Origin: Kitasatospora sp. MMS16-BH015
Lineage (GTDB): Bacteria > Actinomycetota > Actinomycetes > Streptomycetales > Streptomycetaceae
Direction: 5' to 3'
NCBI RefSeq assembly: GCF_002943525.1
Contig: NZ_CP025394.1
Coordinates: forward strand, 5,332,001 to 5,396,000
Length of the DNA: 64,000 nt
Part shown: one piece after another, positions 1 to 64,000 of the stretch
How positions within the stretch are numbered: position 1 is the stretch's first letter
Layout: every line of letters begins with the position of its first letter
Notes under the pieces: model-generated
Seen by the model: only the letters and a program-made list of their open reading frames with translations
Told to the model about the DNA's origin: nothing
The model's database searches: none
Made by a program: the position numbers and the translations under genes

Positions 1-1151
1 GCTCGCACTACACCGCGTACGGCCCGACCCGGCTGCTCGACACCCGCAACGGCACCGGTGCGCGGCTCGGCAAGGTGGGTCCGTTCTCCACCGTCCGGAT
101 CAAGGTGGCCGGCCAGGGCGGCGTGCCCGCCGACGCCGTCGCCGCGGCGCTCAACGTCACCGCGACCGGCACCGAGCAGGGCGGCTTCATCACCGCCTAC
201 CCGGTGGGCAAGGACCGCCCGGGCACCTCGAACGTCAACTACGTGGCCGGACAGACCGTGCCGAACCTGACGATCACTCCGATCGGCCAGGACGGCGAGG
301 TCGAGTTCTACAACGGCAGCCGCGGCTCGGTCGACCTGGTCGCCGACATCACCGGCTACTTCACCCGCTCGTTCTCCAGCGCCTACACGGCCACCAGCCC
401 GGGCCGCCTGGTCGACACCCGGATCGGCGTCGGCACGGCCAAGGGCTCGGTGCGCGGCGGCGGCTCGTTCACCGTGCAGATCGCGGGCAACCGGGTCGGC
501 CCGCTGCCGGCGAGCGGCGTCACCGCGGTGGCCCTGAACGTCACCGTGACCGGCCCGCAGAACTCCGGCTACCTGACCGTCTTCCCGGACGGCGGCTCGA
601 CCCCGACCGCCTCCAACCTGAACTACAGCCCCGGCCAGACCGTGGCCAACGCGGTGATCGCCCCGGTCGGCGCGGACGGCAAGATCAAGATCTACAACGG
701 CAGCTGGGGCTCGGCCGACGTGGTCGTGGACGTGATCGGCTACTACAGCCCGACCGGCGTCAGCGCCTACCTGCCGGTCACCCCGTTCCGCTGGCTCGAC
801 ACCCGCAGCTGGGGCCACGGCCCGCTCAAGACCAGCGGCGACTACTACATCTACTCCCGCTTCGGTGACCCGGGCGACACCGGCTTCGTGCTCAACACCA
901 CCGTCACCAACACCACCGGCGGCGGCTACCTGACCGTCTCTCCGGACCCGAACTACATCGACGCCTACAAGAACAAGTACGCGTCCTGGCCGAACCGCCC
1001 GCTGGTCTCGACCCTGAACTGGAACCGGGGCCAGACCGTCCCGAACCTGGTCCAGGCGACCCCGGGCCCCGGCGGCATCGTGGACTTCTGGAACACCGGC
1101 AACGGCACCACCGACCTGGTGGTCGACGTGTTCGGCTTCTACACCGTCTGA
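1..1151 (+). CDS. Secreted repeat protein, three LDTR/VDTR units (5' end outside window)
   Basis: The reading frame is open from base 3 to a TGA at 1149-1151, so only the C-terminal ~382 residues are present. Three ~125-residue units each begin with a Y/P-x-R-x-(L/V)DTR motif (about residues 11, 136 and 265) and end in a VD(V/L)-x-GY/FY strand. All are rich in Gly, Thr, Asn and aromatic residues, suggesting beta-sheet. Such modules are common at the C-termini of secreted actinobacterial proteins, often behind a catalytic domain; they may bind wall or carbohydrate, but their role is not established. The third unit is the most divergent. The N-terminus, including any signal peptide or enzyme domain, is upstream. 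Confidence 0.8.
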   Translation, partial: SHYTAYGPTRLLDTRNGTGARLGKVGPFSTVRIKVAGQGGVPADAVAAALNVTATGTEQGGFITAYPVGKDRPGTSNVNYVAGQTVPNLTITPIGQDGEVEFYNGSRGSVDLVADITGYFTRSFSSAYTATSPGRLVDTRIGVGTAKGSVRGGGSFTVQIAGNRVGPLPASGVTAVALNVTVTGPQNSGYLTVFPDGGSTPTASNLNYSPGQTVANAVIAPVGADGKIKIYNGSWGSADVVVDVIGYYSPTGVSAYLPVTPFRWLDTRSWGHGPLKTSGDYYIYSRFGDPGDTGFVLNTTVTNTTGGGYLTVSPDPNYIDAYKNKYASWPNRPLVSTLNWNRGQTVPNLVQATPGPGGIVDFWNTGNGTTDLVVDVFGFYTV

Positions 1152-1199
1152 CGGTCGCCGAGCCGTCCGGCGATCCCGCCCGCAGGCTCCGCTCGACAC

Positions 1200-1258
1200 A
1201 GGCCCTCCCGGGTGACCGGGAGGGCCTTCGGCGTTCCCAAGGGCCCCTGGGAACGCCG
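1200..1258 (+). terminator. Two adjacent terminator hairpins
   Basis: Two perfect stem-loops lie back to back after the secreted repeat gene. The first pairs 1200-1211 with 1216-1227 (loop GTGA) and the second pairs 1229-1239 with 1248-1258 (8-nt loop). No U-tract follows, as is usual in this group. They separate the repeat gene from the acetyltransferase. Confidence 0.8.
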
Positions 1259-1301
1259 GAAATCGGATGACCGTTCCCCTCCCCGGCCCCGAGAATGGCG
1301 C

Positions 1302-1955
1302 ATGCTGACCGACCACTGGCCCCTGCTGGGGCTCCGCCTGACCACGCCCCGCCTGGAGCTCCGGCTACCGGACGAGGAGCAGTTGGCCGCCTTGGCCGAG
1401 CTCGCCGCCGAGGGGGTCCACGAGCCCGAACGGATGCCCTTCCTGGTGCCCTGGACGGACCTCCCGCCCGCCGAACGGGCCCGCTCGGTGGTGCAGCACC
1501 ACTGGCTGCGCCTGGGCACCTGGACGCCCGCCGACTGGGCCCTCACCCTCACCGTCCTGCGGGACGGCCGGGTGATCGGCCTGCAGACCCTGGCCGCCCG
1601 GGAGTTCGCCCTGCTCCGCCAGGTCAGCACCGCCTCCTGGCTCGGTCTCCGCCATCAGGGCCAGGGCTTCGGCACCGAGATGCGCGCGGCCGTCCTGCAC
1701 CTGGCCTTCGCCGGCCTGCAGGCCGAGGAGGCCGTCTCGGGCGCCCTCGAGGGCAGCCACGCCTCCTACGCGGTCTCCGCCAAGCACGGTTACCGGCCGG
1801 ACGGTGTCGAACACCACGTGGTGCGGGGCGCTCGGGTCACCAACCGCCGTCTCCGCCTGCTCCGTTCGGACTGGGAGCAGCACCGCGCCGTCCCCGTGAC
1901 CCTCACCGGTCTCGAACCCTGCCTGCCGCTCTTCGGGGTGACCGGGGTGGGGTAG
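1302..1955 (+). CDS. GNAT family N-acetyltransferase (RimJ/RimL-like)
   Basis: A 217-residue protein of the GCN5-related family that transfers acetyl from acetyl-CoA to an amine; the substrate cannot be told from sequence. The N-terminal strand with TPRLELR is typical of the RimJ/RimL branch. The acetyl-CoA pyrophosphate loop is visible as RHQGQGFGTEM near residues 117-127 (R/Q-x-x-G-x-G/A). ATG 1302 is the first good start after the hairpins; a longer frame from 1212 would run through the second hairpin. The gene stands alone. Its last codons lie in a 22-bp direct repeat that recurs just after the stop. Confidence 0.85.
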   Translation: MLTDHWPLLGLRLTTPRLELRLPDEEQLAALAELAAEGVHEPERMPFLVPWTDLPPAERARSVVQHHWLRLGTWTPADWALTLTVLRDGRVIGLQTLAAREFALLRQVSTASWLGLRHQGQGFGTEMRAAVLHLAFAGLQAEEAVSGALEGSHASYAVSAKHGYRPDGVEHHVVRGARVTNRRLRLLRSDWEQHRAVPVTLTGLEPCLPLFGVTGVG

Positions 1956-1982
1956 CCGGCTCGGGGTGACCGGGGTGGGGTA
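1933..1982 (+). repeat. 22-bp direct repeat spanning the acetyltransferase stop
   Basis: The segment 1933-1954 is repeated exactly at 1961-1982 (period 28). The first copy encodes the last residues of the acetyltransferase and most of its stop; the second is noncoding. It looks like a small local tandem duplication. Confidence 0.75.
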
Positions 1983-2102
1983 AACCGAACCTTCAAATCC
2001 TCGTGGTGGCACGGTCGTCAGGGGGTGGGGTGATTCGGGAGCCTTGAGGCACAGGGGTTCCGGAGCGTCCGGGGCCTCCCCGAGACCGAGGAGACGGTCG
2101 CC

Positions 2103-2774
2103 ATGCGTGCCACGATCACCACGAAGCCGGCGCAGCCCCGGTCCGCCACCACGTCCACCCGGCGTGCCGAGCAGGACGAGCCTCGGCGGTCCGCACTCGG
2201 CCCGGCCGCGGTCAGCCCGGCCGCCTTCGGTCGAGCCGCCCTCGGTACAGCGGTCCGCGGTGCCGTCGGCCTGCCGCTCGCGGTCGCGGCCGTCCCGCTG
2301 GCGCTGACCGGCGGGGCGCGCCGGGCGGCGCGGGTCCAGCTGGCGGTGCTCCGCCGGTTCTCCCCGCAGCGGGTCCGTCCGGGTGCCCCGACGGCCAACC
2401 CCGTCCGGGTGCTGGCCCACAGCCTGCTGGCCGTCCTGCCGGCCCTGGCCGCCTTCGCCGCGACGGCGGTCGGCGCCTTCACGGTGTACTCCGGTTACCT
2501 GTACTTCCTACGGCCCGACGCGAGCTTCGCCCTCGGCCACCCGTTCACCGCCGACCGCCACTTCGACGACGCCTGGGGCGGCCCCACCCTGGTGGGTGCC
2601 TGGCTCACCCACTCCCTGGTGGCCCTCGGCATACAGGTGCTGGCGCTCGGCGCGGTGCACCTGCTCACGGCCGTGCAAGACCGCGCCGCCCGGCTCCTGC
2701 TCGCCCCGGCATCGGTCTCGGCAGCAGATCCGGCCCCGGTCCCGGTCCCGGCAACAGCAGCGGCCTCGCGCTGA
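2103..2774 (+). CDS. Small membrane protein of unknown function
   Basis: A 223-residue protein I do not recognise. Residues 1-50 are polar and Ala/Arg/Thr-rich. Hydrophobic stretches near residues 50-70, 105-135 and 160-185 suggest two to three membrane helices, with a short loop containing a YSGYLYF segment. The layout loosely recalls the membrane 'sensor' domain fused to some streptomycete histidine kinases, but no kinase domain is present and the resemblance is weak. ATG 2103 is preceded by a GAGGAGA ribosome-binding site. It appears monocistronic. Confidence 0.6.
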   Translation: MRATITTKPAQPRSATTSTRRAEQDEPRRSALGPAAVSPAAFGRAALGTAVRGAVGLPLAVAAVPLALTGGARRAARVQLAVLRRFSPQRVRPGAPTANPVRVLAHSLLAVLPALAAFAATAVGAFTVYSGYLYFLRPDASFALGHPFTADRHFDDAWGGPTLVGAWLTHSLVALGIQVLALGAVHLLTAVQDRAARLLLAPASVSAADPAPVPVPATAAASR

Positions 2775-2817
2775 GCGTCAGCTTCCCTCCGCCCTACCGC
2801 CCTACCGACTCACCGCC

Positions 2818-3234
2818 TCACCGAGTCTTCGGGCCCCGCATCCTCGTGCCGGACCACTCGGTCGCGACAGTGACGGATTTGGTCTGGGTGAGGCCCGCGG
2901 TCTGGGCCGCATCGGCCACGTCACTCGGCGCCACGTACCCGTCCCGTCCCGCCTTGGGGGTGAGCAGCCAGATGAAGCCGTCGTCCTCCAGTAGGCCGAT
3001 CGCGTCCACCAGAGTGTCCGTCAGGTCGCCGTCATCGTCACGGAACCAGACCAGCACCACATCGGCGACATCGTCGTAGTCCTCGTCGACCAAGTCCTGT
3101 CCGGTCTGCTCCTCGATGGCTTCGCGGAGGTCGTAGGCCACGTCGTCGTCGTAGCCGATCTCCTGCACGACCTGCCCGGGCTGAAAACCCATCCGAGCCG
3201 CCAGACTGGTCTGCTCGTCCTGCGATGTCGACAC
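2818..3234 (-). CDS. DUF3052 family protein
   Basis: A 138-residue acidic protein matching DUF3052 across its length (GFQPGQVVQEIGYDDD, then VDEDYDDVADVVLVWFRDDD and WLLTPKAGRDGY). The family is widespread in actinobacteria and presumably cytosolic; no biochemical function is known to me. GTG 3234 is chosen because AGGAGG sits 5 nt upstream (3245-3240); an in-frame ATG 12 codons earlier lacks such a site and would add a Gln/Glu-rich tail not typical of the family. The gene is convergent with the membrane gene ending at 2774. Confidence 0.85.
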   Translation of the reverse strand: MSTSQDEQTSLAARMGFQPGQVVQEIGYDDDVAYDLREAIEEQTGQDLVDEDYDDVADVVLVWFRDDDGDLTDTLVDAIGLLEDDGFIWLLTPKAGRDGYVAPSDVADAAQTAGLTQTKSVTVATEWSGTRMRGPKTR

Positions 3235-3571
3235 CGCGGCCTCCTGCTCCATCTCCTGCTGTCTCTCCATCCCCTGCCACGAGGTTCGCCTATCGGCGGT
3301 CGGAAATGTGTTCCGACGCCGCCATCGAACCAGGATTCATCCGCACGGGGTTGTGAATCGACAAATCAACCCACCTCGGCCCAAAAGTATGCTCATTCGC
3401 ACCCCGTTCTCCCCACCCCCTTCCCTTCCCTTTCCTTTCCTCCCCGTCCTTCCCCGCCTACCGATTTCACTTCCTCTTCGACTACCCCGGTCCCCCTCCT
3501 CGAATGCCGGGAGGCCGGAGCCCGGCCGGGAGGCCGAGCCCGGCCTCCCGGGGTCGAGCAGATCTGACGGT
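3235..3571. other. Gene-free stretch with polypyrimidine tract
   Basis: These 337 bases lie between two minus-strand genes. Bases 3526-3551 form the terminator of the upstream gene. Bases ~3407-3490 are a nearly pure pyrimidine tract on the plus strand, so a purine-rich (GGGAAGG-type) tract would lie in a minus-strand leader of the DUF3052 gene. Bases 3300-3400 are relatively AT-rich and could hold that promoter, but I see no convincing -35/-10 pair. Confidence 0.6.
3526..3551 (-). terminator. Terminator of the VWA/secreted protein operon
   Basis: A perfect 11-bp stem (3526-3536 with 3541-3551, loop AGCC) lies 20 bp beyond the stop of the minus-strand gene ending at 3572. Confidence 0.75.
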
Positions 3572-4492
3572 CTATGAGTGCGAGGGGTACTGCGGCGGCC
3601 GGGCCGAGTGGCGGTGGCCACGCGGGTGGCGCGTGAGGGTGTAGCCACCGATGCCGGCCAGCGCGGCCAGTCCGGCGCCGCCGATGGTCCAGAACCAGCG
3701 GGTGTTCCAACCGGAGAAGAGGTCGGAGTACCAGTGGGTCTCGGCGGGAGCGGGGGCCGGCGCGGCCGGGGCGGCGGAGGCGGCCGGCGGCACCAGCGGC
3801 GCCTTGAACTCGCCCCCCTCGGGCTGGGCGTTGTCCACGTTGCCCTTGGCGGCGATGTGCACCTCGACCTGGGCCGACAGCCCGAGGTCCTGCGGGTTGG
3901 CGTCGGGTAGCGAGAGCCGCACGTAGTAGGTGCCGGGCAGGGGGTCGCCCGACCACGGCTCGGCCCAGGACCGCACCTGACGCAGCGTGCAGTTCAGCCG
4001 CACCGAGGCGGTGGCCGGGTCGGCGGTGACGTCCTGCGGGCCGGCGGTGCAGGCCTGCCGCCGACGGAGGCCGTCGAAGACCTCCACCGACCAGGTCTGC
4101 GGGCCGTGCCGGTCGGTGGTGGGCGGGAGGCTGACGTTGACCTGGACGGTGTCCGTCTGCCCCTCGCTCGCACTGAACGCCCAGTACAGGTAGTCACCCG
4201 TGGAGGCGGCCACCGTCGCGTCCTGCCCGGCGACGAGCTTGGTCGCGGTCAGGAAGGAGGTGCCGGCAGTGGTGGCCGGCGCTGCGGCACTGCCCGGCGA
4301 GGCCGAGGTCGAGACCGAGCTCGAAGCCGAGGAGGAGGGCGAGGGCGAGGCAGCCAGCGCAGCCGGGGCCGACAGCGGCAGCAGAGCAGCCGTCGCCGCC
4401 CCGAGCAGCCCGGCCCGCCGCAGCCCGCCGGTCCGCAGTCCGGCCTGCCCGATCCTGGAGGAGCGCATGGAGGAACGCATGAGGTGTCGCAT
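3572..4492 (-). CDS. Secreted, membrane-anchored protein, partner of the VWA protein
   Basis: A 306-residue exported protein. An Arg-rich start and a hydrophobic core ending in a run of Ala (about residues 25-48) form a signal peptide, followed by a Ser/Ala/Thr-rich linker to ~75. The middle (80-220) looks like a beta-sandwich, with four Cys in two widely spaced pairs. Near 262-285 a single membrane helix (FWTIGGAGLAALAGIGGY) is followed by a short His/Arg-rich cytoplasmic tail. The start lies 2 bp beyond the stop of the VWA gene, so the two are co-transcribed and probably act together at the cell surface. I do not recognise a named family. Confidence 0.7.
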   Translation of the reverse strand: MRHLMRSSMRSSRIGQAGLRTGGLRRAGLLGAATAALLPLSAPAALAASPSPSSSASSSVSTSASPGSAAAPATTAGTSFLTATKLVAGQDATVAASTGDYLYWAFSASEGQTDTVQVNVSLPPTTDRHGPQTWSVEVFDGLRRRQACTAGPQDVTADPATASVRLNCTLRQVRSWAEPWSGDPLPGTYYVRLSLPDANPQDLGLSAQVEVHIAAKGNVDNAQPEGGEFKAPLVPPAASAAPAAPAPAPAETHWYSDLFSGWNTRWFWTIGGAGLAALAGIGGYTLTRHPRGHRHSARPPQYPSHS

Positions 4493-4494
4493 CG

Positions 4495-5904
4495 TCAGTT
4501 CTCCCGCCAGACAGCGATCCGCCAGCGTGCCAGCCAGCCGAAGATCAGACCGGTCAGCAGACCGGCACCGGTGAGCACCAGCAGCAGCACCCAGCCACGC
4601 CCCAGCCCGGCGGCCGGGCCGTCGGGAGCGGGGGAGGCGGCGGCCACGTCCACTGTCAGTTCGAGCGGGAAGCCGGGGTCGGCCTGGGCGCCCGCCCCGG
4701 GGGCGAGCGAGTTGCTGACGATCAGGCAGACCGTGCTGCCGGCCGCACCGGACAGCGCCACCGGCGTGCCCGCCGCTCCCGTGCCGCTTCCGGCGCCCGT
4801 CGACGGGGTGGCGGAGGCGGCGGCGGAGGAGGAGGCGGTGGCCTTGCCCGGGGCGGACCAGCGCACGCCGGTGGAGATCACATCGGTCCGGCCGCTGCCC
4901 GCGTCGGTCCCGCGGACGAGTTCCTGGCCGTTCGCGTCGGTGGCCTGGAGCAGCACGCCGTAGTCACGGGCCACGGCGCGGTCCAGCGAGACGCTCACGG
5001 CGGCCCGCAGCTCCTGCCCGGCCCGCACCGGCACCCGGTAGACCCGGTGCTCGGCGAACTTCTCCCGGTCGCTGTAGACCCCGGGGGCGAGCAGCGGGGC
5101 GTCCGGGCACTTGTCGGTGCCGGTGGTCTTCACCGGGGCCACCTTGTAGGTGTCCCCGGCCCGGTTGACCAGCTGCTTCACCTTGTCGGTGAGCTGCTGC
5201 TGGGTGCGCACGTCGGTGTAGGTGCCGCCGGTCGCGTTGGCGATGCACTCCAACTGCTGGGTGGTCTTGTCGTCGTGGGCCAGGCCGAGGGTGTCGACCA
5301 CCAGGTGGGTGCCCTGGGCGGCCAGTTCGCGGGCCACCTCGCAGGGGTCCGGCGGGGCGCAGTCGTCCTCGCCGTCGGTGATGAGCACCACCCGGCGGGT
5401 GGTCTGGCCGGTGCCGAGGTCCTGGGCGGCGCCGCGCAGGGCGAGGCCGATCGGGGTCCAGCCGGTGGGGCGCAGGGTGGCGACGGCGGTCTTGGCCTCG
5501 ACCTTGTCGGTCTTGCCCACGGGGTACAGCTGCTGGGTGTCCTGGCAGCCGTGCAGCTTGTCGCTGACCGGGTAGGTGGCGCCCAGGGTGCGGATGCCGA
5601 ACTCGGTCTCGGCGGGCAGCGCGTCGATCACCTCGTCGATCGACTGCTGGGCAACGGAGATCCGGCTCTTGCCCTGGATGTCGGTGGCCCGCATCGAGCC
5701 GCTGACGTCCAGCACGAGGTCGACCCGCGGTGCCTCCGAGATCTGGTCCGAGTTCTTGGCGCCGGCGCCGGCGCTCTGCTGGGGCGGCGCGGTCGTTTCG
5801 TCGGCGTGCGCGGGGAGCCCGCTGAGCAGGGCCCCGGCGGCTATCGCGAGGGCCGCGAGCAGCCCCAGCGGCCGAGTCTGCCGTCGTCGTTGGATGATCG
5901 TCAC
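4495..5904 (-). CDS. Secreted von Willebrand factor A domain protein
   Basis: A 469-residue protein with a signal peptide (residues 1-34, ending AHA), a VWA domain from ~60 to 250 with an intact MIDAS motif DVSGSM at 66-71 and a second metal-site motif ITDGEDDC, then an extracytoplasmic beta domain, a Ser/Ala/Gly linker and a C-terminal membrane helix near 438-459. It probably displays a metal-dependent protein-binding domain outside the cell. The downstream gene has the same export and anchor layout. GTG 5904 has no Shine-Dalgarno, but TAGGAT lies 6 nt upstream, so the message is probably leaderless. Confidence 0.85.
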   Translation of the reverse strand: MTIIQRRRQTRPLGLLAALAIAAGALLSGLPAHADETTAPPQQSAGAGAKNSDQISEAPRVDLVLDVSGSMRATDIQGKSRISVAQQSIDEVIDALPAETEFGIRTLGATYPVSDKLHGCQDTQQLYPVGKTDKVEAKTAVATLRPTGWTPIGLALRGAAQDLGTGQTTRRVVLITDGEDDCAPPDPCEVARELAAQGTHLVVDTLGLAHDDKTTQQLECIANATGGTYTDVRTQQQLTDKVKQLVNRAGDTYKVAPVKTTGTDKCPDAPLLAPGVYSDREKFAEHRVYRVPVRAGQELRAAVSVSLDRAVARDYGVLLQATDANGQELVRGTDAGSGRTDVISTGVRWSAPGKATASSSAAASATPSTGAGSGTGAAGTPVALSGAAGSTVCLIVSNSLAPGAGAQADPGFPLELTVDVAAASPAPDGPAAGLGRGWVLLLVLTGAGLLTGLIFGWLARWRIAVWREN

Positions 5905-5910
5905 GGGCGC

Positions 5911-5941
5911 ATCCTAGGGACCGTCAGTTGCCGAAGACCAA
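5911..5941 (-). promoter_or_regulatory. Leaderless promoter of the VWA operon
   Basis: On the minus strand, TTGGTC (5941-5936) is followed after 19 nt by TAGGAT (5916-5911), then 6 nt and GTG 5904. The short distance implies that transcription starts at or next to the start codon. Confidence 0.55.
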
Positions 5942-6105
5942 CCGGCGAAGGCGCCTTGGCCCACTCTCGCGCCGGGCGGAGGCGCACGGCTGATGGCACG
6001 TCGGGTCGTGGGCGACCGGTCGGCAGCCGGCTGGCGGCCGGGCGGGTGCCCCGGCGTTCACCTGGCCCGTCGCCCGCGTTCACGCCGCCCACACACGGGG
6101 GTCCG

Positions 6106-6111
6106 TAGGCT
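6106..6111 (+). promoter_or_regulatory. Probable -10 of the ABC transporter operon
   Basis: TAGGCT 32 bp before GTG 6143 fits a -10 hexamer; no good -35 is visible. Two GTTCAC words 23 bp apart (6056-6061, 6079-6084) lie upstream and could bind a regulator. Confidence 0.35.
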
Positions 6112-6142
6112 GCGGCCCGCGAGCGGACGAGAAGGGGGTTCG

Positions 6143-7087
6143 GTGGAGCTGCACGGTGTGGGCAAACGGTACGGCCGGGGCGGTCGGTGGGTGCTCCGTG
6201 AGGTGAGTCTGACCGTCGGTCAGGGCGAGCTGGTCCGGATCGCCGGTCCGAACGGGAGCGGCAAGTCGACGCTGCTGAAGGTGGCGGGCGGGTTGGAGTC
6301 GCCGAGCGCCGGGCGGGTGGTGGTGCGGGGGCGGCGCGCATACGTGCCCGAGCGCTTCCCACCCGCGCTGCCCTTCGACCCCCGGACCTACCTGCACCAC
6401 CTCGGCCGGGCCCACGGCCTGACCACCGCCGAGGCGGCCCGGCGCAGCGCCGACTGGCTCGAACGGTTCGGCATCACCCGCTACGCCGACACTCCGCTCA
6501 GCCGGCTCTCCAAGGGCACCTGCCAGAAGGTGGCCGTCGCCCAGGCCCTGCTCGCCGAGGCGGACGTCCTGCTGCTGGACGAGGCCTGGACCGGTCTCGA
6601 CCAGGCCGCCCGGGCCATGCTCGACCAGGCCGCCGCCGAGCGGGCGGCCCAGGGCGGCCGGGTCCTCTTCGTCGACCACGACCCCACCCGGCTGGCCGGC
6701 CTGACCACCGCCGGCTACGCCCTCGAGCCCACCGGCCTGAGCCCGCTCGCCACCTCCCCGGTGCCCGGCGCACCCGCCCTCGACACCCGGATCCTGATCG
6801 AGGCCCTGCCCGCCACCGGCCACCCGCTCCCCGAGCGGCTGCCGGGCGCCCCCGTCGTACGCCTCCTCTCCGACGGCGCGACCCGGCTGGAGGTGTCCGC
6901 CGAGCACTCAGACGCCCTGCTGCGCAGCCTGCTCGGCGCCGGCGCGCACATCCGTTCCCTCGGCGAGGGCGGCCCCGCGGACCGACAAGTGGGCCGACAA
7001 GAGGGCCGACAAGAGGCCCGGCGGGAGCACCGGCGCGAGCACCGGCAAGAAGGACAGGAGCAGGCAGAGGGGGAGGAGCAGGGGTGA
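6143..7087 (+). CDS. ABC transporter ATP-binding protein
   Basis: A 314-residue ATPase. Walker A GPNGSGKST is at 35-43, a signature-like LSKGTCQ near 122, Walker B VLLLDE near 142-147 and the switch His in VDHD near 177. The signature departs from LSGGQ but keeps Ser and Gly. The ATPase core ends near 200; the last ~35 residues are an odd, highly charged Arg/Gln/Glu/His tail with repeated GRQE and RREH words. GTG 6143 follows GAAGGGGG. Its stop overlaps the permease start (GTGA), so the two form an exporter. The substrate is unknown. Confidence 0.85.
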   Translation: MELHGVGKRYGRGGRWVLREVSLTVGQGELVRIAGPNGSGKSTLLKVAGGLESPSAGRVVVRGRRAYVPERFPPALPFDPRTYLHHLGRAHGLTTAEAARRSADWLERFGITRYADTPLSRLSKGTCQKVAVAQALLAEADVLLLDEAWTGLDQAARAMLDQAAAERAAQGGRVLFVDHDPTRLAGLTTAGYALEPTGLSPLATSPVPGAPALDTRILIEALPATGHPLPERLPGAPVVRLLSDGATRLEVSAEHSDALLRSLLGAGAHIRSLGEGGPADRQVGRQEGRQEARREHRREHRQEGQEQAEGEEQG

Positions 7088-7779
7088 ACGGGTTGCTGCG
7101 GTACCAGTTGGAGTTGCTGTTCCGCTCGCAGCGGTGGCTGCCGCCGCTGCTGACGTACGTGTTGCTGATGGTGATCGGGCTGACGGCGGGGGAGGCGCTG
7201 CTGTCGGCGTACGGGTACGCGACGGCGGTGCTGCTGCCGGTCACGGCCTGGCTGGTGCGGTGCACGGTGACCGCCGAGGGGCCGGCCGCGCGGGCCTGTC
7301 TGGCGGCGGCGGTCGGGCGGCCCCGGGTGCACCTGTCGGCCGTGGTGGCGGCGGCCGTGGTCGCGGCCGGGCTCGGGACGGCCGGGTTCCTGGTGGTCTG
7401 GGCGTTCGGCGGGCCGACCACGGTGCGGACGGTCCCGGCCGTCCCGCCGGCCACGCTCGGGGCGACGCTGTTCGGGGCCGGGCTCGGCACGGTGGTCTGC
7501 GTGCTGCTGGGCCTGGTGGTCGGGGTGCTGGCGGTCCGTCCGGTGCTGGTACGGGCGCAGTACGGCATCCCGCTGAGCCTGGTGGGCGCGGTGCTGTTGC
7601 TGGCCCTGCCCGGTTCCCCGGCGAACGAGGTGGTCCACTCGCTGATCACCGCCTCCCGGACGGGCCGGGTCGCGCTGCCGTGGCTCGCCGCCGCCCTGGT
7701 CGAGGCGGGGCTGCTGGCGGCCCTCGCCACCTGGGGCGTCTGCCGGTTGGCGGGCCGTCGCACCGATGCGGTCGACTGA
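7084..7779 (+). CDS. ABC transporter membrane subunit
   Basis: A 231-residue polytopic protein with about six hydrophobic segments, starting on a GTG that overlaps the ATPase stop by 4 bp. No sequence motif fixes the family, but size, topology and coupling to the ATPase mark it as the permease of an ABC-2-like exporter. The first residues (YQLELLFRSQRWLPP) resemble the cytoplasmic start helix of such permeases. No third subunit follows. The next 130 bp include an AT-rich island (7823-7856) unusual for this genome that probably carries the next promoter. Confidence 0.7.
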   Translation: MNGLLRYQLELLFRSQRWLPPLLTYVLLMVIGLTAGEALLSAYGYATAVLLPVTAWLVRCTVTAEGPAARACLAAAVGRPRVHLSAVVAAAVVAAGLGTAGFLVVWAFGGPTTVRTVPAVPPATLGATLFGAGLGTVVCVLLGLVVGVLAVRPVLVRAQYGIPLSLVGAVLLLALPGSPANEVVHSLITASRTGRVALPWLAAALVEAGLLAALATWGVCRLAGRRTDAVD

Positions 7780-7913
7780 CCCCGCCCACCGGGCAGGGGT
7801 CCAAATGCGGACACACCGCCTGCAATGGCAATAAATATGGCTAATCCTCGTTAGGGTGCAGAGCAAGGAGCCCGTACAGCCAGCCAAGCCTGACGCGTCG
7901 GAAGGAACACCCG

Positions 7914-8423
7914 GTGAGCAACCTCTTCGCGATCGCCTACCCCGATCTGGCCACCGCCCAGCAGGTCCGTGCGGAGGCGGTGAGCCTCCAGAAGCAGAAG
8001 CTGATCGAGCTGGAGGACGCCGTCGTCGTGGAACGGCGGGACGACGGCAAGATCAAGCTGCACCAGGCGGTCAGCACCACCGGCGCGGGGGCCGCCTCCG
8101 GCGCGCTCTGGGGCGGGGTGATCGGGCTGCTGTTCTTCATGCCGTTCCTCGGGGCGGCGGTCGGCGGAGCCACCGGCGCCGCGGTCGGCGCCTCGACCGA
8201 CATCGGGGTGGACGACAACTTCATGCGCCAGGTCGGCGAGCACCTCCAGCCCGGCAGCGCCGCCGTCTTCCTGCTGGTCCGCAAGGCCACCGCCGACAAG
8301 GTCGTCCCGGCACTGGCCCGTTTCGGCGGCCAGATCATCCAGACCTCGCTCAGCACCGAGGCCGAGGCCGAGCTCCGCGCCACCGTCCAGGCCGCCCAGA
8401 CCGGCCAGCCCGCCGGCGTCTGA
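7914..8423 (+). CDS. DUF1269 family protein
   Basis: A 169-residue protein matching DUF1269: an N-terminal alpha/beta part with the ELEDAVVV motif, a Gly/Ala-rich hydrophobic middle (about 57-97) that could be a membrane hairpin or glycine-zipper, and a C-terminal half ending in GQIIQTSLS. The family is often stress-associated in actinobacteria but has no defined biochemical role. The start is a GTG after GGAAGGA. An AT-rich segment with a TAGGGT hexamer (7850-7855) lies upstream and could be the promoter. A strong hairpin follows. Confidence 0.8.
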   Translation: MSNLFAIAYPDLATAQQVRAEAVSLQKQKLIELEDAVVVERRDDGKIKLHQAVSTTGAGAASGALWGGVIGLLFFMPFLGAAVGGATGAAVGASTDIGVDDNFMRQVGEHLQPGSAAVFLLVRKATADKVVPALARFGGQIIQTSLSTEAEAELRATVQAAQTGQPAGV

Positions 8424-8452
8424 CCCCCGGGAGCCGGCTCGGTCTCACCCCT

Positions 8453-8479
8453 GGCGGTGCCCCCACGCGGGGCACCGCC
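8453..8479 (+). terminator. Terminator after the DUF1269 gene
   Basis: A perfect 11-bp GC stem (8453-8463 with 8469-8479, loop CACGC) 30 bp after the stop. Confidence 0.8.
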
Positions 8480-8518
8480 CTCCGGCGTCCCAAGCCCGAC
8501 CGCCGCCCCACCGTGCCC

Positions 8519-8575
8519 GAGCGCACAACCACGCAACCGCACGAGCGCACAAGCACGCAGGCATACAGGCACGCA
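8519..8575 (+). repeat. Short imperfect tandem repeats before the SEDS gene
   Basis: A 17-bp word GAGCGCACAA(C/G)CACGCA occurs at 8519-8535 and 8543-8559 (period 24); its CACGCA part occurs again at 8570-8575. It lies between the terminator and the SEDS ribosome-binding site. Function unknown. Confidence 0.65.
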
Positions 8576-8611
8576 AGTGCCCCAGCACCGACAGGAATCC
8601 GTAAGGAAGCC

Positions 8612-10105
8612 GTGGCCTCACCCTCAGCCGCCGCGCGGGCCGCCGCCCAGGCCCCGCTCCGACGCCCCGTCAAGAGCCGCCGCAACACCGAGCTCGCGCT
8701 CACCGTGGCGGCGGTGGCCGTCGCCGTCTTCGGTTACATCGAGGTCGGGGTGAACATCGACGGCAAGGTGCCCTCGGGTGCCGCCGGGTACGGTGCCGCG
8801 CTCGGGGTGCTCGCGCTGCTCGCGCACGGGGTGGTGCGCTGGAAGGCCCGGTACGCCGACCCGTTGCTGCTGCCGATCGCGGTGCTGCTCAACGGCATCG
8901 GGCTGGTGGTGATCTACCGCCTCGACCTGGCCACCCCGGGCAGCCAGGCCGCGCCGACCCAACTGCTCTGGTCCACCCTCGGGGTCGCGCTGTTCATCGC
9001 CGCGGTGATCCTTCTGCGCGACCACAAGGTGCTCCAGCGGTACGCGTACCTCGGCGCGCTGGCCGCCCTGGTGCTGCTGGTGCTGCCGATCTTCTTCCCG
9101 CCGGTCTACGGTTCGCGGATCTGGATCAAGATCGGCCCGCTCTCGTTCCAGCCCGGTGAGTTCGCCAAGATCCTGCTGGCGATCTTCTTCGCCGCCTACC
9201 TGGCCGTCCACCGGGACGCGCTCGCCCTCACCGGCCGCCGGGTCTGGCGGTTCCAGCTGCCGCGCGGGCGGGTGCTCGGCCCGGTGCTGCTGATCTGGGC
9301 GGCCTTCGTCGGGGTGCTGGTGCTGGAGACCGACCTGGGCACCTCGCTGCTCTTCTTCGGCCTCTTCGTGGTGATGCTGTACGTGGCCACCGCCCGCAGC
9401 GGGTGGATCGCGATCGGCCTGTTCCTGGCCGCCGTCGGCGCGGTCGCGGTCGGCTGGCTCTCGCCGCACGTGCACAGTCGGGTCACCGACTGGCTCGACC
9501 CGCTGGGGTCGATCGCCGCCGGTCAGGGCCCCAACCAGATCGCCCAGTCGCTGTTCGCCTTCGCCTGGGGCGGCCTGCTCGGCGCCGGGCTGGGCAACGG
9601 CCACTCGATCCTGATCCAGTTCGCCGCCAAGTCCGACTTCATCCTGGCCACCATCGGCGAGGAGCTCGGCCTGGTCGGGCTGATCGCGGTCCTGCTGCTG
9701 TACGCCCTGCTGATCTCGCGCGGCTTCCGCGCGGGCATCGCCCTGCGCGACCCGTTCGGGAGGTTGCTGGCGATCGGGCTCGCGGCCATCGTCGGCATCC
9801 AGCTCTTCGTGGTCGCGGGCGGGGTGCTCGACCTGATCCCGCTGACCGGCATGACGCTGCCGTTCATCGCCCAGGGCGGTTCCTCGGTGGTGACCAACTG
9901 GATCATCGTCGCGCTGCTGATCCGGATGAGCGACATCGCCCGCCGCCCCGAGCCGGAACCGACTCCGGGGCCGACTCCGGGGCCGACTCCTGAGCCGGGC
10001 CCCGCACCCGCGCCCGTACTCGGACCCGCGCCCGCACCCCTACCCCCACCCCCACCCGCACCCGAGCCCGGACCCCCGTCCGCGCCCGAACCGGAGGGCT
10101 CCTGA
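8612..10105 (+). CDS. SEDS peptidoglycan glycosyltransferase (FtsW/RodA family)
   Basis: A ~497-residue polytopic protein with about ten membrane helices. It carries SEDS landmarks: a FQPGEFAKILL stretch, LETDLGTSLLF, EELGLVG and a late QGGSSVV before the last helix. The family polymerises lipid II together with a class B transpeptidase, and that partner follows with overlapping stop and start. GTG 8612 is chosen because AAGGAAG lies just upstream; reading further upstream would cross the terminator and the DUF1269 gene. The last ~50 residues are an unusual Pro/Glu/Ala tail with PTPGP repeats. FtsW versus RodA cannot be decided from sequence. Confidence 0.88.
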   Translation: MASPSAAARAAAQAPLRRPVKSRRNTELALTVAAVAVAVFGYIEVGVNIDGKVPSGAAGYGAALGVLALLAHGVVRWKARYADPLLLPIAVLLNGIGLVVIYRLDLATPGSQAAPTQLLWSTLGVALFIAAVILLRDHKVLQRYAYLGALAALVLLVLPIFFPPVYGSRIWIKIGPLSFQPGEFAKILLAIFFAAYLAVHRDALALTGRRVWRFQLPRGRVLGPVLLIWAAFVGVLVLETDLGTSLLFFGLFVVMLYVATARSGWIAIGLFLAAVGAVAVGWLSPHVHSRVTDWLDPLGSIAAGQGPNQIAQSLFAFAWGGLLGAGLGNGHSILIQFAAKSDFILATIGEELGLVGLIAVLLLYALLISRGFRAGIALRDPFGRLLAIGLAAIVGIQLFVVAGGVLDLIPLTGMTLPFIAQGGSSVVTNWIIVALLIRMSDIARRPEPEPTPGPTPGPTPEPGPAPAPVLGPAPAPLPPPPPAPEPGPPSAPEPEGS

Positions 10106-11655
10106 TGTTCGGTCGCAGTCGCACCGCCCCCGCCGGAGAAGGCGGGAAGGGCAGCCCCAAGGGCAGGGGGAACGGCCCGCAGGGGCTGCCCGGCATCTCC
10201 ACCACCGGCCGCCGGGCGGGCACCTTCTGCATGCTGCTGATCGTCGCGCTGGCCGTGCAGGCCACCCGGATCCAGGTCTTCCAGGCCGATTCGCTGGACC
10301 ACAACTCGGCCAACCAGCGCCTCACCATCGAGCGGTACGGCCAGCCGCGCGGCAACATCCTGGTGGGTGCCGATCCGGTCACCGGCTCCGCACCCACCGG
10401 CGGCCGGTACGACTACAAGCGCACCTACACCGACGGCCCGCAGTACGCCGCCGTCACCGGCTTCTCCTCGCAGACCTACGGCAACACCCAGCTGGAGGGC
10501 ACCGAGGACGAGCTGCTCTCCGGCACCGACACCCGGCTCGCCGGCTGGGCGCTCTGGGACGAGATCGCCCGCAAGCAGAACCCCGGCGGCGACGTCTTCA
10601 CCACCATCGACAAGGCCGCTCAGCAGGCCGCGATGAAGGGCCTGGGCGACCAGAAGGGCGCGGTGGCCGCGATCGAGCCGGCCACCGGCCGGATCCTCGC
10701 GCTGGCCAGCACCCCCAGCTACGACCCCGGCAGCTTCGCGGGCGCCGGCAAGACCGACCAACAGGCCTGGGACCGGCTCCAGGCCGACACCAACCAGCCG
10801 ATGCTCAACCGGGCGCTGCGTCAGATCTACCCGCCCGGCTCCACCTTCAAGGTGGTCACGGCCACGGCGGCCCTGGCCAACGGCGTGGTCACCGACATCG
10901 ACAAGGGCACCGGCGCGCCCTATCCGTACGTGATGCCCGGCACCACCACCCCGCTGGTCAACGACACCACCGCCTGCGACGAGCCGAACCAGACCCTGGA
11001 CCAGGCGATGGTCAGCTCCTGCAACAGCGTGATGGGCTACCTCGGCGTCCAGGTCGGCCTGGACAAGATGGTGGCGATGGCGCAGAGCTTCGGCTTCAAC
11101 GACCCCAGGCTCGACATCCCGGTGCGGGCGGCCCGGAGCAACTTCGACACCAAGATGAACCAGTCGCAGGTCGCGCTCTCCTCGATCGGCCAGTTCGACA
11201 CCGCCGCCACCCCGTTGGTGATGGCGATGGTCGCGGCCGGGGTGGCCAACAACGGCACGGTGATGCATCCACAGCTTGTGGACAAGCTGACCAAGAGCGA
11301 CGGCAGCAGCGTCCAGGTGATGAAGCCCCGGACCTACCGGCAGGCGATGAGCCCGGCCGTGGCCCGCCAGGTGCAGCAGCTGATGACGGACGTGGTGGAG
11401 AGCGGCACCGGCTGCAGCGCCCGGATCGGCGGCGCGACCGTCGGCGGCAAGACCGGCACCGCCCAGCACGGGGTGGACAACTCCGGCATCCCGTACGCCT
11501 GGTTCATCTCCTGGGCCAAGCCCAGCGGCTCCGACCAGGTGCCCCCGGTGGCCGTCGCGGTGGTGATCGCCGACAGCGGCGCGACCGACGTCACCGGCGG
11601 CGGCCTGGCCGCCCCGATCGCCAGATCGGTGATGCAGAGCATCCTCGACCGCTGA
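10105..11655 (+). CDS. Class B penicillin-binding protein (transpeptidase), SEDS partner
   Basis: A 516-residue membrane-anchored D,D-transpeptidase. One N-terminal helix (about 36-56) precedes a PBP dimer domain and the transpeptidase domain. The motifs are SxxK (STFK, near 246), SxN (SCN, near 305) and KTGTA (near 449). ATG 10105 shares its A with the SEDS stop (TGATG), so translation is coupled, as for other SEDS-PBP pairs that make and crosslink glycan. The length fits PbpA-type proteins. It is a paralogue, not a duplicate, of the PBP at 19644-21341, which has an extra N-terminal domain. Confidence 0.9.
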   Translation: MFGRSRTAPAGEGGKGSPKGRGNGPQGLPGISTTGRRAGTFCMLLIVALAVQATRIQVFQADSLDHNSANQRLTIERYGQPRGNILVGADPVTGSAPTGGRYDYKRTYTDGPQYAAVTGFSSQTYGNTQLEGTEDELLSGTDTRLAGWALWDEIARKQNPGGDVFTTIDKAAQQAAMKGLGDQKGAVAAIEPATGRILALASTPSYDPGSFAGAGKTDQQAWDRLQADTNQPMLNRALRQIYPPGSTFKVVTATAALANGVVTDIDKGTGAPYPYVMPGTTTPLVNDTTACDEPNQTLDQAMVSSCNSVMGYLGVQVGLDKMVAMAQSFGFNDPRLDIPVRAARSNFDTKMNQSQVALSSIGQFDTAATPLVMAMVAAGVANNGTVMHPQLVDKLTKSDGSSVQVMKPRTYRQAMSPAVARQVQQLMTDVVESGTGCSARIGGATVGGKTGTAQHGVDNSGIPYAWFISWAKPSGSDQVPPVAVAVVIADSGATDVTGGGLAAPIARSVMQSILDR

Positions 11656-11784
11656 CCCCCGGAACACTCCCGCCCACTCGCGCACCACCCCTCACCAGTG
11701 AAGCTGCCCGATCGGGCAACTCCCGTCGCCGGAAGGCCTCATGACCGTCTGGCATCATCGAGAGCTTCCACAGGGCTCGCACGC

Positions 11785-11869
11785 CAGTACGTCGGCACCT
11801 CAGCAGTACGCAGGCAGTACCGCAGCAGCACTCCGGTAGTGCTCAGGTAGTGCTCCGGCGGTTCGCCGG
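11785..11869 (+). repeat. 11-bp-period repeat array upstream of the first DUF2079 gene
   Basis: The words CAGTAC, CAGTAC, CAGCAC, TAGTGC and TAGTGC begin at 11804, 11815, 11826, 11837 and 11848, exactly 11 bp apart, mostly followed by a (T/G)C(A/C)GG-like tail. A further CAGTAC at 11785 and a decayed unit at 11859 flank them. One unit per helical turn suggests stacked protein sites or phased bending rather than chance. Confidence 0.7.
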
Positions 11870-11914
11870 TGACGGCGGGCGGCCCGGCGAGACCGCATTC
11901 CGGGGGGAATACGC

Positions 11915-13342
11915 GTGACCACGTTGACCACGGCCGCATCCGTACGGGTCGAGCCGGAGATACCCGAGCGCCCGGCCGTGGGCGCCCCGGGCCGGTACCT
12001 GCCCTGGGCGCTCACGCTGCTCTTCTTCGCCGTCTACACCACGCTCGCCTTCCGGCGGCAGGACCAGGCGCTGACCACCGGGTACGACCTGGGGATCTTC
12101 GAGCAGGCCGTCCGGGGCTACGCCGAGGGCCACGCCCCGATCGTGGCGCTCAAGGCGGACGGCTTCAACCAGCTCGGCGACCACTTCTCGCCGGTGCTGG
12201 CGCTGATCGCCCCGCTCTACTGGCTCTGGCCCGGGGCGAAGGCGCTGCTGCTCGCCCAGGCCGCGCTCTTCGCGCTGGCCGTGCACCCGCTGACCTCCTG
12301 GGCGCAGCGCCGGCTCGGCACCGGCACCGCGCTGGTGGTCGGCCTCGGCTACGGCGCCTCCTGGGGCATCGCCTCGGCGGCCGGCTTCGACTTCCACGAG
12401 ATCTGCTTCGCGGTGCCGCTGGTGGCGTACGCGACGGTGGCGCTGGGGGAGGGGCGGCTCGGCCACGCGGTGGCCTGGGCCGCGCCGCTGGTGCTGGTCA
12501 AGGAGGACCTGGGGCTGACCGTGGCGGCCTTCGGCGCCCTGGTCGCCTGGCAGGGGGCGCGCCGGCTGGGTCTGGCCACGGTGGTCTTCGGGCTGGCCGC
12601 CACGGCGCTGGAGATGCTGGTGCTGCTGCCCGCGATGAACCCGGGCGGCGAGTTCGCCTACTGGGGCCAGATGGACGGCAGCGCGGCCGCCGGCGGCGGC
12701 CACAGCCTGCTCAGCCTCCCGCTGGACCTGATCACCCCGGCCGACAAGGCCCGCACCCTGATCCTGCTGCTCGCCCCGACGGCGGCGCTGGCGCTGCGCT
12801 CCCCGCTGCTGGCGCTCGCCCTGCCGACGCTCGGCTGGCGGCTGCTCTCGGCCAACCCGAACTACTGGACCACCTACTACCACTACAGCGCCGTGCTGAT
12901 GCCGATCCTGTTCGCCGCCTTCGTGGACGCGCTGCACCGGCGCGGCCTGACCACCCGGGCCAGGCGCGGGGTGCTCGCGGTGAGCCTGGCCGTGACGGCC
13001 CTCCTGGTCCCCACCTACCCGCTCGGCCAGCTCGCCACCGGCGCGCTCTGGGCGCACTCGGACCGGGCGGCGACGGTGCACCGGCTGCTGGACCGGATCC
13101 CGGACGGGGCCAGGGTGGCCGCCTCCAACCGGCTGGTGCCGCAGCTCACCGACCGCTGCACGGTGATCCTCTTCGACCGCCCCGAGCGGTGGAACACGGC
13201 CGAGTGGCTCGCCGTGGACGAGGGCAAGCCGATGGGCTGGCCGCTCACCCCGGCCCAGGAGCTGGACGAGCTGGCGCTGGCCAAGTCGGACGGCTACCGG
13301 GTGGTGGTCTCCGAGGACGGCGTGACCCTGCTGCACCGGTGA
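11915..13342 (+). CDS. DUF2079 multi-spanning membrane protein
   Basis: A 475-residue polytopic protein of the DUF2079 family, probably glycosyltransferase-like by its topology and acidic first-loop motif (GYDLGIFEQAV, then GDHFSPVLAL). About ten hydrophobic helices are followed by a ~90-residue soluble C-terminal part. GTG 11915 follows GGGGGGAA. A paralogue lies directly downstream with the same motifs in the same order. An 11-bp-period repeat array lies just upstream. The substrate is unknown; with wall-synthesis genes on one side and a protein mannosyltransferase nearby, an envelope glycan role is plausible but unproven. Confidence 0.8.
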   Translation: MTTLTTAASVRVEPEIPERPAVGAPGRYLPWALTLLFFAVYTTLAFRRQDQALTTGYDLGIFEQAVRGYAEGHAPIVALKADGFNQLGDHFSPVLALIAPLYWLWPGAKALLLAQAALFALAVHPLTSWAQRRLGTGTALVVGLGYGASWGIASAAGFDFHEICFAVPLVAYATVALGEGRLGHAVAWAAPLVLVKEDLGLTVAAFGALVAWQGARRLGLATVVFGLAATALEMLVLLPAMNPGGEFAYWGQMDGSAAAGGGHSLLSLPLDLITPADKARTLILLLAPTAALALRSPLLALALPTLGWRLLSANPNYWTTYYHYSAVLMPILFAAFVDALHRRGLTTRARRGVLAVSLAVTALLVPTYPLGQLATGALWAHSDRAATVHRLLDRIPDGARVAASNRLVPQLTDRCTVILFDRPERWNTAEWLAVDEGKPMGWPLTPAQELDELALAKSDGYRVVVSEDGVTLLHR

Positions 13343-13387
13343 TTCCGAGGAGACTGCCGACGGGTCGAACCCGCTGTTCCGTTTCCT

Positions 13388-13452
13388 GTGACCGCACTGT
13401 GACGGCCAGGGTGACGGACGTCACGGAGCGCCCGGGGGCCTGCGGCTAGCGT
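13388..13452 (+). promoter_or_regulatory. Promoter region with GTGAC repeats and a Crp-like site
   Basis: GTGAC occurs at 13388, 13399 and 13411 and inverted at 13420. The unit 13411-13424 fits GTG-N6-GNCAC, the Crp motif described for Streptomyces coelicolor. A TAGCGT -10-like hexamer follows at 13447-13452, 55 bp before the next start. Confidence 0.45.
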
Positions 13453-13506
13453 GGGTGGCTTGGCCCGTGCCGTCCGGCCGGGCCGTCGACCGGGGGGACC
13501 AGCGCC

Positions 13507-15201
13507 ATGCCCACGTCCAGCGGAGCGGCCACCGAGCAGGCGGACGCCCCCGCCGCCCTGGGCATCCCCCGACAGGCCGGCTCCCAGCAGGCCGGAGCCT
13601 CGTGGGCGGGCCCCCGGGAGCCGCAGCGGACGACCTCCCGCCGCCGGGCCCGGCGGCGGACCCTGCTGCTGATGCTGCTCTGCGCCGGCGTCAGCTTCGC
13701 GCTCGGCCTCCAGCAGTGGACGGCCGTCCAGATCGGCGGCTTCGACCTCTCGATATTCGACCAGGGCATCCGCGGCTACGCACACTTCGGCCTGCCGATC
13801 TCCGAGGTCAAGAGCTACCACCACGAGTTCCCGCCCGGCTTCTCGCTGCTCGGCGACCACTTCTCCCCGGTACTGGCCCTGCTCGCCCCGCTCTACTGGG
13901 TCTGGAACGACCCCCGCACCCTGATGCTCGGCCAGGCCCTGCTCTTCGCGGCGGGCGTGCCGCTGGTCCGCCGGATCGCGCTGCGCTGCTTCGCCCCGGT
14001 CGGCGGGTACGAGACCACCGGCACCGGCCGGGAGGCCGCCCGCCGGGCCGCCGACCTGGCCGGGCTGGTCTACGCGCTGGGCTGGCCGCTGCTGACCGCC
14101 GCCAAGAGCGGCTTCCACGAGGTGGCCTTCGCCGTCCCGCTCACCCTGCTGATGTTCGAGCGGGGGATGGCCCGCCGCTACGGCACCATGGCGCTGGCCG
14201 CCCTGCTGCTCTGCGGCACCAAGGAGGACATGGGGCTGCTGGTCGGCGCGTACGGCCTGGTCCTGCTGCTGCGCAGCCGCCGGGCCCGCGACCCGCGCGG
14301 CCTCGGGTACGGGATCGGCCTGCTGGTCGGCGGCCCGGTGGCGGCGGCCCTCGCGATCGGCTGGCTGGTCCCGGCGATGGGCGGCCAGCCCGGCTACTAC
14401 TGGAACTACGGCTCGCTCGGCCCCGACGCGGGCTCCGCCCTGCGCAACGTGCTGGCCGACCCCTCGCTGCTGCTGCAGGACCTGTTCTCCACCCCGGTCA
14501 AGTCGCTGCTGGTGCTCTGGCTGTTCGGCACCCTGCTCCTGCTGCCGCTGCGCTCGGCCACCACGCTCTGCGCGCTGCCGCTGCTGACCGAGCGGGTGCT
14601 CTCCGACAACCCCAACCACTGGCCGATCACCCACCACTACGACGCCTTCCTCTGGCCGGTGCTGCTCACCGCGGCCCTGGAGGCACTCGGCCGGCTGCAC
14701 GCCCGCGAGCCGCAGCGCCGCACGGCCCGCCGGCTCGGGCTCACGGTGGCCGCGTGCTCGCTGGTGGCGGCGGTGCCGCTGGGCATCGGCGGCCTGCTGC
14801 TGCCGACCAGCTGGACGCCCAAGCCCAGCGCCGCCGCGATGGTCCGGGCCGCCGAGCTGATCCCGGACGGCGCCACCGTGGAGGCCGACAACCAGGTGGT
14901 GCCCCGGCTGGCCGCCCGGACCGACGCCGTGCTGGTGGACGGCACCCCGCGCGGGCGCGCGTACGTGCTGATCCGGCCGCAGGTGCGGACCTTCCCCTTC
15001 CAGTCGGCCCAGCAGCAGGCGGACCGGGTGGCCCTGCTGCTGGCCCACGGCTACCGCCAGATCTGGGCGGAGGACGGCGTGGTGCTGCTGCACCGGGAGT
15101 CCACCGAGCCGGTCCCCGGCGAGCACGTGCCCGGCCCGGGCAGCAAGCCGGTGCAGGACGTCGTCCCGAAGGACGTCGGCCGCAACCTCTTCCGGGGGTA
15201 A
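13507..15201 (+). CDS. DUF2079 multi-spanning membrane protein (second copy)
   Basis: A 564-residue paralogue of the upstream protein, sharing GFDLSIFDQGI, GDHFSPVLALLAPLYW and an HHYDAF segment in place of YHYSAV. It differs by a ~50-residue polar N-terminus before the first helix, a longer luminal part and a ~20-residue polar tail ending DVGRNLFRG. The 164-bp gap and its own promoter-like region suggest separate control from the first copy. ATG 13507 has only a weak ribosome-binding site, so the exact start is moderately certain. Confidence 0.8.
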   Translation: MPTSSGAATEQADAPAALGIPRQAGSQQAGASWAGPREPQRTTSRRRARRRTLLLMLLCAGVSFALGLQQWTAVQIGGFDLSIFDQGIRGYAHFGLPISEVKSYHHEFPPGFSLLGDHFSPVLALLAPLYWVWNDPRTLMLGQALLFAAGVPLVRRIALRCFAPVGGYETTGTGREAARRAADLAGLVYALGWPLLTAAKSGFHEVAFAVPLTLLMFERGMARRYGTMALAALLLCGTKEDMGLLVGAYGLVLLLRSRRARDPRGLGYGIGLLVGGPVAAALAIGWLVPAMGGQPGYYWNYGSLGPDAGSALRNVLADPSLLLQDLFSTPVKSLLVLWLFGTLLLLPLRSATTLCALPLLTERVLSDNPNHWPITHHYDAFLWPVLLTAALEALGRLHAREPQRRTARRLGLTVAACSLVAAVPLGIGGLLLPTSWTPKPSAAAMVRAAELIPDGATVEADNQVVPRLAARTDAVLVDGTPRGRAYVLIRPQVRTFPFQSAQQQADRVALLLAHGYRQIWAEDGVVLLHRESTEPVPGEHVPGPGSKPVQDVVPKDVGRNLFRG

Positions 15202-15213
15202 GGCCGGCCCGTT

Positions 15214-15244
15214 TTGCGTGGCACGCGGAGTGACGGGGTACTGT
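15214..15244 (+). promoter_or_regulatory. Possible promoter of the amino-acid permease
   Basis: TTGCGT (15214-15219) and TACTGT (15239-15244) are 19 nt apart, 75 bp before the permease start. The spacing is at the long end. Confidence 0.35.
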
Positions 15245-15318
15245 CCCATGTTCGTTCGTGCCCCCTCCAGGGGTGCTGACCGGCCAGGACACCGTCCCCA
15301 GCCCGAAGGACCCCCGCG

Positions 15319-16800
15319 TTGACCACCCCCACGCCCCTGGCGCAGCGCCTGCTCCGCCGCAAGCCGATCGCGACCCTGGTCGCCGAGAGCGGGGCCGCCG
15401 AGGCCCTGCCCGCCGGTGCGCCCGAGGAGGGCGGCCGGTCCGGCATCCACCTGCGGCGTTCGATCGGGCTCTGGCAGCTCTCCTCGATCGGCATCGGCGC
15501 CACGGTCGGCACCGGCATCTTCTTCGTGCTGAGCAGCGCCGTGCCGGAGGCCGGCCCGGCGGTGATCCTCTCCTTCGTGATCGCGGCGGTCACGGCGGGC
15601 CTGACGGCGCTCTGCTACGCCGAGATGGCCTCGGCCATCCCGGTCTCCGGCTCCTCCTACTCCTACGCGTACGCGACCCTCGGCGAGGGCGTGGCCTTCG
15701 TGGTCGGGGTCTGCCTGCTGCTGGAGTACGGGGTCTCGGCCTCCGCGATCGCGGTCAGCTGGGGCCAGTACCTGAACAAGTTCTTCGACCTGGCCTTCGG
15801 CTTCACCATCCCGGACTGGCTGGCCGCCCCGCCCGGGGACGGCGGGTACTTCAACCTGCCCGCGGTGGTGCTGGTCGCGATGGTGGTCCTGCTGCTGGTC
15901 CGCGGGGTCAGCGAGTCGGCCAAGGTCAACGCGACCATGGTCGGCATCAAGATCGTCATCCTGCTGCTCTTCGTGGCGATCGGCCTGACCGGCTTCCACT
16001 CCGGCAACCTCAGCCCGTTCATGCCGCTGGGCATGAACGGCGTCCAGGTGGCCGCGTCCAGCATCTTCTTCTCCTTCATCGGCCTGGACGCCGTCTCCAC
16101 CGCCGGCGAGGAGGTCAAGGACCCGCGCCGCACCCTACCGCTGGCGATCATCATCTCGCTGGTGGTGGTCACCCTGCTGTACGTGGCGGTGGCCCTCACC
16201 GCGATCGGCGCCCAGCCCTGGAAACAGTTCGACGGCCAGGAGGCCGGGCTGGCCCAGATCCTGCAGGACATCACCGGGCAGAGCTGGCCCGCGATGATGT
16301 TCGCGCTCGGGGCGATCATCTCGATCTTCAGCGTCACCCTGGTGGTGATCTACGGCCAGACCCGCATCCTCTACTCGATGGGCCGGGACGGCATGCTGCC
16401 GGCCAAGTTCGCCGAGCTCTCGCCGCGCACCGGCACCCCGATCTGGAACACCGTGGTGGTCGGCGTCGCCGTCGCCGCGCTGGCCGCCTTCGTGCCCCTG
16501 GACGTGCTGACCGACCTGACCTCGATGGGCACCCTGGTGGCGTTCTCGGTGGTGGCGATCGGCGTGCTGGTGCTGCGCCGCACCCAGCCGGACCTGCCGC
16601 GCGGCTTCAAGGTGCCGGGCTACCCGGTGACCCCGGTGATCAGCGTGGGCTTCTGCGCCTACCTGATCTATGGCCTGCACCCGCTGACCTTCCTCTTCTT
16701 CGGGATCGCGCTGGCCCTGGCCGCAGCCGTCTACTTCGGCTACAGCGTCCACCACTCCAAGCTGAACCGCGCCGTCGAGGAGTCGGTCAACCAGCCCTGA
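15319..16800 (+). CDS. APC superfamily amino-acid permease
   Basis: A 493-residue, 12-13-helix transporter of the cationic amino-acid (CAT/YfnA-like) branch. The first helix carries the Gly-rich substrate motif GIGATVGTGIFF, and the fifth helix region has FSFIGLDAVSTAGEEVKDP, a hallmark of this branch. It probably imports basic or branched amino acids by proton or sodium symport; the substrate cannot be fixed. The start is a TTG at 15319 with CGAAGGA 8 nt upstream. It lies between DUF2079 genes and a membrane protein, with no metabolic partner. Confidence 0.9.
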   Translation: MTTPTPLAQRLLRRKPIATLVAESGAAEALPAGAPEEGGRSGIHLRRSIGLWQLSSIGIGATVGTGIFFVLSSAVPEAGPAVILSFVIAAVTAGLTALCYAEMASAIPVSGSSYSYAYATLGEGVAFVVGVCLLLEYGVSASAIAVSWGQYLNKFFDLAFGFTIPDWLAAPPGDGGYFNLPAVVLVAMVVLLLVRGVSESAKVNATMVGIKIVILLLFVAIGLTGFHSGNLSPFMPLGMNGVQVAASSIFFSFIGLDAVSTAGEEVKDPRRTLPLAIIISLVVVTLLYVAVALTAIGAQPWKQFDGQEAGLAQILQDITGQSWPAMMFALGAIISIFSVTLVVIYGQTRILYSMGRDGMLPAKFAELSPRTGTPIWNTVVVGVAVAALAAFVPLDVLTDLTSMGTLVAFSVVAIGVLVLRRTQPDLPRGFKVPGYPVTPVISVGFCAYLIYGLHPLTFLFFGIALALAAAVYFGYSVHHSKLNRAVEESVNQP

Positions 16801-16819
16801 CGACGGCTACCATTCACTC

Positions 16820-18127
16820 ATGGTGAGCGGTCTGTGGCCCGACGTGACCAGCCCCAGAGTGCAGGCCCTCGGCTGCGCCCTGGCGGCCGGCTGGGCGGCC
16901 GTCTTCCCGCTCGCCGGGGCCGGGTCGAACCAGTCGGTCTGGGGCGCGCTGGCCGCCCCCGGCTACGCGCTGGCCGGGCTGCTCCGGCTGGTGCTGCCCC
17001 GGCGGGCGGTGGCGCCGCTGGCCGTGGCGCTGGGCGGCGCGGTGCTCGCGCCGCTGGTGCTGCTCTCGGTGCACGAGCGGCGGCAGTCCGAGGTGATGGT
17101 GGTCGAGCGCTCGGCCGACCTGCTGGTGCACACCGGCCTGCCGTACCTGACCCACCCGGGGCCGGTCAGCGACTTCAACCCGTACCTGCCGCTGATGACG
17201 GCCTTCGGCCTGCCCCGCGCCTGGCTCGGCAACGTGGGCCCGGTGCACCTGCTGGCCGGGGACGCCCGGGTCTGGTTCGCCGCCGTCTTCCTGCTCTGCC
17301 TGGCGGCGAGCGGCCGACTGCTCGCCCCGCCGGGCGGTACCCCGCAGCGCGGCACCAGACCGCGCGGCCCCCGGTGGGGTGCGCTCGCGGTGCTCACGGC
17401 CTCGCCGCCGATCGCGCTGGCGCTGGCCGTTGGCGGGGTCGACCTGCCGCTCACCGGGCTCTGCTGCCTGGCCCCCGCGCTGGCCGTCCGGGGGCGGGCG
17501 GGGGCGGCCGGGGTGGTGCTGGCGCTGGCCTGCAGCCTCAAGTGGACGGCCTGGCCCGCGCTGCCCGTGGTGGTGGTGCTGCTGCACCGGCGGCACGGGC
17601 CCCGGGCCGCCGCCCGCGGGGCGGCCACCGCGCTGCTCGGCACGGCCCTCACCGTGCTGCCGCTCGTGCTGCTCAGGCCGGCGGTGCTGGCCGAGCAGGT
17701 GTTCCGCTTCCCGCTCGGCCTGAGCGCGGTGCCCACCCCGGCCGGCAGCCCGCTGCCGGGCAAGCTGCTGGCCGGTCTCGGCCCGGCCGGCCACACCCTC
17801 TCGCTGGCCCTGCTCGCGCTGGCCGCGCTCGCCGTGGCGCACCGCGCGCTGACCCGGCCGCCCGCCACCGCCACGGCCGCCGCCGACCTGCTGGCGGCCG
17901 GCCTGACGGCGGCCTTCCTGCTCGCCCCGGCCGCCCGCTTCGGCTACCTGGCGCTGCCCGCGGTGCTCTGGCTCTGGCCCCGGCTCTCGGGCGAGCGCAT
18001 CGCACTCAGCCCGGTGCGGCACGATGGAGCCGACACAGCCTCAGGAAAGGGCGCGGCATGGGCGAGCAGCGGGGCACGAACCGACGGCGATTCCTCGGGC
18101 TGGCGGTCGGCGCGGCCGCCGGGCTGA
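16820..18127 (+). CDS. Polytopic membrane protein, GT-C glycosyltransferase-like
   Basis: A 435-residue protein with about nine to ten hydrophobic helices. The topology and a first large loop (VHTGLPYLTHPGPVSDFNPY) resemble GT-C mannosyltransferase-like or DUF2029-type proteins, but I cannot identify the enzyme. It lies 19 bp after the permease; ATG 16820 has no Shine-Dalgarno but TACCAT ends 6 nt upstream, so it may be leaderless. The frame runs 70 bp into the next gene, and the last ~40 residues are polar and unlike the rest. They may be a non-conserved tail caused by loss of a stop near 18030. Confidence 0.65.
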   Translation: MVSGLWPDVTSPRVQALGCALAAGWAAVFPLAGAGSNQSVWGALAAPGYALAGLLRLVLPRRAVAPLAVALGGAVLAPLVLLSVHERRQSEVMVVERSADLLVHTGLPYLTHPGPVSDFNPYLPLMTAFGLPRAWLGNVGPVHLLAGDARVWFAAVFLLCLAASGRLLAPPGGTPQRGTRPRGPRWGALAVLTASPPIALALAVGGVDLPLTGLCCLAPALAVRGRAGAAGVVLALACSLKWTAWPALPVVVVLLHRRHGPRAAARGAATALLGTALTVLPLVLLRPAVLAEQVFRFPLGLSAVPTPAGSPLPGKLLAGLGPAGHTLSLALLALAALAVAHRALTRPPATATAAADLLAAGLTAAFLLAPAARFGYLALPAVLWLWPRLSGERIALSPVRHDGADTASGKGAAWASSGARTDGDSSGWRSARPPG

Positions 18128-19638
18128 CGGCCTGCGGTTCGGGGGAGGGCCCGGCGGCGAGCCTGAGTGCCAAGGCCCCCGGCGCCTCCGCCGCTCCGGG
18201 CGGTGGCACCGCCGCCGCACCCGGCGGCACCCCCTCGGCGGAGTCCGAGAACGCCCGCCCCGGCAACGCCGACTGGCGGATCGGCAAGGCCGGCCCGGAC
18301 CAGGCGATCGAGGGCTACGCCGATCGGGTGAGCGTGCTGCCCGGTGAATCGTTCGGCCTGCACGTCTCCACCACCGCCCCCGGCTTCACCGTCTCGGCCT
18401 ACCGGATGGGCTGGTACGGCGGCGCCCGGGCCCGCCTGGTCTGGAAGTCCGACCGGCTGCCGGGCGGCAAGCAGCCCGCCGCCACGGTGGACCAGAAGAC
18501 CCGGATGGTGCGCACCACCTGGGCGAAGTCCACCACCGTGGCCACCACCGACTGGCCCGAGGGCTGCTACCTGCTCCGCCTGGACGCCGAGGGCGGGGCC
18601 GGCCAGCGGTACGTGCCGGTCACCGTCCGCTCGGCCTCGGCCGAGGGCCGCACCGTGGTGGTCAACTCGGTGGCCACCTGGCAGGCCTACAACGAGTGGG
18701 GCGGCTACAACCTCTACAACGGCCCCACCGGCGGCCTGCCGACCCGCTCGCTGCAGGTCACCTTCGACCGCCCGTACAAGTACGACGACGGCGCCGGCCT
18801 CTTCCTGGTCTACGAGGCCCCGCTGATCGCGCTGGCCGAGAAGCTGGGCATCCCGCTCGCGTACACCACCAACGTGGATGTGGCGGCGGACGCGAACGCC
18901 CTGCGGGGGGCCACGGCGGTGCTCTCGCTCGGGCACGACGAGTACTGGTCGAACGAGCAGCGGCAGCACTTCACGGCGGCCCGGGACGCGGGGGCCAACC
19001 TGGCGATCCTGGGGGCGAACTGCTGCTTCCGCCGGGTCCGGTTCGAGCCCTCGCCGCTCGGCCCGGACCGGGTGGTGGTCTGCTACAAGGGCGCGTACAA
19101 GGACGATCCGGGCTTCAAGGCGGGCAAGCCCGCGACCACCGACTTCCGGGCCGCGCCAGGGGCCGACCCGGAGAGCTCGCTGCTCGGTGTGATCTACGAC
19201 GGGTACCCGGTGGACGCGCCGTACGTGGTGACCAACCCGGACCACTGGCTGTACGCGGGCACCGGCGCCAAGCAGGGCGACAGCTTCCCGCACCTGGTCG
19301 GGGTCGAGTACGACCGGGTGAACACGGCCTTCCCGACCCCGCGCCCGATCGAGGTGCTCTCGCACTCGCCGGTGGTCTGCGAGGGCCGCAAGAGCTTCGC
19401 CGACACCGCCTACTACTCGGCGCCGAGCGGGGCCGGGGTCTTCGCCAGCGGCACCATGCGCTGGGTGGAGTCGCTGGACGCCGGCACCCCGGAGGGCGGC
19501 GGCGACCACGGCATGGACGCCAGGGCCGGCGCCTTCACCCGGCAGGTCACCGAGAACCTGCTCCGGGCCTTCGCGGCCGGCCCGGCGGGCAAGGCCCACC
19601 CGGCCGTCGACAACCTGGCGGCCGTCTACCGCAAGTAG
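18058..19638 (+). CDS. Tat-exported lipoprotein, dimethylformamidase beta-subunit-like
   Basis: A 526-residue protein with a twin-arginine motif (NRRRFLGL) followed by a lipobox (LTAC) near residue 25, so it should be a Tat-exported lipoprotein. After a Gly/Ala/Pro linker, the body from ~70 onward matches the N,N-dimethylformamidase beta-subunit-like family, with YRMGWYGG, WQAYNEWGGYNLY and LGHDEYWSNEQ motifs. The true formamidase is a cytosolic iron enzyme; this exported relative has no known substrate. ATG 18058 has GGAAAGG 7 nt upstream and overlaps the preceding gene by 70 bp. Its TAG lies in a palindrome shared with the convergent gene. Confidence 0.8.
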   Translation: MGEQRGTNRRRFLGLAVGAAAGLTACGSGEGPAASLSAKAPGASAAPGGGTAAAPGGTPSAESENARPGNADWRIGKAGPDQAIEGYADRVSVLPGESFGLHVSTTAPGFTVSAYRMGWYGGARARLVWKSDRLPGGKQPAATVDQKTRMVRTTWAKSTTVATTDWPEGCYLLRLDAEGGAGQRYVPVTVRSASAEGRTVVVNSVATWQAYNEWGGYNLYNGPTGGLPTRSLQVTFDRPYKYDDGAGLFLVYEAPLIALAEKLGIPLAYTTNVDVAADANALRGATAVLSLGHDEYWSNEQRQHFTAARDAGANLAILGANCCFRRVRFEPSPLGPDRVVVCYKGAYKDDPGFKAGKPATTDFRAAPGADPESSLLGVIYDGYPVDAPYVVTNPDHWLYAGTGAKQGDSFPHLVGVEYDRVNTAFPTPRPIEVLSHSPVVCEGRKSFADTAYYSAPSGAGVFASGTMRWVESLDAGTPEGGGDHGMDARAGAFTRQVTENLLRAFAAGPAGKAHPAVDNLAAVYRK

Positions 19639-19650
19639 CCCTGCTACTTG
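19632..19650. terminator. Palindrome holding the stop codons of two convergent genes
   Basis: CAAGTAG (19632-19638), CCCTG, then CTACTTG (19644-19650) is a perfect 7-bp inverted repeat. The TAG stop of each convergent gene lies inside one arm, leaving only 5 bp between the genes. It could act as a short bidirectional hairpin, although the stem is weak for this genome. Confidence 0.6.
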
Positions 19651-21341
19651 TGGTTGCCCGTCGCCAGCACCTCGGCCACCGCCGGGCCGGCGAAGTCCGC
19701 GCCGTGGCCCGCGTTCTCGAAGTCGGCGGCCACCGCGAGGTCGCCGGAGAAGGCGGTGAACCAGCTGTTGGACTTGGCCTGGTTGCCGACCTGGGCGGTG
19801 CCGGTCTTGGCCCCGGCGCCGCCGGGCAGGTGCAGACCGGCGGCGGTGCCGTTGCTGACCACGGCCTGCATCATCTGCTGGAGGGCGGCGGCGGTGGCCG
19901 GGGACATCTTGCGGTCGGCGGGCAGCTGGGTCATGCCGGGCACCAGGATCGGCTGGCGGAAGGTGCCGTCCTTGACGGTGGCGGCCACCGAGGCCATCGC
20001 CAGCGGGCTGAGCTGGAGCTGGCCCTGGCCCATCAGCTGGGCGGCCCGCTGGTTGAGGCCGCTGGGCGTGGGCACCTTGGGCTGGGCGATCTGCAGGCCG
20101 GTCTTCCAGAGCGGCCCGAGGCCGAAGACCTCCTTGGCGGTGGCCTCCATCTGACCGGGCTGGAGCTTGTTCATCCCGGCCTCGATGAAGGCCGTGTTGC
20201 AGGAGATCGCGAAGTCCTTGAGGAAGCTCGCGGCGGGGTCGGTGTCGCTGGGCGAGTCGTTCTGGAAGGTCTGCCCGGAGACGGTCACCGAGGGCTTGCA
20301 GGGCACGTTGTCGTTCAGGCCGACCCCGGCCTCCAGCAGCGCGGCGGCGGTGATCACCTTCATGGTGGAGCCCGGGGCGACGGCGGTCTGCAGCGCCCGG
20401 TTGAAGCCGGTGGCCGGGTTGTTGGCGATGGCCAGGATGTTGCCGGTGGAGGGCTCGATCGCGACCAGGCCGCCCATCAGGCCGCTCTGCTTCTTCATCG
20501 CGTCCTCGGCGGCCTTCTGCAGGGTGCCGTCGATGGTCAGCTTGAGCGCGGGGGCGGGCTTGGGCTCGGTGACCACGAAGAGCTGCTCGGACTTGCCGCC
20601 GGAGGCGTCGGAGATCACCACGCCGGAGCCGGCGTCGGCCGGGTTGGCCTCGGCCTGGGCCTTGAAGTTGGTCAGCAGCGGGCGCAGCGAGTCGAAGCCC
20701 GCCAGCGACTTGCCGTGCCGGTCCTGCAGGGTGCCCGGCTGGGCCGCGATCGGCTGCACGGCGATGGTCTCGCCGGCGTCCAGGTGCGGGTGGATCACGT
20801 GCGGGGTCCAGTGCACGGCGGCGGTGCCGTCGCTCATCCTGACCAGCCCGAGCGCGCCCTCGTAGCTCCAGACGGCGGCCGTCCCGGCGAACTCGGCCTT
20901 GGCCTGGTACCCGAGCAGCATCTGCCCGGCCGGGGTGCTCTCGGCCGGCTTGGGGCTGGCCGAGGGCGAGGACGAGGAGGCGGTGGTCGGCGCCGAGGTC
21001 GAGGTGGGCTTGGCGCTCGGCGGGCCGGATTCCGCCGTCAGGGTCAGCGCGCTCGGGTTGACCTTGCTCTTGAAGGCGGTCAGCACGGTGAGCGCGGCGT
21101 CCGGCTGGTCGGTGAGCGCCGAGGCGGCCGCGAGGTCGCCCTTGGACCAGGCGTCCAGGAAGGACTTGGCGGTGGCCGCAGCCTTGTCGGCGGCCGGCGG
21201 CCCGTCGACCACCACGCGGGGCTTGGGTGCGCTCGACGTGGAGCTCCCGTCCGCACCGAACACGGTGTACGCGCCGTACCCGCCGACGGCGAGCATCGCG
21301 GTGCAGACCGCGGCCAGCCCTATCTTCGCGCCCTTGTGCAC
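19644..21341 (-). CDS. Penicillin-binding protein with MecA_N (NTF2-like) domain
   Basis: A 565-residue membrane-anchored class B transpeptidase. An N-terminal helix (about 5-25) precedes a MecA_N/NTF2-like domain (about 45-165, with a Ser/Ala-rich insert), then a PBP dimer region and the transpeptidase domain with STMK, SCN and KTGTA in order. It crosslinks peptidoglycan; MecA_N domains occur in PBPs with low beta-lactam affinity, but resistance cannot be inferred from this alone. GTG 21341 follows AAGGGATG. It lies 26 bp behind the mannosyltransferase gene on the same strand, so the two are probably co-transcribed. Confidence 0.88.
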   Translation of the reverse strand: MHKGAKIGLAAVCTAMLAVGGYGAYTVFGADGSSTSSAPKPRVVVDGPPAADKAAATAKSFLDAWSKGDLAAASALTDQPDAALTVLTAFKSKVNPSALTLTAESGPPSAKPTSTSAPTTASSSSPSASPKPAESTPAGQMLLGYQAKAEFAGTAAVWSYEGALGLVRMSDGTAAVHWTPHVIHPHLDAGETIAVQPIAAQPGTLQDRHGKSLAGFDSLRPLLTNFKAQAEANPADAGSGVVISDASGGKSEQLFVVTEPKPAPALKLTIDGTLQKAAEDAMKKQSGLMGGLVAIEPSTGNILAIANNPATGFNRALQTAVAPGSTMKVITAAALLEAGVGLNDNVPCKPSVTVSGQTFQNDSPSDTDPAASFLKDFAISCNTAFIEAGMNKLQPGQMEATAKEVFGLGPLWKTGLQIAQPKVPTPSGLNQRAAQLMGQGQLQLSPLAMASVAATVKDGTFRQPILVPGMTQLPADRKMSPATAAALQQMMQAVVSNGTAAGLHLPGGAGAKTGTAQVGNQAKSNSWFTAFSGDLAVAADFENAGHGADFAGPAVAEVLATGNHK

Positions 21342-21367
21342 GGTACATCCCTTGCGTAGTGGTCGGG

Positions 21368-23125
21368 TCAGATCCAGCTGGTGAACCACATCCGGGCTCG
21401 CCAGGCGTCCATCGGGATCGTCTGCCCTGTATAGAGGGGGTAGAAGTACAGAAAGTTCCACATGACCGCCAGGACGATCAGTCCGGCCCCGGCCGTGCCG
21501 ACCAGCCTACGGTCCCGCGAGGCGGTGGCCGGGCCGACCAGTGCGCCGAGCAGCATGGTCACGGCGAGCACCAGGAACGGCACGAAGGCCACCGCGTAGA
21601 ACAGGAAGATCGTCCGCTGCTGGTACTCGAACCAGGGCAGGTACCCCGCGGCCAGGCCGCACAGGATCGCCCCGGCCCGCCAGTCCCGGCGCAGCACCCA
21701 GCGGTACAGGCAGTAGAGCAGCGCGAGGATCCCGGTCCACCAGAGCACCGGGGTGCCGATCGCCAGCACCTCGCGGGCGCACTCCGCGACCTGGCAGCCG
21801 CTCTGGCCGATCTTGGGCGACTCGTAGAAGTAGGAGACCGGGCGGCCCAGCACCAGCCAGCTCCACGGGTTGGACTGGTAGGTGTGCGGGCTGGTCAGGT
21901 GGACGTGGAACTCGTAGACCTGCGCGTGGTAGTGCCAGAGGCTGCGCAGCGCGTCCGGCACCCAGGTCATGTCCACCTGCGGCAGCGGGAGGCCCAGCAC
22001 GTGGTCGGGGGAGAGCCCGGCCCGGTGCAGCGCCCAGTCGCGGCCGTAGCCGCCCTGGTTCGGGGCGGTGCTGCTCAGGAACCAGCCGGTCCAGCTGGCG
22101 AGGTAGACGGAGGCGGCCACCACCAGCATCACCGGCCCGACGAAGAGGGCGTCGAAGACGCCGTACGCCCACCAGCGGCGGGCCCCGGCGAGCTTGCGCG
22201 AGCCGGCGTCCCAGCACACCGTCAGCAGCCAGAAGGCGACCAGGGCGTACATGCCGCTCCACTTGGTGGCGCCCATCAGGCCGATCGCCACGGCGGCGGC
22301 CAGCCGGTAGGGGCGCCAGCCGAGGAAGAGCCACCAGCGGGATTCGCGCCAGTCGACCGAGGAGCCGGCCTCCAGCCGCTGCGCGATCAGCCCCCTGGTC
22401 CGGTCCCGGTCAAGCAGCAGCAGCCCGAAGGCGGCCAGGAACCAGAACATCACCACCAGGTCGAGCAGGGCGACCCGGCTCATCACGAAGTGCAGGCCGT
22501 CCACCGAGAGCAGCAGCCCGGCCACGCAGCCGAGCAGAGTGGAACGGAACAGCCGGCGCCCGATCCGGGCGAGCATCAGGATCGACAGGGTGCCGAGCAC
22601 CGCCATGGCGAACCGCCAGCCGAACGGGTGCATCCCGAAGAGCTGCTCGCCGGCGCCGATCAGCCACTTGCCGACCGGTGGGTGGACGATGAAGGACGGG
22701 TCGGTCTTCAGCGGCACCGGGCCGCCGGCCATGATCTTGGCGTTGGCGTCGTCGGCCCAGTTCGACTCGTAGCCGTTCTGCCAGAGCGCGTAGGAGTCCT
22801 TGGCGTAGTAGGTCTCGTCGAAGATGATCGCGTTCGGCTGCCCGAGGCCGACGAACCGCAGCACCCCGCCGAAGAGCGCCACCGCGATCGGCCCGGCCCA
22901 GCCGGACCAGCGGGTGGCCCAGCGCCAGAGCACGGGCAGCACCAGGCCGGACATCCGCACCGCGAGCGGCGGGGCGATCTCCCGTCCGGTGGGCATCGGC
23001 GGCACCAGCCGCTCGGCGACCGGGCGCGGCGCGCGCGGCCCGGGCACGGTGGCGGGCCCCTCCTGCTCGGAGAGGTCTACGCCAATGGGCGGGTCGGATA
23101 GCAGATCGCCGGTCACCCGCCACAT
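21368..23125 (-). CDS. pmt: Polyprenyl-phosphate-mannose protein mannosyltransferase
   Basis: A 585-residue GT39 (PMT family) enzyme that transfers mannose from polyprenyl-phosphate-mannose to Ser/Thr of exported proteins. The luminal catalytic loop contains FDETYYAKDSY, with the paired acidic residues needed for activity, followed by a PSFIVHPPVGKWLIG segment; about ten helices follow. Streptomyces pmt mutants are known to be phage-resistant and envelope-sensitive. ATG 23125 has GGGGAG 8-9 nt upstream; the frame continues further but would overlap the divergent rsmI. The cluster of PBP and Tat/Sec-exported proteins nearby offers possible substrates. Confidence 0.92.
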   Translation of the reverse strand: MWRVTGDLLSDPPIGVDLSEQEGPATVPGPRAPRPVAERLVPPMPTGREIAPPLAVRMSGLVLPVLWRWATRWSGWAGPIAVALFGGVLRFVGLGQPNAIIFDETYYAKDSYALWQNGYESNWADDANAKIMAGGPVPLKTDPSFIVHPPVGKWLIGAGEQLFGMHPFGWRFAMAVLGTLSILMLARIGRRLFRSTLLGCVAGLLLSVDGLHFVMSRVALLDLVVMFWFLAAFGLLLLDRDRTRGLIAQRLEAGSSVDWRESRWWLFLGWRPYRLAAAVAIGLMGATKWSGMYALVAFWLLTVCWDAGSRKLAGARRWWAYGVFDALFVGPVMLVVAASVYLASWTGWFLSSTAPNQGGYGRDWALHRAGLSPDHVLGLPLPQVDMTWVPDALRSLWHYHAQVYEFHVHLTSPHTYQSNPWSWLVLGRPVSYFYESPKIGQSGCQVAECAREVLAIGTPVLWWTGILALLYCLYRWVLRRDWRAGAILCGLAAGYLPWFEYQQRTIFLFYAVAFVPFLVLAVTMLLGALVGPATASRDRRLVGTAGAGLIVLAVMWNFLYFYPLYTGQTIPMDAWRARMWFTSWI

Positions 23126-23160
23126 GGTAGGGGCGCTCCCCGAGCGGGCAACAGGGGTGT

Positions 23161-23207
23161 CCGTACCGGTACGGTTGCGGGCCCCGGCGGCTCGGGCTGC
23201 GAGGATA
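23161..23207. promoter_or_regulatory. Divergent pmt/rsmI promoter region with palindrome
   Basis: CCGTACCGGTACGG (23161-23174) is a perfect 14-bp palindrome. GAGGAT (23201-23206) lies 7 nt before GTG 23214 of rsmI, as for a leaderless -10. Read on the minus strand, the same bases give TATCCT (23207-23202), a possible -10 for pmt with a ~70-nt leader. The two promoters may therefore share their -10 bases. Confidence 0.45.
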
Positions 23208-23213
23208 GGGCCC

Positions 23214-24056
23214 GTGACAGGTGTACTCGTACTCGCAGGGACCCCCATCGGCGACGTCTCCGACGCCCCGCCCCGGCTGCTCACCGAGCTGGCCTCGGCG
23301 GACGTGATCGCGGCGGAGGACACCCGGCGGCTGCGGCGGCTGACCCAGGCGCTGGGCGTCACCCCCGCCGGCCGGGTGGTCTCCTACTTCGAGGGCAACG
23401 AGGTGGGCCGCACCCCCGAGCTGGTCGAGGCGCTGCTCGGCGGCGCGCGGGTGCTGCTGGTCACCGACGCCGGGATGCCCTCCGTCTCCGACCCGGGCTA
23501 CCGCCTGGTCGACGCGGCGGTGGCGGCCGGCATCAAGGTGACGGCGGTGCCCGGCCCCTCGGCGGTGCTCACCGCGCTGGCCCTCTCCGGCCTGCCGGTG
23601 GACCGCTTCACCTTCGAGGGCTTCCTGCCCCGCAAGAACGGCGACCGGGCCCGCCAGCTGGCCGAGATCGCCGCCGAGCCGCGCACCATGGTCTTCTTCG
23701 AGGCCCCGCACCGGATCGCCGAGGCGCTGGCCGCGATGGCGGCCGCCTTCGGCGAGGACCGCCCGGCCGCCGTCTGCCGCGAGCTGACCAAGACCTACGA
23801 GGAGGTCAAGCGCGGCCCGCTGGCCGAGCTGGCCGCCTGGGCCGCCGAGGGGGTCAAGGGCGAGATCACCGTGGTGGTGGCCGGCGCCCCGCCCGCCGCC
23901 CCGGCCGAGCTGACCCCCGCCGAGCTCGCCGAGCGGGTGGCGCTGCGCGAGGAGGCCGGCGAGCGCCGCAAGGAGGCGATCGCCGCCGTGGCGGTGGAGC
24001 TCGGGCTGCCCAAGCGCGAGGTGTTCGACGCCGTGGTGGCGGCCAAGCAGCGCTGA
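23214..24056 (+). CDS. rsmI: 16S rRNA (cytidine-1402-2'-O)-methyltransferase RsmI
   Basis: A 280-residue SAM-dependent enzyme that 2'-O-methylates C1402 in the ribosomal P site. It begins with the family's LAGTPIGDVSDA, followed by AAEDTR and SYFEGNE, the SAM-binding VTDAGMPSVSDPG and PGPSAVLTALALSGLP. The length is typical. GTG 23214 has no Shine-Dalgarno, but GAGGAT 7 nt upstream suggests a leaderless mRNA. The gene is divergent from pmt, as I recall from other streptomycetes, and is followed by the Cys-pair protein and metG. Confidence 0.93.
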   Translation: MTGVLVLAGTPIGDVSDAPPRLLTELASADVIAAEDTRRLRRLTQALGVTPAGRVVSYFEGNEVGRTPELVEALLGGARVLLVTDAGMPSVSDPGYRLVDAAVAAGIKVTAVPGPSAVLTALALSGLPVDRFTFEGFLPRKNGDRARQLAEIAAEPRTMVFFEAPHRIAEALAAMAAAFGEDRPAAVCRELTKTYEEVKRGPLAELAAWAAEGVKGEITVVVAGAPPAAPAELTPAELAERVALREEAGERRKEAIAAVAVELGLPKREVFDAVVAAKQR

Positions 24057-24294
24057 GAACGGGCGTTCGAGACTGGTGCTGACCTGCGGAGTGCCCGCCG
24101 AACCGGCCGGTCGTACGGTGGAGGGAGCACTCGGTAAACGCGGCGCGGGCGAAGCTTTGGCCCGGCTTTCGTACAGGCCTCTCCAATTCACCGCCAAGTC
24201 TTGGCAAGCCGGGTGGCGGAGTGCCTCACCTGGGCATTCCCTGGATGGGAAAGACCCGAGCCGGACGAACGTCCGGAGGGCGTGGGAGACGGCT

Positions 24295-24720
24295 ATGAGC
24301 GAGACCATCGGTAGCCCCCTGACAGCGCGTGCGGCCGACGAACGCGAGCCCGGTGGCGTCGGGCTCACCACCCGGCCGGCCACCCCCGTCGAGACCGTCC
24401 GCGAGGCGTACTCCTTCGCCTGCCTCAGCTGCGGCTACGGCTGGGAGCAGGCCTACGACATCGAGCACCACCACGCCCGGGACGGGCACGTGGTCATCGA
24501 GTACCACGCGAACGGCGTGCGGGTGCCGTCCCCGCTGCTCAAGCCGACCTGCCCGGGCTGCGGTGGCCACACCGTGCGGATCATGCGGGAGGGCCGGGTG
24601 GCCACCGTGGAGCACTCCCTGCACACCGCCCCCGGCTACCCCGCGCACGCCGGCCCCGCCGACCCGGCCGCGGCCCCGCGCCCGGCGCGCCGGCACTGGT
24701 ACTCCTTCTTCCGCCGCTGA
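24295..24720 (+). CDS. Small protein with two CxxC motifs (putative zinc ribbon)
   Basis: A 141-residue protein with CLSCGYGW near residue 44 and CPGCGG near residue 84, a spacing that fits a zinc ribbon with an inserted loop (EHHHARDGHVVIEYHANG). The Pro/Ala-rich tail ends HWYSFFRR. The function is unknown; the fold suggests nucleic acid or protein binding in the cytosol. ATG 24295 follows GGGAGA. A 238-bp gap separates it from rsmI, so it has its own promoter. A perfect 17-bp hairpin directly downstream ends its transcript against the metG promoter. Confidence 0.75.
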   Translation: MSETIGSPLTARAADEREPGGVGLTTRPATPVETVREAYSFACLSCGYGWEQAYDIEHHHARDGHVVIEYHANGVRVPSPLLKPTCPGCGGHTVRIMREGRVATVEHSLHTAPGYPAHAGPADPAAAPRPARRHWYSFFRR

Positions 24721-24748
24721 CGGCGGCCGGCCCACCCGCCCGCACCTC

Positions 24749-24796
24749 GAGGCTCCGCCACCCGGATATTCCGAATCACCCGGGTGGCGGAGCCTC
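24749..24796 (+). terminator. 17-bp hairpin abutting the metG promoter
   Basis: 24749-24765 pairs perfectly with 24780-24796 around an AT-rich 14-nt loop. The 3' arm ends at the base before the metG -10 hexamer, so the stem covers the metG -35 region. Confidence 0.85.
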
Positions 24797-24802
24797 TAAG
24801 CT
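24797..24802 (+). promoter_or_regulatory. Leaderless -10 of metG
   Basis: TAAGCT is followed by 7 nt and ATG 24810, with no Shine-Dalgarno. It touches the upstream terminator stem. Confidence 0.5.
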
Positions 24803-24809
24803 TTCGGCC

Positions 24810-26411
24810 ATGCCGGCCACCGAAGAGCAGCGCACGTACTACGTCACCACCCCGATCTACTACGTGAACGACCGCCCGCACCTGGGCCACGCGTACACCA
24901 CGGTCGCGGGCGACGTGCTCACCCGCTGGCACCGCCAGCGCGGCGAGAAGGTGCACTACCTGACCGGCACCGACGAGCACGGCCAGAAGATCCTCCGGAC
25001 GGCCGAGGCGCACGGGGTCACCCCGCAGGAGTGGTGCGACCGGCTGGTGGCCGAGGCCTGGCGCCCGCTCTGGGAGCACCTGCGGATCGCCAACGACGAC
25101 TTCATCCGCACCACCGAGCCCCGGCACACCGCGCGGGCGGCCGAGTTCGTCCAGGGCCTGTACGACCGGGGCGAGATCTACCGGGGCGCGTACGAGGGCC
25201 CGTACTGCGTGGGCTGCGAGGAGTACAAGCTGCCCGCCGAGCTGCTGCCCGGCGCCACCGAGGAGGAGCGGCTCTGCCCGGTGCACAGGCGCCCGGTGGA
25301 GTGGCTGGCCGAGGAGAACTACTTCTTCCGGCTCTCCGCCTACGCCCTGCGGCTGCTGGAGCACTACGCGGCCCACCCCGAGTTCATCCAGCCCGCCTCG
25401 GCCCGCAACGAGGTGCTGCGCTTCGTCGAGCAGGGCCTGCAGGACCTCTCGATCTCCCGCTCGACCTTCGACTGGGGCGTCCCGCTGCCCTGGGACGACA
25501 AGCACGTGCTCTACGTCTGGGTCGACGCGCTGCAGAACTACCTCACCGCCGCCGGCCACGGCGCCGACCCGGAGCGGTTCGCCGAGCTCTGGCCCGCCTC
25601 GGTGCACCTGGTGGGCAAGGACATCCTGCGCTTCCACGCGGTGATCTGGCCCGCGATGCTGCTGGCCGCCGGGCTGCCGCTGCCGAAGCGGGTGGTGGCC
25701 AACGGCTGGCTGATGGTCGGCGGCGAGAAGATGTCCAAGTCGAACCTGACCGGCATCTCCCCGACCGACCTGACCGCGCACTTCGGCGTGGACGCCTACC
25801 GCTACTACTTCCTGCGGGCCATCCCGTACGGCACCGACGGCTCCTTCTCCTGGGAGGACTTCACCGCCCGGTACACCTCCGAGCTGGCCAACGACTTCGG
25901 CAACCTCGCCTCCCGGCTGGCCGCGATGGTGGGCAGGTACTTCGACGGCTCGCTGCCGGCCGCCGTCGAGCCCGGCCCGGCCGAGGCGGCGGTGGCCGCC
26001 GCGCTGACCGGGGCCGTGGCGGAGGCCGACCGGCGGATCGGCGAGGAGCTGGACTTCGCGGGCGGGCTCGGGGCGGTCTTCGACTTCGTCCGGGTGGTCA
26101 ACGGCTACCTGAGCGACCAGGCGCCCTGGCAGGTGGCCAAGGACCCCTCGGACGCCGCCCGGGGCCGGCTCGCCACCATCCTGTACACCGCCGCCGAGGG
26201 CCTGCGGGCGCTCGCGGTGCTGCTCAACCCGGTGATGCCGGACACCGCCGCCAAGCTCTGGGAGTCGCTGGGCGCGGCGCCGCTGCTCGGCCCGCTGGCC
26301 GGGCAGACCATCGCCACCGCCGCCGATTGGGGCCGGCTGCCCGCCGGTGCGACCATCACCAAGGGGGAGATCCTCTTCCCCCGTCTCGAAGCCCTGGAAG
26401 AGAAGCACTGA
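24810..26411 (+). CDS. metG: Methionyl-tRNA synthetase
   Basis: A 533-residue class I synthetase that charges tRNA-Met. It shows TPIYYVND, the HIGH-box variant HLGH at 24-27, a zinc-knuckle pair (CVGC near 133, CPVH near 156) and KMSKS at 307-311, then the helical anticodon-binding domain. There is no C-terminal EMAP-like dimerisation domain, as in other short actinobacterial forms. ATG 24810 is probably leaderless. The stop overlaps the tatD start (TGATG), so the two are translationally coupled. No T-box or other riboswitch could fit between the -10 and the start. Confidence 0.95.
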   Translation: MPATEEQRTYYVTTPIYYVNDRPHLGHAYTTVAGDVLTRWHRQRGEKVHYLTGTDEHGQKILRTAEAHGVTPQEWCDRLVAEAWRPLWEHLRIANDDFIRTTEPRHTARAAEFVQGLYDRGEIYRGAYEGPYCVGCEEYKLPAELLPGATEEERLCPVHRRPVEWLAEENYFFRLSAYALRLLEHYAAHPEFIQPASARNEVLRFVEQGLQDLSISRSTFDWGVPLPWDDKHVLYVWVDALQNYLTAAGHGADPERFAELWPASVHLVGKDILRFHAVIWPAMLLAAGLPLPKRVVANGWLMVGGEKMSKSNLTGISPTDLTAHFGVDAYRYYFLRAIPYGTDGSFSWEDFTARYTSELANDFGNLASRLAAMVGRYFDGSLPAAVEPGPAEAAVAAALTGAVAEADRRIGEELDFAGGLGAVFDFVRVVNGYLSDQAPWQVAKDPSDAARGRLATILYTAAEGLRALAVLLNPVMPDTAAKLWESLGAAPLLGPLAGQTIATAADWGRLPAGATITKGEILFPRLEALEEKH

Positions 26412-27289
26412 TGGCCAGCAAGGACACCGACCGCACCACCCCGCCGCCGCTGCCCGCCCCCCTGGCGGTGCCAGTCGCGGATTCGCACACCCACCTCGAC
26501 ATGCAGTCCGGCACGCCCGCCGAGGGCCTGGCCAAGGCCGCCTCGGTCGGCGTCACCACCGTCGTCCAGGTCGGCTGCGACGTGCCCGGCTCCCGCTGGG
26601 CGGCCGAGCTCGCCGCCGTGTACGAGTCCGTGCACGCCGCGGTGGCCCTGCACCCCAACGAGGCCCCCCGGATCTTCCTCGGCGACCCCGACGGGTGGTC
26701 CGGCCAGCAGCGTCCGGCCGGCGGCCAGGCCGCCCTCGACGCCGCGCTCGCCGAGATCGACGCGCTCGCGGCCCTCCCGCAGGTGCGGGCCGTCGGCGAG
26801 ACCGGCCTGGACTACTTCCGCACCGGCCCCGAGGGCGTGGAGATCCAGAAGGAGTCCTTCCGCCGCCACATCGAGATCGCCAAGCGCCACGGCAAGGCCC
26901 TGGTCATCCACGACCGCGACGCCCACGAGGACGTGATCTCCGTCCTCCTCGCCGAGGGCGCCCCCGACCGCGTGGTCTTCCACTGCTACTCCGGCGACGC
27001 CGCCATGGCCGAGCTCTGCGCCGAGCACGGCTGGTACCTCTCCTTCGCCGGCCCGGTCACCTTCAAGGCCAACCAGCCCCTGCGCGACGCCCTCCTCGCC
27101 ACCCCCCTCGACCGCATCCTGGTCGAGACCGACGCCCCCTTCCTCACCCCCCACCCCTACCGCGGCCGCCCCAACGCCCCGTACCTCATCCCGGTCACCG
27201 TCCGCTCGATGGCCGACACCCTCGGCCTCCACGAGGACGAACTCGCCAAGGCCATCGCCACCAACACGGGCCGCGCCTTCGACTACTGA
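26411..27289 (+). CDS. tatD: TatD family metal-dependent nuclease
   Basis: A 292-residue TIM-barrel hydrolase. Metal ligands are visible in order: HTH (26-28), GETGLDY, VIHDRDAHED, VFHCYSGD and ETDAPFLTP. TatD proteins are Mg-dependent 3'-5' exonucleases linked to DNA repair and RNA quality control. The N-terminal ~20 residues (Pro/Thr-rich) are longer than usual. ATG 26411 overlaps the metG stop. In actinobacteria tatD is usually followed by rpfB and rsmA; here a Uma2-type gene stands where rpfB is expected. Confidence 0.92.
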   Translation: MASKDTDRTTPPPLPAPLAVPVADSHTHLDMQSGTPAEGLAKAASVGVTTVVQVGCDVPGSRWAAELAAVYESVHAAVALHPNEAPRIFLGDPDGWSGQQRPAGGQAALDAALAEIDALAALPQVRAVGETGLDYFRTGPEGVEIQKESFRRHIEIAKRHGKALVIHDRDAHEDVISVLLAEGAPDRVVFHCYSGDAAMAELCAEHGWYLSFAGPVTFKANQPLRDALLATPLDRILVETDAPFLTPHPYRGRPNAPYLIPVTVRSMADTLGLHEDELAKAIATNTGRAFDY

Positions 27290-27345
27290 GACCACACCCC
27301 GCCGAAGAGCTCGCTCGTTAGCATGAAGGCAGAGAGGAGACCGCG

Positions 27346-27921
27346 ATGACCGCCGAACCGATCGACTTGATGCATCCGCCTTCCCAGGGCTGGACGTACG
27401 AGCAGGCCAGGGAGCTCGACCTGCCGTTCGACTGGGAACTGGTGGACGGAGCCATCGTGGTCAGGGGACAGACGAACATGTGGCACGACCTGGTGCGGTC
27501 GGGTATCGAGCGTGTGCTGTTTTCCGTACGGCAGTTGCCCTACGCCGTGTTGGCCGAACGATGCGTCATGATCGCCGAGGACAATGTCACGAAGCCGGAC
27601 GTGGTGGTGTTCGACAAGACGGGTCTGGATGCCTTCGACCTGGAGTGCCTGCCGGTCGAAGCCGTGACCCTCGCCGTCGAAGTGGTCTCGTTCGGTTCGC
27701 GCTCGGCCGACCGGTTCCGCAAGCCCGGTCAGTACGCCGAGAAGGGGATCCCCTACTACTGGCGGGTCGAGCGCGGCACCGACAACCTCCCCGTCGTCCA
27801 CGAGTTCCGCCGCGACACCGAGCAGGGCGTCTACCTCCCGGTCGCGCAGCACGAGGGGCTGCTCCGTACCGACCTGCCGTATCCCGTCGAGATCGATCTC
27901 AAGCAGATCGTCGAGCTCTGA
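27346..27921 (+). CDS. Uma2/DUF820 family putative endonuclease
   Basis: A 191-residue protein of the Uma2 (DUF820) family, which has a PD-(D/E)xK restriction-like fold. The core is recognisable: an N-terminal ELVDGAIV strand, KPDVVVF, LAVEVVS and [16 protein letters not shown], giving the expected D...E-x-(V)...K arrangement. Its role is unknown; the family is expanded in Streptomyces and cyanobacteria and often mobile. Codon use looks less GC-biased than its neighbours, especially around 27500-27600, hinting at later acquisition. ATG 27346 follows GAGGAGA; TAGCAT (27319-27324) could be its -10. It sits between tatD and rsmA. Confidence 0.85.
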
Positions 27922-27925
27922 CCCG

Positions 27926-27931
27926 TATCCT
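27926..27931 (+). promoter_or_regulatory. Leaderless -10 of rsmA
   Basis: TATCCT is followed by 6 nt and GTG 27938; no Shine-Dalgarno is present. It lies just after the Uma2 stop, so rsmA need not depend on upstream transcription. Confidence 0.5.
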
Positions 27932-27937
27932 TGGCGG

Positions 27938-28822
27938 GTGAGCAGCACCTCTGAGAACACCACCGACTCCCACCTCCTCGGCGCCTCGGACATCCGGGAG
28001 CTGGCGGCGGCGCTGGGCGTGAAGCCGACCAAGCAGCGCGGGCAGAACTTCGTCATCGACGGGAACACCGTGCGGCGGATCGTCCGGGCGGGTGGGGTGA
28101 CGGCCGAGGACGCGGTGGTGGAGGTCGGGCCCGGGCTCGGGTCGCTGACGCTGGCGCTGCTGGAGGTGGCCGCGCACGTCACCGCGGTGGAGATCGACCC
28201 GCTGCTGGCGGAGCACCTGCCCGCCACGATCGCGGCCCGGATGCCGGCCAAGGCCGAGCACTTCGACCTGGTCCTCAGCGACGCGATGGAGGTCACCGAG
28301 CTGCCGGGCCCGGCGCCCACCGCGCTGGTGGCGAACCTGCCGTACAACGTGGCCGTCCCGGTGCTGCTGCACATGCTCGCGACCTTCCCGAGCATCGAGC
28401 GCACCCTGGTGATGGTGCAGAGCGAGGTGGCCGACCGCCTGGCCGCCAAGCCCGGCAACAAGGTCTACGGCGTGCCCTCGGTGAAGGCCAACTGGTACGC
28501 CGACGTGAAGCGGGCCGGGGCGATCGGCCGCAACGTGTTCTGGCCCGCGCCGAACGTGGACTCCGGCCTGGTCTCGCTGATCCGCCGCGAGCCGCCGAAG
28601 ACCACCGCCACCCGCACCGAGGTCTTCGCCGTGGTGGACGCCGCCTTCGCCCAGCGCCGCAAGACGCTGCGCGCCGCACTGGCCGGCTGGGCCGGCTCCC
28701 CGGCCGGGGCCGAGGAGGCGCTGGCCGCCGCCGGGATCGACCACAAGCTGCGCGGGGAGATGCTCACCGTCGAGCAGTTCGCCGCGATCGCCGAGCACAA
28801 GCCGAAGGGCCAGGCGCTGTGA
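27938..28822 (+). CDS. rsmA: 16S rRNA (adenine-1518/1519-N6)-dimethyltransferase
   Basis: A 294-residue Rossmann-fold enzyme (KsgA) that dimethylates two adjacent adenines in helix 45 of 16S rRNA late in 30S assembly. Visible motifs are QRGQNFVID, the SAM loop [22 protein letters not shown] and the catalytic [11 protein letters not shown], followed by the C-terminal helical domain ([12 protein letters not shown]). The GTG start is probably leaderless. It overlaps ispE by 4 bp (GTGA), an order conserved in actinobacteria. Confidence 0.95.
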
Positions 28823-29739
28823 GCGTCACCGTGCGGGTGCCCGCCAAGGTCAACGTGCAGCTGGGCGTCGGCGGCCTGCGGGCCGACGGCTTCCACGACC
28901 TGACCAACGTCTTCTTCGCCGTCGCGCTCGGCGACGAGGTGACGGCGGGCCCCGGCACCGAGGGCGTCACCCTCAGCTGCGAGGGCCCCGGCGCCGACCA
29001 GGTGCCGCTGGACGGCCACAACCTGGCCGCGAAGGCGGCCCGCCTGCTGGCCGCCCACCACGGCCTGCCCGAGCCCACCGTGCACCTGCACATCGCCAAG
29101 GCCATCCCGGTGGCCGGCGGCATGGCGGGCGGCAGCGCGGACGGCGCGGCGGCCCTGCTGGCCTGCGACGCGCTCTGGGGCCTCGGCACGCCGCGTCCGG
29201 CCCTGCTCGAGCTGGCCGCCGAGCTCGGCTCCGACGTGCCGTTCGCGCTGTTCGGCGGCGTCGCGCTCGGCCGCGGCCGCGGCGAGCTGCTCGAGGCGCT
29301 GCCGGTCACCGGCACCTTCCACTGGGTCTTCGCGGTGGCCGACGGCGGCCTCTCCACCCCCGCCGTCTTCCGCGAGTGCGACCGCCTCCGCGAGGCCGCC
29401 GGCCTGGGCTCCTCGGACGTGGACTTCCCCACCCCCGAGCTCTCCGCCGCCCTGGTCGACGCCCTGGCCGTCGGCGACCCGAAGGCCCTGGCCACCGCCC
29501 TCACCAACGACCTCCAGCCGCCCGCCGTCTCCCTGCGCCCTTCCCTGCAGGCCACCCTCGACACCGGCCTGGCCGCCGGCGCCCTGGCCGCCCTGGTCTC
29601 CGGCTCCGGCCCCACCTGCGCCTTCCTCGCCCCGGACGCCGCCACGGCCGAGCGCCTGGCCGAAGCCCTCCGTACCTCCGGCACCTGCCGCGACGCCCAC
29701 GCCACCTACGGCCCGGTGCCGGGAGCCACAGTGCTTTAG
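28819..29739 (+). CDS. ispE: 4-diphosphocytidyl-2-C-methyl-D-erythritol kinase
   Basis: A 306-residue GHMP-family kinase of the non-mevalonate isoprenoid pathway; it phosphorylates the 2-hydroxyl of CDP-ME with ATP. Family motifs are [11 protein letters not shown], the ATP-binding [18 protein letters not shown], the substrate loop [12 protein letters not shown] and the late SGSGPTCAF. It starts on a GTG overlapping the rsmA stop. Only 11 bp separate its stop from a dispersed ~147-bp repeat that fills the gap to the ABC-F gene. Confidence 0.94.
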
Positions 29740-29750
29740 TTGCAGCTCCC

Positions 29751-29897
29751 GGGGGCGCGGGGAACGGCGCGGCCAGCCAAGCAGGCTCCGCACTCCTACG
29801 CAGTGACCCACTTGCACGGTCCGTTGACGGTGCAACTGTCTCCCGGCGTGATCTACTACTCCGCTTCTCCCGGCCTCGCGCAGTTCCCCGCGCCCCC
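29751..29897 (+). repeat. Dispersed ~148-bp repeat, copy 1
   Basis: A 147-bp intergenic element bounded by inverted GGGGGCGCGGGGAAC (29751-29765) and GTTCCCCGCGCCCCC (29883-29897). Its reverse complement aligns end to end with 35047-35194, including a CCCACTTGCAC core (29807-29817). No convincing open reading frame. The -35 region of the ABC-F gene may lie in its right end. Confidence 0.8.
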
Positions 29898-29904
29898 GAA
29901 GAAC

Positions 29905-29910
29905 TAGGCT
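29905..29910 (+). promoter_or_regulatory. -10 of the ABC-F gene
   Basis: TAGGCT lies 8 bp beyond the repeat. The transcript would have a ~30-nt leader carrying AGGAG (29934-29938). Confidence 0.4.
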
Positions 29911-29948
29911 GGGCATCCTCACCAGTCGATCCCAGGAGCGCAGCAGCA

Positions 29949-31742
<1,794 letters not shown>

Positions 31743-31763
31743 GTCTGGCAGCCACCCGGGGGA

Positions 31764-33629
31764 TCACCCCAGCAGGACGTCCAGTTCGTTCGCCGCACGG
31801 CCCAGCGCGCTCAGCGCCGGGTCGTGCGGGCTTTCCGGGCGCGCCGCCAGGCCGGTCGGCGGGCGGTGGGCGCGGGCGGCCGCGGTGAGGCGCTCCAGCG
31901 AATCGAGCACCCGGGCCGCCTCGGCGGGGTCGGCGAGCCGGTCGCCGTACCGGATCTGGGCGGCGTAGGCGGCGACGGCGCCGCTGAGCCGTTCGAGGGC
32001 GGCGGTGGCGGGGAGCCACTGTTCGGCCAGGCGGCCGGTGGGCGGGGGTTCGGCCAGGCCGTTGCGGACTTCCTGGCGGGCCTCGGCGAGGGAGCGGTAG
32101 GCGGTGCGGCGCAGCCAGACCTCGGCGGGCGGGGCCGGGCTGCTCCGCACCACCGAGGTGAGGTAGGCGGCGAGGGCGGTGGCGGCGGCCACCAGGAGCG
32201 GTTCGATCCGGTGCCGGGGGCGTTCGGGCCAGAGCAGGTAGCCGAAGACCAGCACGATCACGCTGGCCAGGGTGGTGTCGAGCACCCGGGGCCAGAACTC
32301 GGCGGCCCCGCTCTCGCCGCCGAGCTGCACCAGGATCAGCGCCATCGGCGTCATCACGGCGGTGTTCAGGCCGTAGTGGGCGGCGGCCGAGTACGGCAGC
32401 AGGGCCACGCAGACCGAGGCGGCCAGGGCGAGCACCCAGCGGTCGGTGGTGAGCAGCAGCAGGCCGGCCGTCAGGGCGATCCCGATCAGGGTGCCGACCG
32501 AGCGGCTGACGGCCCGCAGGAAGACCGAGCCGAGGTCGGGCTTGAGCACGAAGGCGACCGTCATGGGCACCCAGTAGCTGCGGCTGAGCGGCAGCCCGGC
32601 GGTGACGGCCTCGGCCACGGCGATGCACAGCGCCACCCGCAGGCCGTACCGGGCCGAGCCCGGGGAGAGCAGCCGCACCCGCAGCCGCCAGGGGTCGGGC
32701 GGCGGGGCGGGGGCGGTGCCGAGGCTGACGGGGCGTCCGGCCACGGCCTCGCCGGCGTCCCGCAGGGCGGCGTCCAGGGCGCGCAGGGCCGGGGTGTCGG
32801 GAGGCCAGCCGGGGTGCGGTGGCGGCGGGTCGCCGAGCAGGGTGCGGCCGAGGGCGGCGGGCAGCACGGCGACCTCGGCCGGCACCGGCCGCCGGGCCCA
32901 GAGCAGGCCGGTGCTGGCCTCGGCCGCGGCGAGCAGGGCCTCGTACTCGGTGCGCAGGGCCGGGCCCCGGCCGAGCAGGTCCTGGGCGGAGTTGAGCCGG
33001 GCGGTGAGCAGCCGGCGGGCCTCGGCGCCCTGCGGGGTGCCGAGGGCGGCGAGGGTCAGGCCGAGCGCCTCGTAGGCGGCGGCCAGGGCGCGGCGGCGCG
33101 GGTCGGCCCGGAGCGAGCGGGGGCGCAGCGGCAGGCCGAGCAGGAAGACGTAGAGCGCGCCCAGCAGCATCATCGGCGGCCCGGCCCACCAGGGGTGGGG
33201 CGAGGGCATGCCGATGCCGAGGGCCGCGGAGACCAGCAGCAGCATCCCGGCGGCGGAGCCGCGCGGGCCGGTGGCGCTGACGGCGCCGGAGAGGAAGGCA
33301 CAGGCCGTCATCGCGCAGGCGGTGAGCAGCACGCCGGTGTGGTGGTGCTGGAGGGTGGCGCCCAGCAGCATGCCGGTGGCCGAGGCGAGCACGGCGCCGG
33401 CGATCCGGGGTGCGCGCAGGGCGGTGGGTTCGATCCGGTCGTTGAGGGTCGCGTGCATCGCGCCGAGCCCGGCGAAGACGCCGAGGTCGAGCCGGCCGGC
33501 CAGCAGGCCGAGCAGCAGCGGGGTGGCCATCCCGAGCGCGGCCCGGGTGATCAGCGCCCACAGCAGCGGCGGGCGCACCGGTCGGGCGGCGTGCGCCCAC
33601 CAGGCGCGCGGGCTGCCGGGGGCTGGCAC
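31764..33629 (-). CDS. FUSC-type membrane protein (aromatic acid exporter-like)
   Basis: A ~621-residue protein with two sets of about five to six hydrophobic helices (from ~30 to 180 and from ~330 to 480), each followed by a long helical cytoplasmic part, the layout of FUSC/YccS/aromatic-acid exporter proteins. SRSYWVPMTVAFVLKPD in the second set is typical. The substrate is unknown; relatives export aromatic acids or relieve envelope stress. GTG 33629 has GGAAGG ~10 nt upstream and fits the divergent MFS gene; a longer frame would overlap that gene. The start is moderately certain. Confidence 0.78.
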   Translation of the reverse strand: MPAPGSPRAWWAHAARPVRPPLLWALITRAALGMATPLLLGLLAGRLDLGVFAGLGAMHATLNDRIEPTALRAPRIAGAVLASATGMLLGATLQHHHTGVLLTACAMTACAFLSGAVSATGPRGSAAGMLLLVSAALGIGMPSPHPWWAGPPMMLLGALYVFLLGLPLRPRSLRADPRRRALAAAYEALGLTLAALGTPQGAEARRLLTARLNSAQDLLGRGPALRTEYEALLAAAEASTGLLWARRPVPAEVAVLPAALGRTLLGDPPPPHPGWPPDTPALRALDAALRDAGEAVAGRPVSLGTAPAPPPDPWRLRVRLLSPGSARYGLRVALCIAVAEAVTAGLPLSRSYWVPMTVAFVLKPDLGSVFLRAVSRSVGTLIGIALTAGLLLLTTDRWVLALAASVCVALLPYSAAAHYGLNTAVMTPMALILVQLGGESGAAEFWPRVLDTTLASVIVLVFGYLLWPERPRHRIEPLLVAAATALAAYLTSVVRSSPAPPAEVWLRRTAYRSLAEARQEVRNGLAEPPPTGRLAEQWLPATAALERLSGAVAAYAAQIRYGDRLADPAEAARVLDSLERLTAAARAHRPPTGLAARPESPHDPALSALGRAANELDVLLG

Positions 33630-33773
33630 GGGGTCGGGCCCTTCCAGGGGTGCTGCTCGGGACGCCGGCAGTCTATCGAGGGTGGCGGGGCGGGGGCGCA
33701 GGCCTGATCGTTCGCTCCCGGACCACCCGTCCGGTGGTGTCGGCGGGGCGGGCCCGGCCAGCAGGGTGGCCCC

Positions 33774-35090
33774 ATGACCACAGACACCCTGCCGGCCGCC
33801 GCAGCCCCGGCCGGCCCCACCCTGCGGCGGGTCGCCACCACGGCCTTCCTGGGCACCGCGATCGAGTACTACGACTTCTTCATCTACGGCACGGCCGCCG
33901 CCCTGGTCTTCGGCCGGGTCTTCTTCCCCGGCCTCGGCGCCTCGGGGGCGCTGCTGGCCGCCTTCTCGGTGTACGCGGTGGCCTTCCTGGCCCGGCCGCT
34001 CGGCGCCGTGCTCTTCGGCCACTTCGGCGACCGGCTGGGCCGCAAGACCACCCTGGTGGTCTCGCTACTGCTGATGGGCCTCTCCACGGTGGCCGTCGGC
34101 CTGCTGCCCGGGTACACCGCCTGGGGCTGGTGGGCGCCGCTGGTACTGCTGCTGCTCCGCGCCTGCCAGGGCATCGGCCTGGGCGGGGAGTGGGGCGGCG
34201 CGGCGCTGCTGCTGGCCGAGCACGCCCCGCCGGGGCAGCGCGGGCGGTACGGCGCGTACCTCCAGCTGGGCCCCTGCGTCGGTTTCGTGCTGGCCACCGG
34301 CGTCTTCCTGGCCCTCTCCGAGGGGCTCGACGAGGCGGCCTTCCTGAGCTGGGGCTGGCGGGTGCCGTTCCTGGCCTCGGCGGCGCTGGTGCTGGTCGGG
34401 CTCTTCGTCCGGCTGCGGATCAAGGAGAGCCGGGTCTTCACCGAGCAGGCGGCCGAGGCGGCGGCCGGGCCGGTGCCGGTGGTCGAGCTGCTGCGGCGGC
34501 ACGGGCGGGTGGTGCTGCTCGGGGGCTGCGCCACCATGATCGGGTACGCCCTCTTCTACCTGACCACCACCTTCTCGCTGGCCTACGCGACCACCCAGCT
34601 CGGCATCTCCCGGGGCCTGGTGCTCGGGCTGCTGCTGGTCGGCGCGGTGGGCAAGGGCCTGGCGGCCTGGTGGACGGCCGGGCGCAGCGACCGGTGGGGG
34701 CGGCGGCGGATGCTCCAGGGCGCGGCGGCGCTGGCGGCAGGGTGGTCGCTGGTCTTCTTCCCGATGTTGGAGAGCGGGAGGACGGCGTACGTGGCGCTGG
34801 CGTTGTGCGGGGGGATGGTGGTGCTGGGCTGTCTGTTCGGGCCGGTGGCGGCCTTCCTGCCGGAGCTCTTCCCGACGGCCGTCCGCTACTCGGGCGCGGC
34901 CCTCACGTACAACATCGGGGGCGTGCTGGGCGGGGCGACGGCCCCGATCGTCGCGAGCCGGCTGACGGCGGTGTACGGGACGGCGGAGCCGGTGGGGTGG
35001 TACTTGGCGGGGATGGGAGTTGTTTCGGTGCTCTGTCTGGCATTCAGGGGCGCGGGGAACTGCGCGAAGTCGGAAGCGGCGGTGCTGTGA
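33774..35090 (+). CDS. MFS transporter, metabolite:H+ symporter (MHS) family
   Basis: A 438-residue 12-helix transporter. The first helix has GTAIEYYDFFIYGTAA and the loop GHFGDRLGRKTTL, diagnostic of the MHS branch (shikimate, proline/betaine or dicarboxylate symporters); the exact substrate is unclear. ATG 33774 is divergent from the FUSC gene. The last 14 codons (from 35046) lie in copy 2 of a dispersed ~148-bp repeat, so the tail RGAGNCAKSEAAVL is repeat-derived and probably replaces the original C-terminus. Confidence 0.88.
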   Translation: MTTDTLPAAAAPAGPTLRRVATTAFLGTAIEYYDFFIYGTAAALVFGRVFFPGLGASGALLAAFSVYAVAFLARPLGAVLFGHFGDRLGRKTTLVVSLLLMGLSTVAVGLLPGYTAWGWWAPLVLLLLRACQGIGLGGEWGGAALLLAEHAPPGQRGRYGAYLQLGPCVGFVLATGVFLALSEGLDEAAFLSWGWRVPFLASAALVLVGLFVRLRIKESRVFTEQAAEAAAGPVPVVELLRRHGRVVLLGGCATMIGYALFYLTTTFSLAYATTQLGISRGLVLGLLLVGAVGKGLAAWWTAGRSDRWGRRRMLQGAAALAAGWSLVFFPMLESGRTAYVALALCGGMVVLGCLFGPVAAFLPELFPTAVRYSGAALTYNIGGVLGGATAPIVASRLTAVYGTAEPVGWYLAGMGVVSVLCLAFRGAGNCAKSEAAVL

Positions 35091-35194
35091 GCGCAGCTCG
35101 GGAGCCAGTGGCACCCGCAACGGACAGTGCAAGTGGGCCACTTCGTAAAGCAGGCGGGCCGTGCATGCTTGGCCGCGCCGTTCCCCGCGCCCCC
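35047..35194 (-). repeat. Dispersed ~148-bp repeat, copy 2 (inverted)
   Basis: A 148-bp element bounded by GGGGCGCGGGGAAC (35047-35060) and GTTCCCCGCGCCCCC (35180-35194); its reverse complement matches copy 1 (29751-29897) over its length, with the core at 35127-35137. It sits between convergent genes and encodes the MFS C-terminus. The termini resemble a GGGGCGCGGGGAAC word I recall as frequent between Streptomyces genes. Confidence 0.8.
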
Positions 35195-35204
35195 AAACAG
35201 ATGA

Positions 35205-35804
35205 TCACGCCCCGGAAATAACCTTCCGGCCCGCCAGCACGATCCGGGTCTGCTCGGTGAGGCGCTGGCCGAGGTGCTCCGCGGTGGCGATGTCGGCCTT
35301 GTGGACGGTGGCGGCGTCGCCGTCGACGGGGGTCTGGGCGGCGGCGCCGCCGAAGTAGCCGAGGCGGTTGAGGTCGTACTCGGAGGCGGTGCTGGCGTTC
35401 CAGCCGGGGTGCAGGCCGAGGTTGACCCAGGTCATGCCGTGCTGGGCGGCGAGCACCTGGAACCAGGCCAGGGTGGAGCTCTTGTCGCCGGCCTTGGAGC
35501 CGGAGTTGGTGAAGCCGGCGGCGAGCTTGTCGCCCCAAGCGCTGGTGAACCAGCGCTTGCTGCTGGCCTCGCCGAAGGCGTGGAAGGCGGCGGAGGCGGT
35601 GCCCATGTAGGTGGGGGAGCCGAAGACGATCGCGTCGGCGGCGTCCAGCTGGGCCCACTGCTCCTCGGTGATGGTGTCGACCGCGATCAGCACGGCCTCG
35701 CCACCGGCGGCGGCGATGCCCCGGGCGACGGCCTCGGCGAGCACGGCGGTGTGGCCGTAACCGGAGTGGTGGGCGATGGCGACGGTGGGGCGGATCTCGG
35801 TCAT
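35205..35804 (-). CDS. Flavodoxin-like NAD(P)H:quinone oxidoreductase
   Basis: A 199-residue flavodoxin-fold protein. The FMN-phosphate loop is HHSGYGHTAVLAEAV (near 12-26), followed by FGSPTYMGTASAAFHAF, the WrbA-like isoalloxazine loop, and a second loop with FTNSGSKAGDK. It probably reduces quinones or other electrophiles by two electrons with FMN and NAD(P)H in the cytosol. It is divergent from an HxlR regulator, a pairing typical of quinone or electrophile sensing. The start overlaps a region of inverted repeats between the two genes. Confidence 0.87.
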   Translation of the reverse strand: MTEIRPTVAIAHHSGYGHTAVLAEAVARGIAAAGGEAVLIAVDTITEEQWAQLDAADAIVFGSPTYMGTASAAFHAFGEASSKRWFTSAWGDKLAAGFTNSGSKAGDKSSTLAWFQVLAAQHGMTWVNLGLHPGWNASTASEYDLNRLGYFGGAAAQTPVDGDAATVHKADIATAEHLGQRLTEQTRIVLAGRKVISGA

Positions 35805-35844
35805 GGCGGACTGACTCCCGGTGGCGGAGGGGCACTGACTTGCT

Positions 35845-35880
35845 TGGTCTCCAATTTAGACCAGGTCTCTATTAGAAACC
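35845..35880. promoter_or_regulatory. Tandem inverted repeats, candidate HxlR operator
   Basis: TGGTCT-N7-AGACCA (35845-35863, perfect) is followed directly by GGTCTC-N5-GAAACC (35864-35880, imperfect). Three (T)GGTCT words result. The block lies between the divergent flavodoxin and HxlR genes, in an AT-richer segment. Confidence 0.65.
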
Positions 35881-35904
35881 AAGTCCCGAATGGGGACCGA
35901 GCGC

Positions 35905-35910
35905 TATCCT
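35905..35910 (+). promoter_or_regulatory. Leaderless -10 of the HxlR gene
   Basis: TATCCT is followed by 7 nt and ATG 35918. The inverted-repeat block lies at about -40 to -75 from the start codon. Confidence 0.5.
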
Positions 35911-35917
35911 GGGTGGC

Positions 35918-36352
35918 ATGACCGAGCTGTCGTGGGAAGTCGACTCCGAGCCGCAGGCGCCGCAAGCGGCCGAGTGTGTGGAGCAGGCGCAGGTCTACGA
36001 CGTCCTCGCCGCCATCTGCCCGAGCCGCGCGATCTTCGCGGAGCTGGCCGACAAGTGGTCGCTCCTCCTGCTGGTGAGCCTCGGTCAGCTGGGCGAGCAG
36101 CGGTTCTCGGAGCTGCAGCGCTCGGTCACCGGGGTGAGCCGGAAGATGCTGACGCAGTCGCTCCGCACGCTGGAGCGGGACGGCCTGGTGCTGCGCACGG
36201 TGCATCCGCAGACGCCGCCCCGGGTGGTCTACAGCCTGCTGCCGCTCGGCCGGGCGCTGGCCGAGCAGGTGGGGCTGCTGGGCAGCTGGGTGGAGCGGAA
36301 CAGCGAGGCGATGCTGGCCGCTCAGGCGGCCTTCGACGCCGCGCAGCACTGA
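35918..36352 (+). CDS. HxlR family transcriptional regulator
   Basis: A 144-residue winged-helix regulator. The family core is clear: CPSRAIFAELADKW, RFSELQRSVTGVSRKML, and the wing RTVHPQTPPRVVYSL. Two Cys occur at 20 and 34; Cys near the N-terminus is the redox sensor in HypR/QorR-type members, so a thiol switch is plausible. It is divergent from the flavodoxin-like reductase, which it probably controls from the intergenic inverted repeats. The message seems leaderless. Confidence 0.88.
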   Translation: MTELSWEVDSEPQAPQAAECVEQAQVYDVLAAICPSRAIFAELADKWSLLLLVSLGQLGEQRFSELQRSVTGVSRKMLTQSLRTLERDGLVLRTVHPQTPPRVVYSLLPLGRALAEQVGLLGSWVERNSEAMLAAQAAFDAAQH

Positions 36353-36449
36353 GTGGGCATTCGGCCTGATCCGGATTTCACACCGGGGCCGATGACCATG
36401 TAATGTCTTCCTCGTTGGAACGGCCGGGGGGAAACAACCGGGCGGACCG

Positions 36450-36525
36450 GCCCCTATAGCTCAGTCGGTAGAGCGTCTCCATGGTAAGGAGAAGGTCTGC
36501 GGTTCGATTCCGCATGGGGGCTCCA
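36450..36525 (+). tRNA. tRNA-Thr (GGT anticodon)
   Basis: A 76-nt cloverleaf with encoded CCA. Acceptor GCCCCTA pairs with TGGGGGC (one G-T), D-stem GCTC/GAGC, anticodon stem TCTCC/GGAGA, loop ATGGTAA (anticodon GGT), T-arm TGCGG-TTCGATT-CCGCA. It reads ACC/ACT threonine codons. Confidence 0.97.
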
Positions 36526-36535
36526 TCAAGAGCAC

Positions 36536-36565
36536 GAAGGCCCTCGCCGTCAGGCGGGGGCCTTC
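36536..36565 (+). terminator. Terminator of tRNA-Thr
   Basis: GAAGGCCCTCGCC (36536-36548) pairs with GGCGGGGGCCTTC (36553-36565) with one G-T pair, 10 bp after the tRNA. Confidence 0.8.
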
Positions 36566-36703
36566 GGCCGTTCCGGGCCCGATCGGGCGAAGCTCGGGTA
36601 CGCTCCCTGGCGCCCGGGCCCGTGATGCGCTGTGATGGTGCGTCAATGGCTGCTCCCGGCTCCTGTGCGGGCGAGTTGGGCCGGACGGGGAGTGGAGGGC
36701 GCC

Positions 36704-37378
36704 GTGGGCGTTCGGCTCGTGGTGGTCGACGACCACCGGTTACTGGCTGAGGCCCTGGCGTCGGCCTTGCAGCAGCGGGGCCACCGGGTGGTGGGCCTGG
36801 GTTCGCCCGCCGGGGCCGTCTGCGAGGTGGTGGCGGGCCGGCGGCCGGAGGTCTGCCTGCTCGGGGTGGACGGCCCGGGCGGCCCGGAGGACTTCGAGCC
36901 GGTGCGGCGGCTGCGCCGGGAGCGTCCGGAAGTGTCGGTGGTGGTGCTCGGGCCCGCCGACGAGCCCGGCCGGGTGGCCGCGGCCTTCGCGGCGGGGGCG
37001 GCGGGGTACGTCCGCAGCGACGAGCGGATCGAAGTGGTGGAGCGGGCGATGGTCCGCGTCCGGGCCGGTGAGGCGGCGGTGGCCGTCGAGGTACTCCAGC
37101 TGGCCTTCGACCGGCTGCTGCGGCCGGTGGCCGAGCAGGACGGCGAGGCGATCCGGCTGCTGCGGCTGCTCACCCACCGCGAGGTGCAGGTGCTGGTGCG
37201 GATCGCCGAGGGCGAGGACACCTCGGCCATCGCGACGGGGATGGGGATCGCCCCCAGTACGGCGCGCACCCATGTGCAGCGTGTGTTGATGAAACTCGGG
37301 GCCCGGACCCGCCTGGAGGCGGCCGCCGTGGCCGCCCGGACCGGTCTGCTGGACCGGGTGGACCGCCCCCGCGGCTGA
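36704..37378 (+). CDS. Orphan LuxR-type response regulator with TTA codon
   Basis: A ~224-residue NarL/FixJ-type regulator. The N-terminal receiver keeps the acidic pair (VVVDDHRL, residues 9-10) and a central Asp in LLGVDGPGG, but the usual conserved Lys is replaced (GYVRSDER), so classical phosphorylation is doubtful. The C-terminal LuxR HTH (LTHREVQVLVRIAEGE to ARTHVQRVLMKLG) is intact. No kinase is adjacent. Codon 13 (36740-36742) is TTA, the rare leucine codon that depends on bldA tRNA in streptomycetes. GTG 36704 follows GGAGGG; a GTG 12 bp earlier is possible. It precedes the gal operon but is separated by a hairpin. Confidence 0.82.
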   Translation: MGVRLVVVDDHRLLAEALASALQQRGHRVVGLGSPAGAVCEVVAGRRPEVCLLGVDGPGGPEDFEPVRRLRRERPEVSVVVLGPADEPGRVAAAFAAGAAGYVRSDERIEVVERAMVRVRAGEAAVAVEVLQLAFDRLLRPVAEQDGEAIRLLRLLTHREVQVLVRIAEGEDTSAIATGMGIAPSTARTHVQRVLMKLGARTRLEAAAVAARTGLLDRVDRPRG

Positions 37379-37396
37379 GCCCTCAGCTCCTTCACC

Positions 37397-37414
37397 CCGG
37401 ACGCGCACGTCCGG
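37397..37414 (+). terminator. Short hairpin between LuxR gene and gal promoter
   Basis: CCGGACG-CGCA-CGTCCGG, a perfect 7-bp stem 18 bp after the regulator stop. Confidence 0.55.
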
Positions 37415-37440
37415 AACTCGCCCGTGTCCCGCCCCAAGTG

Positions 37441-37469
37441 TTGACCTGTGGTGGATTCTGTTTGATTAT
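37441..37469 (+). promoter_or_regulatory. gal operon promoter
   Basis: TTGACC (37441-37446), a 17-nt spacer and GATTAT (37464-37469) form a near-consensus vegetative promoter 33 bp before galT. The AT-rich stretch TGTTTGATTATGTT across the -10 has a repeated TGTT and resembles DeoR-type operator words, so repression there is possible. Confidence 0.6.
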
Positions 37470-37501
37470 GTTCCCGCTGGGAGACACGGAAGGCGGAGGG
37501 C

Positions 37502-38659
37502 GTGAAGAAGACCACGACCAAGCTCGCGGACGGCCGCGAGCTGATCTACTACGACGCGGACGAGTCCCTGGTCCGCGACGCAGCCGATCAGCGTCCGCTG
37601 GAGGCCGCCGCCTCGCACTCCGAGATCCGCCGGGACGCCGCCACCGGCGACTGGGTGACCATCGCCGCCCACCGCCAGGCCCGCACCTACCACCCGCCGG
37701 CCGACGAGTGCCCGCTCTGCCCCTCCCGCGAGGGCCGGATGAGCGAGGTGCCCGCCGCCGACTACGACGTGGTGGTGTTCGAGAACCGCTTCCCCTCGCT
37801 CTCCGCCGAGACCGAGACCGACACCGACGCCGCAGCTGTCGCCGTCGCCGAGGCGATCGGCGGGGCGATCGGTGAGGCCGGCGGCGGGGAGGGCGCGGCC
37901 GGGCTGCACGCCCACGAGCCCGGCACCGGCCGTTGCGAGGTGGTCTGCTTCACCGCCGAGCACGCCGTCTCCTTCGCCGACCTCAGCGAGGCCAAGGCCG
38001 CCCTGGTGCTGGCCGCCTGGACGGACCGGACGGCCGAGCTCTCCCGACTGGGCGGGGTGCAGCAGGTCTTCCTGTTCGAGAACCGGGGCGCCGAGATCGG
38101 GGTGACGCTGGCCCACCCCCACGGGCAGGTCTACGCGTTCCCGTTCGTCACCCCGCGCACCGTGAAGATGATCGCCGCGGCCGACCTGCACCGCGAGCGC
38201 ACCGGCGGCAACCTCTTCGAGGACCTGCTCGCCGCCGAGCTCGCCACCCCCGACCGGGTGGTCCTGACCGGCGAGCACTGGACGGCCTTCGTCCCGTACG
38301 CCGCCCGCTGGCCGTACGAGGTGCACCTCTACCCGAACCGCCGGGTGGCCGACCTGACCGGCCTGAACGAGGCCGAGCGGGCCGAGTTCCCGGGTCTGTA
38401 CCTGGAGCTGCTGCGCCGCTTCGACCGACTGTTCGTCGAGCCCGGGCAGCCCGCCGCCCCCACCCCGTACATCTCGGCCTGGCACCAGGCGCCGATCCAC
38501 CGGGGGGAGGAGCTGGCGCTGCATCTGGAGCTCTTCACCATCCGTCGTACGGTAGGCAAGCTCAAGTTCCTGGCCGGGGTCGAATCCGGCATGGACGCGT
38601 TCGTCAACGATGTGTCGCCCGAGGCGGCGGCGCAGCGCCTGCGGGAGGTCGCATCATGA
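37502..38659 (+). CDS. galT: Galactose-1-phosphate uridylyltransferase
   Basis: A 385-residue HIT-superfamily enzyme that exchanges UMP between UDP-glucose and galactose-1-phosphate. The catalytic HPHGQ motif is near 205-209 and a zinc-site pair is suggested by CPLC near 78. An Ala/Gly/Glu-rich insert (about 101-140) makes it slightly longer than usual and is probably a surface loop. GTG 37502 follows GGAGGG. The stop overlaps the galE start (ATGA), starting the galT-galE-galK order of the Streptomyces gal operon. Confidence 0.95.
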   Translation: MKKTTTKLADGRELIYYDADESLVRDAADQRPLEAAASHSEIRRDAATGDWVTIAAHRQARTYHPPADECPLCPSREGRMSEVPAADYDVVVFENRFPSLSAETETDTDAAAVAVAEAIGGAIGEAGGGEGAAGLHAHEPGTGRCEVVCFTAEHAVSFADLSEAKAALVLAAWTDRTAELSRLGGVQQVFLFENRGAEIGVTLAHPHGQVYAFPFVTPRTVKMIAAADLHRERTGGNLFEDLLAAELATPDRVVLTGEHWTAFVPYAARWPYEVHLYPNRRVADLTGLNEAERAEFPGLYLELLRRFDRLFVEPGQPAAPTPYISAWHQAPIHRGEELALHLELFTIRRTVGKLKFLAGVESGMDAFVNDVSPEAAAQRLREVAS

Positions 38660-39630
38660 GTAAGTACCTGGTCACCGGTGGTGCCGGTTACGTCGGCAGC
38701 GTGGTCGCCGCCCACCTGCTGGAGGCGGGGCACCAGGTGACCGTGCTCGACGACCTCTCCACCGGCTTCCAGCGGGCCGTGCCGGCCGGGGCCGAGTTCG
38801 TCCGGGGCCGGATCCAGGACGCCGGCGAGCTGCTCGACGGCTCCTACGAGGGCGTGCTGCACTTCGCCGCCTCCTCGCAGGTCGGCGAGTCGGTGGCCGA
38901 CCCGGAGAAGTACTGGCGCAACAACGTGGCCGGCTCGCTCGAGCTGGTCTCCGCGATGCGCAAGGCGGGCGTGCGCAAGCTGGTCTTCTCCTCCACCGCC
39001 GCCGTCTACGGCGAGCCCGAGGTCTCCCCGATCGCCGAGACCGCGCGCACCGCGCCGACCAACTGCTACGGCGCCACCAAGCTGGCCGTGGACCACCTGA
39101 TCACCAGCGAGGCCGTCGCGCACGGCCTGGCCGCCGTCTCCCTGCGCTACTTCAACGTGGCCGGGGCCTACCGCAGCGCCTCCGGCGCCGTCTACGGCGA
39201 GCTGCACGAGCCCGAGTCGCACCTGATCCCGCTGGTCTTCCAGGCCGCGCTCGGCCAGCGCCCGCACATCTCCGTCTACGGCGAGGACTACCCGACCCCG
39301 GACGGCACCTGCATCCGCGACTACATCCACGTGGCCGACCTGGCCGAGGCGCACCTGCTCGCGCTGGGCGCCGCCAAGACCGGCGAGCACCTGATCTGCA
39401 ACCTCGGCAACGGCAGCGGCTTCTCGGTCCGCGAGGTGATCGAGTCCGTCCGCCGGGTCACCGGCCGCGAGTTCACCGTGGTCGCCACCGAGCGCCGCCC
39501 CGGCGACCCGGCCACCCTGGTCGCCTCCGCCCGGCGCGCCCACGAGGCGCTCGGCTGGACCCCCCGCCGTCCCGAGCTCGACGACATCGTCGCCGACGCC
39601 TGGCAGTTCACCCTGGAGAACCGTGTCTGA
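38656..39630 (+). CDS. galE: UDP-glucose 4-epimerase
   Basis: A 324-residue short-chain dehydrogenase/reductase that interconverts UDP-galactose and UDP-glucose with bound NAD. TGGAGYVGS (near 7-15) binds NAD; SSTAAVYG and YGATK give the Ser/Tyr/Lys catalytic set; RYFNVAGA and YIHVADLA are family landmarks. ATG 38656 overlaps galT by 4 bp and the end overlaps galK by 8 bp, so the three are translationally coupled. It supplies both the Leloir pathway and surface glycans. Confidence 0.95.
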   Translation: MSKYLVTGGAGYVGSVVAAHLLEAGHQVTVLDDLSTGFQRAVPAGAEFVRGRIQDAGELLDGSYEGVLHFAASSQVGESVADPEKYWRNNVAGSLELVSAMRKAGVRKLVFSSTAAVYGEPEVSPIAETARTAPTNCYGATKLAVDHLITSEAVAHGLAAVSLRYFNVAGAYRSASGAVYGELHEPESHLIPLVFQAALGQRPHISVYGEDYPTPDGTCIRDYIHVADLAEAHLLALGAAKTGEHLICNLGNGSGFSVREVIESVRRVTGREFTVVATERRPGDPATLVASARRAHEALGWTPRRPELDDIVADAWQFTLENRV

Positions 39631-40765
39631 CCTCCTGGCCGCCTTCGAGGCCACCTACGGCGCCGCCCCGGCCGGGGTCTGGGCGGCGCCCGGCCGCGTC
39701 AACCTGATCGGTGAGCACACCGACTACAACGACGGCTACGTGCTGCCGGCGGCCATCCCGTACACCGCCCGGGCCGCCGTGCGCCCGCGCACCGACGGGG
39801 TGCTGCGGCTCTACAGCGAGCAGGGCGACGGCGTGGTCACCGAGCTGCGGGTCGAGGAGCTGGCCCCCGGCTCCGTCGCCGGCTGGGCCCAGTACCCCGC
39901 CGCGGTGGTCTGGGCGCTGCGCGAGGCCGGGCACGAGGTCGGCGGCGCCGACGTCTACCTGACCAGCGACGTGCCCGGCGGCGCCGGGCTCTCCTCCTCC
40001 GCCGCGCTGGAGTGCGTGGTCGCCATCGCCTACCGCGACCTGCACGGGCTCGACCTGGACGCCACCGCGCTGGCGCTGCTGGCCCAGCGGGCCGAGAACG
40101 CCTTCGTCGGGGTGCCCTGCGGGGTGATGGACCAGATGGCCTCCACCGCCTGCACCGAGGGTGCGGCGCTCTTCCTGGACACCCGCACCATGACCGGCCG
40201 TCAGGTGCCGCTCGACCTGGCCGGCCAGGGCCTGCGGCTGCTTGTGATCGACACCCGGGTCAAGCACGACCTCGGCGACGGCGCCTACGCCGAGCTGCGG
40301 GCCGGCTGCGAGCGGGCGGCCGGGCTGCTGGGCCTCGCGGCGCTGCGCGACCTCACCCCGGAGGAGCTGCCCGGGGCGCTGGACCGGCTGCCCGCCGAGC
40401 TCCGGCCCCTGGTCCAGCACGTGGTGACCGAGAACCGGCGGGTCGAGCGCGCCGTGGCGCATCTGACGGCGGGTGAACTGGCCGAGCTGGGCCCGATCCT
40501 GACCGCCGGGCACGCCTCGCTGCGCGACGACTACCGGGTCTCCTGCCCGGAGACGGACCTCGCGGTCGCCGCCGCCGTCGCGGCCGGCGCGCTCGGGGCC
40601 CGGATGACCGGTGGTGGTTTCGGCGGATCCGTTCTGGCCCTGGTCCCCAGCGAAGAGCTGGACCAGATCGCCGCCGCCGTGACCACCGCCTTCGCGGAGG
40701 CGGGCTACGGCAGCCCGCGCACCTTCGCGGCCACCCCCGCCGCAGGGGCCCACCGGGTGTCCTGA
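39623..40765 (+). CDS. galK: Galactokinase
   Basis: A 380-residue GHMP kinase that makes galactose-1-phosphate from galactose and ATP. The signature GRVNLIGEHTDYNDGYV is near 23-39, the ATP loop PGGAGLSSSAALE near 118-130 and the late motif GGGFGG near 333. GTG 39623 lies in the end of galE. It is the last gene of the operon; a strong hairpin follows. Confidence 0.95.
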   Translation: MSDLLAAFEATYGAAPAGVWAAPGRVNLIGEHTDYNDGYVLPAAIPYTARAAVRPRTDGVLRLYSEQGDGVVTELRVEELAPGSVAGWAQYPAAVVWALREAGHEVGGADVYLTSDVPGGAGLSSSAALECVVAIAYRDLHGLDLDATALALLAQRAENAFVGVPCGVMDQMASTACTEGAALFLDTRTMTGRQVPLDLAGQGLRLLVIDTRVKHDLGDGAYAELRAGCERAAGLLGLAALRDLTPEELPGALDRLPAELRPLVQHVVTENRRVERAVAHLTAGELAELGPILTAGHASLRDDYRVSCPETDLAVAAAVAAGALGARMTGGGFGGSVLALVPSEELDQIAAAVTTAFAEAGYGSPRTFAATPAAGAHRVS

Positions 40766-40788
40766 GCACCCGAAGGGGGCAGCAGGCT

Positions 40789-40833
40789 CCGCCCGGAGCC
40801 GGGAGGTTGAGGGTCCTCCCCGGCTCCGGGCGG
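40789..40833 (+). terminator. gal operon terminator
   Basis: CCGCCCGGAGCCGGGAGG (40789-40806) pairs with 40815-40833 (one bulged C) around an 8-nt loop, 24 bp after galK. Confidence 0.85.
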
Positions 40834-40975
40834 CACCGACGGCTCGCACGGCCGCCGCTGCCACCCGGGCCCCTCGCGGTGGGGAGGTTTCCCCAACTCC
40901 GCCTCTGGGCAGGCGCCGAGACCGTACCCTGAGTGCGTCGCCGGTGAGGCACCGCCTGACCAGGGGGGAAGCACT

Positions 40976-41821
40976 GTGGCCCGGATTCGCGTCCTGGTGG
41001 TGGACGGCCACCGCATCTTTGCCGAAGCGCTCGCCGCGGCCCTGGCCGCCGAGCCCGATGTCGAGGTCGGCGCGGCGGGCAGCGCCGCGGCCGCCGAACG
41101 CGCCCTGGAGCGCGCCCAGGTCGAGAACCGCCCCTTCCACGTCATCCTGGTCGACGCCGATCTCACCCCCGTCGCCGGCCCGCCCGGGCCGCGCCGGCCG
41201 GCCACCGTGCCGGTCCAGCGGGGGCCCGCCGCAGCCGGTGCCACTCCGGCTGCCGCGGCCCAGGCCGCTCCTCCCGCCGCCGTCCCGCCCCTCGCCGCTC
41301 GGGGGCCGGCCCCCGGTGGCGGGAGCGGGCGCGCGGCGGCCCCGGCCGACGGCATCGCGCTGGTCGCCCGGGTCTGCCGCGCCTTCCCCGAGCTGCGGGC
41401 CGTGGTGCTGGCCGCCGAGGACGAGCCCAGACGGGCCGTCCGGGCGCTCCAGGCCGGGGCCGGCGGCTGGGTGGCCAAGGACAGTTCGCTCAACCGGTTG
41501 CTCGCGGTGATCCGGGGCGTGCTCTGCGAGGAGACCCACCTGCCGCCGGCCCTGCTCACCGGCGTGGTCCGCGAGTTGACGGCGGCCCGCCGCGACCGCA
41601 CCGAGAGCGAGCGCCTGGTCGAGACCCTCACCCCGCGCGAGGAGGAGGTGCTCCGCTGCATGGTGGCCGGCCTGGGCCGCCAGGCCGTGGCGGAGCGGCT
41701 GTACCTCTCCCCGCACACCGTCCGCACCCACATGCAGAACGTGCTCGGCAAGCTCGGCGTCCACTCCACCCTCGCCGCCGTCGCGGTGGCCCGCCGGGCC
41801 GGGGTGAGCCCGCAGCACTGA
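40976..41821 (+). CDS. Orphan LuxR-type regulator with insertion in the receiver
   Basis: A 281-residue NarL-type protein. The receiver starts VLVVDGHRIF, with Gly in place of the second acidic residue; a likely phospho-acceptor is Asp60 (HVILVDADL). Just after it, a ~55-residue Pro/Ala/Gly/Arg-rich segment (about 65-122) interrupts the domain before it resumes with GIALVARVCRAFPELRAVVL and a conserved Lys (GGWVAKDSS). The LuxR HTH (LTPREEEVLRCMVAG to VRTHMQNVLGKLG) is intact. GTG 40976 follows GGGGGGAA. It lies after the gal terminator, with no adjacent kinase, mirroring the LuxR gene on the other side of gal. Confidence 0.83.
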   Translation: MARIRVLVVDGHRIFAEALAAALAAEPDVEVGAAGSAAAAERALERAQVENRPFHVILVDADLTPVAGPPGPRRPATVPVQRGPAAAGATPAAAAQAAPPAAVPPLAARGPAPGGGSGRAAAPADGIALVARVCRAFPELRAVVLAAEDEPRRAVRALQAGAGGWVAKDSSLNRLLAVIRGVLCEETHLPPALLTGVVRELTAARRDRTESERLVETLTPREEEVLRCMVAGLGRQAVAERLYLSPHTVRTHMQNVLGKLGVHSTLAAVAVARRAGVSPQH

Positions 41822-41917
41822 GCCCTCAACCGGTCGGGTGGGCGGCCTCCGGCAGGCCCTGCAGGACACGGAGAATTCCGCCTGACCCACTCCACCGAAG
41901 CGCACCAGGAGGACACC

Positions 41918-42700
41918 ATGCCGGACACCCCCTTCGCCGCCCTGCACCGCCGACCGGGCCGTCCGCTGCTGTTGGCGAACGCCTGGGACCACGGCTCGGC
42001 CGCGCTGTTGGCGGCGGAAGGGTTCGAGGCGATCGGCACCACCAGTCTCGGGGTGGCGGCGGCGGCCGGGCTGCCGGACGGGGCCTCGGCCACCCGGCAG
42101 GAGACGGTGCGGCTGGCCCGGCGGTTGGGGCGCAGCGGTTGGCTGGTGTCGGTGGACGTGGAGGGCGGGTTCAGCGAGGAGCCGGCGGAAGTGGCGGCGC
42201 TGGCCGTGGAGTTGGCCGCGGCTGGGGTGGCCGGGATCAACCTGGAGGACGGGCGGGCGGACGGCACCCTCGCCCCGGCCGAGCTGCACGCCGCGAAGAT
42301 CGCCGCCGTGAAGGCGGCGGCGCCGGAGCTCTTCGTCAACGCCCGCACCGACACCTGGTGGGCCGGGCGGCCGGACCCGCTGCCGGAGGCCGAGGATCGG
42401 CTGAAGCAGTATCAGGAGGCCGGGGCGGACGGAGTGTTCACGCCCGGGCTGACCGACCCCGCGCTGATCGCCGGGCTGCTCGGGGAGCTGACCGTGCCGC
42501 TCAACCTGCTCTGGTCGCCCGCCGGGCCCTCGTACCGGGAGCTGGCCGCCCTCGGGGTGGGCCGGGTCAGCCTCGGGTCGCTGCTCTACCGGACGGCGCT
42601 GGCGGCCGCCCTGGACACGGCCCGCGCGGTGCGGGACGGGGGCGAGGTGCGGCCGGTGCTCGGGTACGCGCAGGCGCAGGAGCTGCACGGGCAGGGGTGA
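41918..42700 (+). CDS. Isocitrate lyase/PEP mutase family protein
   Basis: A 260-residue TIM-barrel protein. NAWDHGSA, TTSLGVAAAAGLPDG, SVDVEGGFSEEP, GINLEDG and VNARTDTWW mark the PEP mutase/isocitrate lyase superfamily, with the Mg-binding acidic residues in VDVE and LED. The KKCGH catalytic loop of isocitrate and methylisocitrate lyases is not visible, so it is more likely an oxaloacetate-decarboxylase-like or uncharacterised C-C lyase. ATG 41918 has CAGGAGGA just upstream. It is convergent with the serine hydrolase, with 8 bp between stops. Confidence 0.85.
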   Translation: MPDTPFAALHRRPGRPLLLANAWDHGSAALLAAEGFEAIGTTSLGVAAAAGLPDGASATRQETVRLARRLGRSGWLVSVDVEGGFSEEPAEVAALAVELAAAGVAGINLEDGRADGTLAPAELHAAKIAAVKAAAPELFVNARTDTWWAGRPDPLPEAEDRLKQYQEAGADGVFTPGLTDPALIAGLLGELTVPLNLLWSPAGPSYRELAALGVGRVSLGSLLYRTALAAALDTARAVRDGGEVRPVLGYAQAQELHGQG

Positions 42701-42708
42701 GGCCGGCG

Positions 42709-43653
42709 TCAGGGCAGCAGGGCGTACGCGGCATCCAGGAAGCGGGCGGTGGGGCCGGAGTTGGTGAGGGCGGCGAGGGCGGTGCCGGCCGCCGGGCGCA
42801 GCGCGAGGAAGGCGGTGCAGCCCCGGGTGGCGCCGGAGTGGTGGCAGTCGTCCTCGTGCAGCTGCCAGACCAGCCCGTACCGGCGGCCGGTGCGGCCGTC
42901 GGCCACCCGGGGGCGCAGCACCTCGCGCAGGGCCGGGGCGAGCGGCCCCGCCGGGGTGAGGTGGGCGGTGAGGTAGCGCAGCAGGTCGGCGCCGCTGGAG
43001 CGGACCGCTCCGGCGCCCGGCAGGGCCGGGATCTCCCAGGGCGGCAGCGGACGGCCCCGGCGGTGGCCGACGGCCGCGCCGGGGCCGGGCGGACCGCAGT
43101 CGGTGGCGGTGAGGCCCAGCGGGCCGCAGATCCGCTGGGCGAGCAGGTCGGGGTAGTCGAGCCCGGCCCGTTCGGCGAGGACGCGGCCGAGCAGGCCCAC
43201 GCCGTAGTTGGAGTACCGCAGACCGGGTCGGCGGCGCAGGCGGGTGCGGCCCAGTGCCCGGCTCAGGTCGGCGGGGGTGTAGGCGGCGTACGGGTTGCTG
43301 CGCCAGCGCGGCAGGGCGGAGCGGAGCAGGCCGGGCGGCAGCCGGGGCAGGCCGGCGGTGTGGGTGGCCAGCCGGAGCAGGCTGACGGGCCGTCCGGAGA
43401 CCTCGACCCGGTCGGCCAGCGAGACCTCGCCCCGGTGGGCGGCCTCGGCGAGCAGCAGGGCGGTGAAGGTCTTGCTCACCGACCCGAGCTCGAACGGCGT
43501 GTCCGGGCCGACGGCCGGGCTGCCCGGCCCGTCCAGCGGGCCGTGGCAGAGCACCTGGGAGCCCGTCGGCCCGATCAGCACGAGCACCACGGCGGCCCCC
43601 GGCGCCGCCGCCCGGGTGAGGGCGGCGAGGCCGGAGTGTACGGGGGTGGGCAT
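42709..43653 (-). CDS. Serine hydrolase, beta-lactamase/class C family
   Basis: A 314-residue protein of the beta-lactamase-related serine hydrolase family. SVSK (58-61) gives the SxxK nucleophile and YSN near 147 the second motif; THTAGLPRLPP is typical of this family. No clear signal peptide is seen (the start is hydrophobic only from ~18-28), so it may be cytosolic or a short-signal protein. Such enzymes include esterases and D-aminopeptidases as well as beta-lactamases; the substrate is unknown. ATG 43653 shares a base with the stop of the upstream oxygenase-like gene (TGATG), so they are coupled. Confidence 0.8.
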   Translation of the reverse strand: MPTPVHSGLAALTRAAAPGAAVVLVLIGPTGSQVLCHGPLDGPGSPAVGPDTPFELGSVSKTFTALLLAEAAHRGEVSLADRVEVSGRPVSLLRLATHTAGLPRLPPGLLRSALPRWRSNPYAAYTPADLSRALGRTRLRRRPGLRYSNYGVGLLGRVLAERAGLDYPDLLAQRICGPLGLTATDCGPPGPGAAVGHRRGRPLPPWEIPALPGAGAVRSSGADLLRYLTAHLTPAGPLAPALREVLRPRVADGRTGRRYGLVWQLHEDDCHHSGATRGCTAFLALRPAAGTALAALTNSGPTARFLDAAYALLP

Positions 43654-44882
43654 CAGCGGACGGGCATCTGGAGGTCGTAGTCGCGGAAGTCGACGGCGTA
43701 CCAGGCGACCATCTTGGAGGCGGCCTTGAACATCTGTGCGTGGATCGGCGCGAGCAGCGGGAACTTCTGCTGGACCTCGTACGCGGGCCGGTAGAGGTAG
43801 GGGGCCAGGGTGGCGACGGGGGTGTCCAGGGCCGGGTTGGGCTTGATGTCGAGGACGTCCGCGACGTGGGCGTCCATCATCCGCACCAGCGAGGCCCCGA
43901 CGGCGCCCGCGCCGGGGGCGATCTTCCGGTCCATCCAGTCCAGCATGCTGTGGGCCAGCTTGGTGCCCTCGTCGGAGGGGGCCCGGTGGTTGGCGGCGGC
44001 GTCGGCGAGCACCTGGTTGCACTGGTCGAGGGTGCGCGGGTTGTACTTCTCCTGGAGGCCGAGCAGTCGGCCGCCGACCCGGATCATGGCCAGCAGCTCG
44101 TCGATCTGCCGGGGGTCGGGGCGGAAGTCGAACTTGGCCGCCAGCTGGACGTTGTAGGCGCCCACGTACATGAGCTCCTCGGTCTCCAGCCGCTGGCTGA
44201 TCGGCATGCCGTCCCGGGCTTGGTTCCAGCCGTGCGCCAGGCCCATCTGCCGGGCGGCCGCGTGCACCAGCCGCAACTTGACCATGGTGACCAGGGCATT
44301 GCCCGACGGGGCCCAGTTGTCGCCGTCGAGGCCGTCCCAGAGGGTGTTCATGGTGCGGGAGAACCGTCGGCCGATGTCCATCACCAGGTCGTACTTGGCG
44401 TACCACACCGACTTGGCCAGCAGCGGATCGGCCAGCGCGGCGAACAGGCCGCCGAAGGCCTCGGCCACGGTGACGGCCTCCATGTTGCCCTGGAGGAGCT
44501 TGCCCGAGTCTCCGTTCTTCACCCGGTCGATGGCCGCCCGTTCCTCCGCCGAGAGGACGGCGTTGCGCCGCAGGTAGTCGGCCAGCACGGAGGGGGCGGC
44601 GGAGGGCACCGGCTGGTCGTTGCGGGTCCAGTCGTGGAAGACCTGGTTGGCCAGGGCCATCTGACCGGCGCTGATCAGCTCCTTGACCACCTCGTCGGCC
44701 TCCGGGTCGCCTTCCTGGGCGGCCCGGTCGGTGGGCAGCTCCCAGGCCGGTGCGGGGTCGGCGGCCGGGCGGGGAGCCGGGGCGCCGGTACGGGCGGTGG
44801 CGGTGGCGGGCAGGCCGACGGCGGCCGCGCCGGTGGCGAGGGCGGCGGTGAGGGTGGTGCGCCTGGTGACGGTGTGGTCCAT
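43653..44882 (-). CDS. Tat-exported MpaB/latex-clearing-type oxygenase-like protein (DUF2236)
   Basis: A ~409-residue protein. The N-terminus has a twin-arginine stretch (TRRTTLTAALATG) and a hydrophobic core ending in TATA, a Tat signal without lipobox. The body has the DUF2236 (MpaB/Lcp) arrangement: SVWYAKYDLVMDIGRRFSRT, then KLRLVHAAARQM with the His expected to bind heme. Known members oxygenate rubber or act in mycophenolate biosynthesis; the substrate here is unknown and I rate the assignment as probable. The ATG at 44882 is preferred as it places RR near the start; 44891 and 44939 are alternatives. It is coupled to the downstream hydrolase. Confidence 0.65.
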   Translation of the reverse strand: MDHTVTRRTTLTAALATGAAAVGLPATATARTGAPAPRPAADPAPAWELPTDRAAQEGDPEADEVVKELISAGQMALANQVFHDWTRNDQPVPSAAPSVLADYLRRNAVLSAEERAAIDRVKNGDSGKLLQGNMEAVTVAEAFGGLFAALADPLLAKSVWYAKYDLVMDIGRRFSRTMNTLWDGLDGDNWAPSGNALVTMVKLRLVHAAARQMGLAHGWNQARDGMPISQRLETEELMYVGAYNVQLAAKFDFRPDPRQIDELLAMIRVGGRLLGLQEKYNPRTLDQCNQVLADAAANHRAPSDEGTKLAHSMLDWMDRKIAPGAGAVGASLVRMMDAHVADVLDIKPNPALDTPVATLAPYLYRPAYEVQQKFPLLAPIHAQMFKAASKMVAWYAVDFRDYDLQMPVR

Positions 44883-44958
44883 GGGGCACATCGTGGGCGA
44901 GCGAACGGCCCGATTTCCATCGCCGACCGGCGCGCCCACCCGGACGAGTGACGGAGGG

Positions 44959-45876
44959 TCAGCGCAGGGCCTGGGCCAGCGTCAGGGTGCCGGCCAGCAG
45001 GCCGACCACGGCGGTGTGCTGGTGGTCCTTGAAGGCGCGGTCCGGGTCGTCGGCGGGGACGGGCTCGGTGTCGCGGGGGAGCAGGCCGTCGGGGTGCTGG
45101 GCGGCGGCCAGGGCGAGCCAGGGGCGGGCGTCGCAGACGGGGGCGGGCAGGCAGGCGTCGACCACCAGCAGTTCGCCGAGCAGGTCCCACTGGCCGGTCT
45201 CCTGCCAGACCTCGGCCCAGGCCGGCAGCCAGCAGCGCAGGTAGTCGCGCAGCGGCGCCGGGAGCCGGTCGGGCTGCGCGCCCCAGTCGGTGAGGTGGAA
45301 GACGGTGTGGGTGAGGTCGTAGGCGGTCTGCCAGTCGAGCGCCCAGGGTTCGGGCCGGGCGCCGAGCCAGGTGGCGGCGGCCAGGGCCGGCCAGTCGGGC
45401 TCGGGCCGCAGGCCCAGCACCGAGCGGGCGTTGGCCACGGCGAGGCGGCGGTTGGGCAGGTGCTCCACGGCCTGGGCGGCCCGCAGCCGGGCGAGCTCGG
45501 CCAGCAGGCCGACGAGCGCGGGGTGGTGGTAGCCGGCCCGGTGGAAGTGCGCGTAGGTCTCCAGCGGGTCGGTCAGCAACGGGTGCCGGAACTGCCGCTC
45601 GTAGAGCAGGTCGCCGCCGCTCAGTTCGGCCCAGCCGAAGTCCAGCAGCGCCCGGGCGCGGGCCCGGTCGGCCGGCCCGGCCACCGGTTCGCGCAGCACC
45701 AGAGCGGCGGCCAACGCCCCCTCCCCGAGCGGCTTGTACGCGTCGTCCGGGTCGGAGAGGTCGGGGCCGGCGTCCGGCCCGAGCCCGCCGAGGCCGCTCT
45801 CGTGGGCCCGGTGCAGCCAGTCCAGCGCGCGGCCGGCCAGCTGGTGGGCGGTGCCCAGCACGGTGGCGTCGGTCAT
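44959..45876 (-). CDS. Helical protein of unknown function (DUF6895-like)
   Basis: A 305-residue soluble, largely alpha-helical protein, rich in Trp, Leu and Ala. Motifs such as ALDWLHRAHESG, DDAYKPLGE, PLETYAHFHRAGYHHP and LTHTVFHLTDWG look like a family I recall as DUF6895 in Streptomyces; I cannot assign a reaction. Conserved His in YHHP and VFHLTDWG could bind metal or act catalytically. It is the third gene after the small peptide in a minus-strand run, 85 bp behind the 313-residue protein. A 36-bp duplicate of that gene's 3' end lies in the gap. ATG 45876 lacks a strong ribosome-binding site. Confidence 0.6.
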   Translation of the reverse strand: MTDATVLGTAHQLAGRALDWLHRAHESGLGGLGPDAGPDLSDPDDAYKPLGEGALAAALVLREPVAGPADRARARALLDFGWAELSGGDLLYERQFRHPLLTDPLETYAHFHRAGYHHPALVGLLAELARLRAAQAVEHLPNRRLAVANARSVLGLRPEPDWPALAAATWLGARPEPWALDWQTAYDLTHTVFHLTDWGAQPDRLPAPLRDYLRCWLPAWAEVWQETGQWDLLGELLVVDACLPAPVCDARPWLALAAAQHPDGLLPRDTEPVPADDPDRAFKDHQHTAVVGLLAGTLTLAQALR

Positions 45877-45900
45877 CGGAGGCCACCAGGGGTGACGGAG

Positions 45901-46007
45901 CCGTCCGGCGGGGTGGAGCGGCCGGGGCCGGCGGCGGGCAGGGCGCCCGGGGGAAGCCCGGTCATCGCGGGCCGTCCGGTGGGGTGGAGCGGCCGGGGCC
46001 GGCGGCG
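45901..46007 (-). repeat. 36-bp repeat: 3' end of the 313-residue gene duplicated in its downstream gap
   Basis: 45901-45936 matches 45972-46007 with one difference (period 71). The second copy encodes part of the C-terminus of the 313-residue protein; the first is in the intergenic gap. Confidence 0.7.
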
Positions 46008-46903
46008 AGGTGGGTGGTGAGGGCGAGGTCGAGGGCGCTGCGGGCGCTGCCGTCGCCGGTGCGGGCGAGGTGGGCGAGCAGCGGGGGCAGGTCCAGCGGG
46101 GTGGGGCCGCCGGTGGCGGCCAGCCAGGCGAGCCAGCGGGTCAGCCGCAGGGCCGCGCGGTGGTCGCGGCGGAGCACCGCGCGGGTGGTGGCCCGGGCCA
46201 GGTCGAGGGCGCGGCGGCGGGCCAGCCGGTGCACCTGGCTGTCCAGGGTGGGCAGCGCGAGCGGGCCGAGCTGGGCCATCGGCTGGGCCCAGCGCTGCCA
46301 GCCGGCCTCGTCGGGCGGCCCGGCCGGCGGGACGGTGCTGACAGAGTGTCCGGCCCGGGTGAGCAGCTCGGCGGTGGCCCAGCCGTGCCAGGCCCGGACC
46401 AGCGCGGCGGCGGGCGCGGCAGCGGGGTCGGCGGCCCCGAACACCCGCTGCGCCTCCGCGGCCAGCGCGAGGGTGGCCGGATCGACGGGGGCGCCGTGCG
46501 CGGCGGGCGCGAGCAGATCGGGCCCGAGCACGTGGGCGGCGGCCAGCAGCGCCCGCGGCGCGGGCGGCCCGCCGCCGAGCTCGGGGGAGAGACCGGGGAA
46601 GGAGTGCGGCGCGAAGGGGCGGAGCCCGTGGGGGCCGGCCCCGGCGAAGGGGAGGCGATCGTCGGGGCTACCGCCGTGGCCGGGGGAGCGGGGGGTGTCG
46701 GTGCCGCCGTGGCCGGGGACGGAGCTCGGGTCGGTGGGGCCGGGAGCGGGGAGCCCGGGGGAGCCCGGGGCGGCAGGTCGGCCCCCGGCGCCGGGGAGGG
46801 CGTCGAGGGCCTTGGCCGCCAGCCACTCCGTCGCCGCGGCGTACTCCCGGCGGGGATCGTCGGGCCGCCGGGGGGTACCGGGCGAGGTGTCGGTGGAGGG
46901 CAT
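45962..46903 (-). CDS. Helical protein of unknown function, peptide-linked cassette
   Basis: A 313-residue protein I do not recognise. Residues 1-30 contain a short helix (YAAATEWLAAKALDAL); 40-100 are Gly/Pro-rich and probably disordered; from ~105 to 300 the sequence is Ala/Leu/Arg-rich helices (LVRAWHGWATAELL, RRALDLARATTRAVL, ALRLTRWLAWLAATG). No catalytic motif is visible. It starts 24 bp after the stop of the 68-residue peptide with no clear ribosome-binding site, so it may rely on coupled translation. The first helix is vaguely similar to the start of the 305-residue protein, so the two may be distantly related. Confidence 0.5.
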   Translation of the reverse strand: MPSTDTSPGTPRRPDDPRREYAAATEWLAAKALDALPGAGGRPAAPGSPGLPAPGPTDPSSVPGHGGTDTPRSPGHGGSPDDRLPFAGAGPHGLRPFAPHSFPGLSPELGGGPPAPRALLAAAHVLGPDLLAPAAHGAPVDPATLALAAEAQRVFGAADPAAAPAAALVRAWHGWATAELLTRAGHSVSTVPPAGPPDEAGWQRWAQPMAQLGPLALPTLDSQVHRLARRRALDLARATTRAVLRRDHRAALRLTRWLAWLAATGGPTPLDLPPLLAHLARTGDGSARSALDLALTTHLAAGPGRSTPPDGPR

Positions 46904-46926
46904 GACGGGGAGTCGGTGACGGGGGG

Positions 46927-47133
46927 TCAGCGCTCGGGGCGCTTCGGGGGCCTGGGCTCGCGCGGCGAGAGCAGGAGCAGCACCGCGCCGAGCGCCTCGG
47001 GGCAGTGGGCCGGCGCGTCGCTGACGGCCGACTCCTCCTCGGCGATCAGGCCGGTGACGGCGAGCAGCTCGGGCGGCGACGCGCTACGGGCGGGGAGGGT
47101 CACCTCGCGGGGTGACAGGGTGGGGACAGGCAT
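46927..47133 (-). CDS. 68-residue peptide with strong ribosome-binding site
   Basis: A 68-residue peptide preceded by a perfect AGGAGG 8 nt before ATG 47133, one of the best Shine-Dalgarno sites in the window, which argues that it is translated. The N-terminal third is polar (VPTLSPREVTLP), the middle amphipathic and acidic (ELLAVTGLIAEEES), then a single Cys (DAPAHCPEALG), a hydrophobic GAVLLLL and a basic Pro/Arg tail (PREPRPPKRPER). It could be a small structural partner, a toxin or a precursor peptide; no known family or modification signature is recognisable. It leads the run 47133-44959 behind the MarR gene. Confidence 0.6.
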   Translation of the reverse strand: MPVPTLSPREVTLPARSASPPELLAVTGLIAEEESAVSDAPAHCPEALGAVLLLLSPREPRPPKRPER

Positions 47134-47267
47134 CGGACACGCCTCCTAAGGGGGAAGGACGTCATCGTCGGGTCGACAATGCCTTTTTCCACGCTAGGGG
47201 GCGCACTCCAGGGCCCGCATCTGAGCCGTCCCGCGCGCGGAGGTGCGCCCGGGGCACAGCGGGCCCG

Positions 47268-47762
47268 TCAGCCCGCGCTGTCGAAGGGGGCGACGAGGCG
47301 GCGCAGCAGCATCGCGAGGTCGTTCTGCTGGCCGTCGCCGAGCTCGGCCAGCAGGGCGCGCTCGTGGGTGAGCAGACCGGCCAGGGCCTGGTCGGCCCGG
47401 TCGCGGCCGTCGTCGGTGAGGCGGACCAGCACGCCGCGGCGGTCGTCCGGGTCGGGGAGGCGCTTGACCAGGCCCTTGCCGGTGAGGCGGTCGATCCGGT
47501 TGGTCATGGTGCCGGAGGTGACCAGGGTCTGGGTGAGCAGCTGGCCGGGGGAGAGCTGGTACGGGGAGCCGGCCCGCCGCAGGGCGGTCAGCACGTCGAA
47601 CTCCCAGGGCTCCAGACCGTGCTCGGCGAAGGCGGTGCGGCGGGCGCGGTCGAGGTGCCGGGCGAGCCGGCTGACCCGGCTGAGCACCTCGAGCGGGCGC
47701 ACGTCGAGGTCGGGGCGCTCGCGGCGCCACGCAGCGACCAGCCGGTCGACCTCGTCCTCCAT
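47268..47762 (-). CDS. MarR family transcriptional regulator
   Basis: A 164-residue winged-helix regulator. ARRTAFAEHGLEPWEFDVLTALRRAG, QTLVTSGTMTNRIDRLTGKGLV and DPDDRRGVLVRLTDDG give the helices and wing of MarR proteins. No Cys is present, so ligand rather than thiol control is likely. ATG 47762 has TACACT 7 nt upstream (leaderless), and a 12-bp palindrome CTTGACGTCAAG lies 40 bp before the start, a likely self-operator. It is 134 bp upstream of the peptide gene on the same strand and probably controls that cassette. Confidence 0.85.
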   Translation of the reverse strand: MEDEVDRLVAAWRRERPDLDVRPLEVLSRVSRLARHLDRARRTAFAEHGLEPWEFDVLTALRRAGSPYQLSPGQLLTQTLVTSGTMTNRIDRLTGKGLVKRLPDPDDRRGVLVRLTDDGRDRADQALAGLLTHERALLAELGDGQQNDLAMLLRRLVAPFDSAG

Positions 47763-47769
47763 GTGGATC

Positions 47770-47813
47770 AGTGTATCGGGGGATGTGTCGATATGAAGCC
47801 TCTTGACGTCAAG
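47770..47813 (-). promoter_or_regulatory. marR promoter and operator
   Basis: TACACT (47775-47770, minus strand) is 7 nt before ATG 47762. CTTGACGTCAAG (47802-47813) is a perfect palindrome of the TTGAC-type seen in many MarR operators. Confidence 0.55.
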
Positions 47814-47879
47814 AAAGTGACCGCCGTACCGGCCCGGGGTGAGTGACCCCGGGCCCCGGGGCCCCGCGGGGGCCCGGCT

Positions 47880-48608
47880 TCACAGCTGACGCTCGCCCAC
47901 CAGCTTGGGGTGGCGCTCCATCCCCTCCAGGCCGTGCCAGGCCAGGTTGACCAGGTGCGCGGCCACCTCGGCCTTCTGCGGCTTGCGGACCTCCAGCCAC
48001 CACTGGCCGGTGAGCGCGACCATGCCGACCAGCATCTGCGAGTACATCGGGGCCAGCCGGGCGTCGAAGCCGCGGGCCTTGAACTCCAGGCCGAGGATGT
48101 CCTCGACCTGGGTGGCGATGTCGCTGATCAGCGAGGCGAAGGTGCCGGTGGACTGCGCCACCGGCGAATCCCGGACCAGGATCTTGAAGCCGTCCGTGGA
48201 GGTGTCGATGTAGTCCATCAGCGCGAAGGCCGCCTGCTCCAGCAGCTCGCGCGAGTGCCCGCCGGTGAGGGCGCCGGTCACCATGTCGAGGAGGAGCTGC
48301 ATCTCGCGGTCGACCACCACCGCGTACAGCCCCTCCTTGCCGCCGAAGTGCTCGTAGACCACCGGCTTGGAGACGCCCGCCCGCTCGGCGATCTCCTCCA
48401 CCGAGGTGCCGTCGTAGCCCCGCTCGGCGAAGACCGAGCGGCCGATGTCGAGCAACTGCTCGCGGCGCTGCTTGCCGGTCATCCTGACGCGGACGCCCTT
48501 GGCCGGGCGGGCCGGGGCGGCGGAGCGCGAGCGGGGTGTGGGGGCTTCCGGGGCCCCCGTCCGGGTGGTCCGGTGGCCGTCTGCGCTGTCTCCGCTGCTC
48601 CCGTTCAC
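47880..48608 (-). CDS. TetR family transcriptional regulator
   Basis: A 242-residue regulator. After a polar ~45-residue lead, the TetR HTH is clear: REQLLDIGRSVFAERGYDG, TSVEEIAERAGVSKPVVYEHFGGKEGLY. The C-terminal ligand domain is helical and contains QMLVGMVALTGQWW. GTG 48608 follows directly on a 16-bp near-palindrome (48611-48626), placing a likely operator at its own start. It lies 23 bp after the acyl-CoA desaturase gene on the same strand and probably regulates membrane lipid desaturation. An internal ATG before TGKQRREQLL is an alternative start. Confidence 0.85.
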   Translation of the reverse strand: MNGSSGDSADGHRTTRTGAPEAPTPRSRSAAPARPAKGVRVRMTGKQRREQLLDIGRSVFAERGYDGTSVEEIAERAGVSKPVVYEHFGGKEGLYAVVVDREMQLLLDMVTGALTGGHSRELLEQAAFALMDYIDTSTDGFKILVRDSPVAQSTGTFASLISDIATQVEDILGLEFKARGFDARLAPMYSQMLVGMVALTGQWWLEVRKPQKAEVAAHLVNLAWHGLEGMERHPKLVGERQL

Positions 48609-48610
48609 CC

Positions 48611-48626
48611 CTACATCATGCTGTAG
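48611..48626. promoter_or_regulatory. Near-palindrome at the tetR start
   Basis: CTACATCA/TGCTGTAG is a 16-bp inverted repeat with one mismatch, located between the desaturase stop and the tetR start. Candidate TetR autoregulatory site. Confidence 0.5.
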
Positions 48627-48631
48627 TGGGC

Positions 48632-49594
48632 TCACGCGGCGCGACGGGCGGCGATCCGGTCGGCGTCCGGCCACCGGGCGTCCCGGGCCCAGCCGGCCTG
48701 CTCGAACCAGCGGATCAGCCGGGCGGAGGAGTCGATCTGGCCGCGCAGCACGCCGTGCCGGGCCGAGGTCGGGTCGGCGTGGTGCAGGTTGTGCCAGGAC
48801 TCGCCGCAGGAGAGCACCGCCAGCCACCAGACGTTGCCGGAGCGGTCGCGGGACTTGAACGGGCGCTCGCCGACGGCGTGGCAGATCGAGTTGATCGACC
48901 AGGTGACGTGGTGCAGCAGCCCGACCCGCACCAGCGAGCCCCAGAAGAAGGCCGTCAGCGCGCCGTGCCAGCTCATCGTGACCAGGCCGCCGACCAGCGG
49001 GGGCAGCAGCATCGAGACGGTGGTCCAGAGCCAGAACAGCCGGGAGATGCCGCGGATCACCGGGTCCTTGACCAGGTCCGGCGCGTACTTGGCCTGGGAG
49101 GTCTGCTCCTCGTCGAAGAGCCAGCCCATGTGCGCCCACCAGAGGCCCTTGAGCAGGGCGGGCAGGGTCTCGCCGTAGCGCCAGGGCGAGTGCGGGTCGC
49201 CGGCCTTGTCACTGAACTGGTGGTGCTTGCGGTGGTCGGCCACCCAGCGCACCAGCGGGCCCTCGATGGCCAGGCTGCCCGCGACCGCCATCGCGATCAC
49301 CAGTGGGCGGTTGGCCTTGAAGGAGCCGTGGGTGAAGTACCGGTGGTAGCCGATGGTGATGCCGTGGCAGGTCACGAAGTACATGACCAGGGCGATCGAC
49401 AGGTCGACCCAGCCGAGCCCCCAGCCCCAGGCCACCGGGACGGCGGCCAGCAGGGCGAGGAAGGGGACGGCGATGAAGAGCCCCAGGGTGATCCGCTCGG
49501 CGGCCCCCTGCTTCTCGCCGCCGAGGGTCGCGGAGACCTTGGAGAGCTGGAGGTCGGGAGCCTGGGGCGGCGCTTCGCTTGCCTGGATGGTCAT
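48632..49594 (-). CDS. Acyl-CoA/fatty acid delta-9-type desaturase
   Basis: A 320-residue di-iron membrane desaturase. The three His boxes are present: HRYFTH, HRKHH and HNLHH, with two pairs of hydrophobic helices between them. It introduces a cis double bond into acyl chains, controlling membrane fluidity, and needs a ferredoxin or similar donor not found nearby. ATG 49594 follows GAGGAA. It precedes tetR. The upstream region carries two adjacent TTACG-N4-CGTA inverted repeats at the probable promoter. Confidence 0.92.
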   Translation of the reverse strand: MTIQASEAPPQAPDLQLSKVSATLGGEKQGAAERITLGLFIAVPFLALLAAVPVAWGWGLGWVDLSIALVMYFVTCHGITIGYHRYFTHGSFKANRPLVIAMAVAGSLAIEGPLVRWVADHRKHHQFSDKAGDPHSPWRYGETLPALLKGLWWAHMGWLFDEEQTSQAKYAPDLVKDPVIRGISRLFWLWTTVSMLLPPLVGGLVTMSWHGALTAFFWGSLVRVGLLHHVTWSINSICHAVGERPFKSRDRSGNVWWLAVLSCGESWHNLHHADPTSARHGVLRGQIDSSARLIRWFEQAGWARDARWPDADRIAARRAA

Positions 49595-49638
49595 GGAGGC
49601 ATTCCTCGGTGAGGGCGGAGGCGGACCTGCGCGGCAGA

Positions 49639-49669
49639 GTTACGTGACCGTAACTTACGGCATCGTAGG
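49639..49669. promoter_or_regulatory. Twin inverted repeats at the desaturase promoter
   Basis: GTTACG-TGAC-CGTAAC (49639-49654, perfect arms) is followed by CTTACG-GCAT-CGTAGG (49654-49669, imperfect). On the minus strand TACGAT (49667-49662) could be the -10, so the first repeat would cover the transcription start. Likely repressor sites, probably for the adjacent TetR. Confidence 0.6.
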
Positions 49670-49835
49670 TAAAGGCGCCGTACAAAGGAAGACGGTCGGT
49701 GCGGGCCGTGTCGCCCGGCGGAGCCGGGAAGGGCCGGAGAAGGGCGGGAATGGTGGTGGAGCTGAGGCGTCACAACCCGTAGGCTGTGCGGGGAGCCGCC
49801 TGGCCGCTGCGTCGGTCGGTCGGCTTGAAGCTCGA

Positions 49836-49906
49836 TCCGCCGTGGTGTAATGGCAGCACCGGGCCCTTTGGAGGCCTTTGTCTGGGTTCGAATCCTAGCG
49901 GCGGAG
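49836..49906 (+). tRNA. tRNA-Gln (TTG anticodon)
   Basis: A 71-nt cloverleaf without encoded CCA. Acceptor TCCGCCG/CGGCGGA, D-stem GTGT/GCAC, anticodon stem GGGCC/GGCCT, loop CTTTGGA (anticodon TTG), T-arm CTGGG-TTCGAAT-CCTAG, discriminator G. It lies just upstream of glmU, as I recall from other Streptomyces. Confidence 0.96.
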
Positions 49907-50065
49907 CTCATCTCGACCCCCGGGTCCACCTGCTGTTTCGGGCTCGGTGCGGGTACGCCGGTATTGTTCGGGCTCAGCTCGTCGGGCTGTGCGCAAGGCT
50001 GTGTATCTGCCTGGGGCTCGCTCGGGCTCGGATCCCTTGACGCGACCCACCGAGGAGCCTCCCGC

Positions 50066-51523
50066 GTGAGTGCCAACAACCCCGCCGCCGTGATCGTCCT
50101 CGCCGCTGGTGGCGGTACGCGGATGAAGTCCAAGCGCCTGCCCAAGGTGCTGCACGAGGTCTGCGGCCGCTCGCTGGTCGGCCACGCGGTGGCCGCCGCC
50201 CAGGAGCTGGCCCCCGAGCACCTCGTCGTGGTGGTCGGGCACCTGCGCGAGCAGGTGGAGGCCCACCTGGCGGCGCACTACCAGGGCGTGCGCACCGCGG
50301 AGCAGACCGAGCAGAACGGCACCGGCCACGCCGTGCGCACCGCGCTCGCCCAGCTCGCCGCCGACGGCGTGGAGCTGGACGGCACCGTGGTGATCACCAC
50401 CGGCGACGCCCCGCTGCTCACCGGCGCCACCCTGGCCGCGCTGACCGCCGCCCACGCCGAGCAGGGCAACGGCGTGACCGTGCTCACCGCCGTGGTGCCC
50501 GAGCCCTTCGGCTACGGCCGGATCCTGCGCGACGAGCAGGGCGCGGTGGCCGCGATCGTCGAGGAGAAGGACGCCACCGAGGCGCAGCGCGCCGTGGCCG
50601 AGATCAACTCCGGCGTGTTCGCCTTCGACGCCAAGCTGCTGGCCGAGGCGCTGGGTCGGATCACCACCGACAACTCGCAGGGCGAGGAGTACCTCACCGA
50701 CACCCTGGGGATCCTCCGCACGGCCGGCCACCGGGTCGGCGCGGTGGCCGCCGCCGACCACCGCGACATCGCGGGCATCAACGACCGGGTCCAGCTGGCC
50801 GAGGCCCGCCGGATGCTGAACACCCGTCTGGTCGAGCGCGCGATGCGCGAGGGGGTCACCATCGTCGACCCGGCCACCACCTGGCTGGACGTGCAGGTCA
50901 GCTACGAGCCCGACGCCGTGGTGCACCCGGGCACCCAGCTGCGCGGCACCACCCACCTGGGCGAGGGCTGCGAGGTCGGCCCGTCCAGCACGCTGACCGA
51001 CACCGTGGTCGGCGCCGACGCCAAGGTGAGCTACACCACCGCCGACCGCGCCGAGATCGGCGAGGCCGCCTCGGTCGGCCCGTACGCCTACCTGCGGCCG
51101 GGCGCCAAGCTGGCCCGCAAGGCGAAGGTCGGCACCTACGTGGAGATCAAGAACTCGGAGCTCGGCGAGGGCGCCAAGGTGCCGCACCTCTCCTACATCG
51201 GGGACGCGACCATCGGCGAGGGCACCAACATCGGTGCGGCGTCCGTCACAGTCAACTACGACGGCCAGCACAAGCACCGCACCACCATCGGGGCGCACTG
51301 CCGCACCGGCTCGGACAACATGTTCATCGCCCCGGTGACGGTCGGGGACGGCGCCTACACGGCCGCCGGATCGGTCATCATCAGCGACGTTCCGGCCGGC
51401 TCGCTCGGCGTGGCCCGCGCGCAGCAGCGGAACGTGGCCGGCTGGGTGGCCCGCAAGCGGCCCGGCACGGATGCCGCCCGCGCCGCCGAGGCGGCCGGGG
51501 CGGGCGAGGCGCAGGGGGCCTGA
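50066..51523 (+). CDS. glmU: Bifunctional GlmU: GlcN-1-P acetyltransferase / GlcNAc-1-P uridylyltransferase
   Basis: A 485-residue enzyme making UDP-GlcNAc for peptidoglycan. The N-terminal pyrophosphorylase domain has LAAGGGTRMKSKRLPKVL (near 12-29) and TGDAPLL; from ~255 the left-handed beta-helix acetyltransferase domain shows hexapeptide turns, a YLRPGAKL segment and the NYDGQHKHRTTIG region with the catalytic His. The C-terminus has an Ala/Arg-rich extension. GTG 50066 has GAGGAG 8 nt upstream. A 16-bp hairpin follows. Confidence 0.95.
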   Translation: MSANNPAAVIVLAAGGGTRMKSKRLPKVLHEVCGRSLVGHAVAAAQELAPEHLVVVVGHLREQVEAHLAAHYQGVRTAEQTEQNGTGHAVRTALAQLAADGVELDGTVVITTGDAPLLTGATLAALTAAHAEQGNGVTVLTAVVPEPFGYGRILRDEQGAVAAIVEEKDATEAQRAVAEINSGVFAFDAKLLAEALGRITTDNSQGEEYLTDTLGILRTAGHRVGAVAAADHRDIAGINDRVQLAEARRMLNTRLVERAMREGVTIVDPATTWLDVQVSYEPDAVVHPGTQLRGTTHLGEGCEVGPSSTLTDTVVGADAKVSYTTADRAEIGEAASVGPYAYLRPGAKLARKAKVGTYVEIKNSELGEGAKVPHLSYIGDATIGEGTNIGAASVTVNYDGQHKHRTTIGAHCRTGSDNMFIAPVTVGDGAYTAAGSVIISDVPAGSLGVARAQQRNVAGWVARKRPGTDAARAAEAAGAGEAQGA

Positions 51524-51537
51524 ACGGCCTAGTCGGA

Positions 51538-51576
51538 CGGCCCGGAAGCGTCCCCAGCGCGGACGCTTCCGGGCCG
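51538..51576 (+). terminator. glmU terminator
   Basis: 51538-51553 pairs perfectly with 51561-51576 (16 bp, 7-nt loop), 15 bp after the stop. The prs -10 begins 6 bp later, so the 3' arm overlaps the prs -35 region. Confidence 0.85.
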
Positions 51577-51582
51577 GGCGCG

Positions 51583-51588
51583 TAACCT
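51583..51588 (+). promoter_or_regulatory. -10 of the prs transcript
   Basis: TAACCT lies 7 nt before an ATG (51596) that opens a short upstream frame, and ~135 nt before the prs start. The spacing matches the leaderless pattern. Confidence 0.45.
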
Positions 51589-51595
51589 GGAGTAC

Positions 51596-51748
51596 ATGCG
51601 TGCGCCATCGGGCTCGGCCCAGGTCTGGTCGCACCTCCAATCCCCTGTCGACCACCGGCCCGGTTCGCCCCGGGTGCGGCGCGGCGGGTTCATGCGCGTC
51701 AGCAATGCGAGGAGACGGTTCTGTGAGCGGGATCACGACGTCGGGTGA
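51596..51748 (+). CDS. Possible leaderless upstream ORF overlapping the prs start
   Basis: A 50-codon frame from ATG 51596 to TGA 51746-51748, in a different frame from prs and overlapping its first 26 bp. The ATG is 7 nt after TAACCT, so it would be the first codon of the prs mRNA. The encoded peptide is Arg/Pro-rich with no recognisable family. It could be a translated leader that affects prs initiation, or a chance frame. Confidence 0.35.
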   Translation: MRAPSGSAQVWSHLQSPVDHRPGSPRVRRGGFMRVSNARRRFCERDHDVG

Positions 51749-52700
51749 GAAGAAGCTCAAGCTCTTCTCCGGCCGTGCCCACCCCGAGCTGGCGAAGGAG
51801 GTTGCCGCGGCGCTGGGCACCGAACTCGTCCCGACCAAGGCCCACGACTTCGCCAACGGCGAGATCTACGTCCGCTTCCTGGATTCCGCGCGCGGCGCGG
51901 ACTGCTTCGTGATGCAGAGCCACACGGCTCCCATCAACCAGTGGATCATGGAGCAGCTGATCATGATCGACGCTCTGAAGCGGGCCTCCGCCCGGAGCAT
52001 CACCGCGATCCTCCCGTTCTACGGCTACGCCCGCCAGGACAAGAAGCACCTCGGCCGCGAGCCGATCTCCGCCCGCCTGGTCGCCGACCTGCTGGCCCAG
52101 GCCGGGGCCGACCGGATCATGGCCGTGGACCTGCACACCGCGCAGATCCAGGGCTTCTTCTCCGGCCCGGTGGACCACCTCTTCGCGCTGCCGCTGCTCT
52201 GCGACTACGTGGGGGAGAAGGTCGACCGCGCCAAGCTCACCGTCGTCTCGCCGGACGCCGGCCGGGTCAAGGTGGCCGACCAGTGGTGCGACCGCCTGGA
52301 CGCCCCGCTGGCGATCATCCACAAGCGCCGCGACATGACGCAGGCCAACACCATCCTCTCCGCCGAGGTGGTCGGCGACGTCAAGGGCCGGGTCTGCGTC
52401 CTGGTCGACGACATGATCGACACCGCCGGCACCATCTGCGCCGCCGCCGACGCCCTCTTCGAGAACGGCGCCTCGGACGTCATCGTGGCCGCCACCCACG
52501 GCGTGCTCTCCGGCCCGGCCGCGGACCGCCTGAAGAACTCCCGGGTCAGCGAGTTCGTCTTCACCAACACGCTGCCCACCCCGGCCGAGCTCCAGCTGGA
52601 CAAGGTCACCACCCTCTCCATCGCCCCCTCGATCGCCGCCGCGATCCGCGAGGTCTTCGAGGAGGGCTCGGTCACCAGCCTCTTCGAGGGCGTGCACTGA
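51723..52700 (+). CDS. prs: Ribose-phosphate pyrophosphokinase (PRPP synthetase)
   Basis: A 325-residue class I enzyme making PRPP from ribose-5-phosphate and ATP for purine, pyrimidine, His and Trp synthesis. DFANGEIYVRF, the Mg/ribose-phosphate VDLHTAQIQGFF, the flexible-loop KRRDMTQAN and the PRPP loop VLVDDMIDTAGTI are all present. GTG 51723 has AGGAGA ~10 nt upstream. It is flanked by glmU and rplY, each separated by a terminator. Confidence 0.95.
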   Translation: MSGITTSGEKKLKLFSGRAHPELAKEVAAALGTELVPTKAHDFANGEIYVRFLDSARGADCFVMQSHTAPINQWIMEQLIMIDALKRASARSITAILPFYGYARQDKKHLGREPISARLVADLLAQAGADRIMAVDLHTAQIQGFFSGPVDHLFALPLLCDYVGEKVDRAKLTVVSPDAGRVKVADQWCDRLDAPLAIIHKRRDMTQANTILSAEVVGDVKGRVCVLVDDMIDTAGTICAAADALFENGASDVIVAATHGVLSGPAADRLKNSRVSEFVFTNTLPTPAELQLDKVTTLSIAPSIAAAIREVFEEGSVTSLFEGVH

Positions 52701-52723
52701 GCCGTCTGACCGACCGTGAGATC

Positions 52724-52754
52724 CGGCCCCGTCGCGCTGAGCGCGACGGGGCCG
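52724..52754 (+). terminator. prs terminator
   Basis: A perfect 14-bp stem (52724-52737 with 52741-52754, loop TGA) 24 bp after prs. Confidence 0.87.
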
Positions 52755-52780
52755 ATTTCATGTCGGCAGGTAGGTGCGGT

Positions 52781-52786
52781 TAGACT
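52781..52786 (+). promoter_or_regulatory. -10 of rplY
   Basis: TAGACT lies 17 nt after a weak TTCATG. The transcript would have a ~165-nt 5' leader before rplY, long enough for post-transcriptional control, although I see no strong conserved structure. Confidence 0.45.
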
Positions 52787-52957
52787 CGTGAGACTGCTCG
52801 GCGAGGGATGACTTCTGCCTCCGTGATCGACGCGCTGGACTCCAGACGTGTGATCGCTGCAAGCGCCTGAATTGCTGACCGCCGAGCTGCCCCGAGATTC
52901 TTGAGGGTGTGGGCGGTTCTTCGCTTTCTGCACCCGTTTTTCCCCGAGGAGTGCAGC

Positions 52958-53551
52958 ATGTCCGAGATCCGCCTCGCCGCCGAGTCCCGCACCGAGTTCG
53001 GCAAGGGTGCCGCCCGTCGCGCCCGTCGCGCCGGCTTCGTCCCCGGTGTCGTCTACGGCCACGGCCACGCCCCGGTGCACCTGAACCTCCCGGGCCACGA
53101 CCTCATGATGGCGCTCAAGACCCCGAACGCCCTCCTGGTCGTCCCGATCGAGGGCAAGGACGAGTACGTCCTGCCGAAGGCCGTCCAGCGCGAGGCCATC
53201 AAGCGCACCATCGAGCACGTCGACCTCCTCCTGGTCAAGCGTGGCGAGAAGGTCACCGTCGAGATCCCGGTCCACACCGAGGGCGAGCTGGCCGCCGGTG
53301 GCAACCTGCTCGAGCACGTCCTGAACGCGCTCCCGATCGAGGCCGAGGCCACCCACCTCCCCGAGGCCGTCACCGTCTCCATCGAGGGCCTGGAGGCCGG
53401 CGCCTCCGTCCTCGCCAAGGACATCACCCTCCCGGCCGGTGTCACCCTGGCCGTCGACGCCGACGCCGTCGTCCTCCAGGTCATCGGCGCCCAGGCCTCG
53501 CAGGCCGACGCCGACGCCCAGGCTGCTGCCGAGGCCGGCGCCGAGGCCTGA
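52958..53551 (+). CDS. rplY: 50S ribosomal protein bL25 (CTC/Ctc family)
   Basis: A 197-residue two-domain bL25: the N-terminal 5S rRNA-binding domain (FGKGAARRARRAGFVPGVVYG, VQREAIKRTIEHVDLL) and a C-terminal TL5-type beta domain (HTEGELAAGGNLLEHVLNALPIEA in part), ending in an Ala/Asp/Glu-rich tail. ATG 52958 has GAGGAG 6 nt upstream. As in many actinobacteria it precedes pth, from which a 19-bp terminator separates it. Confidence 0.94.
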   Translation: MSEIRLAAESRTEFGKGAARRARRAGFVPGVVYGHGHAPVHLNLPGHDLMMALKTPNALLVVPIEGKDEYVLPKAVQREAIKRTIEHVDLLLVKRGEKVTVEIPVHTEGELAAGGNLLEHVLNALPIEAEATHLPEAVTVSIEGLEAGASVLAKDITLPAGVTLAVDADAVVLQVIGAQASQADADAQAAAEAGAEA

Positions 53552-53569
53552 GCCTCCCGCACTCCTTGA

Positions 53570-53620
53570 CCACTGCCCCGGCAGCTCCCGCTTCCCCGCG
53601 TGGAGCTGCCGGGGCAGTGG
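53570..53620 (+). terminator. rplY terminator
   Basis: A perfect 19-bp stem (53570-53588 with 53602-53620) around a 13-nt loop, one of the longest in the window. pth begins 42 bp later. Confidence 0.9.
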
Positions 53621-53662
53621 TATGTCTGTGAGAATCCCGGTCGAGTTTGAGGAGCGCTTGAG

Positions 53663-54238
53663 ATGAGCGACTACACGGGCCCCTGGCTGATCGTCGGCCT
53701 CGGCAACCCCGGGGAGAGTTACGCCCGGAACCGCCACAACATCGGCTTCATGGTGGCCGACCTGCTGGCCCAGCGGATCGGGGCGAAGTTCAAGGCCCAC
53801 AAGAGCCGCGCTCAGGTCGCCGAGGGCCGCCTCGCGGGCCAGCGGGTGGTGCTGGCCAAGCCGATGACCTTCATGAACCTCTCCGGCGGCCCGACCACCG
53901 CGCTGCGGGACTTCTACAAGGCCCCCACTGGCTCGATCGTGGCCGTCCACGACGAGCTGGACATCGACTACGCGGCCCTGCGGCTCAAGCTGGGCGGCGG
54001 CGACAACGGGCACAACGGGCTCAAGTCCATCACCAAGTCGCTCGGGCCGGACTACTACCGCGTCCGCTGCGGGGTCGGCCGCCCGCCGGGCCGGATGGAG
54101 GTGGCCGACTTCGTGCTCAAGGACTTCTCCTCCACCGAGCGCAAGGAGCTCGACTGGTTCGTCGACCGGGCCGCCGACGCGGTGGAGGCCGTCATCTCCG
54201 AGGGCTTGGAGCGGGCCCAGAGCACGTACAACACCTGA
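53663..54238 (+). CDS. pth: Peptidyl-tRNA hydrolase
   Basis: A 191-residue esterase that frees tRNA from peptidyl-tRNA dropped by the ribosome. [19 protein letters not shown] holds the catalytic His (near 28) and Asn; [18 protein letters not shown] and [12 protein letters not shown] are the other family signatures. ATG 53663 follows GAGGAGCG. Its close neighbours rplY and prs are also translation and nucleotide genes. Confidence 0.95.
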
Positions 54239-54310
54239 CCGTCCGTCAGCATTCAACCCCTCGGACCACAACGGTCGTGCAACGCTTGGGCGCTGACGAT
54301 CGAAACGTAT

Positions 54311-54339
54311 GGGAACGACTCCGTCGATCCGCTACCGTC
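54311..54339 (+). promoter_or_regulatory. ECF-type promoter 1 (before small membrane gene)
   Basis: GGGAAC (54311-54316), 19 nt, CGTC (54336-54339). The same elements with identical spacing occur at 54629-54657, before the sigma factor gene. Confidence 0.55.
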
Positions 54340-54384
54340 TTGCCCGTACGCAGGGTTGAGGGGCATGGACCGGGGGTATCAGGC

Positions 54385-54618
54385 GTGGTTCGGGTGGGTC
54401 GGATCGTCGGCGGAGCGGTGATCGCGGTCGCAGTGCTGGGCGGTGCCCCGGCGGCGGAGGCGGCCACGCCCACGCCGGAGCCCGCGGCGGCGCAGCTCAA
54501 GCCCGCCACCGGTGAGGTCGGCGGCTCGGCCGGCCTGTACGCCGTGGCCGGCGGCCTGGTGGTGGCGGCGGGCGGCGCGGCCACCTGGTTGCGGCGCCGC
54601 CGGTCCGGCGCGCACTAG
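54385..54618 (+). CDS. Small exported membrane protein next to ECF sigma gene
   Basis: A 77-residue protein: a signal-like hydrophobic start (VGGAVIAVAVLGGAPAAEA), a short Pro/Ala/Thr-rich outer part and a C-terminal membrane helix (LYAVAGGLVVAAGGAATWL) followed by RRRR. It resembles a tiny surface protein held by its C-terminal helix, although no LPxTG sortase motif is seen. GTG 54385 follows GGGGG. It lies ~55 bp upstream of the ECF sigma gene and is preceded by a promoter of the same type, so it is a likely member of its regulon. Confidence 0.55.
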   Translation: MVRVGRIVGGAVIAVAVLGGAPAAEAATPTPEPAAAQLKPATGEVGGSAGLYAVAGGLVVAAGGAATWLRRRRSGAH

Positions 54619-54628
54619 AAGGTCTTCC

Positions 54629-54657
54629 GGGAACGTGTCATCCGTTTCCGGGCCGTC
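54629..54657 (+). promoter_or_regulatory. ECF-type promoter 2 (before sigma gene)
   Basis: GGGAAC (54629-54634), 19 nt, CGTC (54654-54657), with the sigma start at 54673. Identity with promoter 1 suggests autoregulation. Confidence 0.55.
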
Positions 54658-54672
54658 GTGCGTCTGTAGGGC

Positions 54673-55161
54673 ATGACGATGGAAGGCGATCCGTTCGACG
54701 CGTTCGTCGAGGCGAGATACCAGGCACTGCTGCGCGGGGCGTACCTGATCACCGGGGACCTGCACGACGCCCGGGACCTGCTCCACGACGCGCTGGCCAA
54801 GGTGTACGCCAAGCGGCGCTCGATACAGGAGCCCGAGGCGTACGTCCGCACGGCGATGGTGCGCACGCACGTCTCGCGGTGGCGGCGGACGAGGCGCGAG
54901 GTGCTGACCGACCGGCTGCCCGAGGGTGCCTCGCCGGAGGCGGACTTCGCGGACGAGCAGCTCTCCTCGGCCCTGCGGCAGTTGCCGCCGCGCCAGCGGG
55001 CGGCGGTGGTGCTCCGGTACTACGCCGATCTGCCGGTGGCGCGGGTGGCCGTCGAACTCGGCTGCTCGCTGCCGACCGCCAAGACCCATCTGACCCGGGC
55101 GATGACGACACTCCGGCGCGGCCTCGCCCCGGAGAGGGAGGCGGCCTCCGATGCCGGCTGA
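54673..55161 (+). CDS. ECF RNA polymerase sigma factor (SigE-family)
   Basis: A 162-residue group 4 sigma factor. Region 2 (AYLITGDLHDARDLLHDALAKVY, YVRTAMVRTHVSRWRR) and region 4 (LPPRQRAAVVLRYYADLP to SLPTAKTHLTRAMTTLRR) are complete; region 3 is absent. It resembles the short 'SigE family' common in Streptomyces. The next gene overlaps it by 11 bp and encodes a one-helix membrane protein, the usual place for an anti-sigma. Promoter-like pairs before this gene and the small membrane gene suggest a self-contained regulon. Confidence 0.9.
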   Translation: MTMEGDPFDAFVEARYQALLRGAYLITGDLHDARDLLHDALAKVYAKRRSIQEPEAYVRTAMVRTHVSRWRRTRREVLTDRLPEGASPEADFADEQLSSALRQLPPRQRAAVVLRYYADLPVARVAVELGCSLPTAKTHLTRAMTTLRRGLAPEREAASDAG

Positions 55162-55921
55162 GGAGCAGTTCGAAGAGCTCGTGACCACCCGGCTGGCGGC
55201 CGAGGCCGACGCGGCGGTCGGGAACCCGCCCGTCCCGCTGGCGGAGCTGCGCCGGGCCGGGCAGCGCAGGCTACGGGCCCGACGGGGGTGGCAGCTGGCG
55301 GCGGCGGTGGTCCTGGTCGCGGGCAGCACCGCCCTGGGCGCGGGCCTGAGCGGCCATCAGGGCCGGGCGGTGGTCGTACCGGCGGTGTCGAGCACGCCTT
55401 CCGGGACGCCCTCGCCCTCGCCCTCGTACCTGGTGGACCCGTCCTACTGCACCGGGAGCGACCGGGCGCCGGTGCCCGCCGCCGGGCCGTCGGGGCTGCC
55501 GAACGACCCCGTGGTGGACGCGGCCGCCGGAGTGGCGGACGGGCTGGGCCGCGGCGCGTACCGGGCCTCGTACACGGGTGTCTGCGTCGAGCCCTGGACG
55601 CACACCCTCTTCGTGTACCGGGTGCGCGGATCGGACTTCGACTCCGTGCTGACGGCCCGGGTCGCCAAGGCCGGGCTCACCCTGCGGTTCGTGGACGCCA
55701 AGCACTCGAAGCAGCAGGAGGACGCGCTCGTGCAGCGCGTCGTCCAGGACGGCGCGTACTGGCGGTCGAAGGGCGTGCAGGTCACGGACACCAGCGCGCG
55801 GTACGACGGCACCGGGGTGGTGGTCGGCGTGGTCGGGGCGGACGCGGCCCGGGCCGCCATGCTGGCCCGGTACGGCGGGATGGTCTCGGTGGTCGAGCAC
55901 ACGCCGATCGTCGCGGCCTGA
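55151..55921 (+). CDS. Membrane protein, putative anti-sigma factor
   Basis: A 256-residue protein with a short cytoplasmic part (1-45, basic and helical), one membrane helix (GWQLAAAVVLVAGSTALG, near 46-63) and a ~190-residue outer domain with Ser/Pro/Gly linker, two Cys (SYCTGS, TGVCVEPW) and an alpha/beta C-terminal part. No ZAS zinc motif is seen, so the anti-sigma role rests on gene order and topology. ATG 55151 overlaps the sigma gene by 11 bp. The outer domain could sense an envelope signal. Confidence 0.6.
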   Translation: MPAEEQFEELVTTRLAAEADAAVGNPPVPLAELRRAGQRRLRARRGWQLAAAVVLVAGSTALGAGLSGHQGRAVVVPAVSSTPSGTPSPSPSYLVDPSYCTGSDRAPVPAAGPSGLPNDPVVDAAAGVADGLGRGAYRASYTGVCVEPWTHTLFVYRVRGSDFDSVLTARVAKAGLTLRFVDAKHSKQQEDALVQRVVQDGAYWRSKGVQVTDTSARYDGTGVVVGVVGADAARAAMLARYGGMVSVVEHTPIVAA

Positions 55922-55922
55922 C

Positions 55923-55950
55923 GGTGGGGGCGGCGCGCGCCGCCCCCACC
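55923..55950. terminator. Bidirectional terminator between anti-sigma-like gene and ppc
   Basis: A perfect 28-bp palindrome with 14-bp arms and no loop spacing, between convergent stops at 55921 and 55957. Confidence 0.8.
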
Positions 55951-55956
55951 TAGGCG

Positions 55957-58767
55957 TCAGCCGGTGTTGCGCAGGCCGGCCGCGATGCCGTTGACGGTCA
56001 GCAGCAGGGCGCGGGCGCGCAGCGGGTCCTCGGGGCGGCCCTGGGCGACCAGTTCGCGCTGGCGGCGCAGGAGGGCGACCTGGAGGTAGGAGATCGGGTC
56101 GAGGTAGGCGTCGCGGACGACGAAGGTCTGCTTCAGGATCGGGTTGGATTCGAGCAGCTCGTTCTCGCCGGTGAGGCGGAGCACCTCGCGCAGGGTGAGG
56201 TCGTGCTCGGCGGTGATCTGGTCGAAGACGTGGTGCAGCTCGGCCGGGACGAGCTGCTCGACGTAGTGGCGGGCGATCCGCAGGTCGGTCTTGGCCAGCG
56301 TCATGGCGACGTTGGAGAGGAAGTTCTGGAAGAAGTGCCACTCGCCGTGCATCTCGGCGAGCACGTCGCCCAGGCCCGCCTCGCGGGCGGCGGCCAGGCC
56401 CGAGCCGACGCCGTACCAGCCGGGGACGATCTGGCGGGACTGGGTCCAGCCGAAGACCCACGGGATGGCCCGCAGGCCGTCCAGGCCGGCGCCGGAGTCG
56501 GGGCGGCGGGAGGGGCGGGAGCCCAGGTGGAGGGAGGCCAGCTGGTCGACCGGGGTGGCGGCGAAGAAGTACTTGGGCAGGTCCTCCTGCTCGACCAGCT
56601 TGCGGTAGGCGGTGTGGGCTGCTTCGGAGACCTGGTCCATCGCCGCGTCCCAGCGGGCCAGCTCCTCGGGGGCCTGGCGCGGGGAGGTGTGCAGGGCGGA
56701 GGCGGCCAGGGTGGCGGAGACGGTGAGCTCCAGGTTCTCCCGGGCCAGGGAGGGGATCAGGTACTTGTCGGAGATCACCTCGCCCTGCTCGGTGACCTTG
56801 ATCTCGCCCTCCAGGGTGCCCCAGGGCTGGGCCAGGATGGCCTCGTGCGAGGGGCCGCCGCCGCGGCCGACGGTGCCGCCGCGGCCGTGGAAGAGGCGCA
56901 GCCGGATGCCGTAGCGGTGGGCCACGTCGCGCAGTCGGCGCTGGGCGCGGTGGATCTCCCACTGGGAGGTGGTGATGCCGCCGAACTTGGAGGAGTCCGA
57001 GTACCCGAGCATGACCTCCTGGATGTCGCCGCGCAGCGAGACCAGCAGGCGGTAGGAGGGGTCGGAGAGCATCTCGTCGAGGATCAGGTCGGCCTTCTGG
57101 AGCTCCTCGGTGGTCTCGAGGAGCGGCACGATGCCGATCTTGGCGATGCCCGCGTGCAGGTCGATCAGGCCGGCCTCGCGGGCCAGCACGGTGGCGGCGA
57201 AGACGTCGTCGGCGCCTTGGCACATCGAGATGATGTAGCTCTCGACGATCTCGTCGCCGAACCGCTCGAAGCCCTCGCGGATGGTGGTGAAGACGCCGAG
57301 GGTCTTGGTGCCGGCCGCGTCCAGCGGGGCCGGGATGGGGGCCAGCGGGCGGCGCGAGCGCAGCTCCTTGGCGAGCAGGCGCTGGCGGTACTCGCGCGGC
57401 ATGTCGGCGTAGCGCCAGGCCTCCTCGCCGAGCCGGTCGAAGAGCTGGCCGAGCGCGTGGTGGAGGGCCTCGGCGTGCTCGCGCACGTCCATGGTGGCCA
57501 GCTGGAGGCCGAAGGCCTCCACGGTGCGGATCGCCCGGGCCAGGCGGCCGTCGGCGATCAGGCCGCCGCGGTGGGCGCGGAGCGAGTCCTGGATGAGCTT
57601 GAGGTCGGCGACCAGCTCACGGGTGCCGCGGTAGTCGCGGCCCTCGACGTGCCGGCGGCCGGAGGCCAGGCGGTCGCGGGTGTTCTCCAGCTTGAGCCGG
57701 ACGCAGGTGGCCTTGAGCCGGTAGGGCTCCTCGGCGTTCATCCGCTTGTAGCGCGGGCTCAGCTCGGGCAGGGCCTTGAGGTCGGCCTCCAGCGAGTCGA
57801 GCAGCTCGGCCGAGGCGCCGGCCAGCCGGACCGAGGTGGAGAGCGAGGCGCGCAGGTCGTCCACGGCGGCCAGCGCGTCCTTGATGCCGTACTCGTGCTG
57901 GAGGTTGAGCACGTCCCAGGTGACCTGCGGGGTGACGTTCGGGTTGCCGTCCCGGTCGCCGCCGATCCAGGTGCCGAAGGTCAGCGGGCGCACGCCCTCG
58001 GGGAGGGTGAGGCCGACCCGGGCCAGCTCCTCGTGCAGCTCCTCCAGCACCTCGGGGACGGCCTCGCGGTAGAGCTCGTCCAGGTAGTAGACGGCGTTGC
58101 GGGCCTCGTCGGTGGGCTCGGGGCGGGCGATCCGCAGCTCGTCGGTCTGCCAGAGCAGGTCGATCACCTCGGCGAGGCGGCGGTCGGCGCTGCGCTTGGC
58201 ACTGGAGTGGCGGGCCGGGTCGGTGGTGGAGAGGCCGGAGGCGACGTGCTCGCGGTGGATGCGCTCCAGCAGCTCGCCGATCCGGCGGAGCTTGTTGAGC
58301 ACGCTGCGGCGGGCGGCCTCGGTGGGGTGCGCGGTGAAGACCGGGCGGACGGCCAGGTTGGCCAGGGTGTCGGCCAGGTGCTTCGGGTCGGCCTCGGCCA
58401 GCTGGTCGGCGGTCTGGGCGAGCAGCGAGCCCTCGCGGGCCCGGCGGCCGGCGAACTCGCGGCCGCGGTGCACCTGCTCGGTGACGTTCGCCAGGTGGAA
58501 GTAGGTGGAGAAGGCGCGGACCAGCTTGGCGGCCGTCTCCAGGTCGATGTCCGAGAGCAGCTCGGCGGTGGCCTCGCCGTCGGTGCGGCTGAGCATCCGG
58601 ACCTGCTCGACCAGACCGAGCAGTTCGGGGCCCTCCTGCCGGACCAGGGTCTCACCGAGCAGGTCGCCGAGGCGGCGGATGTCCGCCCGCAGCGCGGCGT
58701 TGGCGGCTACCGATTCGGCAGCGGCAGGGCTGGTGCTGTCCGCCTGAGTGGGGACCTGAGCGGTCAC
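55957..58767 (-). CDS. ppc: Phosphoenolpyruvate carboxylase
   Basis: A 936-residue enzyme that carboxylates PEP to oxaloacetate, replenishing the TCA cycle. The catalytic His lies in [35 protein letters not shown], the mobile [16 protein letters not shown] loop and the C-terminal [11 protein letters not shown] are all intact. GTG 58767 is chosen because GGGAG lies just upstream and an upstream extension would be atypically basic. The gene is monocistronic, convergent with the anti-sigma-like gene and divergent from the histidine kinase. Confidence 0.95.
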
Positions 58768-58961
58768 GGCTGGCTCCCTGGTGTGGTGGGGTCTGGCAAC
58801 GGCTCTCGTCACCATGCGTGGTGATGACGTGTGCGGACCGCGCTGTCCGGACGCCCCCAGCATAGGTGGCACCGGGTGCCGTGAAGGCGAGGTGGCCGGA
58901 TGGCGGACAGGTGCCGCAGGTCTTGTCGGTAAGTCGCTGGGAGACGGGAAAGCGTCCGGCC

Positions 58962-58967
58962 TAGGCT
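58962..58967 (+). promoter_or_regulatory. Leaderless -10 of the histidine kinase gene
   Basis: TAGGCT followed by 7 nt and ATG 58975; no Shine-Dalgarno. Confidence 0.45.
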
Positions 58968-58974
58968 GGGGCCC

Positions 58975-60234
58975 ATGGGGAAGTCACCGGGGGCGGCGCG
59001 GCGGCCGTGGTGGACGCGGCGCCGGAGCATGGTGCTCGACGTCGGGCTGGCGGCACTGGCCGCGCTGGAGTGCGCCGTCGGCGCGTACGCACTGGTCGGC
59101 GACCGGCTGCACGGGGGCCTGTGGGCCGAGCTGGGCGCGGCGCTGCTCGGTGCGCTGGCCGGGGCCACCCTCGTGGTGCGGCGGCGCTGGCCGGTGGTGC
59201 CGGTGGTGGCCGCGCTGGTCTTCGTGCCGGCGCTGTTCGGCGTGGTGCTGCTGGTCGTCTCGCTCTACAGCCTGGCCGCCACCTGGGAGTGGCCCTCCCG
59301 GCGCTGGCGGGTGCTCGGGCTCTCCGCGCTGGCCTACGTGGAGTCGGTCGGCATGCTGATGCTCTCCTTCTTCACCGCCGACAACCGGCCCGGCGAGACG
59401 CAGCCGCCGGCCTGGGTGCTGATCCTGGTCGCGGTGCTGGTGGCCGTCGGGCTGACCGTGCCGCCGGTGGTCACCGGCCTGTACGTGGGCGCGCGGCGGC
59501 GGCTGATCGAATCGCTCAAGGACCGCGCGCACGGCCTGGAGACCGAGCTCGACCTGCTGGCCGAGCAGGCCCAGGAGCGGGCCCGCCGGGCCCGGTTGGA
59601 GGAGCGCACCCGGATCGCCCGGGAGATGCACGACGTGGTGGCCCACCGGGTCAGCCTGATGGTGGTGCACGCCTCGGCCCTGGAGCGGATCGTCGACCGC
59701 GACCCGCAGAAGGCCAAGCAGAGCGCCGCGCTGATGGGCGAGGTCGGCCGGCAGGCGCTCAACGAGCTGCGGGAGATCCTCGGCGTGCTGCGGATGTCGG
59801 AGGAGACGGTGGAGCGCACCCCGGGCCTGGGCGGGCTGCCCGGGCTGGTCGCGCAGTCCGAGGCCGCGGGCATGCGGGTCTCGCTCACCGTCAAGGGCGA
59901 GTGCCGGGCCTACGTGCCGGAGGCCGAGCAGACCGCCTTCCGGGTGGTGCAGGAGGGCCTGACCAACGCGCACAAGCACGCCAGCGGGGCCAGGGTCTGC
60001 GTGCTGCTCTCCTACGTGCCGAACGGAGTGCGCGTCCTGGTGGCCAACGACTGCCCGGGCTCGGGCGTGAAGGTCGCCCTCCCGAGCGGCGGCAACGGGC
60101 TGCTCGGGATGCGCGAGCGCGTCCTCGCCCTCGGCGGCAGCTTCTCGGCCGGGGCGGACGGCAAGGGCGGCTTCCTGGTGGAGGCGTTCATGCCCTCCCG
60201 GCTGGCGGCGCGCGAGCAGGGCCTCGCCGGATGA
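58975..60234 (+). CDS. NarL-class sensor histidine kinase (orphan)
   Basis: A 419-residue membrane kinase. Five hydrophobic segments (about 18-165) form a membrane sensor with little extracellular part, followed by a short coiled coil and the HisKA_3 dimerisation domain with His219 in [12 protein letters not shown]. The HATPase domain has the NDCPGSG and [11 protein letters not shown] boxes. Kinases of this class normally phosphorylate LuxR-type regulators, but none is next to it; the two LuxR orphans at 36.7 and 41.0 kb are possible but unproven partners. The start appears leaderless. Confidence 0.9.
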
Positions 60235-60238
60235 GGCG

Positions 60239-60688
60239 CTAGCTGTCCAGCCTCGGTGGGGTGCGGCCCAGGAGGAGGGTGGTGATGGCCTGGTCGGCGG
60301 AGTGGCCGAGGAAGTACTCGCCGGTGTGGTCGAGGCTGTAGACCCGGGCCTCCTCGTCCACGGCGAGCAGGGCCTGGCCGTACAGCTCCTCGCCGAGCGG
60401 GGCGAGCCGGGTGCCCAGGGCGCGGCCGAGGTCGGCCAGGGTGCGCGGCTGGTGCAGGCCGCAGAGGGGGTCGAGCAGGAAGGGGGTGCGGGCCATCCGC
60501 AGACCGGCCCCCGCGAGGTCGAAGGAGAGCCCGCCGAACTCCGCCCAGGCCTCGATCGCGGCCGGGAAGACCTCGTGCCGCACCGCCTCGGCCCCGCCGT
60601 ACCCGAGCAGCTCGTCGGCCCAGGCCTCGGCCTGCCGGATCTGCCAGCGGCCGGGGTGCCAGCCGGCCTGCTTGAGGGCGGCGGCCAC
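60239..60688 (-). CDS. SUKH-3 family immunity-like protein
   Basis: A ~149-residue protein with the SUKH-3 pattern: AGWHPGRWQIRQAEAWADEL, VFPAAIEAWAEFGGL and a late YSLDHTGEYFLGHSADQAI. SUKH proteins are immunity proteins against nucleic-acid-targeting toxins, notably deaminases, and the upstream gene on the same strand is such a deaminase-like protein. GTG 60688 is the first conventional start, but the frame stays open upstream with RFAAE, as in relatives; a CTG at 60742 with GGAG 6 nt before it could be the true start, giving 167 residues. Convergent with the kinase (4-bp gap). Confidence 0.82.
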   Translation of the reverse strand: MAAALKQAGWHPGRWQIRQAEAWADELLGYGGAEAVRHEVFPAAIEAWAEFGGLSFDLAGAGLRMARTPFLLDPLCGLHQPRTLADLGRALGTRLAPLGEELYGQALLAVDEEARVYSLDHTGEYFLGHSADQAITTLLLGRTPPRLDS

Positions 60689-60814
60689 CTCGGCGGCGAA
60701 GCGCGGCCGGGTGCGGGAGCTCGATGCGGCAGGCGGGTTCAGTGCGTACTCCGTGGTTCGGGGGGCAGAGGCCGACGGTCACCGGGTGGGGCGGGCGGCC
60801 GGGGCGGTCGTGGC

Positions 60815-61291
60815 TCAGCTGGTGGCCGGGCCGACGACGACGCTGGTGACGTGCAGGTGGTCGATCAGCGGTGCGCAGGAGCGGCAGGGCGGCGCGTGGG
60901 TGCCGTGGGCGGGATCGCCCTCCTCGCGGATCCGGACGGTGGTCAGCCGGGAGCCCTTGAGCGCCTTGCGGGCCTCCTGGATGGTCAGCGGCTTGCGGAC
61001 GGCCCGCTTGGAGCGGCTCTGGTCCACCGCGGTCAGGTACTGGGAGAGCAGCACGGCCTCCGGGCAGCGGCCGAGGAAGCGCTCGCGCTGCTCCAGCGGC
61101 AGCCCGGCCAGGAAGTCCCCCACCAGGGGGTGCAGCTCCGGCCGGTCGGCGGTCTTCACCCCCGCCAGGGTCTGCACCTCGCCGCCGCGCAGCGAGAGCG
61201 CGGCGGCCACCGCGGGCAGCAGGCTGTCCCGGTGCTGGCGCGGCACCGGGACAGCCGGGGCGGCGGCGAGCGTCGTCTCCGGGTGGTCCAC
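60815..61291 (-). CDS. YwqJ-related putative deaminase
   Basis: A 158-residue protein with cytidine-deaminase-like zinc motifs: CPE in GRCPEAVLLSQYL and CRSC near the end (HAPPCRSCAPLIDHL). These match the YwqJ-type deaminase branch found in polymorphic toxins and in stand-alone Streptomyces pairs with SUKH proteins. The substrate (nucleic acid base or free nucleotide) is unknown. GTG 61291 has AAGGAG 6 nt upstream; a longer frame from 61498 would add a Pro/Ala/Arg-rich low-complexity stretch. It lacks export signals and is 72-126 bp upstream of the SUKH-3 gene. Confidence 0.8.
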   Translation of the reverse strand: MDHPETTLAAAPAVPVPRQHRDSLLPAVAAALSLRGGEVQTLAGVKTADRPELHPLVGDFLAGLPLEQRERFLGRCPEAVLLSQYLTAVDQSRSKRAVRKPLTIQEARKALKGSRLTTVRIREEGDPAHGTHAPPCRSCAPLIDHLHVTSVVVGPATS

Positions 61292-61790
61292 TGGCTGCTC
61301 CTTCGGTGCGGGCGGTACGGGCGCCGGTGTGACGGGCGCTGCTGTGACGGGTGCTGCTGGTCGGGCGGGCCGGGCGCGGCCTGCCCGGGCTGACGGACGG
61401 TGAGGACGTGACGTAGGGACACGGTAGGGGTCCAGCCTGCCAAACGCCTCCGACATTCGGCGCGTCGGGGTGCGGCTCGGCACCGACCTGACAGACAACT
61501 CGGGTGCCGGGTTTACGGATTCGCCTCCCGGCCGAGCTGGGCGGACGGTAGCGTTCCAGCAGCGGGCCAGGGGGCTCCGAGCCGCGGGGGAGCGGATCGG
61601 GCCGGGCTCGGCATGCCGTGGGGGAGCGGCTGTGCAAGGGGGGTCTTGCAGGGGTCTGCCGGTGCGGTCGGGTCAGCTGTGTCACAGCTGCCGGGCCGTC
61701 ATCCAGTGCTGCCCGTCCCACCGCGCACCGACCGTCTCCCGGCTCGGCCGACACCGAACTGATCACCGCTCAGGAGAGGGCCGACGCCCC
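61292..61790. other. Gene-free divergent region before the sugar-nucleotide operon
   Basis: These 499 bases separate the deaminase gene (minus) from the epimerase gene (plus). They hold two tandem 15-bp repeats (61329-61343, 61344-61358), a TAGCGT hexamer (61549-61554) that could be a -10, a small hairpin TGCAAG/CTTGCA (61633-61650) and a 17-bp palindrome (61674-61690). I see no open frame with coding character. Confidence 0.6.
61674..61690. promoter_or_regulatory. 17-bp palindrome upstream of the epimerase gene
   Basis: CAGCTGTG-T-CACAGCTG, perfect 8-bp arms around one base, 100 bp before ATG 61791. Candidate operator for the epimerase/aminotransferase operon. Confidence 0.5.
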
Positions 61791-62771
61791 ATGAACGCTG
61801 TCGCCATCGAGGGTTCCCGCTGTCTGGTCACCGGTGGGGCGGGCACCATCGGATCGACCGTCGTCGACCAGCTGATCGAGGCCGGGGCCCGCGAGGTCGT
61901 CGTCCTCGACAACTTCGTCCGCGGCCGGATGGCCAACCTGGCCGCCGCCCAGGCCGCGGCGAAGCCGGGTCAGCTGCGGGTGGTGGACGGGGACATCCGG
62001 GACCGCGCGCTGCTGCGCGAGCTGCTCGGCACCGACACCGACCTGCTCTTCCACCTCGCCGCGATCCGGATCACCCAGTGCGCCACCGAGCCCCGGCTGG
62101 CCCTGGAGATCATGGTGGACGGCACCTTCGACGTGGTCGAGGCCGCGGCCGAGTGCGGCGTCCGCAAGGTGATCGCCTCCTCCACCGCCTCGGTCTACGG
62201 GCTGGCCGACACCTTCCCGACCCCCGAGACCCAGCACCCCTACAACAACGACACCCTCTACGGCGCCGCCAAGGTCTTCAACGAGGGCCTGCTGCGCAGC
62301 TTCCACGCCATGAACGGCCTGGACTACGTCGCGCTGCGCTACTTCAACGTGTACGGCCCCCGGATGGACGTGCACGGCAAGTACACCGAGGTGTTCATCC
62401 GCTGGATGGAGCGGATCAACTCCGGCCAGCCGCCGCTGATCTTCGGTGACGGCACCCAGACCATGGACTTCGTCTACACCGAGGACATCGCCCGGGCCAA
62501 CCTGCTGGCCGCCGCCGCGCCGGTCACCGACCGGGTCTACAACATCGCCAGCTCCTCCGAGGTCTCGCTGCGCGGCCTGGCCGACGCCCTGCTGGAGGCG
62601 ATGGACCGCGGCGACCTGGACGTGGAGCACGGCCCGGCCCGGGGCACCGCCGGCGGGGTGGTGCGGCGCCTGGCCGACATCTCCGCCGCCCAGCGCGACC
62701 TCGGCTGGAAGCCCGAGCTCGGCCTGGACGACGGCCTGCGCAAGCTCGTCGCCTGGTGGCGCGAGCAGTAG
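61791..62771 (+). CDS. NAD-dependent sugar-nucleotide epimerase/dehydratase
   Basis: A 326-residue extended short-chain dehydrogenase. TGGAGTIGST binds NAD; SSTASVYG and LYGAAK supply Ser, Tyr and Lys; RYFNVYGPRMD and DFVYTEDIARAN are typical of UDP-glucose 4-epimerase-like or UDP-GlcNAc epimerase/dehydratase enzymes. It is not galE (different N-terminus and substrate loop). ATG 61791 follows CAGGAGAGG. The next gene is a DegT aminotransferase, so the pair probably makes an amino-sugar nucleotide for a glycan or natural product. Confidence 0.88.
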   Translation: MNAVAIEGSRCLVTGGAGTIGSTVVDQLIEAGAREVVVLDNFVRGRMANLAAAQAAAKPGQLRVVDGDIRDRALLRELLGTDTDLLFHLAAIRITQCATEPRLALEIMVDGTFDVVEAAAECGVRKVIASSTASVYGLADTFPTPETQHPYNNDTLYGAAKVFNEGLLRSFHAMNGLDYVALRYFNVYGPRMDVHGKYTEVFIRWMERINSGQPPLIFGDGTQTMDFVYTEDIARANLLAAAAPVTDRVYNIASSSEVSLRGLADALLEAMDRGDLDVEHGPARGTAGGVVRRLADISAAQRDLGWKPELGLDDGLRKLVAWWREQ

Positions 62772-62884
62772 TCGGGATCCCGGTCCCGACCTGACCTGGT
62801 CCAGTCCGGCCTGGCCAGGTCCGTCGGGCCCGGGCCGCTTCCCGTCGTTCACGAGTGCCGTCCACGAGCCTTCGGAGTACCCGC

Positions 62885-64000
62885 GTGTCCACGATCCCCG
62901 TCATGATCCCCTGGCTCGGCGAGGAGGAGGCCCAGGCCGCCGCCGAGGCCGTCCGCTCCGGCTGGGTGGCCCAGGGCCCCCGCGTCGCCGAGTTCGAGCG
63001 GGCCTTCGCCGAGCACCTCGGCGTCCCGCACGCCGTCGCCGTCTCCTCCTGCACCACCGCGCTGCACCTGGCCCTGCTGGTGGCCGGGGTCGGCCCCGGC
63101 GACGAGGTGGTGGTGCCCTCGCTCTCCTTCATCGCCACCGCCAACGCCGTCGCCTACCTGGGCGCCACCCCGGTCTTCGCCGACGTCGAGCGGGCCACCG
63201 GCAACCTCACCCCCGCCACGGTCGAGCCGCTGCTCACCGAGCGCACCAAGGCCGTGCTCGCCGTCGACCAGGGCGGCATCCCGGTCGACCTGGACGCGCT
63301 GCGGGCGCTGGCCGAGCCGCGCGGCGTCCGGGTGGTCGAGGACGCCGCCTGCGCCGCCGGTGCGCGCTACCGCGGTCGCCCGGCCGGCGCCAGCGCCGAC
63401 CTGGCCGCGTACTCCTTCCACCCGCGCAAGCTGCTCACCACCGGCGAGGGCGGCATGATCACCTGTCAGGACGGCGAACTCGCCGCCCGGCTCCGGAGGT
63501 TGCGCGAGCACGGGATGAGCGTCTCGGCCGCCGACCGGCACGCCGCCGGTGGCGGTGCGGCCGTGGTCGAGACCTACGACGAGGTCGGCTACAACTACCG
63601 GATGACCGACATCCAGGCCGCGATCGGCCTGGTGCAGCTCGGCAAGCTGCCCGCGATGGTCGCCCGCCGCCGGGAGCTGGCCGAGCGCTACCGCGAGCTG
63701 CTCGGCCCGCTGGCCGAGACCCTGGTCACCGACCCGGCCCACGGCCAGGGCAACTACCAGTCCTGCTGGCTGCTGCTGCCCGAGGGCGCCCCCGAGCGCA
63801 CCGAGGTGCTGGCCCGGCTCGCCGAGGCCGGGGTCTCCGCCCGGCGCGGCATCATGGCCGCCCACCTGGAGGCCCCGTACAAGGGCACGGCCCGGGTGCC
63901 GCTGCCCGTCACCGAGCTGATCACCGGCCGCTCGCTGATCCTGCCGCTCTACCACTCGCTCACCGAGCAGCAGCAGGACACCGTGGTGGCCGCGCTGCGC
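62885..64000 (+). CDS. DegT/DnrJ/EryC1/StrS family aminotransferase (3' end outside window)
   Basis: The frame from GTG 62885 is open through the last base, giving 372 residues with no stop; the family is ~370-400, so only a few residues are missing. It is a PLP-dependent sugar aminotransferase: SSCTTALHLALL, VVVPSLSFIATANAV, VEDAACAAGARY and SFHPRK with Lys182 as the Schiff-base residue, then TTGEGGMI and YNYRMTDIQAAIG. It transfers an amino group from Glu or Gln to a keto-sugar nucleotide, presumably supplied by the upstream epimerase/dehydratase. The 113-bp gap contains a 7-bp hairpin (62771-62790). More of the pathway is likely beyond the window. Confidence 0.92.
   Translation, partial: MSTIPVMIPWLGEEEAQAAAEAVRSGWVAQGPRVAEFERAFAEHLGVPHAVAVSSCTTALHLALLVAGVGPGDEVVVPSLSFIATANAVAYLGATPVFADVERATGNLTPATVEPLLTERTKAVLAVDQGGIPVDLDALRALAEPRGVRVVEDAACAAGARYRGRPAGASADLAAYSFHPRKLLTTGEGGMITCQDGELAARLRRLREHGMSVSAADRHAAGGGAAVVETYDEVGYNYRMTDIQAAIGLVQLGKLPAMVARRRELAERYRELLGPLAETLVTDPAHGQGNYQSCWLLLPEGAPERTEVLARLAEAGVSARRGIMAAHLEAPYKGTARVPLPVTELITGRSLILPLYHSLTEQQQDTVVAALR

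What the first reader, a model, noticed from the sequence alone, without database searches (positions are those of the whole stretch)
29751..35194. Two opposite-facing copies of a ~148-bp repeat with GGGGCGCGGGGAAC ends
Seen: 29751-29897 and the reverse complement of 35047-35194 align end to end, sharing both terminal inverted motifs and an inner CCCACTTGCAC core. Both are intergenic next to stop codons. They differ in length by one base and have many substitutions, so they are old or independently acquired. Inference: a nonautonomous mobile or RNA-hairpin element spread between genes; I recall its terminal word as common in Streptomyces.
Basis: partly seen in the sequence, partly recalled or inferred. 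Interest (0 to 1): 0.6.

Follow-up and report, generated by a model that had tools for sequence, protein, structure and literature searches.

The report
Dispersed palindromic repeats ending Streptomycetaceae genes
The two opposite-facing repeats are two of probably more than a hundred copies, in this genome, of a hairpin-forming DNA repeat that sits right behind the ends of genes and is found in many genomes of the Streptomyces family, apparently where other relatives have ordinary transcription stop signals.

Summary
The copies (29752-29896 and, reversed, 35047-35193) match at 117 of 148 columns, far above shuffles. Their terminal 14-mer occurs 313 times in the host genome, against 4 for its reversed-letter control; the 20-mer end occurs in 115 of 200 family genomes, 0 to 471 times each. 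In 1.31 Mb I found 63 paired palindromes, mostly about 70, 75, 92-104 or 142-150 bp. In 38 long copies the 20-bp arms are almost invariant while the interior diverges.

They sit just behind stop codons: in two contiguous stretches (996 kb) at 18/137 convergent, 12/521 tandem, 0/138 divergent gene pairs. At one such site 10 of 11 relatives have a strong unrelated hairpin, the other a variant repeat. Five of seven identical IS30-family insertions lie inside the repeat's arm.

Best reading: a REP/BIME-like mosaic of polar units forming bidirectional 3'-end hairpins, probably terminators, that replaced native ones. Not a classical REP (no GTAG/CGTC foot, no intact Y1 transposase); no MITE-like target duplication. 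Mobility and termination are inferred. My ten paper searches showed no description.

The parts
29752..29896 (.). Copy 1 of the long class (145 bp), G-type arm on the left; folds strongly on both strands
29752..29771 (+). left 20-bp arm GGGGCGCGGGGAACGGCGCG
29877..29896 (-). right 20-bp arm, reads GGGGCGCGGGGAACTGCGCG on the - strand
29812..29835 (.). central inner palindrome TTGCAC...GTGCAA of copy 1
35047..35193 (.). Copy 2 of the long class (147 bp), opposite orientation
35047..35066 (+). T-type 20-bp arm GGGGCGCGGGGAACTGCGCG of copy 2
35174..35193 (-). G-type 20-bp arm of copy 2 (reads GGGGCGCGGGGAACGGCGCG on the - strand)
35109..35132 (.). central inner palindrome of copy 2 (TGGCAC...GTGCAA, one mismatch)
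28819..29739 (+). ispE (CDP-ME kinase); its stop lies 12 nt before copy 1
   Evidence: NF002870, E 6.4e-122, above its cut-off
29949..31742 (+). ABC-F-like ATPase gene downstream of copy 1, same direction
   Evidence: ABC_tran over its cut-off; the best NCBIfam models stay below theirs
33774..35090 (+). MFS transporter-like gene; ORF ends inside copy 2 (last 44 nt)
   Evidence: MFS_1 over its cut-off
35205..35804 (-). flavodoxin / FMN-reductase-like gene converging on copy 2; stop 11 nt from it
   Evidence: FMN_red over its cut-off; NCBIfam models below theirs

Best explanation
The repeat belongs to a REP/BIME-like family of dispersed palindromes in Streptomycetaceae. The unit is polar: a head GGGGCGCGGGGAAC(T/G)GCGCG followed by an arm. 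It occurs singly, in tandem and as inverted pairs; in this genome inverted pairs that make one long hairpin are common. A second palindrome (TTGCAC...GTGCAA) lies in the middle of the long class and its half-word also flanks some copies. Shown: abundance, patchy spread, near-invariant arms, position right behind stop codons, preference for convergent pairs, absence from the 138 divergent pairs examined, and, at orthologous sites of relatives, often an unrelated strong hairpin. Inferred: in RNA the stem forms as the polymerase leaves the gene and stops or blocks it from either side (bidirectional terminator or 3'-end barrier), so that a copy can stand in for a native terminator without harm, which would explain where copies are found. 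Inferred and unproven: copies spread by insertion at 3' ends, perhaps into hairpins, without target duplication, by an unknown enzyme. Shown: an IS30-family element of this genome has used the arm as its landing site.
For: Copies: 313 terminal 14-mers versus 4 for the control; 115 of 200 family genomes hold the 20-mer, control zero in all 200. Of 36 other genus members 12 have no exact 14-mer, 12 have 1-9, 12 have 10 or more, up to 311. Place: 18/137 convergent, 12/521 tandem, 0/138 divergent pairs in 996 kb (Fisher p 9e-8 for convergent versus the rest, 0.005 for divergent versus the rest); 0 of 63 paired copies flagged inside a predicted gene. Beside the copy, residual intergenic DNA is 17.5 nt (median of 18), with a stem of 9 bp or more in 0 of 18 convergent pairs with the repeat versus 35 of 112 without (7 pairs with gaps over 450 nt left out). 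Orthologs of the copy at 2872121: in 10 of 11 relatives an unrelated hairpin stronger than all 400 coding controls, in G014 a repeat-like variant (13 of 400 controls as strong in 50-nt windows). Of 7 sites comparable with G031, 4 have a hairpin matched by at most 1 of 400 controls, 1 holds a variant of the repeat itself, 2 have neither. Covariation: in 50 distinct palindromes of other genus members pair 15 is T-A 30, G-C 9, C-G 4, other 7; pairs 6 and 13 also change on both sides. Polar unit: 156 of 179 hits in named loci have no inverted partner within 300 nt; in 400 kb of G099 neighbouring units are back to back 19, same direction 15, face to face 7. IS30: 5 of 7 identical copies in the arm.
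Against: No expression, termination or mobility data. The copies lack a T-run at their ends in this genome, so they are not classical U-tract terminators. In the long class no pair shows a compensatory change, and in this genome pair 15 is mismatched in 28 of 70 palindromes as G/A or T/C. 2 of 7 G031 sites have neither hairpin nor repeat, so not every copy replaced one. The stem comparison of pairs with and without the repeat is partly a length effect, since little sequence is left beside it. No clean empty site in a very close relative was found, so the exact inserted unit is unknown. Of 3 further loci tested in close relatives, several relatives share the copy or a remnant, which fits inheritance as well as movement.
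Confidence: 0.62

Rival explanations
1. A MITE: a non-autonomous DNA transposon with terminal inverted repeats, moved by a DDE transposase supplied in trans; survival bias alone leaves it behind genes.
For: Sharp inverted ends GGGG...CCCC, high copy number, patchy spread, presence or absence at orthologous sites.
Against: At the ends of 59 copies no duplication of 4 or more bases (1 of 59 with 3). Over all shifted boundaries tried the largest excess was 5 observed versus 1.1 expected 3-mers and 3 versus 0.26 4-mers, among many positions. Five long-spaced end pairs in 120 named loci held ordinary genes as read by eye, no domain search. Arms almost invariant while interiors are about 68% alike; copies were mostly found by their arms, so this is biased.
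Confidence: 0.13
2. Ordinary vertically inherited terminators whose sequences are kept alike by gene conversion between copies; nothing moves.
For: Position and hairpin shape are those of terminators; arms are homogeneous; at the L365 locus G015 and G078 share the repeat and G071 keeps a centre-deleted remnant; at one of 7 sites G031 has a variant of the repeat.
Against: Exact-word counts swing from 0 to hundreds within one genus; at several orthologous sites relatives have unrelated hairpins. Gene conversion could hardly replace an unrelated hairpin unless it is itself a transfer of the repeat.
Confidence: 0.2
3. A classical REP/REPIN spread by a RAYT (Y1 HUH transposase).
For: Works alike: polar units, inverted doublets, 3' ends, convergent pairs, target of an insertion sequence (PMC3733652 and PMC1525189, passages).
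Against: The host holds only a partial Y1 match (profile positions 32-89 of 121) near a chromosome end; 29 of 70 genus members have a match over the cut-off, and G013 and G014 (114 and 116 terminal words) have none. Over the 37 genus members counted in both calls copy number and Y1 matches do not correlate (Spearman 0.07, p 0.68). No GTAG or CGTC foot in the flank consensus. Far longer than 20-40 bp.
Confidence: 0.05
4. A family of small regulatory RNAs rather than a DNA repeat or terminator.
For: Strong folding: z -5.4 and -5.6 for the two strands of copy 1, -4.3 for the - strand of copy 2.
Against: No Rfam match in the 7 kb searched apart from one weak hit elsewhere, below its gathering score. 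Interior diverges and size class varies; copies abut stop codons and leave little room for a promoter. Processed 3' UTR fragments are not excluded.
Confidence: 0.06

Closest known systems
REP / REPIN / BIME repeats (GTAG and CGTC superfamilies)
   Same: High copy, extragenic, hairpin-forming, polar units in singles, tandems and inverted doublets; next to stop codons between convergent or co-directional genes; target of insertion sequences (PMC3733652 and PMC1525189: passages seen; PMC3116915: abstract seen)
   Different: No GTAG/CGTC foot, no intact Y1 transposase in the host, 20-bp GC-rich arm, palindromes of 70-150 bp with a second palindrome inside the long class. The words Streptomyces and Actinobacteria do not occur in the main text of PMC3733652
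MITEs
   Same: Short, inverted ends, no coding capacity, dispersed
   Different: No target duplication, no autonomous relative found in the little that was searched
Intrinsic or bidirectional terminators of Streptomyces
   Same: GC-rich palindrome just behind stop codons; in S. avermitilis a GC-rich palindrome upstream of transcript ends was reported, with no general poly-U but a U-rich motif in about 25% of ends (PMC8780764, passages seen)
   Different: One sequence family repeated up to hundreds of times, where native sites differ from each other
REP-targeting insertion sequences
   Same: An IS with one fixed insertion point inside the repeat
   Different: PMC1525189 names the families IS3, IS110, IS4, IS256 and IS5 (passages seen); here it is IS30 family (NF033563, E 2.9e-87)

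Membership tests
REP/REPIN | tens to hundreds of extragenic copies | tested here: met
REP/REPIN | hairpin-forming polar unit in singlets and inverted doublets | tested here: met
REP/REPIN | GTAG or CGTC tetranucleotide at the foot | tested here: not met
   flank consensus before GGGG is roughly YCA or YCG, 118 ends
REP/REPIN | cognate RAYT (Y1) gene in the genome | tested here: not met
   only a partial match in G000; none in G013, G014; no correlation with copy number
REP/REPIN | excision or circular intermediates | not testable with these tools
   needs reads
MITE | terminal inverted repeats | tested here: met
MITE | target-site duplication | tested here: not met
   0 of 59 with 4 or more bases at the ends; shifted boundaries
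MITE | autonomous transposon with the same ends | tested here: inconclusive
   5 spaced pairs in 120 named loci held ordinary genes by eye; no whole-family search
Intrinsic terminator | strong hairpin directly behind the stop codon | tested here: met
Intrinsic terminator | U-tract after the stem | tested here: not met
   flanks; in G099 T-runs lie between back-to-back units
Intrinsic terminator | stops transcription | not testable with these tools
   no RNA data
Rfam RNA family | match to a described family | tested here: not met

The most novel reading that the evidence does not exclude
A self-spreading terminator: a palindromic unit that inserts into, and then supplants, the terminator hairpins of its host, so that in some species a good share of convergent gene pairs end in one shared, mobile stop signal. 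The nested palindromes (a second palindrome inside the long class and its half-words outside some copies; a mini-repeat in the loop of a native hairpin in G081) would record successive insertions into hairpin loops by an enzyme not yet known.
Probability: 0.25. Interest if true: 0.8.

Novelty: new variant of a known kind. Interest (0 to 1): 0.6.

Why it matters
If right, a repeat spread through much of one of the best studied antibiotic-producing families has been shaping where genes end, with terminal-word counts from none to 471 in related genomes. It gives a natural experiment on terminator turnover: orthologous gene pairs with and without the same hairpin. It also supplies a landing site for an IS30-family element and a source of recombination between distant loci, of use to anyone engineering these genomes.

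Tried and rejected
Target duplications: none convincing. RAYT: no intact gene in the host, no correlation. Autonomous copies: long-spaced end pairs held ordinary genes; in the host such a pair holds an IS30 inserted in the repeat, not bounded by the repeat's own outer ends. General palindromy of flanks: matched flanks scored 5.66 against 5.37 for mismatched ones, 443 of 5000 permutations as good, so the idea that every copy sits in an outer palindrome was dropped; only some do (7 of 62 at score 9 or more, against 5.4% of mismatched pairs). Flank words AGTTGCAC.., CTGGGGCG....AACCACCA recur but their part in the inserted unit is unsettled. The strict core pattern of the long class matched no record in genome contigs (host records may be hidden there); looser cores exist in copies of G030 and G019. 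A one-strand look of G099 in the listing vanished when the DNA was read: a listing effect. A perfect stem of 9 bp in G031 gave only 2 of 7 sites, the energy test 4 of 7. In one search the relatives of 2872121 were folded in 60-nt and the controls in 50-nt windows; one search repeated this with equal windows: 10 of 11 still beat all controls (400), G014 did not (13 of 400). rest on a home-made codon-usage gene caller; one search filed window copy 2 as tandem because the MFS ORF overlaps it, it is convergent. Of the two stretches, one was picked because the listing showed many copies there, the other because it surrounds the window. Alignment A2 had seven copies in the wrong orientation and was redone as A3. 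A3 leaves out two odd long copies of the arm-found set (2459829, 5643794), two BLAST hits lacking part of the left end, and BLAST hits for which no locus was fetched.
Full report
Observation. Copy 1 (29752-29896) and the reverse complement of copy 2 (35047-35193) align over their whole length, 117 identities in 148 columns. The local score is 142 against at most 33 in 1000 dinucleotide shuffles, and the interior without the arms still scores 67 against at most 33. Copy 1 folds strongly on both strands (z -5.4, -5.6) and copy 2 on the - strand (z -4.3; its + strand was not folded). Copy 1 follows the ispE stop by 12 nt (NF002870). Copy 2 lies between an MFS-like gene, whose ORF ends 44 nt inside it, and a convergent flavodoxin/FMN-reductase-like gene 11 nt away.

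Copies in the genome. The 14-mer GGGGCGCGGGGAAC occurs 155 + 158 times in the 8.96-Mb host chromosome, the reversed-letter control 3 + 1 times. A BLAST search with one long copy scored 40 of 262 first-look candidates; all 40 places matched, 38 over the full length, both window copies among them. In 1.31 Mb read directly (28 pieces, many chosen because they hold copies) I found 63 inverted pairs and 87 unpaired hits; of the unpaired, 36 had at most 2 mismatches in 20 and 42 had 4, the latter probably mostly chance. Pair lengths cluster near 70, 75, 92-104 and 142-150 bp.

Anatomy. A3 aligns 38 oriented long copies: 23 first found by their ends and 15 by whole-element BLAST; two odd copies, two truncated BLAST hits and BLAST hits without a locus were left out. 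The outer 20 bp of each side show 3 substitutions in 1482 sites, column 15 left out (34 G, 4 T), while 22% of interior cells differ from the majority. Median identity between interiors of two copies is 68% (long, 24 copies), 70% (70-bp class, 17) and 64% (75-bp class, 11), copies all found by their arms. The middle of the long class is a second palindrome TTGCAC...GTGCAA; its half-word also flanks some copies on the outside. Of 25 long copies, 22 carry G on one arm and T on the other at position 15, two T on both, one T and C; the two arms continue like the 70-bp and the 75-bp class (by eye), so the long class looks composite. In the long class no pair shows a compensatory change. Among 50 distinct palindromes of other genus members pair 15 is T-A 30, G-C 9, C-G 4, other 7; pair 6 G-C 43, T-A 3, other 4; pair 13 A-T 46, G-C 2, other 2, which favours a kept stem; some of these copies are orthologs of each other.

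Polar unit. Of 179 usable hits in them 156 had no inverted partner within 300 nt: head GGGGCGCGGGGAACTGCGCGACCAGCC, then CGGCCCGCAGCCG-like sequence; some stand in tandem. In 400 kb of G099, another genus of the family (20 pieces, several chosen for listed hits), neighbouring hits within 260 bp are back to back 19 times, same direction 15, face to face 7. Between back-to-back ones often lie hairpins with T-runs such as GCCCTCTCAGCGAGAGGGTGAGCGTTTTT. So the unit is polar and forms doublets both ways, as REPs do.

Distribution. In 36 other members of the genus exact 14-mer counts are 0 in 12, 1-9 in 12 and 10 or more in 12, up to 311; among 24 genomes outside the genus 6 have a single hit and 18 none. 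With the 20-mer, 115 of 200 family genomes (9 of 17 genera, host included) have matches, up to 471, and the control has none in any. Exact words miss diverged copies, so zero means no exact word.

Place. With a home-made gene caller 62 of the 63 paired copies could be placed: 35 convergent, 26 tandem, 1 divergent; 0 of 63 were flagged inside a gene. In tandem pairs the copy mostly hugs the stop of the upstream gene. One of the 26 tandem calls is wrong (window copy 2 is convergent). In two contiguous stretches, together 996 kb (2.6-3.0 Mb, picked as rich in copies, and 5.2-5.8 Mb around the window), 18 of 137 convergent, 12 of 521 tandem and 0 of 138 divergent pairs carry a copy (Fisher p 9e-8 and 0.005). 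In named genomes 80 of 179 hits were convergent, 60 tandem, 17 divergent, 20 at edges, 2 inside; in G099 21 convergent, 46 tandem, 0 divergent, 1 inside of 68.

What relatives have there. For the copy at 2872121, 10 of 11 relatives searched have, between the same two genes, an unrelated hairpin stronger than all 400 coding controls in equal windows; G014 has a variant of the repeat, GGGGCGCGGGGCGCCGCGCG..., with 13 of 400 controls as strong. Of 7 copies whose two neighbours are adjacent in G031 too, 4 have such a hairpin there (at most 1 of 400 controls as strong), one (2886641) has a variant of the repeat with GGGGCTCGGGGAAC / GTTCCCCGAGCCCC arms, two have neither. At the ispE site none of 29 loci of relatives shows the terminal word within 2 mismatches near the gap; three distant or chance-like words in two loci are elsewhere (one locus, L098, gave no ispE match). 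Three more loci in close relatives: at L365 G015 and G078 have the repeat, G071 a centre-deleted remnant, G092 and G081 other hairpins (G081 with a mini-repeat CAGGGGCGCGGCCCCTG in the loop), G069 neither clearly. At L364 G071, G078, G015 and G069 have it, in G015 and G069 broken by another hairpin, and G092 has another hairpin; G081 has a different arrangement. At L363 G002 has it, G030 and G085 have decayed pieces, G024 and G009 none. Beside copies between convergent genes the remaining intergenic DNA is 17.5 nt (median), with a stem of 9 bp or more in 0 of 18, against 35 of 112 pairs without a copy. This fits replacement, though the short remainder itself limits what could be found.

Mobility. 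No convincing target duplication (59 copies), no intact Y1 transposase in the host and no correlation of Y1 with copy number over 37 genomes, no transposase recognised between long-spaced ends in five named loci (by eye). The mover, if any, is unknown.

Insertion sequence. Seven identical copies of a 411-aa IS30-family transposase gene (NF033563, E 2.9e-87) and one distant relative (45%) are in the host. Five of the seven lie inside an arm at GGGGAACTG^C, a sixth between two same-direction terminal words (one with a mismatch), one elsewhere. With an assumed 0.3% of the genome as repeat, 5 of 7 has p about 5e-12. PMC1525189 lists five REP-targeting IS families, IS30 not among them (passages).

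Literature. Six strings of the arm occur in none of the papers held; searches on Streptomyces repeats, REP, MITE, terminators, IS targets and Kitasatospora gave no description of this family in the listed titles and abstract starts. Seen: passages of PMC8780764, PMC8269248, PMC3765725, PMC3733652 and PMC1525189 and abstract and outline of PMC3116915. Only open papers are held, so a description elsewhere is possible.

Verdict. A real, abundant, REP-like repeat family; a 3'-end hairpin role is likely, termination and mobility are not shown.

Noticed in passing
L296, L297, L298, L299, L300 (own genome; IS30 copies at 2756377, 3535466, 5223564, 5718762, 6674031): IS30-family element inserted at one fixed point of the repeat arm; all seven copies in the genome are identical in protein, so probably recent.
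   Followed up: yes
L296 and L298, right of the IS30: In two of the IS-bearing copies the far arm is broken by about 13 extra bases ending in GGGG between GCAGT and CCCCGCGCCCC; unexplained.
   Followed up: no
L376 and L377 (G015, G069): Another short hairpin, TCCCCCAGCCTTCGGCCGGGAGGTGCCCCCA-like, sits inside the arm of the repeat: repeat within repeat.
   Followed up: no
L177 (Streptomyces aureoverticillatus, 115-bp copy): The repeat arms bracket what looks like an ordinary bidirectional terminator hairpin with flanking A and T runs.
   Followed up: no
L388 (G081): Mini-hairpin CAGGGGCGCGGCCCCTG in the loop of a terminator-like hairpin at an orthologous site.
   Followed up: partly
G031 between the orthologs of the genes flanking own 2886641: A variant long copy with GGGGCTCGGGGAAC arms at the same site: either inherited or an independent arrival.
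   Followed up: partly
window 35047-35090: The MFS ORF takes about its last 14 codons and its stop from the repeat, so the repeat seems to have altered a protein C-terminus.
   Followed up: no
L190, L185, L203 and L416: Head-to-tail arrays of the unit with periods of about 70-126 bp.
   Followed up: no
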